Shown here piece by piece: positions 1-64,000 of a stretch of 64,000 nucleotides of DNA (position 1 is the first letter of the stretch; the number at the start of each line of letters is the position of its first letter). The translations under genes and the position numbers were made by a program. This DNA is from Microcoleus vaginatus HSN003 (GTDB taxonomy: Bacteria > Cyanobacteriota > Cyanobacteriia > Cyanobacteriales > Microcoleaceae): positions 4,402,001 to 4,466,000 of the forward strand of contig NZ_CP031705.1 in assembly GCF_022701255.1 (NCBI RefSeq), given 5' to 3'. The notes below the pieces were generated by a model, which saw nothing but the letters and a program-made list of their open reading frames with translations, was not told the DNA's origin and did not search any database.

Positions 1-1
1 T

Positions 2-31
2 CGCAGATTGTACGGCTAGCTTCCCAGCCTA
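2..31 (-). repeat. Short copy of the 3' part of the ogt/ada gene
   Basis: These 30 bases are almost identical to positions 629-658, which lie inside the AraC/Ogt gene. On the minus strand they encode the same LGWEASRTIC stretch. Only this piece is visible because the window starts here. It could be the end of a second Ogt copy to the left, or a duplication made when the toxin-antitoxin cassette between the two copies was inserted. Confidence 0.6.
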
Positions 32-159
32 AACTGCTAAAAGTTGTAGGTTTAGATGAAATGGATGGTAGCGCTCCTTTGGGCATTATGCTCACGAAAA
101 TCAAAGGACTTTGGGATACAATTGTTGTAAAAGCTGGTAGCCAGTTGGCTAAATTTGTT

Positions 160-384
160 ATGACATTAACATCCCGTGTTGTTCATAGCGACCCCGATAT
201 TCTGGGGGGAACCCCTGTTTTTGTGGGGACTCGTGTACCAATGAGAACCCTACTTGATTATCTTGAGGCTGGTGATTCATTAGAGGTATTTCTAGACCAT
301 TTCCCTAGTGTCAGTCGGGAACAGACAATTGCAGCTCTTGAATTAGCCAAGGAAATGCTGACAGCCTATGCGAATCCTGCTTGA
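160..384 (+). CDS. DUF433 family antitoxin
   Basis: A 74-residue protein of the DUF433 family, small DNA-binding-like proteins usually encoded just before a DUF5615 PIN-like toxin. The family signature is clear: DPDILGGTPVFVGTRVP followed by a helix beginning TLLDYLEAG and the FPSVSREQ motif. I chose the ATG at 160 because homologues begin a few residues before the RVVHSDPDILGG motif; an earlier in-frame start at 61 would add 33 residues that do not look like the family. No clear Shine-Dalgarno sequence is visible. Its stop overlaps the start of the following DUF5615 reading frame, as in intact modules of this type. The partner is truncated, so the antitoxin may now be an orphan. Role by family: neutralises a VapC-like toxin and represses its own operon. 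Confidence 0.8.
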   Translation: MTLTSRVVHSDPDILGGTPVFVGTRVPMRTLLDYLEAGDSLEVFLDHFPSVSREQTIAALELAKEMLTAYANPA

Positions 385-481
385 TGAATGTGCCCCACGA
401 CCTTTAAAGCGTGAACTTGCTGATTACGAGATACGCACAGTTGTTGAGATGGGATGGTCAGGAAAAAAGAACCGTGATTGA
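368..481 (+). pseudogene. Truncated DUF5615 (PIN-like) toxin
   Basis: A 37-codon reading frame starting MRILLDECAPRPLKREL and running to EMGWSGKKNRD, then TGA. It matches the first third of DUF5615 PIN-like toxins, which are normally about 110-120 residues and continue after the GWSGxKN motif. The start overlaps the end of the DUF433 gene by 17 bases, the usual arrangement. The remainder of the toxin is not seen in any frame before the next gene. It keeps the first acidic residues of the PIN-like site but lacks the rest, so it should be inactive. Confidence 0.7.
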
Positions 482-551
482 AGTCGGAGGTTCTTAAAAG
501 TTCTCTAGGCGACGCAGCAAAACAACGCCCATGCACCCGATCGCACAGAGG

Positions 552-1493
552 TTATGTGTTGGGAGCACAGGTAGTCTGCTGCGGGTGATTGACACCGTTA
601 GATCGCTCTATTTCTGCGAGTGTGGTTCCGCAGATTGTACGGCTAGCTTCCCAACCTAACATGACTGTTTTACGCTCTACTCCCCAGCAATAGCCACCGA
701 GTTCTCCAGATTCTCGAATGACTCGGTGACATGGAATTAGATAGCCAATCGGATTGTTACCGATCGCATTTCCTACAGCTCTCGCAGCAGTTGGGCGAGC
801 TACCAGTTGAGCTATAGTCTGATAGGTCGCGATCGCACCAAAGGGCAATTTCAAAAGTGCTCGCCAAACTTGAATCTGAAAGTTAGTGCCTTTTACCAAG
901 AGCGTTAGTGGTTTTTGCTCGCTCAGAGTTTCTGAATTGAAAATCCGGTCACACAATGATTGAGTGGTTTGCTCATCACGAATGATTTCAGCGTTTTTCC
1001 AGGTCAATTGCAGTCTTTTTTCGGCGGTTTGTTCGTCTGTTGTCTCTAAGAAATAAAGATTACAAATACCACGAACCGTTGTCGCGATTAGAGATGTGCC
1101 AAAGGGGGTATCATGAATGCCATAGCGAATTTGTAAACCTGCTCCGCCTGCTTTGAACTCCCCTGGTGACATTGCTTCCAAGTTCACAAATAAATCGTGT
1201 AATCGTCCGGGACTCGATAGTCTCACGTCCAATGTTAGGTCGAGAAGGCTTTTAGTGTGAGTGATTTTTGACTTGGCATATTCAACTGTCAGATATTGCA
1301 AAAACCGCTTGGGGCTAATGCCGGCCCATTGAGTAAATAGCCGTTGAAAATGATATTCACTCAGTCCGATGTGTTGGGCCACAGTTGCCAGATTGGGCTG
1401 GTTTAGGTGGTGTTGTCGCATAAAGGCGATCGCCCGAGCAATCCGGTGATAATCTTCGCTAGCATAGACACTCGCATTCTGCATCGAAATCAT
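552..1493 (-). CDS. AraC-type regulator fused to methylated-DNA-protein cysteine methyltransferase
   Basis: A 313-residue Ada-like protein. Residues about 15-115 form an AraC helix-turn-helix pair (ARAIAFMRQHH, LSEYHFQRLF, GISPKRFLQ). Residues about 130-290 are the Ogt-type methyltransferase, with the acceptor cysteine in PCHRV at Cys255 followed by RESGELGGY. It removes methyl groups from O6-methylguanine in a single-turnover reaction. It lacks the N-terminal zinc-cysteine domain of E. coli Ada that senses phosphotriester methylation, so it may not be an adaptive-response sensor of the classical type. The 29-residue tail after the Ogt core is unusual and variable. Stands alone on the minus strand. 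A copy of its 3' part appears at positions 2-31. Confidence 0.9.
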   Translation of the reverse strand: MISMQNASVYASEDYHRIARAIAFMRQHHLNQPNLATVAQHIGLSEYHFQRLFTQWAGISPKRFLQYLTVEYAKSKITHTKSLLDLTLDVRLSSPGRLHDLFVNLEAMSPGEFKAGGAGLQIRYGIHDTPFGTSLIATTVRGICNLYFLETTDEQTAEKRLQLTWKNAEIIRDEQTTQSLCDRIFNSETLSEQKPLTLLVKGTNFQIQVWRALLKLPFGAIATYQTIAQLVARPTAARAVGNAIGNNPIGYLIPCHRVIRESGELGGYCWGVERKTVMLGWEASRTICGTTLAEIERSNGVNHPQQTTCAPNT

Positions 1494-1735
1494 CTAGTCT
1501 AAATCAAGGGAATTTTGATGTTTCCTTACTTTAGCCATAGAGTCGGCTCAAAGCCACCCGTTTCTTGCGGTGAATGCAGTCAGTCGATTTTAGATTTTAG
1601 ATTGAAGAAAGCCACCTAACTGCTAAACCCCGGGGCTTGCGATGAGGATTCAAAGCTTTTTTCTCGATCCACGGATGCCTCGGGCGACTTGTAACCAAAT
1701 TTATTTCGGTTAGTCAATTAACCGAACTTTCGCTC
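1494..1735. other. Intergenic region with terminator-like hairpin
   Basis: No gene seen. It contains a TTTAGAT heptamer pair near 1592-1606, and an 8-bp hairpin at 1705-1726 (TTCGGTTA...TAACCGAA) just downstream of moaB on the minus strand, which may end that transcript although the T-run after it is weak. Confidence 0.5.
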
Positions 1736-2242
1736 TCACCCTCCGCGCAACTGCGTCACCAAGTGAACTAATTCAGGTAAAATTAGCTTTTCCACAGCTA
1801 GTTTCACACCATTGCTAGAGCCCGGGAGAGAAAAGACTAACTTGCCTTGATACACGCCTGCAACGGCGCGAGAGGCGATCGCCCTTGAACCAATTTCTTG
1901 ATAGCTCAAAAACCGAAATATCTCCCCAAATCCCGGTAAAATCCTGTCTAGCAAACTCTCCATCACATCATAAGTCGTATCTCGGGGAGCGATGCCCGTG
2001 CCGCCGTTAAAAATGATTGCATCCACATCTTGGCGCTGGGAAAAAGCCTGCATTTGCAATACAATTTTGGCCGCATCATCTTTAACAACAGTGTAAGCTA
2101 CCACAGAGTGACCCGCATCTTTTAGCAGCTTCTTAGTTAACAAGCCGCTATTGTCTGTTTCACGCGAGCGGGTATCGCTAACAGTAATGATAGCGCAATT
2201 TACGGTTATTTTAGATAAGTCGGGGTGAGGAATTTGCGTCAT
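1736..2242 (-). CDS. moaB: Molybdopterin adenylyltransferase / MoaB family
   Basis: A 168-residue MoaB/Mog-fold protein of molybdenum cofactor synthesis. By family, it binds molybdopterin and adenylylates it with ATP ahead of molybdate insertion. Visible motifs: SDTRS near residue 26, the nucleotide/MPT-binding loop GGTGIAPRD at about 80-88, the conserved TTYD that follows, and LPGSSNG near the C-terminus. Length is normal. I chose the ATG at 2242, which follows an AGAAGAAG purine-rich site, over an upstream in-frame start at 2275 that falls in low-complexity sequence. It sits next to psb28 in the same direction but about 80 bp of repeat-like spacer separates them, so co-transcription is uncertain. 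In a cyanobacterium the cofactor would mainly serve nitrate reductase. Confidence 0.88.
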   Translation of the reverse strand: MTQIPHPDLSKITVNCAIITVSDTRSRETDNSGLLTKKLLKDAGHSVVAYTVVKDDAAKIVLQMQAFSQRQDVDAIIFNGGTGIAPRDTTYDVMESLLDRILPGFGEIFRFLSYQEIGSRAIASRAVAGVYQGKLVFSLPGSSNGVKLAVEKLILPELVHLVTQLRGG

Positions 2243-2325
2243 AGTTTCTTCTTCTAAGCAATCGGCAATCGGCAACGGGCGATCGGCTAATTACCAATTA
2301 CCTATTACCAATTACCAACTACCCA

Positions 2326-2661
2326 TTATGCCTTGCTAAATCCTAAGCCGTTTGCTTCCGAGTAGCGTTCCATGAAACGCATAAATCGATCCCATTCTTC
2401 GGGACTTCTCATTAGATAAAGAGCTTCCAAACCCGCAGGCTGGCCGTTGATGAACTTAGCCTTAACCTCGCGAGTGAGGAGTTCGCCTTCTTCGTCGATC
2501 ATGTACATCCCAGTAATGTCTTCGGTACTGGTGCTGCTGAGAGCTTTGGGATTTTCAAAGATAAACGTGGCAGTGCCTTGAGCTCCCGTTTTAGAACGGG
2601 TTAGGCGCACTTCGGGCACAGCATCTTCGTCTATACCCCGAGAAAATTGAATTTTAGCCAT
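2326..2661 (-). CDS. psb28: Photosystem II assembly factor Psb28
   Basis: A 111-residue soluble protein of the Psb28 family (PF03912). The signature is very clear: IQFSRGIDE at the start, [41 protein letters not shown] and the C-terminal [15 protein letters not shown] followed by GLGF. Psb28 binds on the cytoplasmic side of photosystem II assembly intermediates containing CP47, changes the acceptor side and protects them during biogenesis and repair. Full length, single domain, no signal peptide. Followed on the same strand by moaB; no functional link is known. Confidence 0.97.
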
Positions 2662-2833
2662 AATCTGACAGTCGAACCTTAAGGATTGCTTAATTTCTTA
2701 ATGTTTAATCATAAAACGATTCGGGTACTCGCAAATCAAGACTTGAGAGAGTGGAAGTGGGTGAGAGTTGGTGAGAGTCGGCGAGAGTGAGGGAATTGGA
2801 GACAAGGGCGAGGGGAGATGGGTTGGTTCTTCT

Positions 2834-2950
2834 GAGATATTGCACCATTCTCAATAATCCTTTCAGGGCGGGCAGGATGCCCACCCCACAAGAAAATCTA
2901 CTCTTTGTGGAACAGGCATCTTGCCTGTTCTTAAGAATGGTGCAAGATGT
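2834..2950. repeat. Palindromic MITE-like repeat, copy 1 (family A)
   Basis: About 117 bp bounded by inverted ends (TTGCACCATTCT... and ...AGAATGGTGCAAGATGT), with an internal second palindrome around CACAAGAAAA...TTTGTGGAACAGGCATCTTGCC. Related copies lie at 18791, 24561, 24689, 29821 (diverged) and 63711. Short reading frames across it on both strands are products of the palindrome, not genes. Confidence 0.8.
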
Positions 2951-2997
2951 GAGTTTTTTGTACCTCAAGTTATCCTCTCCCTTGTCTCCCAATTGCC

Positions 2998-4461
2998 TTA
3001 GACGATGTAAGGAGAGTTAATAGGATCGGCCCGCTTTATGGCTACGAGAGTTTGGTAGAGGAGGGCGGATATCTCGCCACGGGTGATATCGTGGGCGGGG
3101 CAAAGCTTTTCGCGCGCGGGATAGTTGACCACGATTTTGCGCTCTGTGGCGGTTGCTATCTCGTCGGTGGCAAAACTGGGAATCTGAGCTCGATCGACAT
3201 AAACGCTCAAAGAATTGGGGTTGCCGCCCGCCAACTGCAAGCCGTTTACCAAAGATACGATCGCCTGAGTTCTAGTCAAATTCTGCTCCGGGCGAAACGT
3301 GCTGTCTGGATATCCAGCCAAAAAGCCAGCTCGATTAGCTTCGACGATCGCACCTTGCGCCCAAAAATCCGCCGCCACATCCTTAAAAACCGTCGCCTCA
3401 CGGCGCGGCACCAATTCCAACGCCTTCGCCAACATCGCCGCATACTGAGCTCTAGTTACAATCTCGTAAGGTTGAAAAGTGCCGTTAGGAAACCCGCTAA
3501 CAATATTCATCTTTGCCAAGCGATCGATAAAATCTTTAGCCCAATGGGTGCTGATGTCGCTAAACTTTAGCCCGCCAGGAGTCGGAGTTGGCGTCACATT
3601 GCCCAAATCAAATAAACCTTTCACCCGCGAAGAATTGAGCTGATTTCCCACCGCAAAAATCTTAATCCCAGTCGCATTTTGCAAGTCGAATTCGCCGTTA
3701 TTCTGAAAGATATTCCCGCCCAAATCTTGAGCATTACCCATATCTGGCCGCGACTTCCCCGCCGCAGTCAAACCGTATTCCGTATTTTTTTCGATGCGAT
3801 TATTGCGTAAAATCGGCTGAGATTCCCCCGCTACAACTATACCGGAGCGATTTTCCAAAATTTGGTTATCAGCAATCAAAGGAGCCGACTGAGCTTGCAG
3901 AGAAATGCCGAAACCGGTCTTTTGAAAAATATTGCGGCGTATTGCTCCTTTAGCAGTTCCCGTCATAATCACCCCAGCCGCAGAGTTTCCCACAAATATG
4001 TTGTCGAGAATCGCAGGATTAGCGCTGCCCGTGGCAAAAACGCCTTCGCGCTCGCATTGAGTGAAAGTGCAGTTAGCCACAGTGGGAGAAGTTGACTCAA
4101 TCCAGACTCCCGTGCCACGACTATCGAGATTAGTAACAGTTACTCCCCGCAATTGGGAATTAGTTGCTAGTAGTATGGTGATATTTTGGTCTGCAGCGGT
4201 GGGACTGACAAATTTGCCGCTGCCTTGAATCAGAATGCCTCTACCTTTGTTAGCTTCATTGCCAATAACTTTTACTCCCGAGGGAATTTCCAAGGGGAAT
4301 TTTTCGCCACTAGCTGCGCTGTAAGTTGCCGGTGCTAGGTGAATCGTAGTTCCTGATGCAGCGCGGGCGATGATGGCGCGGGCTATAGTTTTGAATGGAG
4401 CCGATTGGGTGCCGGCTGCGGAATCGCTGCCTGTTTGTGGGTTGACGTAAAGTGTTGCCAT
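2998..4461 (-). CDS. DUF1565 parallel beta-helix protein with C-terminal SLH domains
   Basis: A 487-residue protein. Residues about 1-100 match DUF1565 (LYVNPQTGSDSAAGTQSAPFKTI, a pectate-lyase-like cap). Residues about 100-270 are right-handed beta-helix repeats rich in Asn (NCTFTQC, DNIFVGN, RNIFQKTG, DNQILENRSG, NNRIEKN). After a TPTPTPGG linker come about three S-layer homology units (FSDISTHWAKDFIDRLAKM, FKDVAADFWAQGAI, YVDRAQIPSFA). By family the SLH units anchor to cell-wall polysaccharide or to an outer-membrane-associated layer, so the helix would face the outside. No signal peptide is visible at the chosen ATG (4461), which is odd for a surface protein but common in this cyanobacterial family. 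The function of the helix is unknown; there is no proof of lyase activity. Confidence 0.85.
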   Translation of the reverse strand: MATLYVNPQTGSDSAAGTQSAPFKTIARAIIARAASGTTIHLAPATYSAASGEKFPLEIPSGVKVIGNEANKGRGILIQGSGKFVSPTAADQNITILLATNSQLRGVTVTNLDSRGTGVWIESTSPTVANCTFTQCEREGVFATGSANPAILDNIFVGNSAAGVIMTGTAKGAIRRNIFQKTGFGISLQAQSAPLIADNQILENRSGIVVAGESQPILRNNRIEKNTEYGLTAAGKSRPDMGNAQDLGGNIFQNNGEFDLQNATGIKIFAVGNQLNSSRVKGLFDLGNVTPTPTPGGLKFSDISTHWAKDFIDRLAKMNIVSGFPNGTFQPYEIVTRAQYAAMLAKALELVPRREATVFKDVAADFWAQGAIVEANRAGFLAGYPDSTFRPEQNLTRTQAIVSLVNGLQLAGGNPNSLSVYVDRAQIPSFATDEIATATERKIVVNYPAREKLCPAHDITRGEISALLYQTLVAIKRADPINSPYIV

Positions 4462-4772
4462 GTTTTTGCCCAAGAGATAATTGGCGATCGAGCTTTTGTG
4501 GAATTTTCATTGTCTACCAAGCAGACCCCGGATCTATATTCACCTTTGAGGAGATTATTTAATTGCACCATATCCGCAACATTACTCATCAGCAGTGGCA
4601 ACTGCAGGGGGATTGTCCCTACAAATCACTAAACTACTAATTTTATGGTCGCCAACCGGGTTTTTTGCCTCCAGTTCAACCGGAAAACCGAGATTTTTAG
4701 TCGATAGACCCGATTTTTTTCTGGTTCCCAGTCAGAGGATGGTAACGGATTTATTTCTGGTTCTGATCCGTC
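4462..4772. other. Intergenic region, no gene
   Basis: Nothing coding is supported. It holds a fragment resembling the TAGGGGCAAACC repeat family (GGGGGATTGTCCCTACA near 4609) and the AACCGGGTTTTTTG / AAACCGAG dispersed motif seen in several other gaps of this window. Confidence 0.4.
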
Positions 4773-6512
4773 TTAATTCCCGGTCAATTTTACAATACAA
4801 GACGCATCCAAAACCACTACAACTTCATTCTGAAAAACAGCACAGCTTGTCATTGCTGAAGCTAAGGTGGGAATTTTCCCTTGTTCGAGAGAAAGCCTCG
4901 CCTCCGGTGTAGCATCAAATTGATTTAGCCAGCCATCATCCTTTACATACTGAAGAGTCAAAGCATGGCGATCGATCATCCAAAAATCAACTCCATAGCT
5001 ATTAATAAAGTTTTGCAATACAGCTTGATCTGGAGTGTATTGAGCGCGAATTAAATCGTTAAGTCGCTGCCGATATTTGCTGTAGTAGCCTTTCTGATAC
5101 GGCACTGCATATTCCTTTGCCACCAGAACCGAACGCTGACTAAATGTTGGCAACTGGTCAGTCTCTGCCGCGATTGAAGCAATCAGGATATCTTTAGGTT
5201 GTTGCTCAAAAAATTTGTACAAAGCCGGCATTTTACCTTCTACATACCCGACTATAGGGAATTTTTTGACAAAGCAGGGATAAAGCACCACGGCGACAGC
5301 GATTATCGTTGTCGTAATTAGTGCAACAAGATTTTTTATATCAAATATTGTTGCGGTTGTTGATGCCCAATAACCGACTCCATCAATGATTAACGTTAGG
5401 GCGATCGCAGTTATCAACACAACAATAAATCGCAAGCTGTAGGCAGTATAGCGACCTGGTTGATACAGCTTAAAAATGGTAGCGTGAGCCGCAAAAAACA
5501 TCGCTGATGATGCTAAAAATAGCTGAAGCAAAAGCCAGATTTTGCTTTGAATCTGATTTGCTAAGGGAAAAGCCGATCGCAAAAACAGCAGCAGCGGAAA
5601 TAACAGCCCGACACAGTGAGTTACAGGCGTAAACAGCGACTTGGGAAACATCCCGCTGCCCCGCCCTGTCAACCAATAATCTTTAGGATTTGGATGAAAA
5701 AAAGCATTTCTGCCCTTGGGGACAAATTCGGCCATTTGCTTCGCTTCTGCTGCGGTATAAGTTGGGCCAAATTCAGAGTTATCTAAGGCATAGGGCAGCA
5801 TTACTAAAAAGATTACTCCCAAACCTGTAGTGCAAAATAGGTAATTAGTTCGATCGCCCGACAAGCGCAAACCGCCGTTTTTCCAGCATAGCAGGCGCAA
5901 AACTAAAATTCCGGCAGCAACCAAGGCGTAAGGAGGATAGAATAGTCCGATAAGTGCGATCGCTCCCAAACAAGGCAGCAAGGAACTGCGGGACAAATAA
6001 TATAAAAAAGCCAGAAATATCGGATAGATAAAAGCTCTTGCCGTTGTGGAAGCCAAATCATCTGTCATCCACATATGCTGATTTAGCAGCAAAGATGCAA
6101 TAAATCCAGTCATCGGCACTGGCAGCATTTCTAGGCAAAGGCCAAAACAGTAATAAGTGGAGATTAAGCCGAGAAATAGCGGCAATATTTTGTGAAGAAA
6201 TAGCGGATGAATGCCAATTGTTGTGGCTAATTTGTAGAGCGTGCTGTATCCTGCGGGGGCGACTGATTGAAAGTAATTAGCAATGAAATCGTTGGGGAAT
6301 AATTCAGGATCGACAAACCGCATCATCCAGAAAACGTGCTGCCTCGCATCGTCTTGCACCATATACTCGGCGCTAAAGACTTGCTTGAGTCCTAAAATAG
6401 CATAAAGTGCAGCAAATGTCAAGCTTAAAGTCAACCAAAATATTGTGTGCGATCGGGATGTGCGATCGACTGTAGCAGTTAGAAATTTGTGCAACCGAGC
6501 TATTAATACCAT
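4773..6512 (-). CDS. Multi-pass membrane protein, GT-C glycosyltransferase-like
   Basis: A 579-residue integral membrane protein with about 10-12 predicted hydrophobic helices (for example FWLTLSLTFAALYAIL near residue 25, and FIVVLITAIALTLII). After the first helix there is a short extracytoplasmic loop with YMVQDDARQHVFWMMRF; acidic residues placed this way are typical of GT-C fold enzymes that use lipid-linked sugars. The last 150 residues are soluble and contain ASIAAETDQLPTFSQRSVLV and YGVDFWMIDRHAL, as in cyanobacterial proteins annotated only as hypothetical. I recognise the architecture but not a specific enzyme. Stands alone on the minus strand between the SLH protein and the lactonase. 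Might take part in surface polysaccharide or glycolipid synthesis; this is inference. Confidence 0.7.
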   Translation of the reverse strand: MVLIARLHKFLTATVDRTSRSHTIFWLTLSLTFAALYAILGLKQVFSAEYMVQDDARQHVFWMMRFVDPELFPNDFIANYFQSVAPAGYSTLYKLATTIGIHPLFLHKILPLFLGLISTYYCFGLCLEMLPVPMTGFIASLLLNQHMWMTDDLASTTARAFIYPIFLAFLYYLSRSSLLPCLGAIALIGLFYPPYALVAAGILVLRLLCWKNGGLRLSGDRTNYLFCTTGLGVIFLVMLPYALDNSEFGPTYTAAEAKQMAEFVPKGRNAFFHPNPKDYWLTGRGSGMFPKSLFTPVTHCVGLLFPLLLFLRSAFPLANQIQSKIWLLLQLFLASSAMFFAAHATIFKLYQPGRYTAYSLRFIVVLITAIALTLIIDGVGYWASTTATIFDIKNLVALITTTIIAVAVVLYPCFVKKFPIVGYVEGKMPALYKFFEQQPKDILIASIAAETDQLPTFSQRSVLVAKEYAVPYQKGYYSKYRQRLNDLIRAQYTPDQAVLQNFINSYGVDFWMIDRHALTLQYVKDDGWLNQFDATPEARLSLEQGKIPTLASAMTSCAVFQNEVVVVLDASCIVKLTGN

Positions 6513-6671
6513 TTGAGATTTGAGATTTTAGATTAAAGAATTGGGAATGACTGATTTTCCAAAGTACGATTATATTATGCCCGCTCAATGACCCCTAATA
6601 AAAAGTGTTTGCCGTAAGGACTTTAGTCCTCACGACAAACAGCTTTACTTTCAACTGCGCCCTATTTTAGA

Positions 6672-7652
6672 TCATTTTCCAGCCCGCACGCCCGCAATTT
6701 TAAGGCGAATCCGATACAGACTTGTACTTCCCGTAATATAAAGCGTTTTGCGATCGCTTTCTCCCCAAGCCAAATTAGTCGCCGTCTCAGGTACAGAAAT
6801 CTTCCCCAAAAGCTTACCATCCGGCGAGAAAATCCACACTCCCCCCGGCCCGGTGCTGTAAACATTCCCCTCTACATCAACTTTTAAACCGTCGGGAACT
6901 CCGCCTTGACTAGCGTCTTTTAACTCCGCAAAAAGCTGCTGGTTGGTAACAGTTCCGTCGGGTTTTACATCAAAAACGGCAATGTATCCTGCTTCCGAAT
7001 TGTTGACATACAGTTTTTGCTCGTCGGGTGAAAAAGCGATGCCGTTCGGCAGCACCAAATCCTTAACCAGCAGAGTTAATTTTCCGTCGGGGGTCAGCCT
7101 GTAAACACCGTAAAAACCCAATTCTTCCTGCTCTTTACTAACACCGTATGACGGATCTGTGAAATAAATGCTGCCGTCCGATTTAACGACCAAATCGTTC
7201 GGACTGTTGAGCCTTTTTCCCTCATATCTATCCGCCAATGTGATAACTTTGCCGTCTTTTTCTGTGCGGGATACGCGGCGATTTTCGTGTTCGGCAGTAA
7301 GTAGGCGATTTTCTTGGTCTAAAGTATTCCCGTTGGCTTTTCCCGAAGGGCTGCGAAATACCTCAACTTGCTGATTTGAGCCGAATTTATAGATGATATT
7401 GGCGGGAATATCGCTGAACAGCAAAAAGCCGTCGGGATGCCAAATTGGGCCTTCTATAAATTGGAAATCGCTAGCTAGTTTTTCTAATTTTGCGCTGTCA
7501 TCAAGAATACGTTGCATGGTATTTTTTTTGTCCTGGTTTTCCGTTTGGGCGGTCAACTTTGTTAAGTTACCCCTGAGTTTCTGGCTGGGGTTGCTGACTG
7601 CTAAACTTAATACTATCAACAAGAAACTGATTGTAGCAATTTTGATTGTCAT
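6672..7652 (-). CDS. SMP-30/gluconolactonase family protein, exported
   Basis: A 326-residue six-bladed beta-propeller of the SMP-30/gluconolactonase/LRE family. Motifs seen: EGPIWHPDGFLLFSDIPAN (first metal ligand Glu), RLNSPNDLVV (Asn-Asp metal site), YFTDPSYG, LPNGIAFSPDEQKLYV (Asn ligand) and GVPDGLKVDVEGNVYSTG (Asp ligand). The N-terminus (IKIATISFLLIVLSLAVS) is a signal peptide or anchor, so it acts outside the cytoplasm. By family it hydrolyses sugar lactones such as gluconolactone in a metal-dependent reaction; the true substrate is unknown. Monocistronic on the minus strand. Confidence 0.88.
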   Translation of the reverse strand: MTIKIATISFLLIVLSLAVSNPSQKLRGNLTKLTAQTENQDKKNTMQRILDDSAKLEKLASDFQFIEGPIWHPDGFLLFSDIPANIIYKFGSNQQVEVFRSPSGKANGNTLDQENRLLTAEHENRRVSRTEKDGKVITLADRYEGKRLNSPNDLVVKSDGSIYFTDPSYGVSKEQEELGFYGVYRLTPDGKLTLLVKDLVLPNGIAFSPDEQKLYVNNSEAGYIAVFDVKPDGTVTNQQLFAELKDASQGGVPDGLKVDVEGNVYSTGPGGVWIFSPDGKLLGKISVPETATNLAWGESDRKTLYITGSTSLYRIRLKIAGVRAGK

Positions 7653-7850
7653 GTTTGCTCGTAACTGAATTACTTCCTTCTCACCATAAGATTACCTATC
7701 TTCTTTTTTATTTCTTCCTTTCTTATTTTTTTGCTACAAGAGCGCTATCGCGCCCCTGCGCTAACAGGTCGAAAGCGGTTCGTCAACTCACTATTTGGAT
7801 AAAAAAAACATAATTCAGAGGGGTATTAAATTCGATAGTACCGTATCTAA

Positions 7851-7880
7851 GAAAAAAAAGAAGCTCGAAAATGCGAGCTT
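7851..7880 (-). terminator. Rho-independent terminator of the M48 protease gene
   Basis: On the minus strand a 7-bp stem (AAGCTCG/CGAGCTT) with a 6-base loop is followed directly by CTTTTTTTT. It lies about 40 bp after the stop codon of the M48 protease gene. Confidence 0.85.
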
Positions 7881-7917
7881 AATTATATTTAACTTAAAAG
7901 GTTTCACCTGTCAACTG

Positions 7918-9642
7918 TTAAGCTGGAAATGAAACAAATAGCACCGCAATCCCAAGAACGATCGCCCCTATACCCATCACAACAGACCAGAAGCGGTGAT
8001 AACTCTTAACCGTGGTACCGCTATCGCTTTCAAGCTGAATCAAATCCATCCAAGGTGCAACACCCCGACGGAACCAACCCAAAGCGCTAACATCCATTCC
8101 AATCAAACTTTCAACCCGTTTCATGCCAAACATAAAATTACCAATTGGCCCAAAACGAGAAGCATAGCGCAGATAAATCATTCCCGTTGAGTCTTGCAGT
8201 TTCAAATCAGAACCGAAGGTATAACCCGCATCACCGCGACCAATTAATTCGCCTTGTAGTTGCGCCGGTTGACCCCGCAAGGGACTTGCGTAAGGGTCAG
8301 ACATTAAGGTTAAAACATCCAAGTGTTCTGCTTCTTCGTAATTGGGGAACATCACCAAAGTCTTGACCAAAATTCCTGCACCCAAACCGATTAAAGGACA
8401 AGCAACCATCATCATCGGGTTTACAGCATACAGCGAAATGCCGATCGCAAAACCCACCGCTAAGCCCAGAGTTTCTGCACTGTACAGTAGCAAATCGAAC
8501 ACAAAATTGCCGTACAATCTCCGCTTGCTCAAATCGTTGCCTTCGCCGATAATTCGGCCCATGTCAAACTCAATATCCAAGCCTAATTGTTCGGCATAAG
8601 TGCTCAAAGCGCGAACTCGTTTACCAGTCAGCGGATGAGTCGAGTTCAACTCCATCCACCAACCCCAGGGATTAAACATATCCCACAAAAACACTCGCCC
8701 AATTTTTTCCGGTTCCGAAGTAATCCTGTAAGCAGTGCCGGTAGATGTGGCAGCTTTGGCATCGTAAATGCCTAAAGCGCGAGTTCCTTCTAATAAGTGG
8801 CTGGGTTCGGTGGCTCTTTGTCCTTCTTCCAAAATACCGTAAGCAATTTTTACCAAAGCGCGAGACAAAGCATTGGGATTTCCGGTTGTTTCGGCTGCAA
8901 AATGGTCGGCAAAATATTCTCGCGTCCGCGACAAATACAGTAATAAATAAGTCCCTGCGATGTAAAAAAAATAAGCCACAGCAGCTACAGTACCGGCAGC
9001 ATCTTTAGCTTTGTCGCCACCACTTCGACCCATTCTTTGAGTTGTAGTGTAAATTAAATAAGTAATCTGCACCAAAGTCGAAGCTAAAGTCATTACTGCA
9101 AAGTCCCAGTGGACGATGTGACCGAGTTCGTGGGCGTAAACAGTGGCAATTTCCTCGTCGTCTAAATAGGTAAAAAGACCTTGACTGACGACTAAGCGAG
9201 CGCTGTTTGGAAATGAACCGTAAGTAAAAGCAGTAGGGTTTTGGTCGTCGATAATTCCTAAACGCGGAGAAGAGAGTTTTTTCTGCTTGCAAACCTTCTG
9301 AATAACTTTTGCTGTTTCGGGACTTAGGCTTTCAATTTCTGCTAGGGAAACCCAGCGCGTATGGTAGAGCCACTTTTGGCTTAAGTCCATCAAGTAAGGC
9401 GATAGGAAAAAAGCAGCGATGTTAAAAATCAGAGTTATGGGAAGTGCGATCGCCAATCCGGCGACGGGATCGGGACTGTTGAGAATCAAAACTGAGGCTA
9501 ATGATAGCGCTAACACCATACCAAACAGCAGGCTGATGGTGACGCCGGAAGCTAAAACGAGATTTCCGCCAGTTTTCTGTATCAGTTTAACGCCGGCTTT
9601 GGTGGCTCGCCCTGCCTTGCGTAAAGGGGCATGAGATGACAT
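7918..9642 (-). CDS. M48 family membrane metalloprotease (HtpX-like)
   Basis: A 574-residue membrane protein with an M48 peptidase domain. The zinc site HELGH is at residues 171-175, inside ATVYAHELGHIVHWD, and the third ligand region is SRTREYFADHFAAE about 70 residues on. Two hydrophobic helices precede the domain (about 30-55 and 62-82) and others follow it. The C-terminal third contains an OB-like part (LQGELIGRGDAGYTFGSDLKLQDSTG) seen in the long cyanobacterial M48 proteins but absent from E. coli HtpX, which is about half this length. Likely role: quality control of membrane proteins under stress. The start was set at 9642 because GGAG lies 7 bases upstream. Divergent from proA across about 230 bp. 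Confidence 0.9.
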   Translation of the reverse strand: MSSHAPLRKAGRATKAGVKLIQKTGGNLVLASGVTISLLFGMVLALSLASVLILNSPDPVAGLAIALPITLIFNIAAFFLSPYLMDLSQKWLYHTRWVSLAEIESLSPETAKVIQKVCKQKKLSSPRLGIIDDQNPTAFTYGSFPNSARLVVSQGLFTYLDDEEIATVYAHELGHIVHWDFAVMTLASTLVQITYLIYTTTQRMGRSGGDKAKDAAGTVAAVAYFFYIAGTYLLLYLSRTREYFADHFAAETTGNPNALSRALVKIAYGILEEGQRATEPSHLLEGTRALGIYDAKAATSTGTAYRITSEPEKIGRVFLWDMFNPWGWWMELNSTHPLTGKRVRALSTYAEQLGLDIEFDMGRIIGEGNDLSKRRLYGNFVFDLLLYSAETLGLAVGFAIGISLYAVNPMMMVACPLIGLGAGILVKTLVMFPNYEEAEHLDVLTLMSDPYASPLRGQPAQLQGELIGRGDAGYTFGSDLKLQDSTGMIYLRYASRFGPIGNFMFGMKRVESLIGMDVSALGWFRRGVAPWMDLIQLESDSGTTVKSYHRFWSVVMGIGAIVLGIAVLFVSFPA

Positions 9643-9868
9643 AATAATCTCCAAAGGTTATTGACAAATGGAAATGACCGTGGGATTTTCTCTATATTTC
9701 ACTGTTGTAACCTGTTAATACGGATTGCTGTAACGGGTCTCAACAAAAATATAGAATTTCCTCTAGAATTGTTAAGACTGAAAACCGCCCCTAAATTTAT
9801 TTGTGCGGATTCAATTCACAACTCAAAATTCAAAACCCAACAATCAAAACTATTTAAAAGTTACTGCC

Positions 9869-11152
9869 ATGTCTATTATTGAAATTGCCCAAAAAACGCG
9901 CGTATCTGCTAGAAAGTTGGCAGTTTTGTCCGCTGATGCCAAAAATCAAGCTATTGAAGCTATTGCGAAAGCTTTAGAAGCTGCTGCGCCGGATATTTTG
10001 GCGGCGAATGCGGCTGACTGCAAGGCGGCTGAGGTGGAGGGAATTGCGAAACCGCTGTACGATCGCCTCAAGTTGGATGAGAGCAAGTTGAAAAGTGCGA
10101 TCGCGGGCGTGCGCGACGTTGCGAAACTCCCTGAGCCGATCGGCGTCGTGCAAATTCACCGTGAATTGGATACAGGATTAATTCTGAAGCGTGTAACCTG
10201 TCCTTTGGGCGTTTTAGGCATTATTTTTGAAGCGCGCCCAGAAGCTTTAATTCAGATAGTATCATTGGCAATCAAATCGGGCAACGGCGTCATTCTCAAA
10301 GGAGGCAAAGAAGCAGTCCGTTCCTGCGAAATCTTGACAAAAGTGATACATCAAGCATTAGCAGAAACCGCAGTCAATCCCCAAGCCGTGCAGTTGCTGA
10401 CAACGCGGGAAGAAACAATCGAACTCCTCAAAATGGATGAATATGTAGATTTGATTATTCCCAGAGGTTCTAATTCCTTCGTGCGGTTCGTGCAGGAAAA
10501 CACGCGGATTCCCGTGTTAGGACACGCCGACGGAATTTGTCATTTGTACGCAGACAAAGCGGCGGATATTCAGAAAGCAGTAGAGATTTCTGTCGATGCA
10601 AAAACTCAGTATCCAGCAGCCTGCAATGCCATTGAAACCTTGTTAGTTCACAGTGCGATCGCCCCTAAAATCCTGCCCGCTGTTGCCGCAGCTTTGCAGC
10701 AGAAAAAAGTTGAATTGCGGGGAGACGAAAAAACTCGCGCCATCCTCGAAAATATTGCCGAAGCGACAGAAACAGATTGGTCTACAGAATACAGCGATTT
10801 GATTTTGTCAATCAAAATAGTAGATTCTCTGGAAGAGGCAATTAACCATATCAATACATACGGTTCCAGACATACCGATGTCATTGTTACCGAAGACAGC
10901 GAAGCAGCCGAAACTTTTTTAAATGGAGTCGATGCGGCCGGAGTTTATCACAATTGTTCGACTCGATTTGCCGACGGTTTCCGCTATGGTTTCGGTGCAG
11001 AAGTGGGGATTAGTACGCAGCAAATGCCACCTCGCGGGCCGGTCGGTTTAGAGGGGTTGATTACCTATAAGTATCGAGTTGTTGGAGATGGCCATGTGGC
11101 CGCGAGTTATGTAGGAAAAGATGCTAAGGGATTTACACATCGAGATTTGTAA
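9869..11152 (+). CDS. proA: Gamma-glutamyl phosphate reductase
   Basis: A 427-residue ProA. It reduces gamma-glutamyl phosphate with NADPH to glutamate semialdehyde, the second step of proline synthesis. Visible are the aldehyde-dehydrogenase-superfamily motifs: [35 protein letters not shown], and the catalytic cysteine region [16 protein letters not shown]. The C-terminal [16 protein letters not shown] and RGPVGLEGL are typical ProA. The ATG at 9869 gives the standard N-terminus [16 protein letters not shown]; an upstream in-frame start lies in repeat-like sequence. No proB next to it. Confidence 0.97.
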
Positions 11153-11282
11153 TACAAGATTTACGCAACTGGCATAATTAGTAGGGTGCGTCCGAACCCG
11201 AGTTCCTGAATAATCACCCTAGAACTGCGTCTGACCCACCCTACAACTCGATAGAACTGTGACACTTACCTAAGTCCCGATT

Positions 11283-12368
11283 ATGACAGAAAATCCAAAT
11301 CAACCCAGAGAATACGATGCTGTCCTTGGTGGTGAATCTCAAGTGCCATTGTCGGCAGCCGTTTTAGGCGGGATTCCCGGCGTTAAAAGTCGGTTAGCTT
11401 CTCCCATTGTTGAGGTTAAAATTGCTGCACTGTCTGAAGCGCTGAAATATGGAGAGCCAGGTTTAGAATTAATAATTGGGGCACTGCAAGATGAATCAAT
11501 CGCGGTGAGATTTGCAGCCTATTCGCTGCTCAAGGATAGAGATGAATTAAATTTAAAAGGGCAGTTCCAAAAATATTTGCCTAATTATGAGTTTGATGTA
11601 ATAACAGTAAATGCTCAAGGAAAAGAAAACAGTCGCCGCCGTCATTATGCTCACTTCTTCCCCGAAGACTTAGGGAATGGAAGTGTACAGGAAATGGTTT
11701 ATATTCCCGGCGGCACATTTATGATGGGTTGCCCAGCAAGAGATAAATATAGAAGAGATAAGGAAAGTCCGCAGCATCAAGTAAGAGTACCCGCTTTTTT
11801 TGCAGGCAAATATTCCATCACCCGAGGACAGTGGCAAGCACTGATGGGAAACAACCCATCGTGGTTAAAATTTGAAAAACGTCCTGTACAAGTATCGTGG
11901 GATGAGGCCGTCGAATTCTGCGATCGACTCTCGCAACAAACGGGGAAAAAATATCGCCTCCTGAGTGAAGCAGAATGGGAATATGCCTGTCGTGCGGGTA
12001 CAACAACCCTATTTCATTTTGGGGAAACCATTACCCGGCAATTAGTCAACTATGAGGACGACTACCCCGACAGACCACTCCACTCGAAACAACCAACCGA
12101 TGTCGGGAGTTTTCCCCCCAATGCCTTTGGACTGTACGATATGCACGGCAATGTTTGGCAATGGTGCAGCGATAGGTGTCACGAAAACTATAACGGCGCA
12201 CCAACTGACGGAAGTTCCTGGGAAACCACAAATAATTACCGAGTGATGCGTGGCGGCAGTTGGGCTAACTTCGCGGGCCTTTGCCGCAGTGACTATCGCT
12301 GCTTGGTCTCGGAGGGCGGTAGGAGGGTGTACGGGGGTTTTCGCGTAGCGGTTTCTTCCTCGTCCTAG
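11283..12368 (+). CDS. Formylglycine-generating-enzyme-like (SUMF1) protein, probable DGR target
   Basis: A 361-residue protein. Residues about 30-95 are a HEAT-like helical segment (PIVEVKIAALSEALKYG, DESIAVRFAAYSLLKDRD). Residues about 135-358 are the FGE-sulfatase domain with a C-type lectin fold: MVYIPGGTFMMGCP, YSITRGQWQALMG, PVQVSWDEAVEFCDRLS, YRLLSEAEWEYACRAGT, ALYDMHGNVWQW-type motif and RGGSW. The last 38 residues (from RGGSW to the end) keep the fixed frame of the family (RGGSW, CRS.YR, GFRVA) but the positions normally filled by Asn have become A, N, F, G, L, Y, C, V, encoded mostly by NNC/NNT codons. That is the pattern left by adenine-specific mutagenesis in diversity-generating retroelements. 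In such systems this domain is the diversified ligand-binding part, so enzyme activity is unlikely. No reverse transcriptase or template repeat lies in the window. Confidence 0.85.
   Translation: MTENPNQPREYDAVLGGESQVPLSAAVLGGIPGVKSRLASPIVEVKIAALSEALKYGEPGLELIIGALQDESIAVRFAAYSLLKDRDELNLKGQFQKYLPNYEFDVITVNAQGKENSRRRHYAHFFPEDLGNGSVQEMVYIPGGTFMMGCPARDKYRRDKESPQHQVRVPAFFAGKYSITRGQWQALMGNNPSWLKFEKRPVQVSWDEAVEFCDRLSQQTGKKYRLLSEAEWEYACRAGTTTLFHFGETITRQLVNYEDDYPDRPLHSKQPTDVGSFPPNAFGLYDMHGNVWQWCSDRCHENYNGAPTDGSSWETTNNYRVMRGGSWANFAGLCRSDYRCLVSEGGRRVYGGFRVAVSSSS
12249..12360 (+). other. Putative DGR variable repeat (VR)
   Basis: About 112 bp at the 3' end of the FGE-like gene. Start and end are conserved (CGTGGCGGCAGTTGG and GGTTTTCGCGTAGCGG) while the middle is strikingly poor in A. 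Downstream a TCCTCG...CGAGGA inverted repeat (about 12355-12388) lies where DGR targets often carry a hairpin, but its 15-base loop is longer than usual. Confidence 0.6.
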
Positions 12369-12765
12369 TTTTCCCGGCGAGGACTCTTCTTTACCCTTTT
12401 ACCCTCTGCACTTTTTCCTTTTCCATGACGGCCGAAGGGCGATCGAAATCGCATTTTACCTAAATTTTAAAAGAGAAAGCAGTTAGAAGCTTTCAAAGAG
12501 CATAAGTTAGGAGAAAAAGTAGGTGAATAAGCGCGATCGCAGTTGGGATGATTTTAAGAGTGCGCTGTTATATTATTGTTTGTTTCCCACATAGATGGCT
12601 GGTAAAACCCACCCAATAGCCTGTAGATAGTGAATCTTAAGCAAAGTGTCCCTCCTTTTTCATCCATCCCAAAAAAAGCGATCGCCCTGACATTCAAACA
12701 AACTTAGCTACAATAAGCTATACTGTGCTCGGCGACTCCCCAACTCGAACAATTTGCCGTGGTTT
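12369..12765. other. Intergenic region, no gene
   Basis: No coding region or RNA gene recognised in about 385 bp. Two HIP1-type octamers (near 12534 and 12678). It presumably carries the promoter of the kinase that follows. Confidence 0.4.
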
Positions 12766-14133
12766 ATGTCTAACTCCTCCCTCCTCGCCCCCGGTTCGAC
12801 TCTCGAAAAACGCTACCGCATTCTCCGCGAATTAGGCCGTGGTGGCTTCGGGCGCACTTACCTCGCCGAAGACATCAACCGCTACAACGAATCTTGCGTA
12901 CTCAAAGAGTTTTCTCCGGTAGTTCATAGCCCGAAAGCTGCCGAATTGTTCGATCGCGAAGCGAGTATGCTTTACCACCTCCAACACCCGCAAATTCCAA
13001 GATTTCGAGAACTCCTGCGAACGGATTTGGGCGGGAATCCATCTTTATTTTTAGTGCAAGATTATATCAAGGGTCAAACCTATGAAGAAATATTGATATC
13101 GCGCCAGCAGCAAGGTAAAAATTTTACCGAAGCCGAAGTTACTCAACTGCTATTTCAGCTTTTACCGGTTTTAGAATACATCCACTCAAAAAATTTAATT
13201 CACCGCGATATTTCCCCGGATAATATTATTCAGCATGACGCTGACAAACTACCCTTTTTAATTGATTTCGGTTCAGTCAAACAAATCGCAGCCAATGCCG
13301 TACTTCAGTTTAACGGACAATCGGATACGGCGATCGGGAAACAGGGTTATTCGCCGGCCGAACAAATGCGGCTGGGTAAAGTTTCTGCTGCTAGCGATTT
13401 GTACGCTTTAGCCGTCACGGCTTTGGTACTGCTAAGCGGCAAAAAGCCTCAAAAATTGTACGATATCAATAATAAAACTTGGGATTGGCGATCGCACGTC
13501 AGTGTCAGCCCAAATTTAGCCAGCGTATTGGATCGGATGTTAGCAGAACAACCGGGCGATCGCTACCAATCTGCAAAAGCAGTCCGCGAAGCACTCAAAG
13601 ATCCAAAACTCTCTCACATTGGCAATATAATTTCCCAAATGGTGACAATGAACTTTGTCGGCCGCCCTTTCAAAAACACCACTCAAACTGCTACCAATAA
13701 TCATACTCCTGTTCACCAAAATCCTCAAATTGTTAATAACAACAGCACATTCAACTTAATTCCTTGGAAAACCCTAGGCAGTTTAAGTGTGATTTTGGTG
13801 CCAGGAATTTTAGCTTTTAGTGTAGTCAACTCTGGTTTCACGTTGCCCAAGTTGCCGGAATTACCTAAATTTTCTTCGCGCCAGCCACCTCCCGATACAT
13901 CCTTAGAGCAAGCCGAAATAATTCGTCAAGAAAAGATTGGTCAACGACGCAAAAATCTCAACATTAATCAAGATATTTTTTATCAAAAAGTGGATGAATT
14001 ATATTACAATAAATATCCAGAATTCCAAGGTCGTACCTTGACAGAAAAGCCAGAAGATGCTGAAATTAGGCGGAAATGGTATGAAGTTGCTGAGGATTTA
14101 TTGGACAAGTTGGAGAAAGGAGGAGAGTTGTGA
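12766..14133 (+). CDS. Serine/threonine protein kinase, membrane-anchored
   Basis: A 455-residue eukaryotic-type kinase. N-terminal kinase domain with glycine loop GRGGFG (24-29), ATP lysine in VLKEF (K47), catalytic HRD at 146-148 and DFG at 167-169. The catalytic loop reads HRDISPDN, with Ile-Ser in place of the usual Leu-Lys, a variant common in cyanobacterial kinases. One transmembrane segment at about 325-345 leaves a 100-residue C-terminal part (Pro-rich stalk, then helix QAEIIRQEKIGQRRKNL and a conserved ELYYNKYPEFQGR motif). Substrates unknown. It follows the FGE-like gene on the same strand, about 385 bp away. The ATG at 12766 was chosen over a GTG 12 bases upstream because the domain begins normally there. 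Confidence 0.92.
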   Translation: MSNSSLLAPGSTLEKRYRILRELGRGGFGRTYLAEDINRYNESCVLKEFSPVVHSPKAAELFDREASMLYHLQHPQIPRFRELLRTDLGGNPSLFLVQDYIKGQTYEEILISRQQQGKNFTEAEVTQLLFQLLPVLEYIHSKNLIHRDISPDNIIQHDADKLPFLIDFGSVKQIAANAVLQFNGQSDTAIGKQGYSPAEQMRLGKVSAASDLYALAVTALVLLSGKKPQKLYDINNKTWDWRSHVSVSPNLASVLDRMLAEQPGDRYQSAKAVREALKDPKLSHIGNIISQMVTMNFVGRPFKNTTQTATNNHTPVHQNPQIVNNNSTFNLIPWKTLGSLSVILVPGILAFSVVNSGFTLPKLPELPKFSSRQPPPDTSLEQAEIIRQEKIGQRRKNLNINQDIFYQKVDELYYNKYPEFQGRTLTEKPEDAEIRRKWYEVAEDLLDKLEKGGEL

Positions 14134-14286
14134 AATTTAAGATAAAATAGGAGTGATTGAACCGCAGAGGGCGCCAAGAGCGCAAAGGGAGAAGGAAAAG
14201 GGCAAAAAAAGAGAGGGAAGAGAAAGATAACTTTATCTGGTTTAATACAAATTGGTATAGGCAACGCACTTTTAGTTTATTGCAAA

Positions 14287-14643
14287 ATGGATTCTATTCA
14301 ACTTACAGGAATTCGCTGTTACGGATATACCGGCTATCTGCCGGAAGAGCAAGTTTTGGGGCAGTGGTTTGAAGTGGATGTTACTCTCTGGCTCGATTTA
14401 TCGCAAGCTGGAAAAAGTGATGATATTGAACATACTCTTGATTACCGCAGCGCAATTACTTTGATTAAAAAGCTAGTCCAAGAGTCGAAATTTTTATTAA
14501 TCGAACGCCTAGCAGATACTATTGCTCAAGCGCTTTTACAACTACCGTTAGTCCAAAAAGTTAAACTACAACTCTCGAAACCTGCTGCCCCCATCCCTGA
14601 TTTCGGGGGTAGAATTACTCTAGAAATTACTAGAAGTCATTAG
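14287..14643 (+). CDS. folB: Dihydroneopterin aldolase
   Basis: A 118-residue FolB. It cleaves 7,8-dihydroneopterin to 6-hydroxymethyl-dihydropterin and glycolaldehyde in folate synthesis. Motifs: IQLTGIRCYGYTGYLPEEQVLGQWFEVD near the start (the tunnelling-fold pterin site), DYRSAITLIKKLV, LLIERLADTIAQALL with the active-site glutamate, and a terminal LSKPAAPIPDFGG in which the family normally has KP.API. Length is normal. It converges with ndhE, separated by about 105 bp of TTAGTTC-type tandem repeats. Confidence 0.95.
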   Translation: MDSIQLTGIRCYGYTGYLPEEQVLGQWFEVDVTLWLDLSQAGKSDDIEHTLDYRSAITLIKKLVQESKFLLIERLADTIAQALLQLPLVQKVKLQLSKPAAPIPDFGGRITLEITRSH

Positions 14644-14748
14644 TCATGAGTTCTTAGTTCTTAGTTCTTAGTCCTTAGTCATCAGTCTTTAATCTGCATT
14701 AGTTTGTCGCTAATTACTGATGACTGATGACTGATGACTATTGATTAA

Positions 14749-15060
14749 TTACCACTTCAGCAAGTTAAATTCTTCCATGTCTACGGTATTGCGGTTGCGA
14801 TAAATCGCCAAAACAATTGCCAAACCCACCGCCGCTTCAGCCGCCGCTACCGTAACTACAAACACGGTAAATACTTGGCCCTTAATTTGTACAGGGTCGA
14901 GATAATTGGAGAAACCCATCAAATTGAGATTGACAGCATTCAGCATCAACTCGATCGACATCAACACGCGCACTGCATTTCTGCTGGTAATCAAACCGTA
15001 AATACCAATACAGAAAAGTGCGGCGGCTAATAACAGGAAATACTGGAGTTGCAGTTGCAT
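14749..15060 (-). CDS. ndhE: NAD(P)H-quinone oxidoreductase subunit 4L (NdhE)
   Basis: A 103-residue membrane subunit of the photosynthetic NDH-1 complex, homologue of NuoK. Three transmembrane helices are visible ([40 protein letters not shown] with the conserved membrane glutamate, and [22 protein letters not shown] with the second glutamate). It takes part in proton pumping in thylakoid NDH-1 used for cyclic electron flow and respiration. Last gene of the ndhA-ndhI-ndhG-ndhE run on the minus strand, 73 bp after ndhG; the gap holds a perfect GGTGCGC-type palindrome. Confidence 0.97.
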
Positions 15061-15107
15061 AAATTTTGCGATTTTGTCTCAATCTAAAGTTACTACAAAA
15101 CTAACAC

Positions 15108-15130
15108 TATGGTGCGCTTAGCGCACCATA
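15108..15130. repeat. Palindrome between ndhG and ndhE
   Basis: A 10-bp perfect stem (TATGGTGCGC/GCGCACCATA) with a TTA loop. Similar GGTGCGC...GCGCACC palindromes recur in other gaps (for example near 33020). It could modulate ndhE expression or mRNA stability; it has no strong T-run. Confidence 0.6.
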
Positions 15131-15133
15131 ATA

Positions 15134-15760
15134 TTACTTAGATTCTGGCGAAGACACATCTCCGGCAGAAACTAATTCGCGAGGTCTTTCCGGCAAACTC
15201 AAAGCAGGTGTTTCGGATAGCTTCTTTGACAACAGTTCATCCGGGAAAAAATCACGGCGCGCCAACACAATTGCCCCTACCATTGCCATCAACAAAAACA
15301 CTGATGCTAACTCGAAAGGCAGCAAAAAGTCGGTGAAGAAATGTTTGGCGATAGTGACGATCGAACTTTCGGCCGGTGCTCCTGTCGTTGCGACAATAGC
15401 CCAAGGAGTAGACACCACCATCGTACCCAAAAGCGCAAATAAGCCTACGCAAACTACTGCTGTTGCTATTTGACGCACCCAAGCGTTGGGAATTATGCGG
15501 AAATCTTCTCGCTTGTTTACTAGCATGATGGCAAACAAAATCAAGACGTTAACAGCACCAACATAAATCAATACCTGCGCGGCTGCTACAAAATCAGCAT
15601 TCAGCAACAGGTACAAGCCGGCAATGCTGGTAAATACGCCGCACAGCAAAAATGCTGAGTAAACGATATTGGAGAACAGCACTACTCCTAATGCTCCTCC
15701 AATCATCATTACGGATAGTATGCCAAATGAAACAATTTGAACCCCTTCAGCTAGATTCAC
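15134..15760 (-). CDS. ndhG: NAD(P)H-quinone oxidoreductase subunit 6 (NdhG)
   Basis: A 208-residue membrane subunit, homologue of NuoJ. Five hydrophobic helices: VQIVSFGILSVMMIGGALGVVLF, AFLLCGVFTSIAGLYLLL, AQVLIYVGAVNVLILFAIML, TAVVCVGLFALLGTMVV and LASVFLLMAMVGAIVLA. The YVGAVNVLILFAIML stretch is the diagnostic family motif. The soluble tail (from about residue 172) is Pro/Ser-rich as in other cyanobacteria. Third gene of the ndhAIGE run, about 115 bp after ndhI. Confidence 0.97.
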   Translation of the reverse strand: MNLAEGVQIVSFGILSVMMIGGALGVVLFSNIVYSAFLLCGVFTSIAGLYLLLNADFVAAAQVLIYVGAVNVLILFAIMLVNKREDFRIIPNAWVRQIATAVVCVGLFALLGTMVVSTPWAIVATTGAPAESSIVTIAKHFFTDFLLPFELASVFLLMAMVGAIVLARRDFFPDELLSKKLSETPALSLPERPRELVSAGDVSSPESK

Positions 15761-15876
15761 AATTTTTTATCCTCAATCATTAGTTTTCTATTGTTCGTTT
15801 TTACTCATTAGTTAGCAGTCATTAATAATTGGTTATTTCACTAATGACTGATGACTACTGACTAATGACTAATTAC

Positions 15877-16452
15877 CTACTTTTCGAGAATTTCCTCTGA
15901 AGGTAGACCTGCGCGCCGATCGCTGCTGGGAACTTCATGAGGGTTAATCACACCTTTCGGCAAATAAGCGAATTCCCGCAGCGGTGTCACCATCGGGTCA
16001 TCTGTAACCTTGTAAGGTAAACGTCCGAGGGCTACGTTGTCAAAATTCAGTTCGTGACGTTCGTAGGTGGCTAACTCGTATTCTTCTGTCATGGACAAAC
16101 AATTAGTCGGACAATATTCTACGCAGTTGCCGCAGAAGATACACACTCCGAAATCTATACTGTAGTGCTTGAGCTGTTTCTTCTTAGTTTCTTTGTTAAA
16201 TTCCCAATCCACCACAGGCAAATTGATCGGACACACCCGAACGCAGACTTCGCAGGAGATGCACTTGTCAAATTCAAAGTGAATTCTCCCCCGAAAACGT
16301 TCGGAAGGAATTAGTTTCTCGTAAGGATACTGCACCGTAATCGGTCGGCGTCTCATGTGGTCAAAAGTAACACCTAGACCTTGACCGATATACTTAGCAG
16401 CTTGAAGAGTCTCTTTGGCGTATTCGCCTACTTGATTGAGGAATTTTAGCAT
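15877..16452 (-). CDS. ndhI: NAD(P)H-quinone oxidoreductase iron-sulfur subunit I (NdhI)
   Basis: A 191-residue peripheral-arm subunit, homologue of NuoI. Two 4Fe-4S binding motifs are intact: [12 protein letters not shown] and [12 protein letters not shown]. The start [26 protein letters not shown] and the following [26 protein letters not shown] are typical. It carries electrons from ferredoxin to plastoquinone within NDH-1. Second gene of the ndhAIGE run; about 100 bp of AATTGG-type repeat separates it from ndhA. The last 25 residues form a variable tail. Confidence 0.98.
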
Positions 16453-16555
16453 GGTGTTCTCTCTCTGTACTTGAGTTTTTGGTAATTGCTAATTGATAAT
16501 AGGTAATTGGTTAACAGCTATTTTTGTTTAGCTGTTGCCCTTTACCTATTATTAA

Positions 16556-17674
16556 TTAACCGCCAAAAGCAAAGGGAAAGGCAAGTTTCAAAGCTGCGGT
16601 CAATAGCAAATTAACTAGAGCAACGGGAAGTAAAAACTTCCATCCCAAATCTAGCAATTGGTCGATCCGAACTCGCGGCAGAGTCCAGCGGAGCAGAACT
16701 GCCAGAAACAGGAAAAAGTAGGCTTTCAACATGGTCATCGTAATGCCCAGCAAGCCAGTAATTACCTGCAACCAAGGAGTCGTCTCGCTCAATCCCAGGG
16801 CATTTGTGAGCACTTCGACAGGAATCGGGCATTCCCAGCCGCCGAGGTACAAAACTGCTACTAGCAGGCAAGAAAGGACGAGGTTAACGTAGGAAGCGAT
16901 ATAGTACAAGGCAAATTTCATGCCCGAGTACTCAGTCTGATATCCTGCTACCAATTCTTCTTCTGCTTCCGGGAGGTCAAAGGGCAACCGTTCGCATTCT
17001 GCTAGTGCTGAGATCCAGAAAATCAGGAAACCTGCGGGTTGTCGCCAGATATTCCAGCCGAGAATGCCGTAGTCGGCTTGCTGGTGTACGATGTCGATCG
17101 TACTGAGGCTGTTGGACATCATCACAACTGCCAATACTGCCAAAGCTAGGGGAATTTCGTAGCTGATGGATTGAGCGGCTGCTCTGAGTCCACCTAGGAG
17201 GGCGTATTTGTTGTTTGAAGCATAGCCGGACATCAGCAAGCCGATCGGCTGAATGCTAGACAGGGCAATCCACAGAAATATCGCTGTCCCCATATCGGCG
17301 ATCAGCATATGCTCTCCGAATGGCACGATTAAGTAGGAGAGAAAAACTGGAATCACCACAATTACCGGGCCTAGGGTAAATAGTAGCGCGTCAGCTTTTG
17401 CCGGTACAATGTCTTCTTTGAATACCAACTTCAGACCGTCAGCAACGGGTGCTAAAACTCCCAGAGGGCCGATGAATTCCGGGCCTACCCGCTGTTGAGC
17501 GGCGGCGGAAATTTTCCGTTCCAGCCAGACGCTAGTGAGTACCCCGAAAACGGCAGCGACAATCATCAGCACCATTGGCAGTGGTAGCCAAAGCACTTGG
17601 GCGATGTCCGCCGGTAAGCCCCAATTCATGAGGGCTTCTACGAAACTTCCTTGTAAGTCAATTCCTGGGTTCAT
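16556..17674 (-). CDS. ndhA: NAD(P)H-quinone oxidoreductase subunit 1 (NdhA)
   Basis: A 372-residue membrane subunit, homologue of NuoH, lining the quinone site where the two arms meet. About eight transmembrane helices. Diagnostic motifs: [38 protein letters not shown], and [20 protein letters not shown]. First gene of the ndhA-ndhI-ndhG-ndhE cluster, in the usual cyanobacterial order. The upstream gap of about 600 bp to ssrA holds repeats and presumably the operon promoter. Confidence 0.98.
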
Positions 17675-18210
17675 TTGTCCAGCTTTTGAGCGATCAGCAT
17701 ATAATTTTTCACCCGTCCTTTGTAGGAGTAGGCTTAGAAATCGGGGTCTTTGTAAAGATTTTTAATGCTTTACCGCCTAATAGTATATCGCCCGACAGGC
17801 TCCAAGAACGCACAGACAGGGTGAAGTTCTAATTATATGAGCCTGCAGCGTAGCTAATAGGTTGGTAATTTATGTTTGATGGTTGACGGTTGACGGTTGA
17901 CGGTTGACGGTTGGCTGTTGACTGTTGAGTGTCCGATCGATTTTGAGTAAGAAATCAATCTGGATTTACGTACTCTCGTGTCTCCAACCTCGCTCCCTCC
18001 TAGCCCTTCTTAATAACAGGGGGAAACAATATCTGTAGGGGCAAACCCCCCGTGGTTGCCCCGATGCCTGAAACGGCCATTCGAGCGTCGGTGGGGGGTA
18101 GGCACGGGGGCACTACCCCTACAAAACCATGATTTTCCTGAGAATGAAACAGCCCTGGGATGCGAGGGGGATCTAGACTCAGCTATAAGTCAGATATAGG
18201 CCAAACAAAA
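17675..18210. other. Intergenic region with two repeat types, no gene
   Basis: About 535 bp. Positions 17881-17929 are GGTTGAC heptamers (four perfect, then three degenerate units). Positions 18034-18123 are a copy of palindromic repeat family B. No reading frame looks genuine. Confidence 0.6.
18034..18123. repeat. Palindromic repeat, family B, copy 1
   Basis: Bounded by TGTAGGGGC... and ...CACTACCCCTACA, with the internal CAAACCCCCCGTGGTTGCCC segment. The second clear copy is at 35360-35426; fragments occur near 4609 and 22495. Confidence 0.75.
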
Positions 18211-18234
18211 GGGCCCAGAGTTAACTCTGGGCCC
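18211..18234 (-). terminator. Terminator after ssrA
   Basis: A perfect 12-bp palindrome (GGGCCCAGAGTT and its complement) bordered by AAAA on one side and TTTT on the other, 62 bp after the tmRNA 3' end. It can work in both directions. Confidence 0.85.
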
Positions 18235-18296
18235 TTTTGATGCTTTAAAGTGCCTTTCAAATGGTTTAAACCATTGATTTTACGTCACTTCTTTTA

Positions 18297-18684
18297 TGGA
18301 ACTGGGCAGAATCGAACTGCCGTCCAAAGCGGGTATTTACCTTCCGATCGTTCACAGGTTTATCCCCTCTAATCCTCAGGGCGGGAACCATCTTTATCCC
18401 AAATGGGGGGATTTTCTAGTAATTGCTTTCCCAGCTAGCCGACTAGAAACGTTTAGCTAGGGCATCCGTTGGGGGTTGTTATGCTACCGTTAACGGAGTG
18501 AGGTGGCATACACTCTAAACCAAGCTCAAGAAGTTTTTAGGCTACAGCTACGGCTTTGCGAGCGAAAGGAACGATGTTGTTCGCATTTACTATTTTTTTT
18601 GAGCCGATATTAACGAGAGTAGACTCCCTCTCGACCTGCATCACGGAGCAGCTTTCGCCACCCTGTCGAAACCATTACAGCCCC
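18297..18684 (-). ncRNA. ssrA: Transfer-messenger RNA
   Basis: tmRNA of about 388 nt, one-piece type. The 5' end GGGGCTGTAATGGTTTCGACAGG and the 3' end (GGCAGTTCGATTCTGCC T-arm, then CAGTTCCA) pair to form the acceptor stem with G-U pairs. The CCA is not encoded. The resume frame reads ANNIVPFARKAVAVA and a TAA stop, clearly a cyanobacterial degradation tag. It rescues stalled ribosomes and tags the truncated protein for proteases. Confidence 0.97.
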
Positions 18685-18698
18685 TCGTGTGTTCTTTA

Positions 18699-18727
18699 AT
18701 CATAGACAATATTTCGTGTTCCGTCAA
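18699..18727 (-). promoter_or_regulatory. Sigma-70-type promoter of ssrA
   Basis: On the minus strand TTGACG (18727-18722), a 17-base spacer and TATGAT (18704-18699) lie just before the mature tmRNA 5' end at 18684. This is nearly consensus and gives a short leader to be trimmed. Confidence 0.8.
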
Positions 18728-18790
18728 GTCGATTTTGGATTTTGGATTTTGGATTTTCGATTTTGGCACAAAGCTGAGTCGGGAATATTT

Positions 18791-18899
18791 ACATCTTGCA
18801 CCATTTTCTTGAACAGGCTTTCGGGCCTGTTCCACAAGAGTTGAGTTTTCCTGTGGGGTGGGCATATTGCCCAGGTTTATTGACAAGGGTGCAGGATGT
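18791..18899. repeat. Palindromic MITE-like repeat, copy 2 (family A)
   Basis: Starts ACATCTTGCACCATT and ends GGGTGCAGGATGT, with the inner AACAGGC...GCCTGTTCCACAAGAG and TGGGCATATTGCCCA arms. It ends 15 bp before the kinase stop codon at 18914. Confidence 0.75.
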
Positions 18900-18913
18900 C
18901 ACCGCTGCCAAGT

Positions 18914-20671
18914 TTAATGCAAGTTGTCGTCCCAGACGCCGATGTAAATCCGATCGCGCTCGTTGCGTTCGATCGTCCCTTCCAGCGAACCCTTCCTAAA
19001 CGTAAACCGATTACTTCGGCGCTGCTGCACGTCGCCCAAGCCTTGCAAAATCTCCCGGCTAGCGCCGCCCACCATCCCGTTTAACGCGGTTCGCACTACC
19101 AAATCGTCCACCGACGGGGCAAAAGAACCCTCTGTTTGTACTAGCTCGCCCGAATCGCGATCGTAAATGTAGCCGAGAGTAATCCGATTGGGCAATATTT
19201 CGTAAAGTGCGGTGCGAGTATTTGGCCAATAGCCCTGCGCTTGAGAGTCAGTGGGTTCTCCCAATTCGGATAAAATCTGACTTTCCGCCGTACCAACGGC
19301 ATACCCAGGGATTGTGGGAGTCTTCTGATAATTGGTTCCCGCTTGTTCGCTGGGTGCGGGCGATCGATCGGGCGGCAACTCTTTGTCAACAAGTTTTTCT
19401 GTTGGTGTGGGTTCGACAGCCTCGGGAGAAGGCGCTGGTGTTGGCGCTGGGGCTGGTGTTGGAGTTTCAGCATCCGGCGCTGGAGTTTCAGCATCCGGCG
19501 CTGGAGTTTCAGCAGCCGACGGCGGAGTTTCTCTGGGAGTCGGTGCTGGCGTTGGTGTGGGCGCGGGAATTGGTGCGGGGCTGGAGCGCGCGTCTGGATC
19601 TACAGGGGCCGAAGTGCGATCGTCCTGGGCCACCGGTGCGGGTTCTGAAGACGGCCGGTTGAGGAAAACCCTAGCAATCCCGACCAAACCTGCAACAATA
19701 AGTGCGATCGCCACGAACCCCAAAATCCACCAAACCTTGCGGTTGTTGTTCCCTGAAGGCACCACAGCAGGCGCTGTTCTCGAACCCGCAGGCGACTGAA
19801 ACCCGTGTCCCGGAATCACCGCCACCGTCGGCCCGGTGCTCGGCGACGCTGCACCAAGAGGCTGCCCATGCAGCAGCGACAGCCACTCATCCACGGTAGC
19901 AGGGCGATTTTGAGCTTCTACCGTCATCCCCCGCATCACCCCAGAGCTGACAGCCGCACTTAGCTGAGGCCGCAAGTCGCGGGGCGAAGGCATCGGCTGG
20001 CTGGTACGCAAAATTGCAGCCACCGGCACTTGTGCTGTCAGTAAAGTGTAAAGCGTCGCCGCCATACCATAAACATCTGTGGCGGGCGTATATTTTCCTT
20101 GGGCGAAATACTGTTCTGGCGGCGCGTAGCCGTCGGACACCATATTAGTGTGACTTTGGGTTGCACCGGGAGTAAACTCGCGGGCTATGCCAAAATCAAT
20201 CAGCACGACTTCCTGAGTACCTTGGCGCAAAAGAATGTTTTGTGGCTTGACATCTCGGTGCAGCAAACCCTTTTGATGAACAACTTTTAAAGCAGCGCCA
20301 ATTTGAGTGATGTAGAGAATTGCAAGATTTTCTGGTAGCGGATTATTTGAACCGACTACATCGCCCAAGTTCTGACCGGCTATGTAGTCCATCACCATGT
20401 AAGGCTGGCCGTCTTCCACAAAGAAATCGCTGACGCGCACAATATTCGGATGAACGCAGGAAGCCAACCGCCTCGCTTCGTCTTGAAACTTGCGATCGAA
20501 CTCAGCAAAATTGGGTTGCTGCCGCAGAGATTCGTTGAGGGTTTTAATGACTACAGGCTGTCCTAAATAGCGGTGATTTGCCCTGAAAGTTATTCCAAAG
20601 CCGCCGCGGCCCAATTCTTGTTCGAGGGTGTACTTTCCACCCTGTAAAGTTTTGCCGATTAGCGCATCCAT
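18914..20671 (-). CDS. Serine/threonine protein kinase with periplasmic tail
   Basis: A 585-residue eukaryotic-type kinase. Glycine loop GRGGFG (21-26), ATP lysine in VIK (K43), HRDVKPQN with HRD at 138-140, DFG at 159-161 and SDGYAPPEQ activation segment. A single transmembrane helix ([18 protein letters not shown], about 325-345) is followed by a Pro/Ala/Thr linker with three copies of a 7-residue unit (ETPAPDA) made by a 21-bp direct repeat near 19460-19523. The outer domain (from about residue 445) contains ILSELGEPT and [19 protein letters not shown], a module common in cyanobacterial kinases that resembles small stress-sensing lipoprotein domains; I cannot name its ligand. Monocistronic, minus strand. 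Confidence 0.92.
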
Positions 20672-20732
20672 AGGTTCAGGCGATCGCGTACCAGAGAATA
20701 TGGCTGATTATTGCACGTATGGTCGGCTCTCC

Positions 20733-20969
20733 TCACCACTCCAAAGAGCGATCGCAATCCTCGATCGGCGTTGCCACTCCTTCCCGAATTGATTCCCGCA
20801 TCCCCGGCACTGAGAGAAGATACAGTGTCTCCTGCACAGATGCGGAGTCAGAGTCAGATAATAACACTGGATTGCTAGTGTGTCCTGCGATCGCGATCGG
20901 TTGAAGTGACTGAATCATGGGAGCGATCGACTGTTGCAACTGCTGTTGATCTTCATTAATTGGGATCAT
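20733..20969 (-). CDS. Phd/YefM-type antitoxin, orphan
   Basis: A 78-residue protein whose C-terminal half (ETLYLLSVPGMRESIREG then TPIEDCDRSLEW) is the toxin-binding tail typical of cyanobacterial Phd/YefM antitoxins. The N-terminal half is degenerate compared with the family, though PIAIAGHTSNPVLLSD still resembles the usual PI.I.G...AVL.S motif. No YoeB-type toxin follows downstream. The ATG at 20969 was chosen because an upstream extension runs into the neighbouring gap. It lies 58 bp after the RelE-type toxin gene on the same strand and may be part of a three-gene module. Confidence 0.6.
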   Translation of the reverse strand: MIPINEDQQQLQQSIAPMIQSLQPIAIAGHTSNPVLLSDSDSASVQETLYLLSVPGMRESIREGVATPIEDCDRSLEW

Positions 20970-21027
20970 AATTTTCCACTTGTCTAAATACACTTTTCTA
21001 ATTGATATTGGCTGGCTGTAGACACTG

Positions 21028-21297
21028 CTACAACTGCCCCAGAAACTTGTCGTACTCTGCGTGTGAACCAACCCAAAACCAGATTACAGTGTCTCCATCC
21101 AACTGACCAACTGCTCGATAGTTTTTGGTAATTCGGGCTGAGTAGATTGGTAAGTCTGGATGCACCTTCTTGAAACGCAGGCTTGGATGACTTGGGTCTT
21201 CCTTGAACTGGCGATACGCCCCGCGTGTCTGCTGTTGAACTTGTTCGGGTAAATCAGCAAATAATCTACGGAACTCGGTTGTAGTGCTTGACTTCAC
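21028..21297 (-). CDS. RelE/ParE-superfamily toxin
   Basis: An 89-residue toxin of the RelE/ParE fold. Seen are FRRLFADLPEQVQQQTRGAY (N-terminal helix pair), LRFKKVHPDLPIYSARI and YRAVG...VIWFWVGSHAEYDKF, with the basic and aromatic residues used by mRNA-cleaving members. The gene start overlaps the antitoxin stop by 4 bp, so the two are translationally coupled. Probable ribosome-dependent mRNA interferase; target specificity unknown. Confidence 0.82.
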   Translation of the reverse strand: MKSSTTTEFRRLFADLPEQVQQQTRGAYRQFKEDPSHPSLRFKKVHPDLPIYSARITKNYRAVGQLDGDTVIWFWVGSHAEYDKFLGQL

Positions 21298-21512
21298 AAT
21301 GTTTCTGGATCGAGTTCTTGGGTTTTGCCTGCACGATACTCAGCCATTGCGGTCGCTGCGAGTTTAGCAAGAGCATCTGGGGAACGGGAGAATGCTTGAT
21401 CCCAGCGCCTCTCGTCTTCAAGTTCTTCCAGAATCATTGAAGCGAGGGCATCTTGCTCGCTGGCAGACAATGTTTTCAACTTGGCGATCGCACGTTCGAG
21501 TAACTCAGTCAT
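21294..21512 (-). CDS. Antitoxin partner of the RelE-type toxin
   Basis: A 72-residue mostly helical acidic protein (TELLERAIAKLKTLSASEQ, MILEELEDERRWDQAF, AEYRAGKTQELDPETL). The order antitoxin then toxin with a 4-bp overlap, and the family resemblance of the C-terminal AGKTQELDPE motif, support the antitoxin role. The ATG at 21512 leaves three fewer residues than the longest frame. Confidence 0.75.
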   Translation of the reverse strand: MTELLERAIAKLKTLSASEQDALASMILEELEDERRWDQAFSRSPDALAKLAATAMAEYRAGKTQELDPETL

Positions 21513-21638
21513 GGCTACCACACTTTTACAATGAAAATGGCATCCTATCCATTATCCCTTGTTTCAGGCAAGTTGAGGGTAGGTCAAACAAATGCTAGGC
21601 TAATTCTCATCATTAATAACTACGGAAAACCCACTTCT

Positions 21639-22148
21639 ATGTTTTCTACTAGCTTTTCCATGTACTTAAATACATCTCTATATCTCGCAAATGCAGGGAT
21701 TCCACTATTCACTCAGAGTGTTTTATATCAAATTATTTTGGTCATTCCCATTATCATAATAGAAGCTTATATTCACAAAAAGCTACTCAAGCTCAGTATC
21801 CTAAAAGCATCTTTTATTGCTTTTATAACAAATATCATATCGACGATTGGGGGAGGTTTTATTATCCTATGTATTGGGGCGTTTATTGGACATATCGTCT
21901 TCCACACAACCGTGCCTGTACAGCCTGGTTCTTTTCCATTTCTGCCGTTGGAAATTATGATGACACTCATTCCTATGTTTTTCTTTTCCGTTTACCTAGA
22001 ATTATTAATAGGGAGTTGGGAAGTAAAAGAAATGGAAAAAAGCCAAGTGAATAAATCATTTTTAATAGCTAATTTATTCACTTACTTAATGCTTGAGGTA
22101 TTAGCTTTTACCCAACTTGTCAAGGGATACATTGAAGGGCGTGGCTAA
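21639..22148 (+). CDS. Hypothetical membrane protein
   Basis: A protein of about 169 residues with four hydrophobic segments (TQSVLYQIILVIPIIIIEAYI, ASFIAFITNIISTIGGGFIIL, ILCIGAFIGHIVFH and MMTLIPMFFFSVYLELLIG) and a short hydrophilic loop with EMEKSQVNKS before a last helix. I do not recognise the family. The ATG at 21639 is preferred since upstream sequence in frame reads like non-coding DNA. The A+T content is higher than in the neighbours, and it lies in the toxin-antitoxin island, so it may have been acquired. It overlaps the end of the next gene on the opposite strand by 4 bp. Confidence 0.55.
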   Translation: MFSTSFSMYLNTSLYLANAGIPLFTQSVLYQIILVIPIIIIEAYIHKKLLKLSILKASFIAFITNIISTIGGGFIILCIGAFIGHIVFHTTVPVQPGSFPFLPLEIMMTLIPMFFFSVYLELLIGSWEVKEMEKSQVNKSFLIANLFTYLMLEVLAFTQLVKGYIEGRG

Positions 22149-22414
22149 CCAAAACTTTCTATATCGTCGGCTCGCTGATTGACATCTTCAGCCACCATCA
22201 TTGCATTGATATGGGTAAAGATGCGATCTAATTCCCCAATGGCGTCGAGTTCCGCTGCCTCTTCTGCCATTAGTTGATCTGCCTTTTTCTTCTCTAACAA
22301 TTGTTCCATGCGCTGTTGGAGCGATTCACTAAATTTGAACAACTTCCAGCCATCGACTTTTTCAATGCAAATCTCATGGATTAATGAGGAGGGTTTGTTG
22401 AGAATTGAAACCAT
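22145..22414 (-). CDS. Conserved hypothetical small protein
   Basis: An 89-residue protein, mainly one long charged helix (QQRMEQLLEKKKADQLMAEEAAELDAIGELDRIF), of a kind often found in cyanobacterial toxin-antitoxin regions. No DNA-binding motif can be named. The ATG at 22414 precedes ILNKPSSLIHEICIEKVDGW. Could be an antitoxin-like or regulatory protein; no toxin gene is beside it. Confidence 0.55.
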   Translation of the reverse strand: MVSILNKPSSLIHEICIEKVDGWKLFKFSESLQQRMEQLLEKKKADQLMAEEAAELDAIGELDRIFTHINAMMVAEDVNQRADDIESFG

Positions 22415-22564
22415 TGTAGGCTCCGAGCTTAGGGTTTTAGGTAGTGAGTAGATTATAGCTTTTGCAGTCCTGGACGCACCATCGAGCGATTCACGGGCAA
22501 CCACGGGGGATTGCCCCTATAAAAGACCATATATATCGGCTCACCGCGCTCGCAGTACAATACA

Positions 22565-24496
22565 CTATCGAAACGCTGTTCTCGGAACCCTGGCGAGTTG
22601 GTAAGCACCCCGACTGTCCAACAATTGATATTGATTTGGCTGCAATCCTAATTGCACAAATTTCTCTGGATATCCCAGCAGCAAAATAGAGGGAGAAGTT
22701 GGGTTTTTAGATTCCTTAATGTAGTCGATCGCGCTTCTGACAGCTCGGTAGTAAGTCACCGGCTCTTGGGTATAAAAAACCAGACTTGGTTTCCAGAAAC
22801 CAACCATAATAAACTCTTCCCCCGGCAGTTTTTGTTGAACCGCAACCTGCGCTAACTGTCTCAGAGGTAACTGGCGGTTGATATCGACCACTTTGTAGGC
22901 GGGAGTAAGACCAAAGATGATAAATGCTACTAACCCGATGAGGTTAGCAACCAAAATCCAGCGCTGTTGCCGCTTCCAGAGTAAAAGTGCGATCGCCACC
23001 GCTGTAATTATCCAAATCGTACCGCCGACAATCAGCAATCCCGACTGCTGAATTGCTTGGGGAAAATTGGGCATTGCCGGGTCGTCTCCCAGCCAGTTGT
23101 AGCAGTAGAAAGTTGCTCCGGCTATAATTAATAAAAATACGACATTGAAAATGTATGTAGCTAACAGCCCTCGCGGTAAAGAATTCGGTTTTTTTTCTAA
23201 CTTTATCCGCCTGTTATCGGGTTCGTTACCTGCAATAATATCGCTCCACAGCAGCGTTACCAAAATCGCAGCGGCGGGGATTAAAGGCAATACATAACTG
23301 GGCAATTTGGTCACGGCGATCGTGAAAAAGCCAAAGATGCAGCCGAACCAAAATAGGGCAAATAAACTCAACTGAGCCGATCGCGGTTGACGACGCCAGT
23401 AACTGCGCTGCCAAAAACGGGTGCGGGCGATCGCCACGGGCAAATAAATCGACCACGGTGCAAAACCAACTAGCACTACAAAAAAGTAAAAATACCAAGG
23501 CGCGGAGTGCTTGTTGACTACTCCGGTAAAACGCTGGAAATTGTGATAGCCAAAAAAGCTGTCAATATAAGTTTGACCGTTGGCTAAAATAACGAAAATG
23601 TACCACGGCAGGGCGATCGCCAGAATAATCAAGATTCCCGACACCGGACGCATTTCGCGCCAAAGTTGTCGAAAATTTCCCAAATACAGCCCGAAGCTGC
23701 CAACAATCAGCGCTGGCACGACAATTCCCACAGGCCCCTTAGCCAGAATTGCTAAGGCAATTAGTACGTAAAAAGTCAGATACCACTTATTAGGAAATCG
23801 GGAAGCAGAAACGGTGGAAAATTCTGCTTGTTCTCTCTGTTCTTCTAGAGTGTAACCGAGGAAAAATGCGAGGAGTGCCGAACACATACAGCCGACTAAT
23901 AGCATATCTGAAACGCCAGTCCGTCCCCAGGCAATAGTTTGGGGATTTAAAGCTATTAGGGCCGCACCAATCCAAGGAGTAGAAAAAAAGATTGGGAGAT
24001 TGAGGGAGTGTCCGAGGGGGGGAGTGTCCGAGGGGGGAGACTTTCCTTCTTCCTCATTCTGTCTTCCTTCTTCCTTCTTCCTTCTTCCTTCTTCCTTCGA
24101 TAAGGTATAAAATCCGAGGCAAGTCAGACCGATCGCGCACAAAGCCGAGGGAAGACGCACGGCCCATTCGTTAACGCCCAGAGTGCGGTAAGCCACCGCC
24201 ATCAGCCAGTAAATCAACGGCGGCTTGTCAAACCTGGTTTCGCCGTTGAAATAAGGGGTGATCCAATGCCCTGTCAGCGTCATTTGACGGGCGGCTTCGG
24301 CAAACAACGGTTCCGTTTCGTCAACTAAACCGATGTTGCCGAGATTCCACAAGAAACCTACCCAGGCGATCGCGCACAGCCACAACAGCGACAGCAGCTT
24401 TGGTGCAATCGGGCGCTTCCTAAACTCTGACAAATTTTTAATAACTTCCTTCACCCAAACTTCCTGCGATTTTAGATTTAAAATTTTAGCTCGCAT
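22565..24496 (-). CDS. GT39/ArnT-type glycosyltransferase with in-gene heptamer tract
   Basis: A 643-residue polytopic membrane protein of the PMT/ArnT superfamily (GT39/GT83), transferring sugars from polyprenyl-phosphate donors on the outer face of the membrane. The first loop holds the family motif VDETEPLFAEAARQM with the catalytic-type Asp-Glu pair and FDKPPLIYWLMAVAYRTLGVNEWAVRLPSAL. About 11 further helices follow, and a soluble C-terminal region with LVFYTQEPVTYYRAV. Between helices at about residues 130-160 there is an insert rich in Glu, Lys and Arg, encoded by CTTCCTT heptamers (24063-24097, plus strand) and by a GGGAGTGTCCGAGGG direct repeat. A change in heptamer number shifts the frame, so the gene could be phase variable. 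The ATG at 24496 was chosen because upstream sequence is a family A repeat. Confidence 0.88.
   Translation of the reverse strand: MRAKILNLKSQEVWVKEVIKNLSEFRKRPIAPKLLSLLWLCAIAWVGFLWNLGNIGLVDETEPLFAEAARQMTLTGHWITPYFNGETRFDKPPLIYWLMAVAYRTLGVNEWAVRLPSALCAIGLTCLGFYTLSKEEGRRKKEEGRQNEEEGKSPPSDTPPLGHSLNLPIFFSTPWIGAALIALNPQTIAWGRTGVSDMLLVGCMCSALLAFFLGYTLEEQREQAEFSTVSASRFPNKWYLTFYVLIALAILAKGPVGIVVPALIVGSFGLYLGNFRQLWREMRPVSGILIILAIALPWYIFVILANGQTYIDSFFGYHNFQRFTGVVNKHSAPWYFYFFVVLVGFAPWSIYLPVAIARTRFWQRSYWRRQPRSAQLSLFALFWFGCIFGFFTIAVTKLPSYVLPLIPAAAILVTLLWSDIIAGNEPDNRRIKLEKKPNSLPRGLLATYIFNVVFLLIIAGATFYCYNWLGDDPAMPNFPQAIQQSGLLIVGGTIWIITAVAIALLLWKRQQRWILVANLIGLVAFIIFGLTPAYKVVDINRQLPLRQLAQVAVQQKLPGEEFIMVGFWKPSLVFYTQEPVTYYRAVRSAIDYIKESKNPTSPSILLLGYPEKFVQLGLQPNQYQLLDSRGAYQLARVPRTAFR
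24063..24097. repeat. Five tandem CTTCCTT heptamers inside the GT39 gene
   Basis: Five perfect 7-bp units lie in the coding region, flanked by imperfect CTTCCTC-type units and, at 24003-24037, by two copies of a GGGAGTGTCCGAGGG-type unit. Seven is not a multiple of three. Confidence 0.9.
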
Positions 24497-24560
24497 AGAG
24501 AGTCTACCGAAAGATTCGCATTCTCGAAACTCCCAACTCGATCGAATCCGGTTAAACAGA

Positions 24561-24676
24561 GATCTTGCACCATTCTCAATAAGCTTTGTATGAACAGGCA
24601 AGATGCCTGTTCCACAAGAAAATTCACTCTTTGTGGAACAGGCATCTTGCCTGTTCCTGAGAATGGTGCAAGATGT
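24561..24676. repeat. Palindromic MITE-like repeat, copy 3 (family A)
   Basis: The best-preserved copy: GATCTTGCACCATTCTC at one end and GAGAATGGTGCAAGATG at the other, with the inner GAACAGGCAAGATGCCTGTTC and its inverted partner around CACAAGAAAATTCACTCTTTGTGG. Confidence 0.85.
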
Positions 24677-24688
24677 GAGTTAAACAGA

Positions 24689-24818
24689 GATGTTGCACCA
24701 TTCTCAACAAGGCTTTCATGGGCGGGATCTCCTGCCCAACCCGTACTCCCCACAAGAAAATTCACTCTTTGTGGAACAGGCATCTTGCCTGTTCTTTATA
24801 ATGATGCCGCTATGTGAG
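24689..24818. repeat. Palindromic MITE-like repeat, copy 4 (family A), in tandem with copy 3
   Basis: Begins GATGTTGCACCATTCTC and shares the CACAAGAAAATTCACTCTTTGTGGAACAG core style, but its right end is degraded (ATGATGCCGCTATGTGAG). It follows copy 3 after a 12-bp spacer. Confidence 0.7.
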
Positions 24819-24904
24819 TTTAACCTCCCATAGCGGCACCATTCTCAACAAGACCGTATAAACCTGCTTTCCCGACCAAAATCTCGGCACCAGCAGCTAA
24901 GCGT

Positions 24905-25483
24905 TCACGGCTGCAAAATTAATTGCCATTCTCTGGCTTTGCTGTTCCAAGCCGGCGAGGATGTCTCCCCGGCGACGAAAGGCCCCCAGTAGCGGCGAGA
25001 ACCATCCTGAGCAAAAACCACCAGAATGTCTCCCCGTTTGACTTGTAACTTGCCCTCCGGCAGCGATAGCATCAGTCCCTTGCCGCCGCCTTCCCCCGGC
25101 GCAAAATCCCAGTGCGCGGGTTTGCCGTAGGATTCCTTGGCTTGCCGCTTCGACAGCAGGGCCACTCGCACTGGGTGTTCGCTGCGGTTGCTGACGCGCA
25201 AAAGGCCGGAGGCCTTAACATTTATAGGGATTGAGGAAACCAATTCCTCCTCTGGATCTGGGGGGGTTGGTGTTGAGTCGGGCTTGGGCTCGCTGGCGGT
25301 GCCTGCAGAAGCTGTCGGGACTGGGGGAACCGGGGGTGTGCGGGGATGGGCGGTGGCTTGTGAGGGCCAATCGCTCGACTGATTTGAACCGTTGGAGATA
25401 GTGATTTCAAAACGTCCTAAAAACATTCCTGTAATTAGGACGATCCACACTCCAATTATGATCTGGTAAATTTTAAGATTCAT
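24905..25483 (-). CDS. Membrane-anchored hypothetical protein with Pro-rich linker
   Basis: A 192-residue protein. Residues 4-22 (KIYQIIIGVWIVLITGMFLG) form one transmembrane or signal-anchor helix. A Pro/Thr/Ser-rich linker (about 40-80) leads to a C-terminal domain of about 110 residues beginning NVKASGLLRVSNRSEHPVRVALL and containing REAKESYGKP-like and YWGPFVAG motifs, probably a beta-sandwich. I do not recognise a named family. It should be exposed to the periplasm. Confidence 0.65.
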   Translation of the reverse strand: MNLKIYQIIIGVWIVLITGMFLGRFEITISNGSNQSSDWPSQATAHPRTPPVPPVPTASAGTASEPKPDSTPTPPDPEEELVSSIPINVKASGLLRVSNRSEHPVRVALLSKRQAKESYGKPAHWDFAPGEGGGKGLMLSLPEGKLQVKRGDILVVFAQDGSRRYWGPFVAGETSSPAWNSKAREWQLILQP

Positions 25484-25844
25484 AAATTTTAGGATTAAAG
25501 GATAGGCTGCCCCCGAAAGTAGTCTTAACTATTTTTAATGTAAAACCCGGGGCCGCTGTGCCACAAGATACAGTTACACTTAATTCCTTGACCGTTCTCG
25601 GCTATAAGTCCGCGATCGCTTAGTACCATCTTAGATGTTAAATTTTAGATTTTAGATGGCGAGATACTGACCCCGGTAAGAATTTGGAGTTGGTCGGGAG
25701 GGGCATTTGTTTACTCATCGGTTTAGCTTTTAAGACCCGTTGAAAAAAAGAGTACCACTATAGGCCCGTACTGCCAACCCCAATAGTCATCAGTCATTCC
25801 GCATCTCAAATCTCAAATCTCAAATCTCAAATCGTATAACTTTT
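25484..25844. other. Intergenic region, no gene
   Basis: About 360 bp. Near the right end (25804-25831) are four TCTCAAA heptamers immediately before the ycf20-like gene. Nothing else recognised. Confidence 0.5.
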
Positions 25845-26177
25845 ATGCAGAATACCCGAATTAACAGATTAATTGATGTTCTGGGCGATCGCCTCCGAGG
25901 CTGGCTGAAAAATCCTTGGCGACGGATTTCGCTCCTGCTAATTAGCCTGCTGTTCGGCACTTTTTTGGGAACAGCTATTTCGACAATCACCGGACAATCT
26001 GCAGATTGGGATATTATCGCGGCCGGGCTGTTGGTGTTGTTGACGGAGTTCGCCAACTGGCTGGTTTACGCCGGCCCGCGGCCTGTAGCAGGTTCTTTTT
26101 GGGTGGATATGCTCAATGCTCTGAAAATTGGCGTGACTTACAATTTATTTGTGGAGGCTTTCAAACTTGGCTCGTGA
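25845..26177 (+). CDS. ycf20: Ycf20-like protein (DUF565)
   Basis: A 110-residue protein of the DUF565/Ycf20 family, conserved in cyanobacteria and plastids. Two hydrophobic helices (ISLLLISLLFGTFLGTAI and AAGLLVLLTEFANWLVYAG) flank the family motif STITGQSADWDIIAAG. Plant homologues affect non-photochemical quenching; the molecular role is unknown. Upstream there are four TCTCAAA heptamers and no strong Shine-Dalgarno sequence. Confidence 0.85.
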   Translation: MQNTRINRLIDVLGDRLRGWLKNPWRRISLLLISLLFGTFLGTAISTITGQSADWDIIAAGLLVLLTEFANWLVYAGPRPVAGSFWVDMLNALKIGVTYNLFVEAFKLGS

Positions 26178-26380
26178 AAAATGGTGAAATATTTGTCTGC
26201 TGTAGATAGTATTTATATAAACCTGTTCTTAAAAAAATCTTAATTTGAACTAGGGTCGGAAGTTTTGAACTCTCCACGACCGGAGTTGGGGCTTGTATCC
26301 GTTTTGAGTGAGGTCAAATATTTGTCAATTGCAGATAGGATTTGTACAAAACCCGCTCTGGCATCAAGAGTTTTGAGAAG
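26178..26380. other. Gap before glycerate kinase, with a repeated motif
   Basis: Holds two copies of a motif around AAATATTTGTC...GCAGATAG (26188-26212 and 26314-26338), one at each end of the gap. No gene seen. Confidence 0.5.
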
Positions 26381-27544
26381 ATGGATCGATCGACTGTAAC
26401 TCCTGTTGAAATTTTACATCGGTGGCAAGCGGGCGTTAGCGAAGCCCTCGAAGAGGATCGCCCCATCGCTCCCGACTTCGATCACCTGGCTTTTTGGGAA
26501 CTGGCAGATGATCTGCGAGCGCGCGCTTTTGGCATTACTCCCGACAATGTAGCCGATGTTGTCCGCTGCAAAACCGATTTATTCTTTTCTATTCTTGACG
26601 AACTGCATACTTTCCCGCTAAAGTCAAGTGTTTTTCTAGAAACTTTGTGGAATCTTTGGCTGCCGCTGGCCATGCAATTATCGGCTGCCAAACAAAGTTT
26701 AAACCGTCCTTTAATTCACGGAATTTTAGGAGGGCAAGGAACGGGAAAAACTACTTTATGCCAAGTTTTGACGCTGATTCTGGGAAAATTGGGATATTCT
26801 ACTGTCAGCCTTTCTTTAGACGATCTTTACAAGACTTATGCCGATCGCCAACAACTCCAAAAAGCAGACCCGCGTTTAATTTGGCGCGGCCCCCCCGGCA
26901 CTCACGATATTGACTTGGGAATCGCAGTTTTAGACAAGTTGCGGGGTTCTAAAACTCACAATTTAGCAGCAGTTGACAATCCCAAATCTGATGCCCTCAA
27001 ACCGGATTTAATTAATAAAAATATAGAAATCCCCAGGTTTGACAAATCAGCCTATGGAGGTGCAGGAGATAGAAGTCAACCCGAAATTATTTCCGGTGCG
27101 GATATTGTACTTTTTGAAGGTTGGTTTGTCGGCGTGAATCCGGTGGTTGATGCCAAATTAAACGAGTTTTTGGCGGGTACACCGTTTCCGATTTCCACAG
27201 AAAGCGACTGTCAGTTTGCGCGCGATATGAATGCGAAGCTGTACGAGTATCTGCCGCTGTGGAACCGATTAGATCGGTTGATGGTTTTGTATCCCGAAGA
27301 TTATCGCATTTCTCAAGTGTGGCGCAATCAGGCGGAACGGGAAATGATGGCGGCGGGGAAGTCGGGAATGTCAGAGGCCGAAATTAATCGGTTTGTCGAA
27401 TATTTCTGGAAAGCGCTGCATCCCGAGTTATTTATTAAGTCGATGGTTGAGGAGGGCGATCGAGTGGATTTAGTAATTGAAATTTTGGGCGATCGCACTG
27501 TCGGCAAAATTGGTCGGGCGATCGACTTAAAATTAAGCGATTAG
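26381..27544 (+). CDS. glyK: D-glycerate 3-kinase
   Basis: A 387-residue kinase of the plant/cyanobacterial GLYK type, which phosphorylates D-glycerate to 3-phosphoglycerate in the last step of photorespiration. P-loop GGQGTGKTT at residues 117-125, SLSLDDLYKTYADRQ, WRGPPGTHDIDLG, the IPRFDKSAYGGAGDR motif and VLFEGWFVGVNPV are all characteristic. Length is normal for the family. The ATG at 26381 gives a natural N-terminus; the longer in-frame start would add 13 residues. Stands alone on the plus strand. Confidence 0.93.
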   Translation: MDRSTVTPVEILHRWQAGVSEALEEDRPIAPDFDHLAFWELADDLRARAFGITPDNVADVVRCKTDLFFSILDELHTFPLKSSVFLETLWNLWLPLAMQLSAAKQSLNRPLIHGILGGQGTGKTTLCQVLTLILGKLGYSTVSLSLDDLYKTYADRQQLQKADPRLIWRGPPGTHDIDLGIAVLDKLRGSKTHNLAAVDNPKSDALKPDLINKNIEIPRFDKSAYGGAGDRSQPEIISGADIVLFEGWFVGVNPVVDAKLNEFLAGTPFPISTESDCQFARDMNAKLYEYLPLWNRLDRLMVLYPEDYRISQVWRNQAEREMMAAGKSGMSEAEINRFVEYFWKALHPELFIKSMVEEGDRVDLVIEILGDRTVGKIGRAIDLKLSD

Positions 27545-27568
27545 GGACACTTAAAACTAACGGTTTAA

Positions 27569-27589
27569 GGACACAACAATGTTGTGTCC
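27569..27589 (+). terminator. Hairpin after glycerate kinase
   Basis: A 9-bp perfect stem (GGACACAAC/GTTGTGTCC) with a three-base AAT loop, 25 bp after the stop codon. No T-run, so it may be a stability element rather than an intrinsic terminator. Confidence 0.5.
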
Positions 27590-27738
27590 CTACTGTATTG
27601 CAGCTTATCGTGCACTCACTTGACCATTCAGGAGTTATTTATGCAAAAAGTGAGTTGACGCGCGAATTAGAGGGGTAAGGCGCGCCATAAGCACCCTACA
27701 ATACAGAGGTTTTGCATCGAGGATGGAGAATTTCTAAA

Positions 27739-28107
27739 TTAACTGCCAGGAGTACCAAGATCGAGCGCTTTCTGGATCAAATCGTCGGTAACTTCGCCCG
27801 GTGTACCAGAAGGCGTAATGTCGTGAGCCATCGAACGAAAAGCATCGGGATTGCCGCTTGAATCTGCCGGCAGTGGGATCTCTGTAGGAGCGGGAATATC
27901 AAATTTAGGTGCAGTTGCAGCGGCTGCGGCTTCGGCGCCGGCACCCGTGCGATCGATGTCACTAACGCTGAATTCTTTTGAAGCTTCGTAGTCTGCGGAT
28001 ACATCAACGGTCGGCAACTTTTGTTCTCCAGCTTCCGCGCTTTCAGTGATCTGCTGAGCCTCAAAGTTTTCAGTGTTATTGACTTCTGTATTATTGATTT
28101 CAGACAT
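27739..28107 (-). CDS. Hypothetical acidic low-complexity protein
   Basis: A 122-residue acidic protein without a signal peptide or membrane helix. N-terminal part is rich in Asn/Glu/Thr (NNTEVNNTENFE), the middle is Ala-rich, and the end reads FRSMAHDITPSGTPGEVTDDLIQKALDLG. It is probably largely disordered. The start at 28107 is supported by AAGGAG 8 bases upstream. It is divergent from the helical carotenoid protein gene; a functional link is not shown. No family recognised. Confidence 0.6.
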   Translation of the reverse strand: MSEINNTEVNNTENFEAQQITESAEAGEQKLPTVDVSADYEASKEFSVSDIDRTGAGAEAAAAATAPKFDIPAPTEIPLPADSSGNPDAFRSMAHDITPSGTPGEVTDDLIQKALDLGTPGS

Positions 28108-28434
28108 AGCCGACTCCTTGCTAGTTTTATTTAACAATTCACTGTATCAATTATTACTTGAATCCCAGGCTTTTTCATCTACCCGCAGATGTATCGTTGG
28201 CTTCTATCTTAAGGATGATTTATTCTAGGGTAGTGGCTCAACCTTACACCAGTTTCTTAAAATAATGTAAATTTAGGCAAGCTCCAAACCCATACATACT
28301 CAGCCATTCCCCATGGTTTTATCTAAAATCTAAAATCTAAAAACTAAAATCGTATTACCTCTCGGGGATGGTGACTTGCACTTACAAATCTTGATATTTA
28401 TATATTCTGGAAACATTTTTAAGGAATTTTATTT
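28108..28434. other. Divergent intergenic region with TCTAAAA repeats
   Basis: About 327 bp between a minus-strand hypothetical gene and the carotenoid protein. TCTAAAA heptamers at about 28322-28349. It must hold promoters for both genes, but none is clear enough to call. Confidence 0.4.
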
Positions 28435-28962
28435 ATGAACTCACCCGCCGCGACCAATCCTCACTCTCTCTCCAACGACACTCAAAACATCGTTCAGGCA
28501 ATCAACGGGTTGGGTACAGATGAAAAACTGGCGTTGCTCTACTTTGTTTATGAAAAAATGGGAGATTCAGTTACACCAGCCGCTCCCGCTGCGGCCGACC
28601 CACAATTAGCTCCCATGCTGCTTGATGATTTTTACAAGCTTTCCCATGACCAACAACTGAATATAATGCGCGGTATTGTCAACCGCGACGACACGCCGTA
28701 TTCTCACGCTTACGGAGCTTTAACTGCTAACAATCAGTTGGTGGTTTGGTATGCTTGGGCTATTGGTATGGGAGAAACAATTGTCGATATCCCCGAAGGA
28801 TATGAGGCAACTGAGGCGGTCAATGGCGTGTTGGGTCAAATTGAAGGTCTTGAGTTTGAACAGCAAATTACAGTGCTGCGCGACGTAGCTAATAATATGG
28901 GCTACACCGATGTTAAACCAATTGCTACTCAGGCGGAAGTAGGGAAAACTTCTAGTCTTTAG
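28435..28962 (+). CDS. Helical carotenoid protein (OCP N-terminal domain homologue)
   Basis: A 175-residue all-helical protein of the OCP N-terminal family. It corresponds to the carotenoid-binding, quenching half of the orange carotenoid protein with no C-terminal sensor domain. Family features: LALLYFVYEKMGDSVTPAAP (34-51), NIMRGIVNRDDTPYSHAYG (77-95), VVWYAWAIGMGE (103-114, with Trp105 in the place of a conserved carotenoid contact) and EQQITVLRDVANNMGY. By family it binds a keto-carotenoid and quenches singlet oxygen or phycobilisome energy. AAGGA lies 8 bases before the start. No CTD homologue and no full OCP gene are nearby, so its clade (HCP1-9) cannot be told by eye. Confidence 0.92.
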   Translation: MNSPAATNPHSLSNDTQNIVQAINGLGTDEKLALLYFVYEKMGDSVTPAAPAAADPQLAPMLLDDFYKLSHDQQLNIMRGIVNRDDTPYSHAYGALTANNQLVVWYAWAIGMGETIVDIPEGYEATEAVNGVLGQIEGLEFEQQITVLRDVANNMGYTDVKPIATQAEVGKTSSL

Positions 28963-29097
28963 AGAAGACTCGGCGGTTCAAACCGCTGCAGAGAGTCAAG
29001 CCCAGCCTGCGGATAGACTGATCTTCGCCCTACGTCATCCGCAGACTGAAGAATAAAGGAGACATTAATATCAATTCCGGTTGCACTCATACATGAT

Positions 29098-29132
29098 TGT
29101 TGACTGTTGACTGTTGACTGTTGACTGTTGAC
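29098..29132. repeat. Five tandem TGTTGAC heptamers
   Basis: Five perfect units, intergenic. The same unit recurs at 35158-35178 (three copies) and as GGTTGAC at 17881. Confidence 0.9.
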
Positions 29133-29820
29133 GGGGGTCGAAAAACTGAATAGTTGAGTGTTAACTGTTGACTCGATTTTATTATTCCGATGCAACTGGA
29201 AACGATATAAAACCAGATTTTCTCTGATTAGCCGACATAAATAAACCTCATTGTGTCCGCAGGTTTGTATACTAAATCCGGTTTTAATACTTGCTTTTTT
29301 TAGTTGCAGAAGTATAGGGTGTCATGGCGAGCGATCGCAAAACAATCGCTCGCCATGACTATTACATCACTCTTGAGAGCAGCAATTTCCTGTAAATATA
29401 ATACCCGTTTAACAAAGTCTTGCGACAGCACATTTCAACAGAGTGAACTACATTCACTTCACTCACCCTATCGGGAACACTCTCCTGATTCAAGAGGAGG
29501 AGAGGAGGCAGGATTATTCTTGTTCCTCCCTTAATAAGGGGGGACTTGCGGGGGGTGAATTTGACTTTTGCAAGAACTTTAATCATCAATCTTATACCAA
29601 TTATTAAAAGTCGAAGCACCCCGCGCCAGACTTAGTTCTGGGCGTTTTCATACAGATGCTCCCCTATAATACAATACGGTTCAGTTAAGCCCGATCCCCC
29701 CTAGCCCCCCTTAAGAAGGGGGGGACAAGAACTTACTCACAGTCCCCCTTCTTAAGGGGGATGCGAGGGGGATCTCCTAGGAATAAACAGTTTTAACCCA
29801 AGCGTATTGCCCTATAATAG

Positions 29821-29942
29821 ACCTCTTGCAAAAAAATAATTAGGACGGGCTCTCCGGCCCATCCCACAAGAAAAAATAACTCTTGTGGGATGGGCATTTT
29901 GCTCGTTCCATCAACTGATGAAAAGGATGTTTGCAAGAGCTC
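29821..29942. repeat. Palindromic repeat, diverged relative of family A
   Basis: Ends are ACCTCTTGCAAA and TTTGCAAGAGCT; the core has CGGCCCATCCCACAAG and its partner CTTGTGGGATGGGC. The layout equals family A but the sequence has drifted. Confidence 0.6.
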
Positions 29943-29993
29943 TAATCTATATATATCCCTATTTTTCAGAAGTTCTAGAAAAAAGGTTTTCAG

Positions 29994-31862
29994 TCAGCCA
30001 CTGAGTTTTTTAGGGCAAACTTTTCGCGGGAATTCCATCCGAAATGTCGAACCTTTTTTAGGTTGACTTTCGGCAGTAATTGTGCCGTCGATCATCTTGA
30101 CTAAAGAGGCACAAATAGCTAGTCCTAAACCGGTGCCTGCGTATTGGCGAGTTGTTGTTTGGTCGCCTTGGCGGAATTTGTCGAAAATGTGGGGAAGATC
30201 GGTTTCACAGATGCCGATTCCTGTATCCCGAACGGTGAGAATTAGCCGATCGCAATTTAATTCCCGCACCTCAATGCAAATGCTGCCCTCATGTGTGAAT
30301 TTAACCGCGTTGGAAACGAGATTGACCAAAATTTGCCGCAAGCGCAACTTGTCATTAACTATAAACTGATTCTGCAAGGACACGCTGACGGACATGGCCA
30401 CATTCTTCTCGGTGGCTTGATTTCCGAATTCCAGGGCGACATCCATTACTAAATGCGCTAAATCAAATTTTTCAGTTTTTAATTCTGTGCCGCCACTCTC
30501 GATTTTGGAGAGGTCGAGGATATCGTTAATTAGCAGTAGTAGATTTTTGCCGTTATGTAAAATGCGCCCCACCATTTCTGTTTGCTGGCGCGTCAGCAGT
30601 TGTTTGTGCTGGCGCAGCAGCAATTGGGAAAAGCCGATAATCGAATTCATGGGAGTTCGCAATTCGTGGGACATGATGCCCAAAAATTGCGATTTTAACT
30701 TGGCTGCTTCTAGCAATTGCACTTTTTGCTGTTGAATGCGTCGCCCCTGATTTTCCAGTTCTTCCTGCTGACGAATTAGCAGCTCGTTTTGCAAGTCTAA
30801 AAGCTGTTCCTGCTTTTTTAATTTTTCGATCGCCCGCGCGCTGTTAATCGCGATCGCAGCTTGTTTTCCCATCACCGCTAGCAGTTGCTGAGTATGGGCG
30901 TCAATCGCCTTAGTGTCTTTCCCGTTGCCGATCGCCAACACACCCAAACGCCCGCTTTCCCCCGACTCGATCGCCGCTGCACAGGCCGCCGCCGGCAGCC
31001 CGCCCTCGCCACACTCCGACCGCCACAGTACAGACTCTCCCGTCGCAAATGCTTTCCACAGCAGCTTGTTCTGCACGTGCGGGGTTTGGCCCTCAGCAAA
31101 GTTTTCCGTACCCCCGACAGCGGTGAGTTTGAGGCCGCTGCAATCGCACTCCAGGAGAGCAACTAGGCAAAATTCAGCTCCTGCGATCGCCTCTAAAGTC
31201 GCGTCCGCAATGGATTGCAACAACTGACCCAAGTTACCCCGGCGCTGGCTCAACAGATTTGTAAAGCGATCGAGCGCCTGCAACTGCCGCCCTCCGTCCC
31301 TTACAGTCCCGGCTTCGCACAACTTTTCTGCTGTGAAGTTGGCTTCCGAGTGCGCTTGATGGGGCAAAAATTCTGGTCCTGCTTGAGGATCAACTTGAGT
31401 TTGTTGAATCGCGTCCATATCTGTGTACGTTCCCACCCATTCCAAAACTTCCTGACTTTCTGGATTAGCGGGGGTTGCTCTGGCCAGATTCCAGCGGTAA
31501 GCGCCCTCTCGTGTCCGCAGACGAAATATAATTTCGTAACTTGGTGGCGGGGACTTAGAAGAGTGCGATCTCGCCAAAAGACGAGGACGGTCTTCTGGGT
31601 GGATCTGCGCCAGATAGCCAAAACCCAAAGCTGCTGCTGCTGGTACCCCCGTATATTCCTCCCAGCGCTCACCTAAATAAGTCACCCAGCCGTCGGGATA
31701 GGCTTTCCAAATTATGTGAGGAGTTGCCGACCACAGGCAAGCGTCGTGAGTTTCGCACTCACAAACTTGCTGCTGGGGGGATGTTATTTCAGATACTTTG
31801 TGTACTATTTCCGGGTCGGAAAACTCCGAGGGAAATGACTTATTGCCGTGATAGGGAGTCAT
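29994..31862 (-). CDS. PAS-GAF sensor histidine kinase
   Basis: A 622-residue cytoplasmic kinase without membrane helices. PAS domain at about 40-155 (WKAYPDGWVTYLGERWEEYTG, IHPEDR, WVGTYTDMD), GAF at about 195-345 (LLQSIADATLEAIAGAEFCLVALL, VMGKQAAIAINSARAI), a coiled coil (350-390), then HisKA with His398 in MSHELRTPMNSIIGFSQLL, and HATPase with N box (LVSNAVKFTHEG), DTGIGI and GTGLGLAI. It should phosphorylate a response regulator; no receiver domain is attached. The NarL-type regulator gene at 32265 is divergent across 402 bp and is the natural candidate partner. Stimulus unknown. Confidence 0.9.
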   Translation of the reverse strand: MTPYHGNKSFPSEFSDPEIVHKVSEITSPQQQVCECETHDACLWSATPHIIWKAYPDGWVTYLGERWEEYTGVPAAAALGFGYLAQIHPEDRPRLLARSHSSKSPPPSYEIIFRLRTREGAYRWNLARATPANPESQEVLEWVGTYTDMDAIQQTQVDPQAGPEFLPHQAHSEANFTAEKLCEAGTVRDGGRQLQALDRFTNLLSQRRGNLGQLLQSIADATLEAIAGAEFCLVALLECDCSGLKLTAVGGTENFAEGQTPHVQNKLLWKAFATGESVLWRSECGEGGLPAAACAAAIESGESGRLGVLAIGNGKDTKAIDAHTQQLLAVMGKQAAIAINSARAIEKLKKQEQLLDLQNELLIRQQEELENQGRRIQQQKVQLLEAAKLKSQFLGIMSHELRTPMNSIIGFSQLLLRQHKQLLTRQQTEMVGRILHNGKNLLLLINDILDLSKIESGGTELKTEKFDLAHLVMDVALEFGNQATEKNVAMSVSVSLQNQFIVNDKLRLRQILVNLVSNAVKFTHEGSICIEVRELNCDRLILTVRDTGIGICETDLPHIFDKFRQGDQTTTRQYAGTGLGLAICASLVKMIDGTITAESQPKKGSTFRMEFPRKVCPKKLSG

Positions 31863-32264
31863 AACTGGTTTTATAAATAAGCAGTGAACTAGAGCCCTAA
31901 CACCGGCTCTCGACTCGTGCTGCTAGCTTTATTGATTTTGACTGCCCAAGTGCGTCAAAATTTTTTATACTTTAAACTTATCGGGGTAGTGGTATCTTTA
32001 CCTCTATCAAGGGGCGGACAATGAGATAATTCAGTTAAACTGTTGAAACATTGAGAGCTTACCTGTCCCGATCAAGGCTCGTGCAGACATCGCCGCAAAA
32101 TAACTTAAAAATTAACTTGCTTTCTTGGCGGCTGCATGAGTATGCTTAAAAATGATGTGCGGCCTGTCAAACCATAAATCAGGACACATTCTCACATTTA
32201 CTCAGTTTGACTGAGTGAGTTGACGAACGATATTTTAAAAGTTTAGCGGACTATTGGAAGAAAG
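31863..32264. other. Divergent promoter region of kinase and response regulator
   Basis: 402 bp without a gene. Contains an inverted pair TCAGTTTGACTGA near 32202. Not resolved further. Confidence 0.4.
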
Positions 32265-32984
32265 ATGAGTAAAATTCGCGTTGCTTTGATAGAAGACCAT
32301 GACCTGACAAGAGTCGGCATCCGCACAGCTTTACAACAGCGTGACACTATAGAAGTTGTCGGCGATGCAGCTAACGCTACAGAGGGATTGAAACTGCTTC
32401 AGTCTTCAAAACCTGACGTGGCAATTGTAGATATTGGGTTGCCTGATTTTGATGGCATTGAACTTACACAAAAGTTCAAAAAATCCGTAGCGGAGTCTGA
32501 TCCGGATACCAAAATTTTGATTCTGACTTTTCAGGACAATGAAGAAGAAGTTCTGGCAGCTTTTGCCGCCGGAGCTGACTCTTACTGCATGAAAGATATT
32601 AGCTTCGATCAGTTATTAGATGTAGTAAAAGTAACTCACGAAGGTAACTCTTGGATCGATCCGGCGATCGCCCGTATCGTCCTGAAACAAGCTCGCACTC
32701 AGGAAGCCACCCCGGAAGAACCGAAGGCTGAGGGCAAAAGAGTCACAATTAAGGCTGCCGAACCCGAGTTTAGCCACATTATTGAGACTTACCCTTTAAC
32801 CGAACGGGAATTAGAGGTTTTGGAACTGATCGTCCAGGGTTACAGCAATGCTGCCATAGCCGAAAAGCTTTACATTACTGTCGGTACAGTCAAGACTCAC
32901 GTCCGCAATATTTTGAACAAGTTGTGTGCTGATGACCGCACTCAGGCTGCTGTTCTCGCCCTGCGTTCTGGCTTGGTTGGATGA
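32265..32984 (+). CDS. NarL/FixJ-family response regulator
   Basis: A 239-residue regulator. Receiver domain at 1-125 with acidic pocket E10-D11, phospho-acceptor Asp56 in AIVDIGLPDFDG, and conserved Thr/Lys (ILTF, CMKD). A charged linker of about 45 residues leads to a LuxR helix-turn-helix at about 175-238 (LTERELEVLELIVQGYSNAAIAEKLYITVGTVKTHVRNIL). Clear GGAAGAAAG site 5 bases before ATG. Probable DNA-binding output of the divergent histidine kinase; regulon unknown. Confidence 0.93.
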   Translation: MSKIRVALIEDHDLTRVGIRTALQQRDTIEVVGDAANATEGLKLLQSSKPDVAIVDIGLPDFDGIELTQKFKKSVAESDPDTKILILTFQDNEEEVLAAFAAGADSYCMKDISFDQLLDVVKVTHEGNSWIDPAIARIVLKQARTQEATPEEPKAEGKRVTIKAAEPEFSHIIETYPLTERELEVLELIVQGYSNAAIAEKLYITVGTVKTHVRNILNKLCADDRTQAAVLALRSGLVG

Positions 32985-33470
32985 AGCCTTAATCATCAGG
33001 CAAAATCAAGTTAAAAGTAGGGTGCGCTGGGCGCACCTTACGACCATTGATTTAGGGTGTGCAGTGCACACCTACTGACTAATTGTTAGCCAAAAATTAG
33101 GGTAAGCAGTGTGTACCCGCCGAGCAATTGTTTGTTGTGAAAAAAGGGATAAAGTGGAAATCAGCATCTATCCCAGTACAGATATTTTTTTAAATATTTT
33201 AAAAACTAAATATACCTTAAGATAGATACTAAAAAACTATCCTATTACTAATACTTATTGTTGAGCGATCCCCAGTTAGAGAAATTTCGCTGGCACTGCC
33301 AATATTGCGCGATCTCACTTCATAAAAGGCGCAGCCAGAGGCCAGGTTACGATACTTTTAGGAATAGTTAAGCCTTAAAGAAATTATATCCGCAGAGCGA
33401 TGCTGAGTTCGCTTAAATTTGCGAAATTAAAAGTATCAACTGCTACTGAAATATTTTAGAAAGAGGTATT
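32985..33470. other. Long leader region of the GH13 gene
   Basis: 486 bp without a gene. A GGTGCGC...GCGCACC palindrome at about 33020-33040 follows the regulator gene and may act as a terminator. The rest is A+T-rich and probably holds the GH13 promoter. Confidence 0.45.
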
Positions 33471-35123
33471 ATGCCCGCTCCAATTGAATTCAAGTTATTT
33501 GCTCCCTACAACAAAGGAGCTGCCTTGATTGGCTCTTTTTCTAATTGGGAAGAGATTCCCATGGAAAAAGACGAAGAAGGTTATTTCCGCACGCGAGTTG
33601 ACTTGGAGGATGGCGTTTATCAATACAAATTTCGCGTTCAGTCGAAAAGCTGGTTTGTGGAAGCGGATCAGTGGGTAGATGTGGTCGATCCCTACGCGAC
33701 TGACATTGACGATCCTAGTCAAAACGGCCTTGTTCGGATCAAAGACGGCGATCGCATTGTCGATACCTACGTCTGGAAACACGATGACAAACCGCTACCA
33801 GCCGATCGGGAATTAGTGATTTACGAAATGCACGTTGCTGACTTTTCCGGCGGCGAAGCCGATCCCCTAGCCCGCGGCAAGTACAAGCACGTCGTCGAAA
33901 AACTCGATTACCTCGTCGAACTCGGCATCAACGCGATCGAACTCATGCCCCTCAAAGAGTACCCAGGCGACTACAGTTGGGGCTACAACCCCCGCTACTT
34001 CTTCGCTGCCGAGTCCAGCTACGGAACCACCGAAGAACTCAAAAACCTGATAGACGAGTGTCACGGGCGCGGTATTCGCATCATCATGGACGGGATTTAC
34101 AACCACGCGGAAGCATCGAGCCCCCTCACTCAAATCGATCACGATTATTGGTTTCACCACGAACCCCGCGATCCAGACAACAATTGGGGCCCGGAATTTA
34201 ACTACGAATTCTATGACGAAAACTTAGGAACTTTCCCCGCACGCCAATTTGCTGGCGATACAGTCCGCTTCTGGATTCAAGAATATCATCTCGACGGCAT
34301 TCGTTTCGACGCGGCGCGACAAATTGCTAACTACGATTTCATGCACTGGATCGTTCAAGAAGCCAAAAGTGTCGCCGGCCCCAAACCATTTTATACCGTT
34401 GCCGAATACATTCCCGAAAATCCCAGCATCACGAATGTAGACGGGCCGATGGACGCCTGCTGGCACGACAGTTTCTATCACTCCATAATTCCACAACTCT
34501 GCGGGGACAATTTTGATTTAGAACGGCTCAAAGAGGTAATCGACTGCAAGCGGCAAGGTTTCTTGGGTGCTACGAATGTAGTCAATTATTTGAGTAATCA
34601 CGACCACGATCGCGTTTTTGCCGAATTGGGCGATCGGGGAATTTTGGATGAAGCAGCATTCAAGCGGGCGAAGTTGGGAACCGTACTGTTAATGACAGCA
34701 GTTGGCGTGCCGCTGATTTGGATGGGCGAAGAATTTGGCGAATACAAAGGCAAAACAATCGAGCAATCTAAAATTGACTGGACGCTGCTAGGAAATGACC
34801 TAAATAAAAGTTTGTGGGAATACTACAAAGGCTTAATTCACCTGCGTAAAAATAACCAAGCACTTTACACAGAAAATATCGACTTTTTCCACGAAGACCC
34901 CGACTCAAAAGTTTTTGCTTACACTCGCTGGAACGATGAAGGTTCGAGAGTTGTAGTAGTGGCGAATATGTCGGAAAATTATCTAGCAGGTTACAGCGTG
35001 CCCAACTTCCCGGCAAACGGAACTTGGCACGAATGGACAGGGAATTATGATATTGAATCTGGCGATCATAATATTATGATTGACTTGCCGGAATACGAAG
35101 CGAAAGTGTTTGTTTGGCAGTAA
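33471..35123 (+). CDS. GH13 family alpha-glucan enzyme with CBM48
   Basis: A 550-residue protein. Residues 5-60 are a CBM48-like carbohydrate module (FKLFAPYNKGAALIGSFSNWEEIPM). Residues about 115-470 are the catalytic (beta/alpha)8 barrel. All four GH13 regions are present: DGIYNH (207-212), GIRFDA with nucleophile Asp280, VAEYIPE with acid/base Glu312, and LSNHDHD with Asp378. A C-terminal beta domain follows. It acts on alpha-1,4/1,6-glucan; the domain order suggests an amylase or branching/debranching type but the specificity cannot be fixed by eye, so no symbol is given. AGAGG lies 6 bases before ATG. A second copy at 41511-44723 is a pseudogene broken by an IscB element. Confidence 0.9.
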   Translation: MPAPIEFKLFAPYNKGAALIGSFSNWEEIPMEKDEEGYFRTRVDLEDGVYQYKFRVQSKSWFVEADQWVDVVDPYATDIDDPSQNGLVRIKDGDRIVDTYVWKHDDKPLPADRELVIYEMHVADFSGGEADPLARGKYKHVVEKLDYLVELGINAIELMPLKEYPGDYSWGYNPRYFFAAESSYGTTEELKNLIDECHGRGIRIIMDGIYNHAEASSPLTQIDHDYWFHHEPRDPDNNWGPEFNYEFYDENLGTFPARQFAGDTVRFWIQEYHLDGIRFDAARQIANYDFMHWIVQEAKSVAGPKPFYTVAEYIPENPSITNVDGPMDACWHDSFYHSIIPQLCGDNFDLERLKEVIDCKRQGFLGATNVVNYLSNHDHDRVFAELGDRGILDEAAFKRAKLGTVLLMTAVGVPLIWMGEEFGEYKGKTIEQSKIDWTLLGNDLNKSLWEYYKGLIHLRKNNQALYTENIDFFHEDPDSKVFAYTRWNDEGSRVVVVANMSENYLAGYSVPNFPANGTWHEWTGNYDIESGDHNIMIDLPEYEAKVFVWQ

Positions 35124-35504
35124 GCTGTCATATCAATTCCGGTTACACCGGAATCATTGTTGACTGTTGACTGTTGACTGTAAGTCAAAAAAATGAAAAT
35201 TGCGCGAATTATTTGTTGGTTGATTCGACTTTACGCCCGACGATGAAGCGCGGATTTGATATCATTCCGGCCTGCGCCGGAATTGATATCACTACAAACT
35301 TATAAGGGTTATTTGACAGGTTCTTATCTATAGCAATCCTAAATGATTTGTGTAATTCTTGTAGGGGCAAACCCCCCGTGGTTGCCCCGCCTTGGCTGGG
35401 GTAGGCACTCTTAGCACTACCCCTACATATTTTTACAACTGATTTAGGATTGCTATAATTCACAACTCAAAACAGAAACTCTTTTGTGTTCCGCTTCCCG
35501 ATTG
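35124..35504. other. Intergenic region with repeats, no gene
   Basis: Contains three TGTTGAC heptamers (35158-35178), a direct repeat around ATATCA(T)TTCCGG / CCGGAATTGATATCA (near 35129 and 35257-35288) and a family B palindromic repeat (35360-35426). Confidence 0.6.
35360..35426. repeat. Palindromic repeat, family B, copy 2
   Basis: Shares TGTAGGGGCAAACCCCCC, GTGGTTGCCCC and the end ...CACTACCCCTACA with the copy at 18034-18123, but is shorter in the middle. Confidence 0.75.
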
Positions 35505-38153
35505 TTAATTTAAACTCCTTATTTCCCCCGATTGATTTTCTAAGCACAATTGCGTTATAGCCGCCGCCGGTATTGGTTTGCTAAAGAAGTAACCCTGACC
35601 CATATCGCACTGATGCGACTGCAAAAATGCCAACTGTTCTGCTGTTTCCACTCCCTCCGCAATCACCTGTAAATTCAGGCCTTGTCCCAAGGCGATCGCC
35701 AATTTCACAATAGTAGCACCGCTGCTGCCAGTCACCAAATCGGCCACGAAAGATTTGTCTATTTTTAAATTATTGAGGGGAAAGTTTTTCAGAGACCACA
35801 GCGAAGAATAACCAGTGCCAAAATCGTCCAGAGAAATTTGAATTCCCATGTCCTGCAACTGCTGCAATACCGACACCGTAAAGCTCACATCTGTCATGGC
35901 AATGCTCTCGGTAATTTCTATTTCTAAATACTCCGGCTTTAACTTGGTTTCTGATAAAATTTCAGCGATAATTTGTACCGTGTGAGGTTGCAGAAACTGG
36001 CGGGCTGATAAATTCACTGCTATCCGCATCGGCGGCAATCCCAGTAACTGCCACGCTCGATTTTGCAAGCAAGCAGTCCGCATCACCCATTCGTCAATTT
36101 GGCAGATTAATCCTGTTTCCTCAGCTAAGGGAATAAAACGATCGGGAGGAATCAAACCGCGTTCAGGATGCTCCCAGCGAATCAGAGCTTCCATGCCCAC
36201 TATTTTGCCAGTCTTTAAGTTTATTTGCGGTTGATAGTGCAGTACAAACTCAGATTTTTTTAGAGCTTTGTAAAGATGATTTTCTAAGTTAAGATCCTCG
36301 GAGACTTTACTGCCGATCGCCTGCGTGTAAAACTGATAATTATTGCGACCTTTCTGTTTAGCTTTGTACATCGCAGCATCAGCATTTTTTAGCAAAGTTT
36401 CTGCATCTTCTCCGTCGTAAGGAGCCAAAGCAATTCCCAAGCTAGCCTTAATATAAAGTTCCAGACCCTCAAAATCAAAAGGACTGCTTAAACTCTGGAT
36501 AATTAGCTGGCAAATCTTAGTTGCTTCCTCAGGGGTGTTGATATTGTACAGCAGCACAGTAAATTCATCTCCGCCCCAACGAGCCATCGAATCCCCCACG
36601 CGCAAACACTTAGTCAAACGCCGAGAGACACTTTGCAGCAATAAATCGCCCACTGGGTGACCGAGAGTATCGTTAACATTTTTAAATCTGTCCAAATCGA
36701 GAAAGATTACTGCCAGCATTTCTCCATCTTGGTGAGCGCTAGCTAAAGCTAAAGACAGCCTTTCATTAAACAGTAATCTATTAGGTAAACCGGTTAATGG
36801 GTCGTGAGAAGCTTGATGTCGGATCATCGCCTCGACGCGCCTCTGCATTGCAGCCATGTACAGGTGAGTTCCTAAAGATTGTGCTAGCTTCTGTTCCTCG
36901 CTGCTCCACTTTTGAGCTTCGCCGGTTTTGATTTCTTTCCAAGCTGCAAAGGATTGTCGGGGACGATCGTTCCGGGCGTCCGAACTGCAACGGCCCGCCC
37001 ACAAAATTTCGGTTTGTATAGGGCTGCGAAAAACGGTGAGACAGCCGATGCACTGTTGGCGATATTGCAGCGGTACTGCCAAAAATGATCGAATGGAAGC
37101 TGCGACTAAATTGGCCGATACAGATTTAAGTTGAGGTTCTTTAGAAATATCAGAAATTGCGTACAAGTGCGGTACGAGAAAGCTGGAAACATTGGTGTCA
37201 ATGGAACTGTAATGCTGAGAATATAGATTTTCAAAAATACCTAATTGGCTGGGATGATTAGCAGTTTGTGCTCGATCGCCTTGGTTGTCCAACCCCATGA
37301 TCTGCTGCCAAAACGGGCTGAGTTCAAGGTCGATGTCCGGGGGCTGCTGGCCACAGGTATAAAGCAAAGCGGGTCGATCGCCAAACTCGGCTGCAATGTA
37401 GAGTCGCCCTCCCGAACCATGCAAATGCTTGACTGTTTGTTCGAGAACTGCTTTCCGAATTTCGTTGAGTTCCAGAGGAGAATGCAGCAAACTGGTAATT
37501 TGGTTGATAACCGCTTCGTCGCGCGCTTGCTGTCGAGCTTGACTGAGTAGAAAAGATTGGGCGATCGCAATTGAAAGTTGATCCACCAGCAACTGCACCA
37601 TTTTCAATTCTCGATCGCTAAACCGTTTCGGTCGGCTGTGGTGAGACACCAACAATCCCCAAAGCTGATTTTGATGCACAATCGGCACCGTCAGAGAAGA
37701 ACGTGCCCCCATAGCCTTCAGATATTCAGCGTGACAGGGGTCTACAGGGCGATAGCTAATATCTTCAACTGCTAAAGTTTTGCCGGTGTCGGGACAATCT
37801 AACCGATTAATTGTTTGATGGTTCAATTCCACATCTACAATCACTCGCTGCCGCGCTTTGAGAAACATTTCCCGAGCACTCTGGGGAATGTCGCCTGGTG
37901 GAAAGCGCAAACCCAGCATAGATGGCAAATTGTCGCCGTTGATGGACTCAGCAATTACCTCACCACTACCGTCTGCCTCAAAGCGATAAACTTTTACTCG
38001 ATCGCTCTGTAAAAAGCTGCGGATTTCTCGGGCAGTTGTCGTCAAAATCTCCTGGAGTTCTAAAGAGTTGCGAATGCGATTGGTAATTCGATTGAGTAAA
38101 ATCTCTTGTTCTAAAGTCGATCGTGACATTTGTCTAACTTTTGTGCGGGCCAT
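35505..38153 (-). CDS. Cph2-like phytochrome-type photoreceptor with GGDEF and EAL domains
   Basis: An 882-residue protein laid out like the first two-thirds of Synechocystis Cph2: GAF1, GAF2, GGDEF, EAL. GAF1 (about 15-205) has the phytochrome DIP motif (RFPPGDIPQSAREMF) and a Cys-His (Cys140 in VDPCHAEYLKAMGA) aligned with the bilin-attaching cysteine of phytochromes. GAF2 (about 210-440) would act as the tongue-bearing partner. GGDEF motif RWGGDEF (about 525) is intact; the EAL domain begins MEALIRWEHPERG (about 653) and has the DDFGTGYSS loop. It should make and/or break c-di-GMP under red/far-red light, as known for Cph2. The second half of Cph2 (third GAF and second GGDEF) is absent. 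Chromophore binding is inferred. An alternative ATG lies 8 codons later. Confidence 0.85.
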   Translation of the reverse strand: MARTKVRQMSRSTLEQEILLNRITNRIRNSLELQEILTTTAREIRSFLQSDRVKVYRFEADGSGEVIAESINGDNLPSMLGLRFPPGDIPQSAREMFLKARQRVIVDVELNHQTINRLDCPDTGKTLAVEDISYRPVDPCHAEYLKAMGARSSLTVPIVHQNQLWGLLVSHHSRPKRFSDRELKMVQLLVDQLSIAIAQSFLLSQARQQARDEAVINQITSLLHSPLELNEIRKAVLEQTVKHLHGSGGRLYIAAEFGDRPALLYTCGQQPPDIDLELSPFWQQIMGLDNQGDRAQTANHPSQLGIFENLYSQHYSSIDTNVSSFLVPHLYAISDISKEPQLKSVSANLVAASIRSFLAVPLQYRQQCIGCLTVFRSPIQTEILWAGRCSSDARNDRPRQSFAAWKEIKTGEAQKWSSEEQKLAQSLGTHLYMAAMQRRVEAMIRHQASHDPLTGLPNRLLFNERLSLALASAHQDGEMLAVIFLDLDRFKNVNDTLGHPVGDLLLQSVSRRLTKCLRVGDSMARWGGDEFTVLLYNINTPEEATKICQLIIQSLSSPFDFEGLELYIKASLGIALAPYDGEDAETLLKNADAAMYKAKQKGRNNYQFYTQAIGSKVSEDLNLENHLYKALKKSEFVLHYQPQINLKTGKIVGMEALIRWEHPERGLIPPDRFIPLAEETGLICQIDEWVMRTACLQNRAWQLLGLPPMRIAVNLSARQFLQPHTVQIIAEILSETKLKPEYLEIEITESIAMTDVSFTVSVLQQLQDMGIQISLDDFGTGYSSLWSLKNFPLNNLKIDKSFVADLVTGSSGATIVKLAIALGQGLNLQVIAEGVETAEQLAFLQSHQCDMGQGYFFSKPIPAAAITQLCLENQSGEIRSLN

Positions 38154-38555
38154 CTCTTTTGATCTCCCGGGCTGTTGACAGCATTTTTACGAGCCACCGT
38201 CTTAACTTGCCCTGTATTATACATTACAACACTTTCCCTCTGTCTAGGGGCTTGACCTAACCCAAGAGCGAGAAACTCGGTATCTGGGGATATTTCTGGT
38301 TTTCCGACAAATTTGGGTGATAAACGGGGTTTTTCACCGCATTTACAAGGCAAAGAAAGAGCGATCTGACAATTAGTGAGGACGAAAGTTCGATCGAGTT
38401 TGAGCACGGCTCAAGTTCTTACTACAAAACAATTGCAGAGTTACAAGGCAAGAGATATAGAGAAACCGGGCTGATGAACCAGCATTCTGGCTCAAGAGCG
38501 CAGAATGCTGGGTCGTCAACCCGGCTGGTAAGTATTTATACCCGGAAAGATTGCG
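38154..38555. other. Gap between DUF2267 and phytochrome genes
   Basis: About 400 bp. No gene supported. An inverted repeat near 38480-38515 (AGCATTCTG...CAGAATGCT) lies downstream of the DUF2267 gene. Confidence 0.4.
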
Positions 38556-39359
38556 TTAAGCCGAGGCCCACATTTCCCGAATTCGATCGGGCAAAAAGCC
38601 CGCTATTTCCTGAATTCGCTCCTCGGACAACTCATCCTTCGTTGCCGAAAATACAGCCGCGATCGCAGTTTCCGGTTTTACTCCTGAAGGAAGTGAGCCT
38701 TCTAGTTCCACCCTCCGTGCAAACAAATTGCCATCGATCCCCGCAGGTGCAGGCGGGCCGGTCAAAGGCTGACGTATGCGGCTGAGCAATCCCACCAGCG
38801 GATTTGTATCTTTCCAGAGGTCTGCTATTTCTTGTTGCAGGGTTTTGTCATCCGTAGGCAAAACTTCTTTGTGCAATTCAGATTCCACGTGCTCGATGGC
38901 ATCTTTTGTCATCACGTCGCGCATGACCCGGTACACTACTTCGGTAATGTCCCTGGCATCAAAAATATCCTCCAAGTGACCGTTTACCAACACTTTTTCC
39001 AAAAACGGCATATCCTTTGAAGCGATAGGAACTGCCGATCCTTTGTGGTGGAGCGAAGTCGGAGGATTCGTTTCCATTTTTTGTAACAGTTTGCGGCCTT
39101 TTTCTGTTAACTCAGCTTGTTGAAATGCCACTAAAGGCGGCACTAACTCAGCTCCTCCGTAAGGTTCTCCACTAAAGTCCGCTTTGATAAATTCTCTTTG
39201 GTTGAGGTAGTCCAAATGACCGAGCAATTCCGCTTCCGCCACATTGTGACCGACATATTCTTCCGCTGCATTCCTAATTTCCGACTCTCCCTTGGCGTTG
39301 CCGCTGCCAATCTTTTTCAGCAAAATGTAAGTCAGGTCGTCTCTGATTGGAATTGTCAT
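38556..39359 (-). CDS. DUF2267 family protein
   Basis: A 267-residue soluble protein. The N-terminal 90 residues (DDLTYILLKKIGSGN, AELLGHLDYLNQREFIKADF) look like a winged-helix-like region; the C-terminal 140 residues (FLEKVLVNGHL, ARDITEVVYRVMRDVM, LFARRVELEGSLPSGVKPETAIAAVFSATKDELSEERIQEIAGFLPDRIREMW) match DUF2267, which is often duplicated and of unknown function. Strong GGAGG site before ATG. Neighbouring small genes (DUF2294, BON) suggest a group of stress-associated proteins, which is inference. Confidence 0.82.
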   Translation of the reverse strand: MTIPIRDDLTYILLKKIGSGNAKGESEIRNAAEEYVGHNVAEAELLGHLDYLNQREFIKADFSGEPYGGAELVPPLVAFQQAELTEKGRKLLQKMETNPPTSLHHKGSAVPIASKDMPFLEKVLVNGHLEDIFDARDITEVVYRVMRDVMTKDAIEHVESELHKEVLPTDDKTLQQEIADLWKDTNPLVGLLSRIRQPLTGPPAPAGIDGNLFARRVELEGSLPSGVKPETAIAAVFSATKDELSEERIQEIAGFLPDRIREMWASA

Positions 39360-39913
39360 TAAAACCTCCTAGGTTAATATCCGGTAAATAAAGCTCATGT
39401 AAAAACTGAATTTTTTTACTGGCTTAAATGGTGATGATTACTACTTAAAAACATTGAAGTATAAAGTAGAGTAACAAGTATCTCTCAGCAGATGGAAGTT
39501 ATTAAAATTAAGTATCGGTTAGAATCTTCCTTTAGGTAGATCCATCTAGGGGAACCCCTGTGTAATGTGTTGAGTATCTTAAAAAGCTGTCGCCACTCTT
39601 CAATGCTATTAAGCGAGGATACTTTATTGGTAATGTTTTCCGTATTTATTGCGTGTTGTTACCAAGGCTGACGCACAAAGAGCGCCTAAGTTGGTAATTG
39701 GCGCTGGGAGAGGTAGAATTAAGCAGATGCTATGGTGTTAATCAACTGCGGTCGTTTGGTCTGCAGCTTGTAGCGATATGGTATCGGGTTAGACCAAAAA
39801 CCGATCATGGGAGAGCTACACATACGAGCCAATCTGTTTCAAGTGCCAGTGCGCCACTTGAAGAATGCCTCGGGGAGAAGTTTTTTGATCGTGTTGTTTT
39901 TCGATCGGCATTT
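39360..39913. other. Intergenic region, no gene recognised
   Basis: About 550 bp. In-frame extension of the response regulator upstream of 39914 has no family likeness. No RNA structure could be named. Confidence 0.4.
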
Positions 39914-40375
39914 ATGAACTACCCTCATTGGAACAATAAATTGGAATCCTCGTCTTTTATGAGCGGTCAACCCCCGGTTGACAAGCGTCCTGTAGTCTTG
40001 GCTGTAGACGACAATCAGGACAACTTAGAGCTGCTGACACAAATACTCGATTTATTGGGATGCGAGTGCGTGGGAGCAGTTGACGGGTACGCAGCTATTT
40101 CAGCAGCAGTCGATCGACATCCCGACCTAATCGTACTGGACATTTGTCTGCCGGATATAGACGGTATGGAAGTAGTAAAGCGCGTCCAAGAAAACCCCGA
40201 TATCAGACATATTCCGATTGTTGCTGTCACAGCACTAGCAAAAGCAGAAGATCGCGCTCGAATTCTCCAAGCCGGCTGCGTGGAATACCTTTCCAAACCT
40301 TTTAACATCAAAGATTTAGAAACAGTTATCCGCCAGCATCTCAACTCTTCTCAAAAGCTTTTGATTGAGTTTTAG
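39914..40375 (+). CDS. Single-domain CheY-like response regulator
   Basis: A 153-residue receiver-only regulator. Acidic pocket VDDN (31-34), phospho-acceptor Asp76 in LIVLDICLPDIDG, switch Thr in AVTALAKAEDR and conserved Lys in EYLSKPFN. This DivK/CheY-type protein has no output domain and probably transmits a signal by protein contact. A second ATG at 39959 (after a 15-residue leader) is possible. Its 3' end overlaps the end of the DUF2294 gene on the opposite strand by 35 bp. No cognate kinase is adjacent. Confidence 0.88.
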   Translation: MNYPHWNNKLESSSFMSGQPPVDKRPVVLAVDDNQDNLELLTQILDLLGCECVGAVDGYAAISAAVDRHPDLIVLDICLPDIDGMEVVKRVQENPDIRHIPIVAVTALAKAEDRARILQAGCVEYLSKPFNIKDLETVIRQHLNSSQKLLIEF

Positions 40376-40760
40376 ATTTATAATTAGAATCTCGAACTTG
40401 AGGTGCAGAGTCCAAAATGGCGATCGTTCCCGTGCGGCCCGTCTCCAAGGTCGCATCGCGGAGCAAATCAGTGACTCCCACGCCCAAAACCTTTTGGATT
40501 AATTCTTTCAGGGGCACTTCCAGAACTGATTCTAATTGTGTCCGCACTTCCAAAGCCAAATCTTGCTGACCGTTCTGAGCCAGTAGTTTTTCGGGTTGAG
40601 TAAGCCCATTTTCGACAACAATTATCAATTTGTTATCCAAAAGATTGCAGAGCGCCTGACTCGTTGGGTGTCCGAGTTGAGAGCGGTACAAAGCTTGAAT
40701 CCCCTGCGAAAGAGTCCGCTCTAAATTCCCCCGAGTAGGTTCTAAGGTTTCCCCTGTCAT
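40341..40760 (-). CDS. DUF2294 family protein
   Basis: A 139-residue protein with the DUF2294 signature: LERTLSQGIQALYRSQLGH, LLDNKLIIVVENGLTQPEKLL, VRTQLESVLEVPLKELIQKVLGVGV and TGTIAILDSAP. The family is widespread in cyanobacteria and Bacilli; a role in motility or ion handling has been proposed elsewhere but is not established here. The last residues are variable. Same strand as the BON protein, 104 bp downstream of it. Confidence 0.85.
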   Translation of the reverse strand: MTGETLEPTRGNLERTLSQGIQALYRSQLGHPTSQALCNLLDNKLIIVVENGLTQPEKLLAQNGQQDLALEVRTQLESVLEVPLKELIQKVLGVGVTDLLRDATLETGRTGTIAILDSAPQVRDSNYKSKTQSKAFEKS

Positions 40761-40795
40761 ATTTTTTAGTGAGATAAAGATAAATCAAAAAAACA

Positions 40796-40850
40796 GTTAA
40801 CTGTTAACTACTAACTGGTTAACTGTTAACTGCTAACTGTTAACTGTTAG
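40796..40850. repeat. Tandem TTAACTG/CTAACTG heptamers
   Basis: About seven imperfect 7-bp units between the DUF2294 and BON genes. Confidence 0.8.
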
Positions 40851-40864
40851 AAATAACCGTCGCG

Positions 40865-41245
40865 CTATCCGACAGTAACTTGATCAGTTTCCACGCCAGT
40901 TGCACCCTTAACACCTTTAGCAATTGTCACTAACTTGTTGACAATTGCCTGATCGGGAACTGTACCTTTGAGAACCACCGTAGTGCCATGTTGAGCCACA
41001 TAAACAGTCTCAATATCCGCAACATCTGGATTTGCATCGAAAGCCTGAGCCACCCGTTTAGCTAAGCCGCTTTGATCGTATTCTCCATTCAAGCCCATGC
41101 GTTCCGGCGGGATTGTCTGAGCGCCCGCAGTAGGTTGAGCTTGTTGAGATTGAGCTTCCGCTACAGGTGCTTGGTAAGCAGGAGCGTCAACAGTTTCTTG
41201 ATTTTCTAGTTTTTCTAAACCAAACAATCTTTTTAGCCAGCCCAT
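40865..41245 (-). CDS. BON domain protein
   Basis: A 126-residue protein. A charged N-terminal (MGWLKRLFGLEKLE) and Gln/Ala-rich linker lead to a BON domain at about 58-125 (GLAKRVAQAFDANPDVADIETVYVAQHGTTVVLKGTVPDQAIVNKL, then VKGATGVETDQVTV). BON domains bind phospholipid or polymer surfaces. No signal peptide. GGAGG 9 bases before ATG. Probable stress or membrane-associated role; not proven. Confidence 0.88.
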   Translation of the reverse strand: MGWLKRLFGLEKLENQETVDAPAYQAPVAEAQSQQAQPTAGAQTIPPERMGLNGEYDQSGLAKRVAQAFDANPDVADIETVYVAQHGTTVVLKGTVPDQAIVNKLVTIAKGVKGATGVETDQVTVG

Positions 41246-42350
41246 AGAATTTGTCCTCCCACAAAGTTTGTGTTAATTGACTTGTTAATTGACAGTTGGC
41301 ACGTCGCCGTGCAATTTTTATTCTCAATACCAGGAATTACGATCGCACTCTTGGATGCAGAAACCGATTTTTTTTACAAAAAAGTATCGTTACAGCCATC
41401 CACCCCGGTAAAAAAACCCGGTTTGTTGAGTTTGGTGCGCCCATCCTAAATATAATTTACTGTTGTACAACTCCGGCACTCATCTGCCTGGAGACATAAT
41501 TCTCCGGCTCTCAAACAAATACTTGCGCTGACCATTCCGGCAAATCAAACTTAAACCCTTCTTCCCCAACTTCTACGATTTTGTTGTACATCCACTCGTG
41601 CCAAGTTCCCGCAGCCGGAAACTTAGGAATACAGTAATCAGATAGATAAGTATCCGAAAAATTAGCGACAACTACTGCTCGCGTTCCCTCATCGCTCCAG
41701 CGGTAATAAGCCAGCACTTTGGCTTCGGGATTTTCGTGGATAAATTCAATATTTTCGGTATAAAGTGCCGGCAAATGTTGCCGCAGCCGAATCACCTGTT
41801 TGTAGTATTCCAACAACTCATGATTTGGCTGATTTTTCAACAAAGACCATTGCAGTTTATTCGACTGGTTGGGAGTTTGCCGAGTCGATTGTCCAAACTC
41901 TTCCCCCATCCACAGCATCGGTATTCCTACTGCTGTGACTAACAAAACCGCTCCCAATTTAGCGCGTTTAAAAGCCGCTTCTTGATCGATATCTCGAAAG
42001 CTGGCTTCGGCCAGCAAGTGGTCACGGTCGTGAGTGGCTAAATAATTGATCACATTAGTTGTGGTTTGATAGCCTTGTTGTTTGGCATCCAAAACTTGCT
42101 TGAGCTTTTCGATATCGAAAGTATTCCCCGCGAGATTTTCTATGGCAAAAATGCGAAAACTTTCGTGCCAGCACCCGTCCATCTGCCCGTCTGCAGCGAC
42201 GAGTTCGGGAAGTTCGGGAATGTGTTCTGCTATGTTGTAAAATGGCTTTTTGTCGGCGGTTTTTTTCGCTTCACGAGTTATCCAGTGTAGGAAATCTCGA
42301 TTGTCCAACTGCCGCACGGCATCCTAGCGAATCCCGTCGATGTAAACTAC

Positions 42351-42590
42351 CCGCCGCTAATTCGGAGTACCGAATCTAGCGGGGGCTTTTAAGAGAAGCC
42401 CAGAGTTTACCCGACTAAGTACCTTGTGTACTTCGTTTTAGAAGCCATCACACCTACGGATACGAAGCCAGTCTGTAGCTCTGTGGTCAACGATTAAACA
42501 GGCATATCGGGTCGAAACCAGTGTCGTTGACGTGACAAACTTCTAAAACATTGTCAAGGCTAACATTACCCGCAAGGAGACTCATTCGTG
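42351..42590 (+). ncRNA. Putative omega-RNA (HEARO RNA) of IscB
   Basis: The roughly 240 nt before the IscB start match the position and style of HEARO/omega-RNA. Two hairpins are clear: 42354-42382 (12 bp with one bulged C, AGTA loop) and 42417-42433 (AAGTAC/GTACTT). The guide would be the 5' flank, about 42335-42350, which is host sequence from the GH13 pseudogene. Ends are estimated. Confidence 0.7.
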
Positions 42591-43874
42591 AGTAAAGTTT
42601 TCGTTCTAGACACCGACAAACAGCCTCTTAATCCTATCCATCCAGGTAGGGCGAGAATGCTGTTGTCTCAGGGTAAAGCTGCGGTTTTAAGGGCGCACCC
42701 TTTCACGATAATCCTGAAAGAGGCGGTATTTAATCCTGATGTAGAGCCACTTCGTATCAAGATTGACCCAGGTGCCCAAACAACTGGATTAGCTCTGGTC
42801 AACGACAGCACAGGCGAAGTTGTTTGGATAGGTGAACTACAACATCGTGGCTTCCAAATTCGGGACGCTTTAACTTCACGCCGCCAATTAAGGAGGTCGC
42901 GTCGTAACCGTAAAACCCGTTATCGCAAACCTCGTTTCCTTAACCGCACCCGTAACACGGGATGGCTACCGCCGTCTTTAACCAGTCGAGTTGCTAACAT
43001 CCTGACTTGGGTTAAGCGACTATCTGCACTGTGTCAGATTACTGCCATTTCTCAAGAGTTGGTCAGATTTGACACACAACAGATGGAGAACTCCGAAATT
43101 AGCGGAGTTGGTTATCAACAAGGAACTTTAGCCGGATACGAAATTCGTGAGTTTCTTCTTTCCAAGTGGAACAGAACTTGTGCTTACTGCGGTGTAAAAG
43201 ACACCCGACTTGAGATTGAACATATTCAACCTCGGTCAAAAGGAGGTTCAAACCGAGTCAGCAACCTGTGTTTAGTCTGTCTCCCTTGTAATCAGAAAAA
43301 GGGTAATCAGGATATCAAAGACTTTCTCAAAGGTAAACCTGACTTGCTCAAACGAATCTTGGCACAAGCTAAAAAACCCTTGGCTGATACGGCAGCCGTT
43401 AATGCAACCCGATGGAATCTGTACGAAAACCTCAAAAAAACAGGCTTACCTGTTGAAGTTGGCACAGGGGGTCGCACAAAGTACAACCGCACGATTCGAG
43501 GTTTACACAAGACGCATTACTGGGACGCGGCTTGCGTGGGAGCATCTACTCCAGAACGGTTAATCACAAATGGAGTCAAGCCCTTACTGATTGCCGCTAA
43601 AGGGCATGGAACCCGTCAGCAATGCCGCACAGACAAGTTTGGTTTTCCAGTTCGTTATTGTTCTAGAACCAAATTCCACAAAGGTTTTCAGACAGGTGAC
43701 ATTGTAAAAGCCAATGTTACCTCTGGGAAGAAGGTTGGGACTTACGTGGGTCGAGTAGCTACTCGTGCCACTGGAAGTTTCAACATCTCAACAACCGATG
43801 GGCTAGTTCAAGGAATTAGTCACAAATACTGCATACACATTCACAAAAAGGATGGCTACGCTTATGTTGCCTAG
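42588..43874 (+). CDS. iscB: IscB RNA-guided endonuclease (RuvC-HNH)
   Basis: A 428-residue IscB, ancestor-like relative of Cas9. In order: PLMP-type N-terminal domain (VFVLDTDKQPLNPIHPGRARMLL), RuvC-I with Asp60 in KIDPGAQTTGLAL, Arg-rich bridge helix (RRQLRRSRRNRKTRYRKPRF), RuvC-II (ISQELVRFDTQQM), HNH with CAYC and CLPC zinc pairs around EIEHIQPRSKGGSN, RuvC-III (HYWDAACVGA), and a C-terminal domain (HGTRQQCRTDKFGFP, FQTGDIVKAN). All catalytic residues are present. GTG start with AAGGAGA 7 bases upstream. By family it uses omega-RNA to cut DNA and so helps the element persist at its site. Lies antisense to the GH13 pseudogene it interrupts. Confidence 0.93.
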   Translation: MSKVFVLDTDKQPLNPIHPGRARMLLSQGKAAVLRAHPFTIILKEAVFNPDVEPLRIKIDPGAQTTGLALVNDSTGEVVWIGELQHRGFQIRDALTSRRQLRRSRRNRKTRYRKPRFLNRTRNTGWLPPSLTSRVANILTWVKRLSALCQITAISQELVRFDTQQMENSEISGVGYQQGTLAGYEIREFLLSKWNRTCAYCGVKDTRLEIEHIQPRSKGGSNRVSNLCLVCLPCNQKKGNQDIKDFLKGKPDLLKRILAQAKKPLADTAAVNATRWNLYENLKKTGLPVEVGTGGRTKYNRTIRGLHKTHYWDAACVGASTPERLITNGVKPLLIAAKGHGTRQQCRTDKFGFPVRYCSRTKFHKGFQTGDIVKANVTSGKKVGTYVGRVATRATGSFNISTTDGLVQGISHKYCIHIHKKDGYAYVA

Positions 43875-44723
43875 ACCCCGCCCCCCTTTTCCTCCCACCA
43901 CCAATCTGGGTACAGATATGGTGGGGGTCTCCAAGGGGGAAGAAAGATGAATTTCCCAGCGGGACGAATGCCGAGTTTTGGGTCGAAGTTTTCGTAGTTA
44001 AACTCCGGGCCCCAGTAGTTAGCCGGATCTTTGGGAGAGTGTTTGTCGCGGTAGTACCAATAATTGCGATCGATTAGCAATAAGGGACATTCTTCATCGC
44101 AGTGGTTCTAAATCCCGTCCAGAATCACCCGAATGCCCCGTCCGTGGCACTCGTCAATCAATTGCTTCAAATCTGCGGTTGCGCCGTAGCTGGACTCTAC
44201 GGCAAAGAAATCGCGGACTTTGTAGCCCCAGCTATAATCGCCCGGATATTCATTAACTGGCATTAGTTCGATCGCATTTATCCCCAAATCGCACAGATAA
44301 TCTAATTTCTGCCTCACCTGCTGGAATTTACTGCAACTGTCGGAACCATCCGGCCCCGAAAAATCAGCAACGTGCAGTTCGTAAACGACTAATTCCTCAT
44401 TTTCCGGGAGTTCTTTGTCGTCGTGCTGCCAAACATAGGTATCAATAATTCGCGCGCCTGCTTTGATGCGAACTGTACTTGTATTAGTAGTGCGGTCAAT
44501 TTCAGTCGCGTAGGGGTCATTGACTTCTACCCATTCGTCCGGTTCAAAACATGGACTTTGCGACTGAACTCGGAATTTGTATTGATAAATACCGTCTTCT
44601 AACTTAATGTTAGTGCGGAAATAACCTTTCTCATCTTTTTCTCAGGAAATTTCTGCCCATTGGGAAAAGGAGCCGATCAGTGTTGTTGGGAGCGAAGAGT
44701 TTGAATTCAAGTGCAGCGGCCAT

Positions 44724-45586
44724 GAATACCTGCTTTGCAGAACTTCTAACTGTGATTAGTATTCATTTTTACAATTCGGCAAATTTGTCGCCATCGTTCT
44801 TAAGAGTTAAACGTGATTTTAATCAAAAATGTAATTAAAGTAACTAAAACAGAACTTAGGCACTCAAGGGCGTTAACTCAAGGGTTTGAGACTTGTGTTG
44901 AGCGTAGGCGAAACCTTGCTTCACTACCTTCTCTGCGGACAGAAACTCGTACTACGTGGGTAAGTCCTATAAAAATTATTCAGCCCTGTTTATGAAAAAT
45001 AGTCGGGACTGTTTTTAGTTCGGAGTCTGAAACGCTTGATTTTTCGTTGGTAGCGAACTTGCCTTGGAGCCTTGAACCCTTATTCTACGGTTGGCTATCA
45101 AAAACTGTCCGAAGTTTTATATGAAAATTAATTTAACTTTTGATAACTAGATAAATCGTGGTGAATATTTAACATTTGTAACTAAAGAAACATTTTTTAG
45201 CGGACAGGAATAATACCGTAGAAAGAGGTCATTTTCTGCGGAAACAGCGAGGATGAGCTTGTAATTATAAGGCAAGGGAAACCAGAACATGAATCCTTTA
45301 TTCAACTGGGTTTTCCCGCGACTTTAAGCCAAGTTTGAGCCGAGAATAGCAATGATTATTTTTGCTTATGTCTTGGTAGCACTTGTTTTATAGTTGTTGA
45401 CCGGCAAACTTTGTAGAACCAAAATCAGCTTTAACGACTGCTGCTACCTCAGTAATTGGTAATTGGTGAAAATCTCATTCGTCCCTGTTACCCGTTAGAT
45501 ATTCCGAGCAGTGGGTCTAAGGCTCTAAAAGTTTAATGTGGGATGTTGGCGAATTACCGTTACTGTAAAACTCTGGAGTGTTAAAA
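44724..45586. other. Intergenic region of about 860 bp, no gene recognised
   Basis: Between the GH13 pseudogene and the small plus-strand gene. A+T-rich, with no convincing reading frame or RNA. A 7-mer related to AATTGGT lies near 45454-45465. Confidence 0.4.
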
Positions 45587-45835
45587 ATGCTAAAACAAAT
45601 GTGTTGGTTGCCCAGACTCGGAGGCAAGGGAGAAAAGATATTGCACTTACGCACCGATGCCCGTCAGGGGTGGCGGCCTTATACAGCTTGTCCGCAGTTC
45701 GCTGTACCCGACTACCGGGAACCGGGCGGTTCTAAGGGATGGGCAACTTATCAGAAGCTGAGAGTTCAAGGGTGGAATTTAATATCGACCGCAGAAGGGC
45801 AGCAGTCGATTTTTGGCGAACAGAAAAGTGCTTAA
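45587..45835 (+). CDS. Conserved-looking small hypothetical protein
   Basis: An 82-residue protein with a firm gene structure: CTGGAG upstream of the ATG at 45587 and an intrinsic terminator 22 bp after the stop. The core reads KILHLRTDARQGWRPYTACPQFAVPDYREPGG and WATYQKLRVQGWNLIST, with many Trp, Tyr and Pro residues that look constrained. I do not recognise the family. It lies convergent with the cyanophycinase gene. Confidence 0.6.
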   Translation: MLKQMCWLPRLGGKGEKILHLRTDARQGWRPYTACPQFAVPDYREPGGSKGWATYQKLRVQGWNLISTAEGQQSIFGEQKSA

Positions 45836-45856
45836 AGAACCAGAAACCGCACCAAT

Positions 45857-45888
45857 AAAAGAAGAGGTAAAATCCTCTTCTTTTTATT
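45857..45888. terminator. Bidirectional terminator between small gene and cphB
   Basis: An 11-bp stem (AAAAGAAGAGG/CCTCTTCTTTT) with a six-base loop, followed by TATT on the plus strand and by TTTTATT on the minus strand. It can end both convergent transcripts. Confidence 0.9.
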
Positions 45889-45996
45889 AGTTTGGGAGAC
45901 AGAAACTGGGTTTTTAACCATCCTACTTGGTAGAATGGGTAAGGTGTGCAGTGCTCACCTTACATAATTTTAAGATGTTTGCCAGTTGCAAGTAAA

Positions 45997-46842
45997 TTAG
46001 GCGAGCTCCCTTTGTCTCTCTGCTATGGTTGCTCTGCTATCAAACACCGGCTGGCGAGTTTTCAAGTTAAACCGGTATCCGTGGGGGAGGATGTGCAATT
46101 TGGCCCCGCAAATCGCTAAACCCTCATCCTTCAAGCGTCCCTCAATATTGTCGTGGAGTTTTTCCGACTCGTCGATGACAGTTACAGCGCTTTCGCCAAT
46201 GACTTCCAACTCGTCACCGTGGACTAAAATAGCTGTATTTTCGTCAATACCAAATCCCAACACAGCCGGTTGCAGCAAGAGTGCCGTAACTAAGCGTCCC
46301 AGACGACCTCGTTGGGCGAAATGCTGGTCGATGACAACTCCTGGAAGGAAACCCATTCCCGGGCCCATTGCTACCACATCAACGCGGGGATTTGTCTCCG
46401 AGTCTCCTTCAATAATCATCATGTCTGGCATCATCGCCGCGCCGGCACTGGTGCCGCCAATGATAATCCCTTCAGAGTAGCGTTTGTGCATAGCTGCGTC
46501 GAGTTTGGTGTCTTTCAAGCAGCTAATAATCCGCGCTTGATCTCCGCCGGTAAAGAATATGCCCGTGGCTTGTTCGATTGCTTCTAAATAATCTTGATTT
46601 TTGGCATCTTCGGGTGTCTGGGTGTCAACTACTCGCACATCTTCAGCGCCGAGTCGCTCAAACACTCGGATGTAATTATCTCCTACTTCTCCCGGCAAGC
46701 TTGTCGCAGCCGTCATGATCACAATGTGGGCTTTAGTGCCTCCGGCACACCGCAAGAATTCCCGCAGAATTTTGCAGTCCCCCTCTTTGTCTTCCGCGCC
46801 ACCAATAATTAGCAACTTTCCCTGAGTTTCCTGGCTCGCCAT
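45997..46842 (-). CDS. cphB: Cyanophycinase
   Basis: A 281-residue serine peptidase of family S51. It is an exopeptidase that cuts beta-Asp-Arg dipeptides from cyanophycin. Nucleophile Ser132 is in IIGGTSAGAAMM, with FFTGGDQ (97-102) before it and DQHFAQRGRLGRL after it; length and numbering match well-studied CphB. GGAG lies 8 bases before ATG. Cytoplasmic. Divergent from the CphA2-type synthetase gene, with one small gene between them on its own strand. The pair would release and reuse the dipeptide. Confidence 0.96.
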   Translation of the reverse strand: MASQETQGKLLIIGGAEDKEGDCKILREFLRCAGGTKAHIVIMTAATSLPGEVGDNYIRVFERLGAEDVRVVDTQTPEDAKNQDYLEAIEQATGIFFTGGDQARIISCLKDTKLDAAMHKRYSEGIIIGGTSAGAAMMPDMMIIEGDSETNPRVDVVAMGPGMGFLPGVVIDQHFAQRGRLGRLVTALLLQPAVLGFGIDENTAILVHGDELEVIGESAVTVIDESEKLHDNIEGRLKDEGLAICGAKLHILPHGYRFNLKTRQPVFDSRATIAERQRELA

Positions 46843-47205
46843 ATTATCTCCACTGTTAATTTATTTAACTTCACTAAAACACAAACTTCTTTTTTCCGAA
46901 AACGGCCCAAAGGTATATATAGATACAAAAAAATCTCAGACTTCTACCTCTCCAGGACGCACATAGCTCAAACATTCGGGTTGTTTTTTACTCTGGCTTT
47001 GAGCTGTAACAATGTTTTTGTTAAACAAAACTTAACCCTCCCCTAACAAGATAGAGGTGGGTCAAAAATTGAGTTGAATTTATCAAGACTTACCGGCGCG
47101 GGGTAATCAATCCGGTTTCTGACGGGATTCTTCGCGACTCCTCCTATTAGTTTCTCCTAGAAATCGGATTGATAAGCGTAAGTCATCAATTAGTCCGATC
47201 GCCCG
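46843..47205. other. Intergenic region, no gene
   Basis: About 363 bp upstream of cphB on its strand; A+T-rich. No repeat or structure that I can name. Confidence 0.4.
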
Positions 47206-47403
47206 TTAGTGCGATCGCTCGATCAAATTGCTCAATATGGTACTCGCCCGTTCTAAAGGTAGGTGTCTGGGTTTGCCGTTCCAGACAATCTGATATTCGT
47301 TGCTGTTTTGACCATCGCCGTAGCCAGAAATTAGCTTCCGGTGAAATGCTTCCTCAGCTAAGTGGTGAACTTTGTCCCTGAGAGCAGTTTGTGCAATCTT
47401 CAT
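47206..47403 (-). CDS. Small hypothetical protein next to cph genes
   Basis: A 65-residue protein starting MKIAQTALRDKVHHLAEEAF, with GYGDGQNSNEYQIVWNGKPRHLPLERASTIL after it. GAGG lies about 8 bases before the ATG at 47403. An in-frame extension upstream looks unlike coding sequence. I do not recognise the family; the RHLPLERASTIL end may be a helix. Located between cphB and cphA2, same strand as cphB. Confidence 0.5.
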   Translation of the reverse strand: MKIAQTALRDKVHHLAEEAFHRKLISGYGDGQNSNEYQIVWNGKPRHLPLERASTILSNLIERSH

Positions 47404-47608
47404 AATTTGCTGCCTCTTAAATTTTCTTTCACTGTCATAAACAATTATAACTGGGCGGTGTACCTCTCTAAAGTTATAGATTTTATTCTCAAGGTGGAAG
47501 GAAGTAGTCATTAGTTATTAGTGCTTAGTTATATGTGCTTAGTTATATGTGCTTAGTCATGAACCTTTAGTCAGATATTGCAGGAAGAAGAAATATTTTC
47601 TTACTCTC

Positions 47609-47650
47609 CTACTCTTCCGCAATGCTGAAGGCAGAATTGCGGAAGAGTAG
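47609..47650. promoter_or_regulatory. Long inverted repeat upstream of cphA2
   Basis: A 15-bp perfect stem (CTACTCTTCCGCAAT and its complement) with a 12-base loop, about 100 bp before the start codon. There is no T-run on the plus strand. It may be a leader-RNA structure, an operator or a processing site. Confidence 0.6.
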
Positions 47651-47752
47651 TTGTCTTAACTGAGCAGTGCAATAATATCTATGCCCGCAGGTAGTATCCC
47701 CTGTACCGCCTATAAAGTTAACGTTAAAAATTAGCTCAAAGGAGGTTAGAAA

Positions 47753-49663
47753 ATGCTGCAAGAAAAAAGCACCGAAACAGCCCGCGTTAATGCTCGAAAA
47801 ACCGATATTTTTGATGTTTTCAATTTCAAACACTATATCGGGCCCAACCCTTATTTAGACACCGCGGCTTTAGTTTTTGATGTAGCGGTAACGGGCGCGA
47901 GCGAACCTTTGCCGATCGCACATTACCAGAAAATTATTGGCGATCGCTACCCGCAAATCCTGCACGAAACTTTCTCGAACCATGCCCAACTGTTCGGCCG
48001 TACCGCATCAGAAGTAGCCAAACTCGACATGGGTTTGCACTTCCAACACTGGAACATCAAGCCGTGTTCTCACTTTCACAGAATCAGCATAGAAGCACTT
48101 CACGCCCGCACCGGCAGAGCAGTAGTGTACGCAGTTTGGGATTGGTTTGAAGCGATCAATCAAAATCAAGACTTTCCCTTGGAAGCACAAATGGGCGCGC
48201 TGCAAAATATGTTCCGGCAGTCAGTTTACGGAGGCCCGACAGTTTATTCGTTAATGCGAGCTGCATCTCAAAAAGACATTCCCGTATTTTATTTGTGGGA
48301 TGAAGGATTGATGCAATACGGGTACGGCAAAAAACTCGTGCGCGGCTCTGCAACTACTTTTGATTCTGACAGCCATTTAGACTCAGATTTTACCACGCGC
48401 AAAGACGATTGTAAAGCTTTTCTCGCTACATTAGGATTTCCTGTTCCCAAAGGCGATATCGTCTCCACAGAAAGCGGAGCTCTGGCAGTTGCTAGAGACA
48501 TTGGCTATCCAGTTGCTGTCAAACCAGTAGTCGGTCATAAAGGAATTGGCGTCACAGCAGATATCCGAGATGCGGAGGAATTGCAGGCCGCTTTTAAAAG
48601 AGCAGTTAAGGCAATTCCCGAAACAGAATCGGTGCGAGTAATTGTGGAAAACAGCATCAAAGGATCGGATTTTAGGCTATTGTGCGTTGACGGCAAATTT
48701 GTTTCGGCAACTGAACGCCGACCCGCTTGGGTAACAGGGGACGGCGACTCAACAGTTCGCGAATTGATCCGCCGTGAAAACCGCAAACCCCAACGTTTGG
48801 ATACGCCAACTTCGGCCCTGAGCAAAATTCAGTCCGACGAAGCGATGGAAATGTATCTGGCAGAACAAGGGCTGTCATTGGATAGTGTCCTAGAGGGCGA
48901 TCGCATTGTGTATCTACGCAAAGTCGCCAATCTTTCCGCAGGCGGCGTCAGCATCGACGCTACCCGCAATATTCACCCGGATAACATTGTTTTGGCTCAA
49001 GATATCGCCCTACATTTTCGGTTAGCTTGTTTGGGGGTTGATGTGATAACAGAAACTCTCGCCAAATCTTGGAAAACAGGCAATTTTGGGATTCTCGAAA
49101 TCAATGCCGCGCCGGGAATTTTTATGCACCTCAACCCGTCTGTCGGCGAAGGTGTGGATGTGCCTTCGCATATTATCGAAACTTTCTTTGAATCGGAAAA
49201 ATCCGCCAGAATTCCGATTATTACTTTCAACCGAATTTCGGTGCACGATCTGCAAGAAACAATCGACCACATTCTGTTGCAGCATCCCGATTGGACGATC
49301 GGTGCCGTTTGTCGCGGGGGACTTTTTGTCAACCGTTCTGAGAAAGTTTTGAATAAGAGTTACAATCTTAACGTGCAAAGTTTGCTGCGGAATCCCAAGC
49401 TCGATTTGTTAATTGCTGAATATCCCGGAAATATTTTGGAAGCTGAGGGAATGTTTTATCGGGGAAGCAATATGGTGGTGCTGGACAATCCGGGGGAAAC
49501 TGAGATGATGTTGGTCAGAGAAAGCACTGATGACGATACTGTTGTGGTGAGGGAAGGAAATAGTATTTCTCTTCGCCGCCAAGGGTTGATCGAACAGTAT
49601 ACTCTGGGAGATGATGAACCCTTCACACGGGTTTATTTGAAGGAAATAGGGACTGTTTTGTAA
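47753..49663 (+). CDS. cphA2: Cyanophycin synthetase 2 (beta-Asp-Arg ligase)
   Basis: A 636-residue enzyme of the CphA family. The N-terminal domain (1-160) and the ATP-grasp domain (about 215-470: DDCKAFLATLGFPVPKGD, VKPVVGHKGIGV, LEINAAPGIFMH) match CphA1. The Mur-ligase part is short and lacks the GTNGKTT-type P-loop found in CphA1 of about 870 residues. This is the CphA2 architecture: it joins beta-Asp-Arg dipeptides into cyanophycin and does not add Asp and Arg one by one. A perfect AAAGGAGGT site is 6 bases upstream. Divergent from cphB, whose product makes that dipeptide. CphA1 is presumably elsewhere. It is not a truncated gene; the end is clean and typical. Confidence 0.92.
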   Translation: MLQEKSTETARVNARKTDIFDVFNFKHYIGPNPYLDTAALVFDVAVTGASEPLPIAHYQKIIGDRYPQILHETFSNHAQLFGRTASEVAKLDMGLHFQHWNIKPCSHFHRISIEALHARTGRAVVYAVWDWFEAINQNQDFPLEAQMGALQNMFRQSVYGGPTVYSLMRAASQKDIPVFYLWDEGLMQYGYGKKLVRGSATTFDSDSHLDSDFTTRKDDCKAFLATLGFPVPKGDIVSTESGALAVARDIGYPVAVKPVVGHKGIGVTADIRDAEELQAAFKRAVKAIPETESVRVIVENSIKGSDFRLLCVDGKFVSATERRPAWVTGDGDSTVRELIRRENRKPQRLDTPTSALSKIQSDEAMEMYLAEQGLSLDSVLEGDRIVYLRKVANLSAGGVSIDATRNIHPDNIVLAQDIALHFRLACLGVDVITETLAKSWKTGNFGILEINAAPGIFMHLNPSVGEGVDVPSHIIETFFESEKSARIPIITFNRISVHDLQETIDHILLQHPDWTIGAVCRGGLFVNRSEKVLNKSYNLNVQSLLRNPKLDLLIAEYPGNILEAEGMFYRGSNMVVLDNPGETEMMLVRESTDDDTVVVREGNSISLRRQGLIEQYTLGDDEPFTRVYLKEIGTVL

Positions 49664-50040
49664 GCTGTGCCACATTTAAGTTGGCTTTGTAGGGCGGGTA
49701 TTAAGTACCCGCCCCACCAGATAAAGGCTTTTTCTCGTTCCCGAGTTCTTCCGGAGAAGGAAGTTGGGGATCACCCAGATTGGAACTCGCTTCGTTACAC
49801 TTAGTTACAATTGGTTTCAATTCCTCAGTCGTGGATGCAGTATTCGTAAGAAACCCGGTTTCTCCCCAGGTTTCTCGTTACCACACCAAGATTTTCGTAG
49901 AAATTGGGTTTCTTACGGTAAGTCCTATTGCTGAGATCATAAGTTTTTAAACAATTTAGTTTCTGCGCTGTCGATCGTGCTATCAAGGAACTTCACAAGT
50001 CTTTAAACAATTGCACTCCGGTAGCAGAAGGTGTGGAAAT
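49664..50040. other. Intergenic region with dispersed repeats
   Basis: About 377 bp. Inverted pair CGTAAGAAACCCGGTTTCT and GGGTTTCTTACGG near 49845-49919, and a GGCGGGTATTAAGTACCCGCC palindrome near 49694-49714. The first belongs to a dispersed AAGAAACCGGG motif also near 41403 and 63878. No gene. Confidence 0.6.
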
Positions 50041-52128
50041 ATGAATGTTGCGAGCAATTGGTTTAATTCGCTGAAGGAAAGTTTACTGTCCCACCGTCGC
50101 TACATTCCAGCAGCGCTGACTGTTTGCACCGGCACGAGTTTGTCATTGGCAGCCGCAGCCGTTGTGTGGCATTCAGAAAACCAACGAATGCAAGTTCAAT
50201 TTCATCAGCAAGCCGATCGCCTGAATGTAGCATTGCAGCAAAGCATTAACAAAAATTTAGAATTTCTGTACTCACTTGAAGCATTCTACAGCGCATCTAG
50301 TGAAGTTAGCAGACAAGATTTTAAGCAATTCACTCAACCTGCACTTTCCCGAAATTCTGCTATACATTCTGTTAACTGGATTCGGCGCGTGCCGGGTGCC
50401 CAAAAAGCAGCTTATGAACAAACAATTCGAGCCGAAGGTTTTCCGGCATTTCAAATTTACGAGCGAACTCCTGACAAAAAGCAGGTCAAAGCAAAAGTGC
50501 GATCGGAATATTTTCCAATTATTTACAGAGAAGCACTAGAAGAAGATAACAAAGTTATCGGTTTTGATGTTGCCTCCAACCCCGATCGCAAAACAGCTTT
50601 AGAGAAATCGGTGAATACCGGGAAAATAGCCGCTTCCGGGCGGATTAGATTAGTCAGCAACAATCAACCGGGATTGCAAGTATTTCTACCAGTACCCCGC
50701 CGCACAACTTCTGCTGATAACTCGGTCAACGGCCGCCCAAACCTAATGGGAGTTATTGCGGGTCTGTTTCAGATTACCAATATGGTCGATTTCTCTTTAG
50801 AATCGCTAAATTTAGACAAGATTAATTTTTACCTATACGACAACTCCGCTACAGAGAAAGAACGCTTTCTGGTGCGCTACGACTCACAAGCTAAGCAGTT
50901 GATAGATAACCCAAAACACGAAAAGCTAGAGTTAACTAATCTCGGACAAATCTGTCAAAATCCTAGTGCTTGCACTCGCCTATTTAACGTAGCAGACCGC
51001 CAGTGGAGGCTGCTAGTTTTGCCTGGGAATGGGTACAACAGTATGAGGACGCATCAGGGTTCGCTGGCAATTGGCGCGATCGGGCTATTGATGACTGGCA
51101 GCTTGACGATTTACCTGTTGATGTCCCTAGAACGTACCGCAAAAGTAGAACAGCAAGTGTACGATCGCACAATTCAACTAAAACAGCGCACCGCTGAACT
51201 AGAAACGGCACTAAAAAATTTGCAGGAAGCTCAATTTAAACTAATCCAAACTGAAAAAATGTCCAGCTTGGGGCAGTTAGTGGCTGGAGTTGCCCACGAA
51301 ATTAATAATCCTGTCAACTTCATCTCTGGCAACCTGATCCATACAGGCGCATATACCCAAAACTTGCTGGAACTTGTGGAAATATATCAGCAGCAATATC
51401 CCAACCCAACGCCCGAAGTGCAAGCGAAACTACAAGAGATTGATTTGGAGTTTATCACTGAAGACTTGCCTAAAATCCTACAATCTATGAATATGGGAGC
51501 TGAACGAATCAGCCAGATCGTGCTTTCTCTGCGGAATTTTTCGCGCTTGGATGAAGCTGAAATGAAGTCGGTTGACCTTCACCAAGGCATTGACAGCACC
51601 TTGATGATTTTGGATAGTCGGCTGAAAGCCCAACCTGGTTTTCCGGGCATTCAACTCATCAAAGAATACGGAAATTTGCCCTTAGTGGAGTGCTGGGCGG
51701 GACAATTGAATCAGGTATTTATGAATGTTTTGAGCAACGCCATTGATGTTTTACATGAAAAAAAGAGTCACATTTTACCAAATGGTAAAAATTCCTATGC
51801 TCCGGCTTTTTTACCTAGGATTCGGATTCGCACTGAACTTTTAAGTTCTAATTGTGTATGCGTGCGAATTGCTGACAATGGAGCGGGCATGACGGAGAAT
51901 GTAAAAAAACGTTTGTTTGATCCGTTTTTTACTACCAAACCTGTAGGCAAAGGTACTGGGTTGGGATTGTCGATCTGCTATCAAATAGTGGACAAACACC
52001 AAGGTTCGCTCAGGTGCCTATCGGCTCCGGGAGAGGGAACAGAATTCTGGATTGAGGTGCCGGTGCGACAACAGTCTAAGCAATCTGTTTCTAAGGTTTC
52101 ACCTGCGGTAAGTGCCAGTTGGAATTAG
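50041..52128 (+). CDS. CHASE-domain membrane histidine kinase
   Basis: A 695-residue sensor kinase. Transmembrane helix at about 25-45 (ALTVCTGTSLSLAAAAVVW), an extracellular CHASE domain of about 270 residues (FLYSLEAFYSASSEVSRQDFKQF, IHSVNWIRRVPGAQKAAYE), a second helix (LAIGAIGLLMTGSLTIYLLM), coiled coil, HisKA-type domain with His419 in GVAHEINNPVNFISGN, and HATPase with N box, ADNGAGM and GTGLGLSI. CHASE domains bind small signals outside the membrane. No response regulator adjacent. The ATG at 50041 follows GGTGTGGA; an earlier TTG is less likely. Confidence 0.92.
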   Translation: MNVASNWFNSLKESLLSHRRYIPAALTVCTGTSLSLAAAAVVWHSENQRMQVQFHQQADRLNVALQQSINKNLEFLYSLEAFYSASSEVSRQDFKQFTQPALSRNSAIHSVNWIRRVPGAQKAAYEQTIRAEGFPAFQIYERTPDKKQVKAKVRSEYFPIIYREALEEDNKVIGFDVASNPDRKTALEKSVNTGKIAASGRIRLVSNNQPGLQVFLPVPRRTTSADNSVNGRPNLMGVIAGLFQITNMVDFSLESLNLDKINFYLYDNSATEKERFLVRYDSQAKQLIDNPKHEKLELTNLGQICQNPSACTRLFNVADRQWRLLVLPGNGYNSMRTHQGSLAIGAIGLLMTGSLTIYLLMSLERTAKVEQQVYDRTIQLKQRTAELETALKNLQEAQFKLIQTEKMSSLGQLVAGVAHEINNPVNFISGNLIHTGAYTQNLLELVEIYQQQYPNPTPEVQAKLQEIDLEFITEDLPKILQSMNMGAERISQIVLSLRNFSRLDEAEMKSVDLHQGIDSTLMILDSRLKAQPGFPGIQLIKEYGNLPLVECWAGQLNQVFMNVLSNAIDVLHEKKSHILPNGKNSYAPAFLPRIRIRTELLSSNCVCVRIADNGAGMTENVKKRLFDPFFTTKPVGKGTGLGLSICYQIVDKHQGSLRCLSAPGEGTEFWIEVPVRQQSKQSVSKVSPAVSASWN

Positions 52129-52482
52129 CGGGAGAAATCTCGCTTCTAGCTGAGTCTTACTGCGAGCATCTCAATGAAAGCAGCCAAGCCCAAAATTGGA
52201 GTTTGGAGCCAGGAGACAGGAGCCAGGAGGCAGGAGCCAGGAGGAAAGAGGAAGAAGAGAGGAGGAAGAAGGAAAGAGCCAGAAGAAGTGTTTTTACAAA
52301 TATGAGATGCTCCCTAATTCCTGTTTAGAAAAGGTGAACTATCCGCACTCTACTGGGGAAAGGTGCGGATTTCGCACTCTACTTTTAACAGTTAACACTT
52401 AACAGTTAACTGTCAACTGTCAACTGTTATATTTATTAGCAAGCGGGTGCTAATTTCAGTGAAATATGGTCGAAAAGAAATA
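52129..52482. other. Purine-rich and heptamer-repeat region
   Basis: About 350 bp. Positions 52205-52275 are GGAGCCAGGAGNCAGGAGCC-type tandem units merging into GAGGAAGAA runs; 52386-52428 are TTAACAG/CAACTGT heptamers. Short reading frames here are artefacts of the repeats. Confidence 0.6.
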
Positions 52483-52497
52483 CAGCACTTCCGGATG

Positions 52498-53064
52498 TTA
52501 TGAGGTACAGTAGCAGCAATTAGTAAACCAGTTTTTGAGATGTTTCGGATTAATTAAGTCAAGAGCCACAGCAATTATCGTGTCAACCATTTTAGTGCTG
52601 GTTGGTGAAAACTGTCGCAATAAAGATTTAAGTTGCGACCACCATAATTCAATCGGATTAAAATCAGGAGAGTATGGGGATAAACATAAAATAGAAGCAC
52701 CCACCACGGCAATCATCGATGTAATTGAATCTACTTTATGCGCTGGTAAGTTATCCATCACTACTACGGCTCCGGGCCACAATTGTGGCACTAAACATTT
52801 CTCGATAAACACCTCAAATGCTTTGCTATCCATCGAGTTGTCCAGGGTCATTAATGCCACTACTTTCGTGAGGCTAATTGCACCAATTACTGTGACTTTC
52901 TTGCCTCGATAAAAAGGTTTGACCGCATAGGCTCTAGTTCCTCGTTGCGAACGTGCATGAGTTCTGGTTAAACCTAGCAATACTCCAGTCTCATCTAAAA
53001 ATACTAGATTTTTTGGCTCGATATCCTTGACTTTTTCCCAATAGTCTAACCTTAACTTCATCAC
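52498..53064 (-). CDS. IS630 transposase, catalytic part (ORF B)
   Basis: A 188-residue frame carrying the DDE catalytic triad: LVFLDETG, VVMDNLPAHK and NPIELWWSQLK. It starts in overlap with ORF A and alone lacks the DNA-binding part, so it should be expressed as a fusion. Frame and content fit IS630/Tc1-type elements. See ORF A for the slippery site. Confidence 0.9.
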   Translation of the reverse strand: MMKLRLDYWEKVKDIEPKNLVFLDETGVLLGLTRTHARSQRGTRAYAVKPFYRGKKVTVIGAISLTKVVALMTLDNSMDSKAFEVFIEKCLVPQLWPGAVVVMDNLPAHKVDSITSMIAVVGASILCLSPYSPDFNPIELWWSQLKSLLRQFSPTSTKMVDTIIAVALDLINPKHLKNWFTNCCYCTS

Positions 53065-53444
53065 TCTTTCTGTGCCTGCTTGGCTACTCCTGACTGTTTT
53101 TTTTTACGATTTAATCCCAACTTCTGTAAGGCGCTACACATGGCTGTTCTGCCTACCCAATTTCCTGTCTTTTGGGCGAACAACTCACACAATTCTACCA
53201 AAGTTGCATCGGGATGTGTGACCACTATTTCTCTTAACTCTTGTGACGCATTATTCAAATGACTGAATCTGGGTTTACCCCTCGGTTTAGGCTGTAAATT
53301 CCCCTCTATTTTTTGTTGCTTGACAAGTTTTTGAACTAAGCTTTTACTGCAGGCAAATATTTCTGCTGTTTTTCTGATCGACAGCTTCTGCTCGACATGG
53401 GCTGCTACTATTTTGGATCGCAAATCTACTGAGTATGCTTTCAT
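53061..53444 (-). CDS. IS630 transposase, DNA-binding part (ORF A)
   Basis: A 127-residue frame with helix-turn-helix motifs (LSIRKTAEIFACSKSLVQKLV, LREIVVTHPDATLVELCELFAQKTG). A run of nine A at about 53095-53104 (minus strand reads CGT, nine A, CAG) lies near its end. Slipping back one base there opens a frame with no stop into ORF B, giving RKKK-TVRSSQAGTER-VMKLRLDYW, which is how the fused family looks. The full transposase would be about 310 residues. Without slippage a short protein ending QAQKE is made. Confidence 0.9.
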   Translation of the reverse strand: MKAYSVDLRSKIVAAHVEQKLSIRKTAEIFACSKSLVQKLVKQQKIEGNLQPKPRGKPRFSHLNNASQELREIVVTHPDATLVELCELFAQKTGNWVGRTAMCSALQKLGLNRKKKQSGVAKQAQKE

Positions 53445-53567
53445 TGGTATATTATTTTTAGTCGATTCTATTGTACCTCATAACATCCGGAAGTGCTGTA
53501 TCTGGGGTTTTAGCCGTCGTGACAATTTATAATTGTAGCGATGCCAGATTACCAATTATTAACTACG

Positions 53568-54194
53568 ATGTCTTTACAATTTATTAGCATTCCGCCAAAA
53601 ACCGATCGCAAACCTGTCGCTTTGGTTGTCGCTTTGCACGGATGGGGTGCTAATGCTCGCGATTTGACTTCCTTAGCACCCGTTTTCAATTTGCCGGATT
53701 ATCAGTTTATGTTTCCCGATGCCCCATTTCCCCATCCCCAGGTAACGAGCGGCAAAGCGTGGTATAACCTTCAAAGCAAAGACGCTCAGGGATTGGTACA
53801 AAGTCGGGAATTGCTGAGGGAATTTTTGCTGTCTTTGGAAAGCAGCACGGGTGTGCCTTTGTCTCGCACAATTTTAGGCGGTTTTTCTCAAGGTGGAGCG
53901 ATGACTCTAGATGTGGGATTGACTTTACCCGTAGCGGGTTTAATTTGTCTGAGTGGTTATTTGCACCCGTCGATTTCGCCAGTTGCTGGGAGTGCTTTGC
54001 CACCTGTTTTAATCGTGCACGGTACTCAAGATACTATTGTGCCTGTTAGTGCTGCTGTGCGATCGCGCGAGAGTTTGACGGCTTGGGGAGCTGCGGTGCA
54101 GTATCAAGAATTTAAGATGGGACACGAGATTCTGCCGGAAGTTATAGATGTAATGCGAAGTTTTGTTGTAGAAACTGTGTCGAAATCTGATTAA
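53568..54194 (+). CDS. Carboxylesterase/phospholipase, alpha/beta hydrolase (PF02230)
   Basis: A 208-residue esterase of the small-carboxylesterase group. Oxyanion region ALHGWGANARDL near the start, nucleophile Ser107 in ILGGFSQGGAMTLDVGL, Asp in LIVHGTQDTIVPV and His in KMGHEILPEV. The cytoplasmic enzyme hydrolyses short acyl esters; natural substrate unknown. The start was set at the second ATG (53568) because family members begin M-LQFISIPP; an earlier ATG at 53541 adds nine residues. Stands on the plus strand just after the IS630 element. Confidence 0.85.
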   Translation: MSLQFISIPPKTDRKPVALVVALHGWGANARDLTSLAPVFNLPDYQFMFPDAPFPHPQVTSGKAWYNLQSKDAQGLVQSRELLREFLLSLESSTGVPLSRTILGGFSQGGAMTLDVGLTLPVAGLICLSGYLHPSISPVAGSALPPVLIVHGTQDTIVPVSAAVRSRESLTAWGAAVQYQEFKMGHEILPEVIDVMRSFVVETVSKSD

Positions 54195-54239
54195 AGGTTT
54201 AGTATATAGTATGGCGGAAGTCTCGGGCAGGGGAAAAAA

Positions 54240-54452
54240 ATGAAAACTTTAACCAAAGCATCGCGCGATATTGCTGTACTTACTTCTCAGGACGTGGCAG
54301 AATTGGCTGTCCGTTTGGAAGTTGACGATTATACAGATCCTTTTGAGGGATTGAATGATTGGCATTTGTTGCGGTCGCTTGCCTTTCAGCGGCCGGAGCT
54401 GGTTGAACCTTATCTCCACCTTCTGGATATGGAAGCCTACGACGAAGCATAG
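54240..54452 (+). CDS. DUF2555 family protein
   Basis: A 70-residue protein of the cyanobacterial DUF2555 family: LTSQDVAELAVRLEVDDYTDPFEGLNDWHLLRSLAFQRPELVEPYLHLL. Small, acidic and cytoplasmic. Function unknown. It lies 45 bp after the esterase gene on the same strand and ahead of coaBC, so it might be transcribed with them. Confidence 0.88.
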   Translation: MKTLTKASRDIAVLTSQDVAELAVRLEVDDYTDPFEGLNDWHLLRSLAFQRPELVEPYLHLLDMEAYDEA

Positions 54453-54596
54453 ACTGAAAAATCTAGCTCAAAAATTTCGACGGGATTGAGGAAGAAGTTA
54501 GCAGCATATTTTGTTGCGGATTAAACAGATGAATTAGAGATTTGAGTCTGTTTTTATCTTAATTTCTTTCTTGATTCTTTTTTATGAAAAAATGAC

Positions 54597-55796
54597 ATGA
54601 AAGGCAGACGAATTTTACTCGGCGTTAGTGGCGGGATTGCGACTTATAAAGTTTGCGAAGTAGTTTCAACTTTAGCAAAAGCTGGAGCGGAAGTTAAAGT
54701 TATTCTTACTGATGCGGCCGGGGAGTTTGTAACGCCTTTGACTTTTGCTACTCTTTGCCGCCATCCTGCTTTTACTGACAAAGATTTTTGGCAAGCAAGT
54801 CACGGCCGCCCTTTGCACATTCAATTGGGAGAATGGGCGGAGGTTTTTGTGATTGCTCCTTTGACAGCTAATACTTTGGCTAAGTTGGCGGGGGGTTTTG
54901 CTGATAATTTGCTGACTAATACTGTCTTAGCTTCTAATTGCCCAATTTTGCTGGCACCGGCGATGAATACGGATATGTGGGAACAGCCGGCGGTGCAGCG
55001 GAATTGGCGGGAAGTGTTGACTTATCGGCGCTATCATGCTGCGAATCCGGGGGCGGGAATGCTGGCGTGCGATCGCGCGGGTGTCGGCCGGATGGCAGAA
55101 CCTGGTGAGATTTTGCCTCATATTGAATCGCTGTTGTATGCGAAGGGCGATCGAGATTTAGGGGGGCTCCGGGTGTTGATCAGTGCGGGAGGAACGCGGG
55201 AACACCTCGATCCGGTGCGGTTTATCGGCAATCCTTCCAGCGGCAAAATGGGTATAGCTTTGGCGCAAGCTGCACAGCACCGGGGCGCGACAGTGACGCT
55301 GGTACACAGTATAACTGGGGAGTTGCCGCTCTCAGGTTTGCGGGCGATCGCAGTTACGAGTGCACAAGAAATGCGGCAGGCGATGCTGCAATGCTTTGAC
55401 GATGCGGATTTGACGGTGATGGCGGCGGCGGTAGCAGATGTGAAGCCGGCTGAGTACAGTAGTGAGAAATTGCCGAAGCGATCGCTCCCGAATTGTTTAC
55501 CGTTGACACCGGTAGCCGATATTGTGGCAGAGTTGGGAAAATTGAAACAGCCGCACCAAAAATTAATCGGGTTTGCAGCACAAACTGGAGATATTGTCAA
55601 GCCTGCTTTGGAGAAATTGCGGACAAAGAAACTCGATGTAATTGCCGCAAACCCGATCGATCAAATAGGTGCAGGTTTCGGCAGCAATACCAATCAAGCA
55701 ATATTAATTAATGCTGCCGGCAAGCAAGTAGAAATAGCACCTTGCAGCAAGCTAGAAATGGCTCACCGATTGTTTGATTTTGTGAGGGAAGGGTGA
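54597..55796 (+). CDS. coaBC: Phosphopantothenoylcysteine decarboxylase / phosphopantothenate-cysteine ligase
   Basis: A 399-residue bifunctional enzyme of coenzyme A synthesis. The N-terminal flavoprotein CoaC domain ([61 protein letters not shown]) decarboxylates 4'-phosphopantothenoylcysteine. The C-terminal CoaB domain ([61 protein letters not shown]) ligates cysteine to phosphopantothenate. Length normal. Plus strand after DUF2555. Confidence 0.96.
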
Positions 55797-55812
55797 GGGC
55801 GCGATTTACTCA

Positions 55813-56208
55813 TTAACTGGGATTAATTACTACTGGTTCGGGCGAGAATTCTGATTCCCCAAAATCCGTTGATTCCGAGTCAGCCGACAACTCAGTATCT
55901 GCGACAGTAATTTCTAGTTTAAATCCTAATGCTTCGAGCAATTCTACCAAACTATAGATTTCCGAACCTGCACTTTCACTCAGCATCTTGTCGAGTTTTT
56001 CGTGATGCTGTTTTGCTGGCTCCGAAAGAGTATTCATCTTGATTCGAGCCTCAATCACCTTTCGGATGGCATTTCTCAAAAGTGCGGGTTCAGGGTCTTT
56101 TTCTTCCAAGATAGCGCCGATAAAACCAGCAGCTTCTTCCGGCTCGTGGAGAGATTCAATTAGGTACTCCCGGTGGTTATCACTTGTCGGTGCTTTCACG
56201 TTTTTCAT
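55813..56208 (-). CDS. Probable addiction-module antidote (HigA-like) protein
   Basis: A 131-residue acidic protein. HREYLIESLHEPEEAAGFIGAILEE and ALLRNAIRKVIEARI match cyanobacterial addiction-module antidotes (HI1420-type, helix-turn-helix fold). The C-terminal region (from about 90) is longer and Glu/Ser-rich. Its start lies inside the reading frame of the degenerate toxin gene (overlap of 29 bp), the usual toxin-then-antitoxin order for this type. It seems intact while its toxin is broken. Confidence 0.7.
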   Translation of the reverse strand: MKNVKAPTSDNHREYLIESLHEPEEAAGFIGAILEEKDPEPALLRNAIRKVIEARIKMNTLSEPAKQHHEKLDKMLSESAGSEIYSLVELLEALGFKLEITVADTELSADSESTDFGESEFSPEPVVINPS

Positions 56209-56524
56209 AATCTATCCAGTATTCTATAGCTTGTCGAATTTTCTGTTTTTGGGTGCTTTTATCCCCAGCTATGAGGATTACCACAATTGTCACGCCGACT
56301 TGTCCGAAGTAGACGCGCTAGCCCGGGCCATAATTAATTCTGAGTTCAAAAACTCATTGTCCCGCTGACTTGAAATCTCCGAGATTACCTTGATCAACTC
56401 GGTCAAGGCTAGATTTGATCCTAACTCTAACATTCCGATCGCGGAGGGCATCAAGCCACTCGGTTAATGGCGCCCTACCCTCTGCTGTAGTGTAACGTCG
56501 AATTTCTCGGGGTTGTACTTCCAT
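56180..56524 (-). pseudogene. RelE/HigB-type toxin with two in-frame stops
   Basis: The frame reads MEVQPREIRRYTTAEGRAPL and WLDALRDRNVRVRI, then the core of the toxin (VFELRINYGPG, RVYFGQVGVTIVVILIAGDKSTQ, IRQAIEYW) with stops at about 56355 (TGA) and 56322 (TAG, at the Tyr of the GPGYRVYF motif). All the rest is in one frame to a TGA at 56180-56182 inside the antitoxin start. It is a killed toxin that has changed little otherwise. Confidence 0.85.
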
Positions 56525-56671
56525 GATTTTATCGTACTTGATTAACAATTTCTCTCGTAAGGGCGATCGACACCGCATTAAATGGGCAAATCATACTTAA
56601 GGCAGAGGTATTCGCTCAGCTTTAAGGTACACTTTTTGGCAGGAAACTTTGATTAAAACAGGGCCTTGTGA

Positions 56672-57145
56672 ATGAATTTTAAATCGATCGCAAAAACAAA
56701 TCTACTATTCGGCAGTTTGATAATTAGCCTCGGATTGCAAGCACTTCCAGCCACAGCGCAAGCAGTCACCGACGCGCAAGTTTCCGCCCTCGTAGAAGCG
56801 CTGCGACAAGCCGCCCCGCCTCAAACTGCAAATGACGGAATGTACAGTCAGTGGCAAGTTTTACCAGGCAATATTTCCCGCTGGGCAAAATTCTGTACCA
56901 AACAAGATTTAACACCGCAACAATTTGAGGCCGACGCGACAAAAGCCAAATCAATTGTTACCTGTATCGTGGGCGATTTGCTGCGCGACGAATACAAAGC
57001 TAGCAGCAACAATGAATTAACCGCTGTACGCCGCGCCGCTTGCTGGTGGATGACTGGGGAATCCGCAGCTTGCAAAAGTGGCGCCACTGCTACTTATGCC
57101 GATAAAGTTGTCAACGTTTACCAGCAGCAGCAACCTAAAAAGTAA
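56672..57145 (+). CDS. Exported hypothetical protein
   Basis: A 157-residue protein with a signal peptide (KTNLLFGSLIISLGLQALPATAQA; cleavage likely after AQA). The mature part (about 127 residues) has four cysteines (KFCTKQD, TCIVGD, ACWWMTGESAACKSG) that may pair as disulphides, and the helix VSALVEALRQAAPPQ. The family is not known to me but similar periplasmic proteins occur in cyanobacteria. Monocistronic. Confidence 0.75.
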   Translation: MNFKSIAKTNLLFGSLIISLGLQALPATAQAVTDAQVSALVEALRQAAPPQTANDGMYSQWQVLPGNISRWAKFCTKQDLTPQQFEADATKAKSIVTCIVGDLLRDEYKASSNNELTAVRRAACWWMTGESAACKSGATATYADKVVNVYQQQQPKK

Positions 57146-57247
57146 AGTTTGAGCTAGGGGAATTTAGATTTTTTTGACCGCAGATGGACGCAGATGGTTT
57201 TGTGCCGATAGACAGATAAGAGCGATTTGATATCAAATTCAATTATC

Positions 57248-58930
57248 CTATAAGCGCCAAAGATTCTTGAGAACATTAATCAGCTCTTTCTGTCGTCGAG
57301 CGATTACTTCTGCCGTCCATTCCTGTTCCCGCAGCACTTGGGTAGTAAGTGCAAAGGGTGAAACACCTGTATTAGTGGTGAAATACTTCTGTTTTTTCAC
57401 ATCAAAATCATAATTTTGTGCCAGAGTGTTTTTCGCACGAGATAGTAAAACTAAGTTGCCAAGACGATGCACATATTGATCTCGCTCTTCCTGACTAGGA
57501 AACCACTTCATCCACTCACTATTAGCCCCTGGATTTTGGGGAAGTACGTGCTCGACAGTAATGTTGGAGAAGTTGTAAGATGCTTCACCTTCTGACAGAG
57601 CAGCATCTAAGCGCAGCAAAACATAACGACGAATTTTTTGAACCAGGTAAAGGTCACTATCGAGGACTCTAAGGATATTGTTTGACTCTTCAGGACTAAA
57701 CTGGAGCGGTGAATTGGAATTGAATAAATCTTCCTCTTGCTCAATAGCAGTAAGCAATTTGCTGTAACGTTCAATGCGCTCATTGATATTGGCGCGGACA
57801 ATCATTAAACCTGCGGCTAGGCGGTCTAAATCAGTAAAAAAACGCACCAAATTATCCGGGTTATTACGGTTGCGCGACAGGTAGAGAATCGCAGGAGGTA
57901 TCCAGTCAAAATTATCAATTTTGTTTAACCATTTAAATAGTTGATTAATTTCCTCGGCACGTCGCTCGCTTTCATAGGTTAAGTTTTGAATTTCGGAAAA
58001 AGCCTTAGCATAAGGAGCTAAAATTTCATCAATGAATTGCTGAGACCCGGCGGCAGGATTGATGTTTTCCTGAAACTCTTTAAGGATACTCTTGCTAAGT
58101 TTTTTCTTTTCCTTAATCATCCGAATATGAGAAAACAAATCTTTGAATAACTCGCGTCCCAGATTCTCCTCGGTATCTTCCCACTTTTTAGTATATTTTT
58201 CTTGTTGGCTTTCGGGTATTTTTCCAATAATGTCAGCTTTCAAGATATCAGTTAGGGAGAGATCTAATCCCCTAGTGTTCAACACAGAAAATATACGATA
58301 TGCAGAGTCAAAGTCAGGCGTAGAAACCACTACCAAGAAGCACTGAGTAATGATGAACTGGGCAAGGCGTATACAGCACTCTTCGCCTATCGCATGGAAA
58401 CGTTGCAAGAATAAATGTGCATTTTCTCTAATCAGCTTCTGAGTATCCATCAGCTCAACACTGTTCAATTCTTTGAGCTTGTTAATACCACCTTCATTTT
58501 GAATATATGCCTTGAAAAAGTCTGCATCTCGCTCGCGCAAAGTCAGACGGTAACGATTATCTATACCCGCGATTAAGCTGCCTTTTTGGTATAGATAAGT
58601 GGTCAAGTCATTGGCGTGTTCTGTTGGCAATGATGCCCTGAGAGCAGCTAGTAGTATGGTGAGAGTTGTTAGACGTTGCTGACCATCTACAATTTCAGCA
58701 TCTGGCGGCCCAGATTTGATCAAAACAATGCTGCCTAGAAAGTACGGGTTGAGTTTATCAATCGTGTCGTTACCATCTCCCAATGATGTTAGCAGGTCTT
58801 CCAGCAGTTCCCCAGCTTGCTCATTTGTCCAAGCATAAGGACGCTGGTAGAGGGGAATGGTGAACATAAAGTCATCGCTAAAGATTTTTCTAATGGGGTG
58901 TTCCTCACCCTTGATGCTGACACGGTTCAT
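57248..58930 (-). CDS. DUF262/DUF1524 (GmrSD-like) nuclease-family protein
   Basis: A 560-residue protein. The N-terminal DUF262 domain (ParB/Srx-like) has YQRPYAWTNEQAGELLEDL, LGSIVLI and the nucleotide-site motif EIVDGQQRLTTLTIL at about 78-92. The C-terminal DUF1524 HNH-type nuclease has ITVEHVLPQNPG (His near 462), the LGNLVLLSRAKN and AQNYDFDVKKQKYF motifs at about 490-525. This fusion is the GmrSD layout known from modification-dependent restriction of glucosylated phage DNA. No methyltransferase or other defence gene adjoins it, so the identity as a defence gene is inferred from the domains. Confidence 0.88.
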   Translation of the reverse strand: MNRVSIKGEEHPIRKIFSDDFMFTIPLYQRPYAWTNEQAGELLEDLLTSLGDGNDTIDKLNPYFLGSIVLIKSGPPDAEIVDGQQRLTTLTILLAALRASLPTEHANDLTTYLYQKGSLIAGIDNRYRLTLRERDADFFKAYIQNEGGINKLKELNSVELMDTQKLIRENAHLFLQRFHAIGEECCIRLAQFIITQCFLVVVSTPDFDSAYRIFSVLNTRGLDLSLTDILKADIIGKIPESQQEKYTKKWEDTEENLGRELFKDLFSHIRMIKEKKKLSKSILKEFQENINPAAGSQQFIDEILAPYAKAFSEIQNLTYESERRAEEINQLFKWLNKIDNFDWIPPAILYLSRNRNNPDNLVRFFTDLDRLAAGLMIVRANINERIERYSKLLTAIEQEEDLFNSNSPLQFSPEESNNILRVLDSDLYLVQKIRRYVLLRLDAALSEGEASYNFSNITVEHVLPQNPGANSEWMKWFPSQEERDQYVHRLGNLVLLSRAKNTLAQNYDFDVKKQKYFTTNTGVSPFALTTQVLREQEWTAEVIARRQKELINVLKNLWRL

Positions 58931-59089
58931 GCTTGGTTCCTGTGTTAGGTGTGGTTGGTAATTGCTTCCCGAAAGTCAATTTTCCCTGTTGCTAGAATAC
59001 CATGCTCAAGCTTGGAAAGGCGAACTCTCAACTTAGCCTGTGCAGGCTGGTTTCATTCGTCCCGCTGTAGGCTTAAATCTGCGACTGAA

Positions 59090-60160
59090 TTACCCATTTT
59101 CGGCCTGGCTTCTCATCAACTTTTGCACGCTTGCTAAAGCTCGATTTAATTCGTAACTCTTTCTTTCTGAATTCTGCAAAAAAGCCTGCTGTTCTTCCTC
59201 AATCATTAACACATCCTGCCGCACCAAACCATCTAATAACTTTTGAGCCGCGCCGAAACAAATATTTTTGATAAACCTGCGAAACCACACAGGCAATTTG
59301 TGCAGCCGCCAAAACGCATTTAATGAGGTAAAATGAATTAAATAAGCGCGAGTTGCTGTCTCGCTAAGCGGACAAAGCAAGCAGTAAATCTTAAAGTCGC
59401 TCCCCAAAGTTGAAACCCAGTGCGGGTAAACGTAGCTCACCTCTAACGGTTCCGGGTGCAGTCGGCGCAGAGATTTAAAAAATAACTGAGAAATTGACCA
59501 TATTTTATCTATTTTGTAATAACTTTGTGCCTGATAGCGAGCAGTTACTTGATGCTCGTTTTCTTCTAAAGTATCTAACACTGGATTTGCCCAAGCTTGC
59601 CAATCATCGTGCAAGTGTCCGTGGTACATATCCATCAAGTTTTCAATTAAAAATGAATAGTGTGCCTGACAGTCGATAACTGAAACTGTGGCAATATAAT
59701 TGAGATGTTCCCACTCTGGCAAATCCAGTAAATCTATTTTTTTTGCTTGCATTTCCTCGCCGGGAAACAGCCAGATAAAACCGTTTTTTTCCTGGACTGG
59801 GTAGCAGCGAATTTTGCAGTTAGGTAGCTTTTGATTTTCTGCTAAATAATCGACTTCGGCGCATTCACCGCTGGCATTTAACCGCCATCCGTGGTAAGCA
59901 CATTCGATTAAATCGCCTTTAACTTTGCCGTGGCTGAGTTTAACTTGCCGGTGCGGACATCTATCTTCTAAAGCGTTGATTTTGCCGGCACTGTTGCGGA
60001 AAAGTACGATCGCCCGATTCCAGATTTTCGCAGCGATGGGCTGAGTTTGTACCTCGGTGCTGCGGGCGATTGCATACCAGCGATCGAGATTAATGCCCAA
60101 CTCGCGGATGTGAGTTTTTTCGGCCCTTACAGAACCCGATTTTATCGCGTTGTTTTGCAT
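59090..60160 (-). CDS. Rieske oxygenase, CruH/PaO-like
   Basis: A 356-residue Rieske non-haem iron oxygenase. 2Fe-2S motif CPHRQ ... CAYHGW (C-x-H, 16 residues, C-x2-H) at about 62-86; a mononuclear iron region NLMDMYHGHLHDDW at about 170 gives the usual Asp/His-His ligands. The C-terminal LRRLHPEPLEVSYVYPH and helical end resemble pheophorbide-a-oxygenase-type enzymes. Start ATG at 60160 overlaps the TAA of the methyltransferase (TAATG), so they are translated together. In Synechococcus PCC 7002 a comparable pair of domains occurs in CruH, which oxidises the C-18 methyl of aromatic carotenoids in synechoxanthin synthesis. That function is inferred here from the neighbouring CruE-like gene. 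Confidence 0.8.
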   Translation of the reverse strand: MQNNAIKSGSVRAEKTHIRELGINLDRWYAIARSTEVQTQPIAAKIWNRAIVLFRNSAGKINALEDRCPHRQVKLSHGKVKGDLIECAYHGWRLNASGECAEVDYLAENQKLPNCKIRCYPVQEKNGFIWLFPGEEMQAKKIDLLDLPEWEHLNYIATVSVIDCQAHYSFLIENLMDMYHGHLHDDWQAWANPVLDTLEENEHQVTARYQAQSYYKIDKIWSISQLFFKSLRRLHPEPLEVSYVYPHWVSTLGSDFKIYCLLCPLSETATRAYLIHFTSLNAFWRLHKLPVWFRRFIKNICFGAAQKLLDGLVRQDVLMIEEEQQAFLQNSERKSYELNRALASVQKLMRSQAENG

Positions 60161-60846
60161 TACAAATGTTCCCAGATTACGCCCATAAAACAACCCAATT
60201 TTACAAAATAACAGCCCGGAAAGCAACGACCGTAAATTTTTCTAAATCTCCGTTCTGACAAATACCTATCGCTAGCCAAATGCTTCAACCAGCTTGGCGA
60301 CAATCTAAATTTTAATAATCTTAAAGCATTGCGAAAGCCGTAGGTGGAACAGTCGGGCCTAAAATCTCTCGTTGCCCCTAATATGTAGCCTATTGTAGCA
60401 GGTGTCTCGACTTCCGATATATTATCTAAAAAGACGATTTTTCCGTGCGGATTTAACAATTTTTTAATTGCATCGAGGGCGGTCGGGAGGTTGGGCAGGT
60501 GGTGAAAAGTAGCAGCACTAACTATTAAATCAAATTTGCGATCGAGCGCTAATTGACTGGCATCCATTTGGATGTATTCGATATTGGGGGCTGAGCGTTT
60601 TTCACGGGCGATGTCCAGCATTTTTGCAGATAAATCGACGGCCACTACATTATCGTAATACTGGGCTAATTCCAAAGCAAGAATTCCCGAGCCGCAGCCA
60701 ATATCTAATACTGCACCTTTGCTGGTCGATAGATTTTTAATAAAGAAATCGTTCTGGCTTTGCAAGGTGGCAGCGAAATCGTATTCTGTTGCAAAAGCAT
60801 CAAACATTACAGATTTATTGCGAATTTTGCAGTTACTCTTCAGCAT
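60160..60846 (-). CDS. Class I SAM-dependent methyltransferase
   Basis: A 228-residue methyltransferase. Motif I is VLDIGCGSGILALELAQYY at about 46-64, acidic loop VAVDLSAKMLDIA, then QMDASQLALDRKFDLIVSAATFHHLPNLPTALDAI. The C-terminal extension (RFRKIYGRCFPGCYFVKLGCFMGVIW) is typical of carotenoid- or lipid-linked members. Stop TAA overlaps the Rieske oxygenase start. Acceptor substrate not proven. With the Rieske gene it corresponds to a split CruH, in which both parts are one protein in some relatives. The gene is full length. Confidence 0.85.
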   Translation of the reverse strand: MLKSNCKIRNKSVMFDAFATEYDFAATLQSQNDFFIKNLSTSKGAVLDIGCGSGILALELAQYYDNVVAVDLSAKMLDIAREKRSAPNIEYIQMDASQLALDRKFDLIVSAATFHHLPNLPTALDAIKKLLNPHGKIVFLDNISEVETPATIGYILGATRDFRPDCSTYGFRNALRLLKFRLSPSWLKHLASDRYLSERRFRKIYGRCFPGCYFVKLGCFMGVIWEHL

Positions 60847-61159
60847 CTATTATTGCTTTATACTCATTCAATAATATTTTAACCGTATATCCACCCCCCT
60901 CAACGCAGATATTTTTTTTGTTCGCAAGCTCTGCCTTTTATCTTCCGGGAAACCACACCCAGAAACCGTAACTCATCTTAACAAAAGAATGTAACTGTAG
61001 GAAACCTCCAAACCCTTATTGAATCAGTCATTCTCCTTCCTTAAAATCTAAAATCTAAAATCTAAAATCTAAAATTTAAAAAGGTAGGGCTGGGGGCGGG
61101 TTTCACCGAGAATAGCAGCCCATAATGGACGATTTATACAACCCACCCCGCTGCAAACC
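60847..61159. other. Intergenic region with TAAAATC repeats
   Basis: 313 bp between the methyltransferase and the CruE-like gene. Four TAAAATC heptamers plus a degenerate one at 61042-61076. No gene. Confidence 0.6.
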
Positions 61160-63112
61160 TTAGATTTTTAACACGCCTTCGGGATTCACGGTCAAGAGCG
61201 ATCGCCTCTGCAAACCCTCCTGGTATAAAATAGCATTAGCTGCCAACAAACCGCTGCTCACTGCCCTTTCCATTAAACCGCACGGAAACGGCATTTTTAC
61301 CCAATCTCCCGCAAACAAAAGATTAGGTACAGCGCAGCAAGTCTCCGGGCGTTCCGCATAACTACCGGGCGGATAGCCAGAGAAATTCTTTTGATTTACC
61401 AATTCCCGGTGCAGCATATTTGCCTCTTTTAATTCCGGTACAATTTCGTACAATTCTTGCTCAAAAGTCGCCAGCAAAACTTCCTGATTCGGAAATTCCT
61501 TCTCCTTGTAACAATAAGCGTGCAGTTCCACAACACTACCGCCAGTTTTCTGATTCCACTCGATGAACTGATCCTGAATTCGGTGGTAAAGCGTAATGCT
61601 GTCAGTCAGTTTGTAGCCGGAAAGCGAACTGAAATGGCTGTGTTCCCAGGGAAATTCGCGATCGAACCAAAAACGACAGACCGCAAATGGATCGGCTATA
61701 TTCAAACTCTCGATCCGACTCTGCACCTGCGGATTCACCTCACCGCTAGCCAAACTAAACAAATGCTGCATCCCCGGAACATCAGCCGCCAAAACATAAT
61801 AATCAGCCTTCAATGTTTCCGCCAATTTTTGCGGCTGCGATTGGTTAACTGCTGCGGCTAACTGTACCTCATCTGCTTTTTCATCGACTACCTTAAATCG
61901 AGGCAAATCCCGCTGAGCAGGCCCGCTCACCACTCGTCCTTCGGCATCAAAAACTGCCCCGTGACAAGGACAGTGAAATTGACCGTCGTTCTGTTTCTGA
62001 ACTGTGCAGCCTTGGTGAGTGCAGCTCAGAGAAATGGCCTCTTTTCCCGACGGTGCGGCGGCAAATACGCTGTCCCCAGCGCCGAAATATTCGGTAGAGT
62101 TGCTGTCAGTTAACAGCGCGTTTCGCTTCACCCAAAAAGGTATTTTACTTTGCACGTCTCCAGACTGGTAAGTCAAAGAATCAATCTTGCCGTTTTCCCA
62201 ACGAATCTCACTGACTGCGACATCTGTCAATACTTTGCCGCCTTTGCTTTCAATGGATCGGGCAATAGGCTGCACCAAACTCGTACCCATATCTTGCCGC
62301 GTGCCGTTGAAGGCCAAACCCTCTGGATTTCCGAAAAAGTAAAAGTGGAAAAATTGCATTAATTCTCCCGCGCTCAATTCGTCGGGAGCATTGAGGCTGG
62401 ATTTGGCAAAAGGCAGAAAATACAAGTCATAAAGCCCGCGCGGAAATTCGCCTTTTACCCAGTCGGCAACTGATATATTGTCGAGGCGATCGAAAGTTTT
62501 TTTAGTTTGAAAACCACCGATTTCCCGAAATACTTGCCAGTGAGCGGGTTTTGTAAGATTGATTCCCCACTTGAGCCGATTGGGAGAAGATATCCCCAAA
62601 TCAACTATATTCCAGGGAAAAGCTGAATGGTTGGGACGGAAAACTTCGGGTTTGTATTTGCCGTCTCGAAACAGAACGGCGTAGGATTCTAAGGATACAA
62701 AGTTCTCAGTAATTTCTAGTTCTTCAACCACACTTTTGAGGTTGTAGTATTGCGGAAAAAAACCGTGGAAACCGTGTTCCATCATAAAAGTTTCGTTCCC
62801 AACTTGAATCGGCCAACTAGCAATTTTGCCACCTAGTTGCGGCGACTTGTCGAGCAATGTTACGGCGAAACCCCGCTGGGAGAGTTCGTAAGCACAGGCA
62901 AGCCCGGCCAAGCCTGCCCCTACAACTGCAACGGTTTTGCGCTGATTCAGCATTCGTGGCAAGTCAAGAGAATCTTGCACAAAAATGGTGGGCTCTGGCT
63001 TGGAAAATCGAGAGTAGCCCAGCAGCCCGCCGGCGGCACCGACTCCGAGGAATTTGAGGGCGGTTCTTCGAGAAACTGGTTCGGATAGCGGTGAATTGGT
63101 TGATTGACTCAT
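61160..63112 (-). CDS. FAD-dependent carotenoid desaturase/methyltransferase-like protein with Rieske insert (CruE-like)
   Basis: A 650-residue protein. A twin-arginine-type leader (VSRRTALKFLGVGAAGGLLGYSRF) precedes an FAD-binding fold (VAVVGAGLAGLACAYELSQRG, residues about 59-80; LLDKSPQLGGKIASW; MMEHGFHGFFPQYYNL) typical of the carotene desaturase/amine oxidase family. A Rieske 2Fe-2S insert lies near 362-385: CTHQGC ... CPCHGAVFD. The end holds the FAD-closing motif LLFAGDWVKMPFPCGLMERAVSSG. This set of features is that of CrtU/CruE, the beta-carotene desaturase/methyltransferase that makes aromatic end groups. The ATG at 63112 was chosen over a longer frame. Membrane-associated; with the next two genes it likely forms an aromatic-carotenoid pathway. 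Confidence 0.8.
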   Translation of the reverse strand: MSQSTNSPLSEPVSRRTALKFLGVGAAGGLLGYSRFSKPEPTIFVQDSLDLPRMLNQRKTVAVVGAGLAGLACAYELSQRGFAVTLLDKSPQLGGKIASWPIQVGNETFMMEHGFHGFFPQYYNLKSVVEELEITENFVSLESYAVLFRDGKYKPEVFRPNHSAFPWNIVDLGISSPNRLKWGINLTKPAHWQVFREIGGFQTKKTFDRLDNISVADWVKGEFPRGLYDLYFLPFAKSSLNAPDELSAGELMQFFHFYFFGNPEGLAFNGTRQDMGTSLVQPIARSIESKGGKVLTDVAVSEIRWENGKIDSLTYQSGDVQSKIPFWVKRNALLTDSNSTEYFGAGDSVFAAAPSGKEAISLSCTHQGCTVQKQNDGQFHCPCHGAVFDAEGRVVSGPAQRDLPRFKVVDEKADEVQLAAAVNQSQPQKLAETLKADYYVLAADVPGMQHLFSLASGEVNPQVQSRIESLNIADPFAVCRFWFDREFPWEHSHFSSLSGYKLTDSITLYHRIQDQFIEWNQKTGGSVVELHAYCYKEKEFPNQEVLLATFEQELYEIVPELKEANMLHRELVNQKNFSGYPPGSYAERPETCCAVPNLLFAGDWVKMPFPCGLMERAVSSGLLAANAILYQEGLQRRSLLTVNPEGVLKI

Positions 63113-63160
63113 CAGCGGTACGCGGTAACAGGCTTTAAACACAAATACGCCATAAGGCAT

Positions 63161-63455
63161 ATATCATAGACCGAAAGCATGATATGTGAAGAAATACTAA
63201 GACGCATCCCCCAATTGGATCGCACCGTGCCAAGTTCGATCGCACACAATGTATAGCGGAACGAACAAGGCTTTAGTTATCTAGGAGAGAAACAAGAATC
63301 AATAAGGAAAAAGCGATCGACCCCATAGCATAAAATCCTCTAAATAATTAAGGGTTTTTATTTATGTTGCTCAACTCTTGGCAACCGCCGCCAATGATTC
63401 TACAAAACTAGGAGATTTTCAGGCAAAATCTTAGGCAAAAGGCAGTCTGGACGAA
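63161..63455. other. Promoter region of the CruE-like gene
   Basis: Nothing coding. An HIP1-like GCGATCGA and several A+T-rich stretches. The upstream promoter is probably here. Confidence 0.4.
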
Positions 63456-63707
63456 TTGTACGAAATAACTGGAAAGATATCCGAGGGAAAACAATTAACC
63501 AGTCGAGTTTTAAGTAAGTGGTCGAGAAAAAACTTAACTATTTTAAAACCAGTAAATACAGAGAATCTATCTACTGAAATCAGTCAATATCTGGTCGCTC
63601 GATTCATGATATTCCTCATTCAACACCAAGACCAAACCCGATTTAACTTGAGAAGTCCAGATGTGCCGCAAAAAGTCAAAGACGGCCGTAGAGGTAATGC
63701 CGATTAA
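63456..63707 (+). CDS. Doubtful short hypothetical protein
   Basis: An 83-codon frame with TTG start (LYEITGKISEGKQLTSRVLSKWSRKNL...). No stop-free family likeness was recognised and there is no good ribosome site; the codons before it extend to a stop nearby. It ends just before a family A repeat and may be chance or a remnant. Confidence 0.25.
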   Translation: MYEITGKISEGKQLTSRVLSKWSRKNLTILKPVNTENLSTEISQYLVARFMIFLIQHQDQTRFNLRSPDVPQKVKDGRRGNAD

Positions 63708-63710
63708 ACC

Positions 63711-63826
63711 ACATCTTGCACCATTCTTAAGAACGGGCAAGATGCCCGTTCCACAAGAGATGAATTTTTTGTGGAACAGGCATATTGCCTGTTCATAAAA
63801 GGATTATTGAGAATGGTGCAACATCT
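63711..63826. repeat. Palindromic MITE-like repeat, copy 5 (family A)
   Basis: ACATCTTGCACCATTCTTA on the left and GAGAATGGTGCAACATCT on the right, with the inner GGGCAAGATGCCCGTTCC and TGTGGAACAGGC arms. Similar to copy 3. Confidence 0.85.
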
Positions 63827-64000
63827 CAGTTAAATGCACCTGGCTGCTAGGTAAAAAACAGGACTTACTACGTGAAGAAACCGGGTTTTTGCATAAGTCC
63901 TCCTTATGCAAAACTTCTGCATAATTTACAAAACTTTACATTACTCGTGAATTTATTGGTGCGGGGACTCGGTTGGTGCTGGTGTCCACACCCTACGGTA
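63827..64000. other. Window end, no gene
   Basis: AAACCGGGTTTTTGC-type dispersed motif and a TCCTTATGCAAAA / GCATAAGTCC mirror. Nothing else is seen before the end. Confidence 0.4.

Follow-up and report, generated by a model that had tools for sequence, protein, structure and literature searches.

The gene at the center of this study ends in a segment that looks like the target of a diversity-generating retroelement (DGR), and the locus raises two questions: whether a DGR made this 3′ end and whether one still rewrites it. The gene lies in the analyzed window, a 64,000-nucleotide stretch of the Microcoleus vaginatus HSN003 genome (G000), and its features are collected in Table 1. The first-pass annotation of the window had described an FGE-like gene with a hypervariable 3′ end as a probable DGR target and had concluded that the retroelement must act from elsewhere. 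The first part of this interpretation stands, in that the 3′ end appears to have been made by a DGR, but the second part, a retroelement acting now from elsewhere, does not. The segment is most probably an orphaned DGR variable region (VR), an old DGR product that is inherited as a fixed variant.

Table 1. Features of the target gene and its variable 3′ end in window coordinates
Feature	Position	Strand	Description and basis
Target gene	11283-12368	+	361 aa; open reading frame
N-terminal part of target gene product	residues 41-98		Predicted helices; AlphaFold2 model
FGE-sulfatase / C-type-lectin-like domain	11685-12350	+	Residues 135-356; Pfam and PDB matches
Putative DGR variable region, whole	12239-12389	+	From template-like start (CCGAGTG) to homing-motif end
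Mutated core, 24 codons between RGGSW and GFRVA	12264-12335	+	19/24 template-A positions altered, 15/48 others
Constant tail GFRVAVSSSS-stop	12336-12368	+	Without 9 nt present in 21/23 class tails; tail alignment
Intact IMH-like homing motif GGCGAGGACTCTTC	12376-12389	+	3′ of stop codon

The target protein matches the PF03781 (FGE-sulfatase) profile with 164 bits over residues 135–356 in a Pfam profile search, and its PDB matches are PvdO, Treponema variable protein 1 (2y3c) and human FGE. An AlphaFold2 model (pLDDT 71.3), which was used solely for the fold, matches the same three proteins. The FGE-like gene with a lectin fold and a C-terminal VR that had been proposed at first pass is thereby borne out, and by sequence and predicted fold the domain groups with the FGE-type C-type-lectin (CLec) DGR targets. 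The VR occupies the C-terminus of this C-type-lectin-fold protein, as is characteristic of DGR targets. The C-terminus reads RGGSW-ANFAGL-CRS-DYR-CLVSEGGRRVYG-GFRVA, including the CRS, YR and GFRVA residues as annotated, and the full run is RGGSW-ANFAGLCRSDYRCLVSEGGRRVYG-GFRVAVSSSS-stop. Both FGE active-site cysteines were sought in the target protein, and the pair was not found. In a phmmer alignment with 2aft, a C336S mutant, Asn329 of the target protein faces the FGE Cys336 position, and the second cysteine (Cys334) alone is kept. Because asparagine occupies the Cys336 position, ligand binding is favored over FGE catalysis, and the protein probably works as a sensor module for a ligand, not as an FGE enzyme. 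The next gene downstream (12754–14133, + strand) is serine/threonine kinase-like by eye. Kinase-linked CLec targets are known for cyanobacterial DGRs (PMC7517822), and signaling or conflict sensing has been proposed as the role of such targets (PMC7517822 section 6; PMC10907252).

The ends of the VR were set by register with the template repeat (TR) of G015, another genome of the genus, and by a common VR boundary at template position 162–163. Among 47 matches to the G015 template plus core, 26 stop at this boundary, four enter the core and 17 end earlier. The window VR is absent from the 47 because it is too diverged for E ≤ 0.01; it gives no BLAST match to the G015 template at this threshold, and only its last 35 bases are matched (E = 0.047) in a local search. 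Its tail and its paralogue are what place it in its class. The VR segment extends beyond the stop codon and terminates in the homing motif GAGGACTCTTC (12379–12389), where the TRs read GAGCACTCTTC. The longer form GGCGAGGACTCTTC is unique in the window at ≤1 mismatch (0.01 expected), and we infer that it acts as an IMH. The IMH at the 3′ end of the VR differs from the IMH* of the TR (GAGGAC versus GAGCAC). At the boundary, GAGGAC is found in 23 distinct VR ends and GAGCAC in three templates, one of which (L085) belongs to another genus. This count is restricted to ends with an exact GAG[G/C]ACTCTT, includes loci outside Microcoleus, leaves out loci L117–L196 and misses the G041 template, whose motif lies beyond the 150-nt limit and which, read separately, also ends in GAGCAC. 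The sole further GAGCAC end is that of G253, a VR running into a template core. The motif is worn or lost in several VRs, including those of G005, G012 and G002b and the G019 copy of the window gene.

The mutational pattern of the VR is that expected of adenine mutagenesis. An Asn-rich template after RGGSW had been postulated in the first-pass annotation, and the template of a genus relative has this form (RGGSWNNNAVNCRAANRNNNSAGNSNRNRGFRVA). The mostly C or T third bases that had been noted are found in 16 of the 24 codons between W and GFRVA and in 9 of the 11 codons that are Asn in the relative's template. Altered positions are concentrated at the template adenines (19/24 versus 15/48 at other positions; Fisher p = 1.3e-4), in a test that uses the template of a relative rather than that of the window VR and in which those 15 non-A positions differ too. 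When 15 VRs are compared with the G015 template, 230 of 360 A positions and 230 of 720 other core positions are altered; 11 of the 15 VRs individually reach p < 0.05 for adenine bias, and four, including G000b, do not. This test leaves out the G019 copy and three VRs that differ in length (L015, L023 and L027). Variable columns, defined by a majority base below 70%, coincide with template adenines more sharply: in a set of 16 VRs that share the window's tail class, the G015 template has A at 23 of the 29 variable columns versus 1 of the 43 conserved ones (p = 2.6e-12). The G001 and G041 templates give 22/29 and 21/29 for the variable columns versus 1/43 and 2/43 for the conserved ones. The window/G000b pair was rejected as an adenine test on its own, as only 13 of its 29 differing sites are A in the G015 template, in which 24 of 72 sites are A overall.

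Pairwise differences among VRs amount to 0.47, 0.42 and 0.30 at codon positions 1, 2 and 3, respectively, the reverse of the pattern in the upstream coding sequence (0.15, 0.175 and 0.44; 16 anchored codons), in a comparison of 16 VR and 16 upstream sequences that are not the same 16, the upstream control being 16 of 24 rows. The adenine columns, the codon-position pattern, the common 3′ boundary, the GAGGAC/GAGCAC difference and the FGE/lectin fold together support, at the level of sequence, the assignment of the 3′ end of the gene at 11283–12368 as the product of a DGR.

The window itself contains neither a reverse transcriptase (RT) nor a template, as had been annotated, and the search was therefore extended to the whole of G000, a single contig of 6,756,317 bases that includes the window. 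Neither a DGR RT nor a matching template was found there. The PF00078 profile detects four RTs in G000 (L001–L004), which are group-II-like and form two pairs with equal scores. They are 25–27% identical to a DGR RT, and no DGR-type RT was found among them. The L001 RT matches the group II profile TIGR04416 (333 bits) together with HNH profiles. The RTs that were read comprise 604 and 619 residues (L003 is the 619-residue frame), and L002 and L004 were judged by scores and frame lengths equal to those of the L001 and L003 RTs. Avd was sought in G000 with NF033474, which gave no match. A TR search of G000 with the VR as the probe returned only the VR itself, two paralogues and five hits of 15–18 bp; the G015 TR plus core returned one VR paralogue at E ≤ 0.01, and the G041 TR plus core at E ≤ 10 returned VR paralogues together with matches no longer than 28 bp. 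The three VR genes of the window's class in G000 lie far apart. The FGE paralogues L013 and L014 were rejected as class members, as they are without the window's tail. The assembled genome holds the signature of a leftover DGR target, an adenine pattern against the templates of relatives with no RT or TR found, rather than the RT, TR and Avd of a complete DGR or of an active remote one. The missing RT and template tell against present activity, not against the origin, since the templates of relatives establish the origin.

DGR machinery is present elsewhere in the genus. The G015 DGR RT is matched in 27 of 29 genus genomes, but at 71–100% identity in only five (G015, G041, G039, G042 and G009), the RT of G009 being partial at a contig end; these five place the element in the genus. 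NF033474 (Avd) exceeds the cut-off in two of the 24 genus genomes searched (G009 and G015), and matches to the template plus core extend past the VR boundary in four genomes (G015, G001, G041 and G042). The elements of G015 are arranged in the order VR, TR, Avd and RT, and in this assembly the target gene beside the complete DGR is interrupted by an in-frame stop immediately ahead of the VR (L100, G015:C280, about 8292–8451). In G001, a VR gene and a template are adjacent (L240, G001:C155, about 7850–8580), with small open reading frames after the template. No RT or Avd match was found within 15 kb around this VR and TR, and across the G001 genome Avd gave no match and none of the RTs is more than 31% identical to the DGR RT. 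In G042, the VR runs straight into the template core, with Avd and RT remaining downstream (L239, G042:C93, about 8592–8797), and G253 likewise joins a VR directly to a template core (L308). Both fusions have the look of a recombination between VR and TR.

VR- or TR-like hits occur in 23 of the 29 genus genomes, with G019 added by a tail search. Among the 24 genus genomes without a DGR RT, most of them draft assemblies that could conceal one (G000 and G019 each form a single contig and G012 consists of six), 20 have VR- or TR-like hits and G003, G007, G011 and G021 have none. Four short RT frames of 261–375 residues, L068 (G020), L069 (G007), L070 (G037) and L072 (G009), have neither DGR nor typical group II length. 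They keep QGxVISP and were rejected as DGR RTs; L068, the only one of the four that was scanned, matches TIGR04416 with 310.9 bits. G038, a 3.8-Mb genome of the same order, carries an unusual load of RTs, with 59 scored RT matches of 145 candidates.

The VR shows no sign of continued rewriting in comparisons between species, each of which is represented by one genome. Between G000 and G019, 0 of 72 sites of the VR core differ, 120 of 120 sites around the VR are identical, and 2 of 600 sites differ upstream. The term hypervariable is accordingly apt between paralogues and between species but not between nearest relatives. The window VR has also drifted at columns where the templates have a base other than adenine, which, together with the unchanged VR of the sister genome and the lack of DGR RT, Avd and TR matches in the one-contig genome, tells against a retroelement now acting from elsewhere. 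It departs at 12 of 74 class-conserved columns, the highest value of 15 VRs and tied with G005 (range 0–12); these 15 VRs also served to define the columns, and one of the window's 12 is A in both templates. VRs beside their own templates show non-A departures of 2/130 (G015) and 5/130 (G001), one in each being the motif base and two in G001 lying past the VR end. The 9-nt tail loss is confined to the window copy and the G019 copy.

A third VR copy in G000 (G000:C1:84217–84930; L007, L015) reads GWNCNTVYC and has a cysteine at the FGE Cys336 position plus the second cysteine, in a register set by reading only. Its haplotype is common to four species, G000, G019, G013 and G043, with 0–2 differences in 75–81 sites, and the genes differ upstream at 8–16 of 600 sites. 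The homing motif of this copy is lost in G000, G019 and G043 and kept in G013 beside nearly the same VR. Similar relations hold for G005/G014/G040 (VR, 0–2 of 72; upstream, 22–38 of 600), G043/G014 (1/72; 10/600) and G008/G040 (5/72; 54/600), and in none of these pairs does the VR evolve clearly faster than its gene. Eight changes in the window gene give it a pN/pS ratio of 0.17. The values for other gene pairs are 0.45–0.57 and, in one case, 1.13, so constraint after freezing is not general.

The template that would correspond to the window VR is missing from the sampled genomes. Tails were sorted into three classes by reading, and 15 of 29 genus genomes were seen to carry the window's class (AVASVSSSS-stop and its near variants). 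Its template, which would have the tail SSSS-stop and the end GCGAGCACTCTTC, was found in 0 of 29. On reading, the 34 tail hits in the genus proved to be VR genes or worn tails (L307 in G012), with no template among them. Across 291 genomes of the order, the tail was matched in 11, ten in the genus and G253, which has a different tail. A template with the window's tail was not found in viral contigs by exact pattern, and searches of phages, and of plasmids with the VR, were empty. A template of this class may still exist in unsampled strains or replicons. A live DGR that acts in trans from a replicon outside the assembly, such as a plasmid or phage, or that comes and goes in the population would account for the intact homing motif and would fit both the DGR RTs of five genus genomes and the template-core-like DNA in six plasmid records from cyanobacteria, one of which spans 91% of the query. 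Such a source is nevertheless unlikely, given a VR that is identical in G019, is altered at class-conserved columns and retains its 9-nt tail loss, a template tail absent from the genus genomes and viral contigs, and an empty plasmid search.

The window gene (L066) is more alike in G000 and G019 than its surroundings: the whole gene differs at 8 of 1085 sites, and the flanking BLAST segments are 94–97% identical. This unusual likeness suggests, from the sequences, recent exchange or strong constraint, and because recent gene exchange is possible, the identical VR can be explained without a long frozen time. The same figures, and the VR haplotypes common to several species, would be consistent with arrival of the gene from a relative with its VR already diversified, in a lineage that never had the matching DGR. 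That history is rather improbable; the three class VR genes at distant G000 sites and the VRs in most genus genomes fit descent equally. An ordinary FGE-domain loop under diversifying selection or drift, without any retroelement, is scarcely credible even though 4 of 15 single VRs miss p < 0.05 for adenine bias and third codon positions vary too, as loop selection predicts neither the reversed codon-position pattern nor the common 3′ boundary nor the GAGGAC/GAGCAC difference, and the variable columns coincide with the adenines of independent templates.

For the favored explanation, an orphaned VR, the following course is proposed. A DGR of an ancestor, or of the donor from which the gene came, would have transcribed an Asn-rich template, the adenines of which were misread by the RT with Avd. 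The mutated cDNA would then have taken the place of the 3′ end of the FGE/C-type-lectin gene as far as the homing motif just after the stop codon. The machinery for this VR class would subsequently have been lost from the lineage, and the variant would now be passed on like an ordinary gene; both of these last steps are deduced from the sequence pattern, from the DGRs and templates of the genus and from the finding of none in G000. More tentatively, the Microcoleus DGR could be a hit-and-run mutator, the template class of which made many receptor variants and then vanished from the sampled species, with its products persisting as fixed specificities common to species. Some products, such as the window VR, keep an intact homing motif and might become open to rewriting should a DGR come back, perhaps by way of a plasmid.

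The window VR illustrates a possible fate of DGR-made variants after mutator loss, in which they are kept unchanged across species. The proposal that mutators are removed once an optimal variant has been selected (PMC7517822) becomes testable, as a diversify-select-discard sequence, by comparative genomics in one genus, where intermediate stages are at hand: VR and TR without RT, RT with fused VR/TR, and VRs alone. A VR-like gene is, as a caution, no proof of DGR action in the genome that carries it. A literature search, with supplements outside its scope, found no account of Microcoleus VRs; the one paper that contains both terms names Microcoleus for clonal diversity and in a reference.

Among known systems, the target domain shares its Pfam family and fold with formylglycine-generating enzyme (human SUMF1 and bacterial FGE) but differs from it at the Cys336 position, retaining only the Cys334 counterpart. 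FGE/CLec targets are also described for Thiohalocapsa PB-PSB1 and clade 5 DGRs (PMC10907252), where they are proposed antigen sensors of multicellular bacteria diversified in trans; those targets are diversified in natural populations, whereas the window VR bears no sign of this. In its C-terminal VR, dispersed CLec gene and homing site near the 3′ end, the locus resembles the remote cyanobacterial DGR targets (PMC7517822; Trichodesmium, PMC8867640), which have RT and TR elsewhere in their own genome, a pair looked for and not found in G000. Another cyanobacterial CLec target distant from an RT is all3226 of Nostoc sp. PCC 7120, in which TR–VR homology remains away from any RT (PMC7517822 section 6), but that strain still has two DGRs and none was found in G000.

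A close parallel is Treponema denticola, isolates of which, according to PMC4891356, keep leftover DGR target genes without RT and TR. There, as here, the VRs differ from the templates of relatives mostly at adenines, the genome has no RT or TR, and the variable protein is FGE-like; the Treponema variable protein 2y3c itself matches the window gene product. The Treponema case concerns isolates of one species with known templates, whereas the window class is genus-wide, with its template in none of the 29 genomes, and, unlike the Treponema targets, has VR haplotypes common to species and a measured non-A drift. Leftover DGR targets as such are already published for Treponema and Nostoc, and the missing template class and the cross-species haplotypes are the parts of the Microcoleus system worth following.
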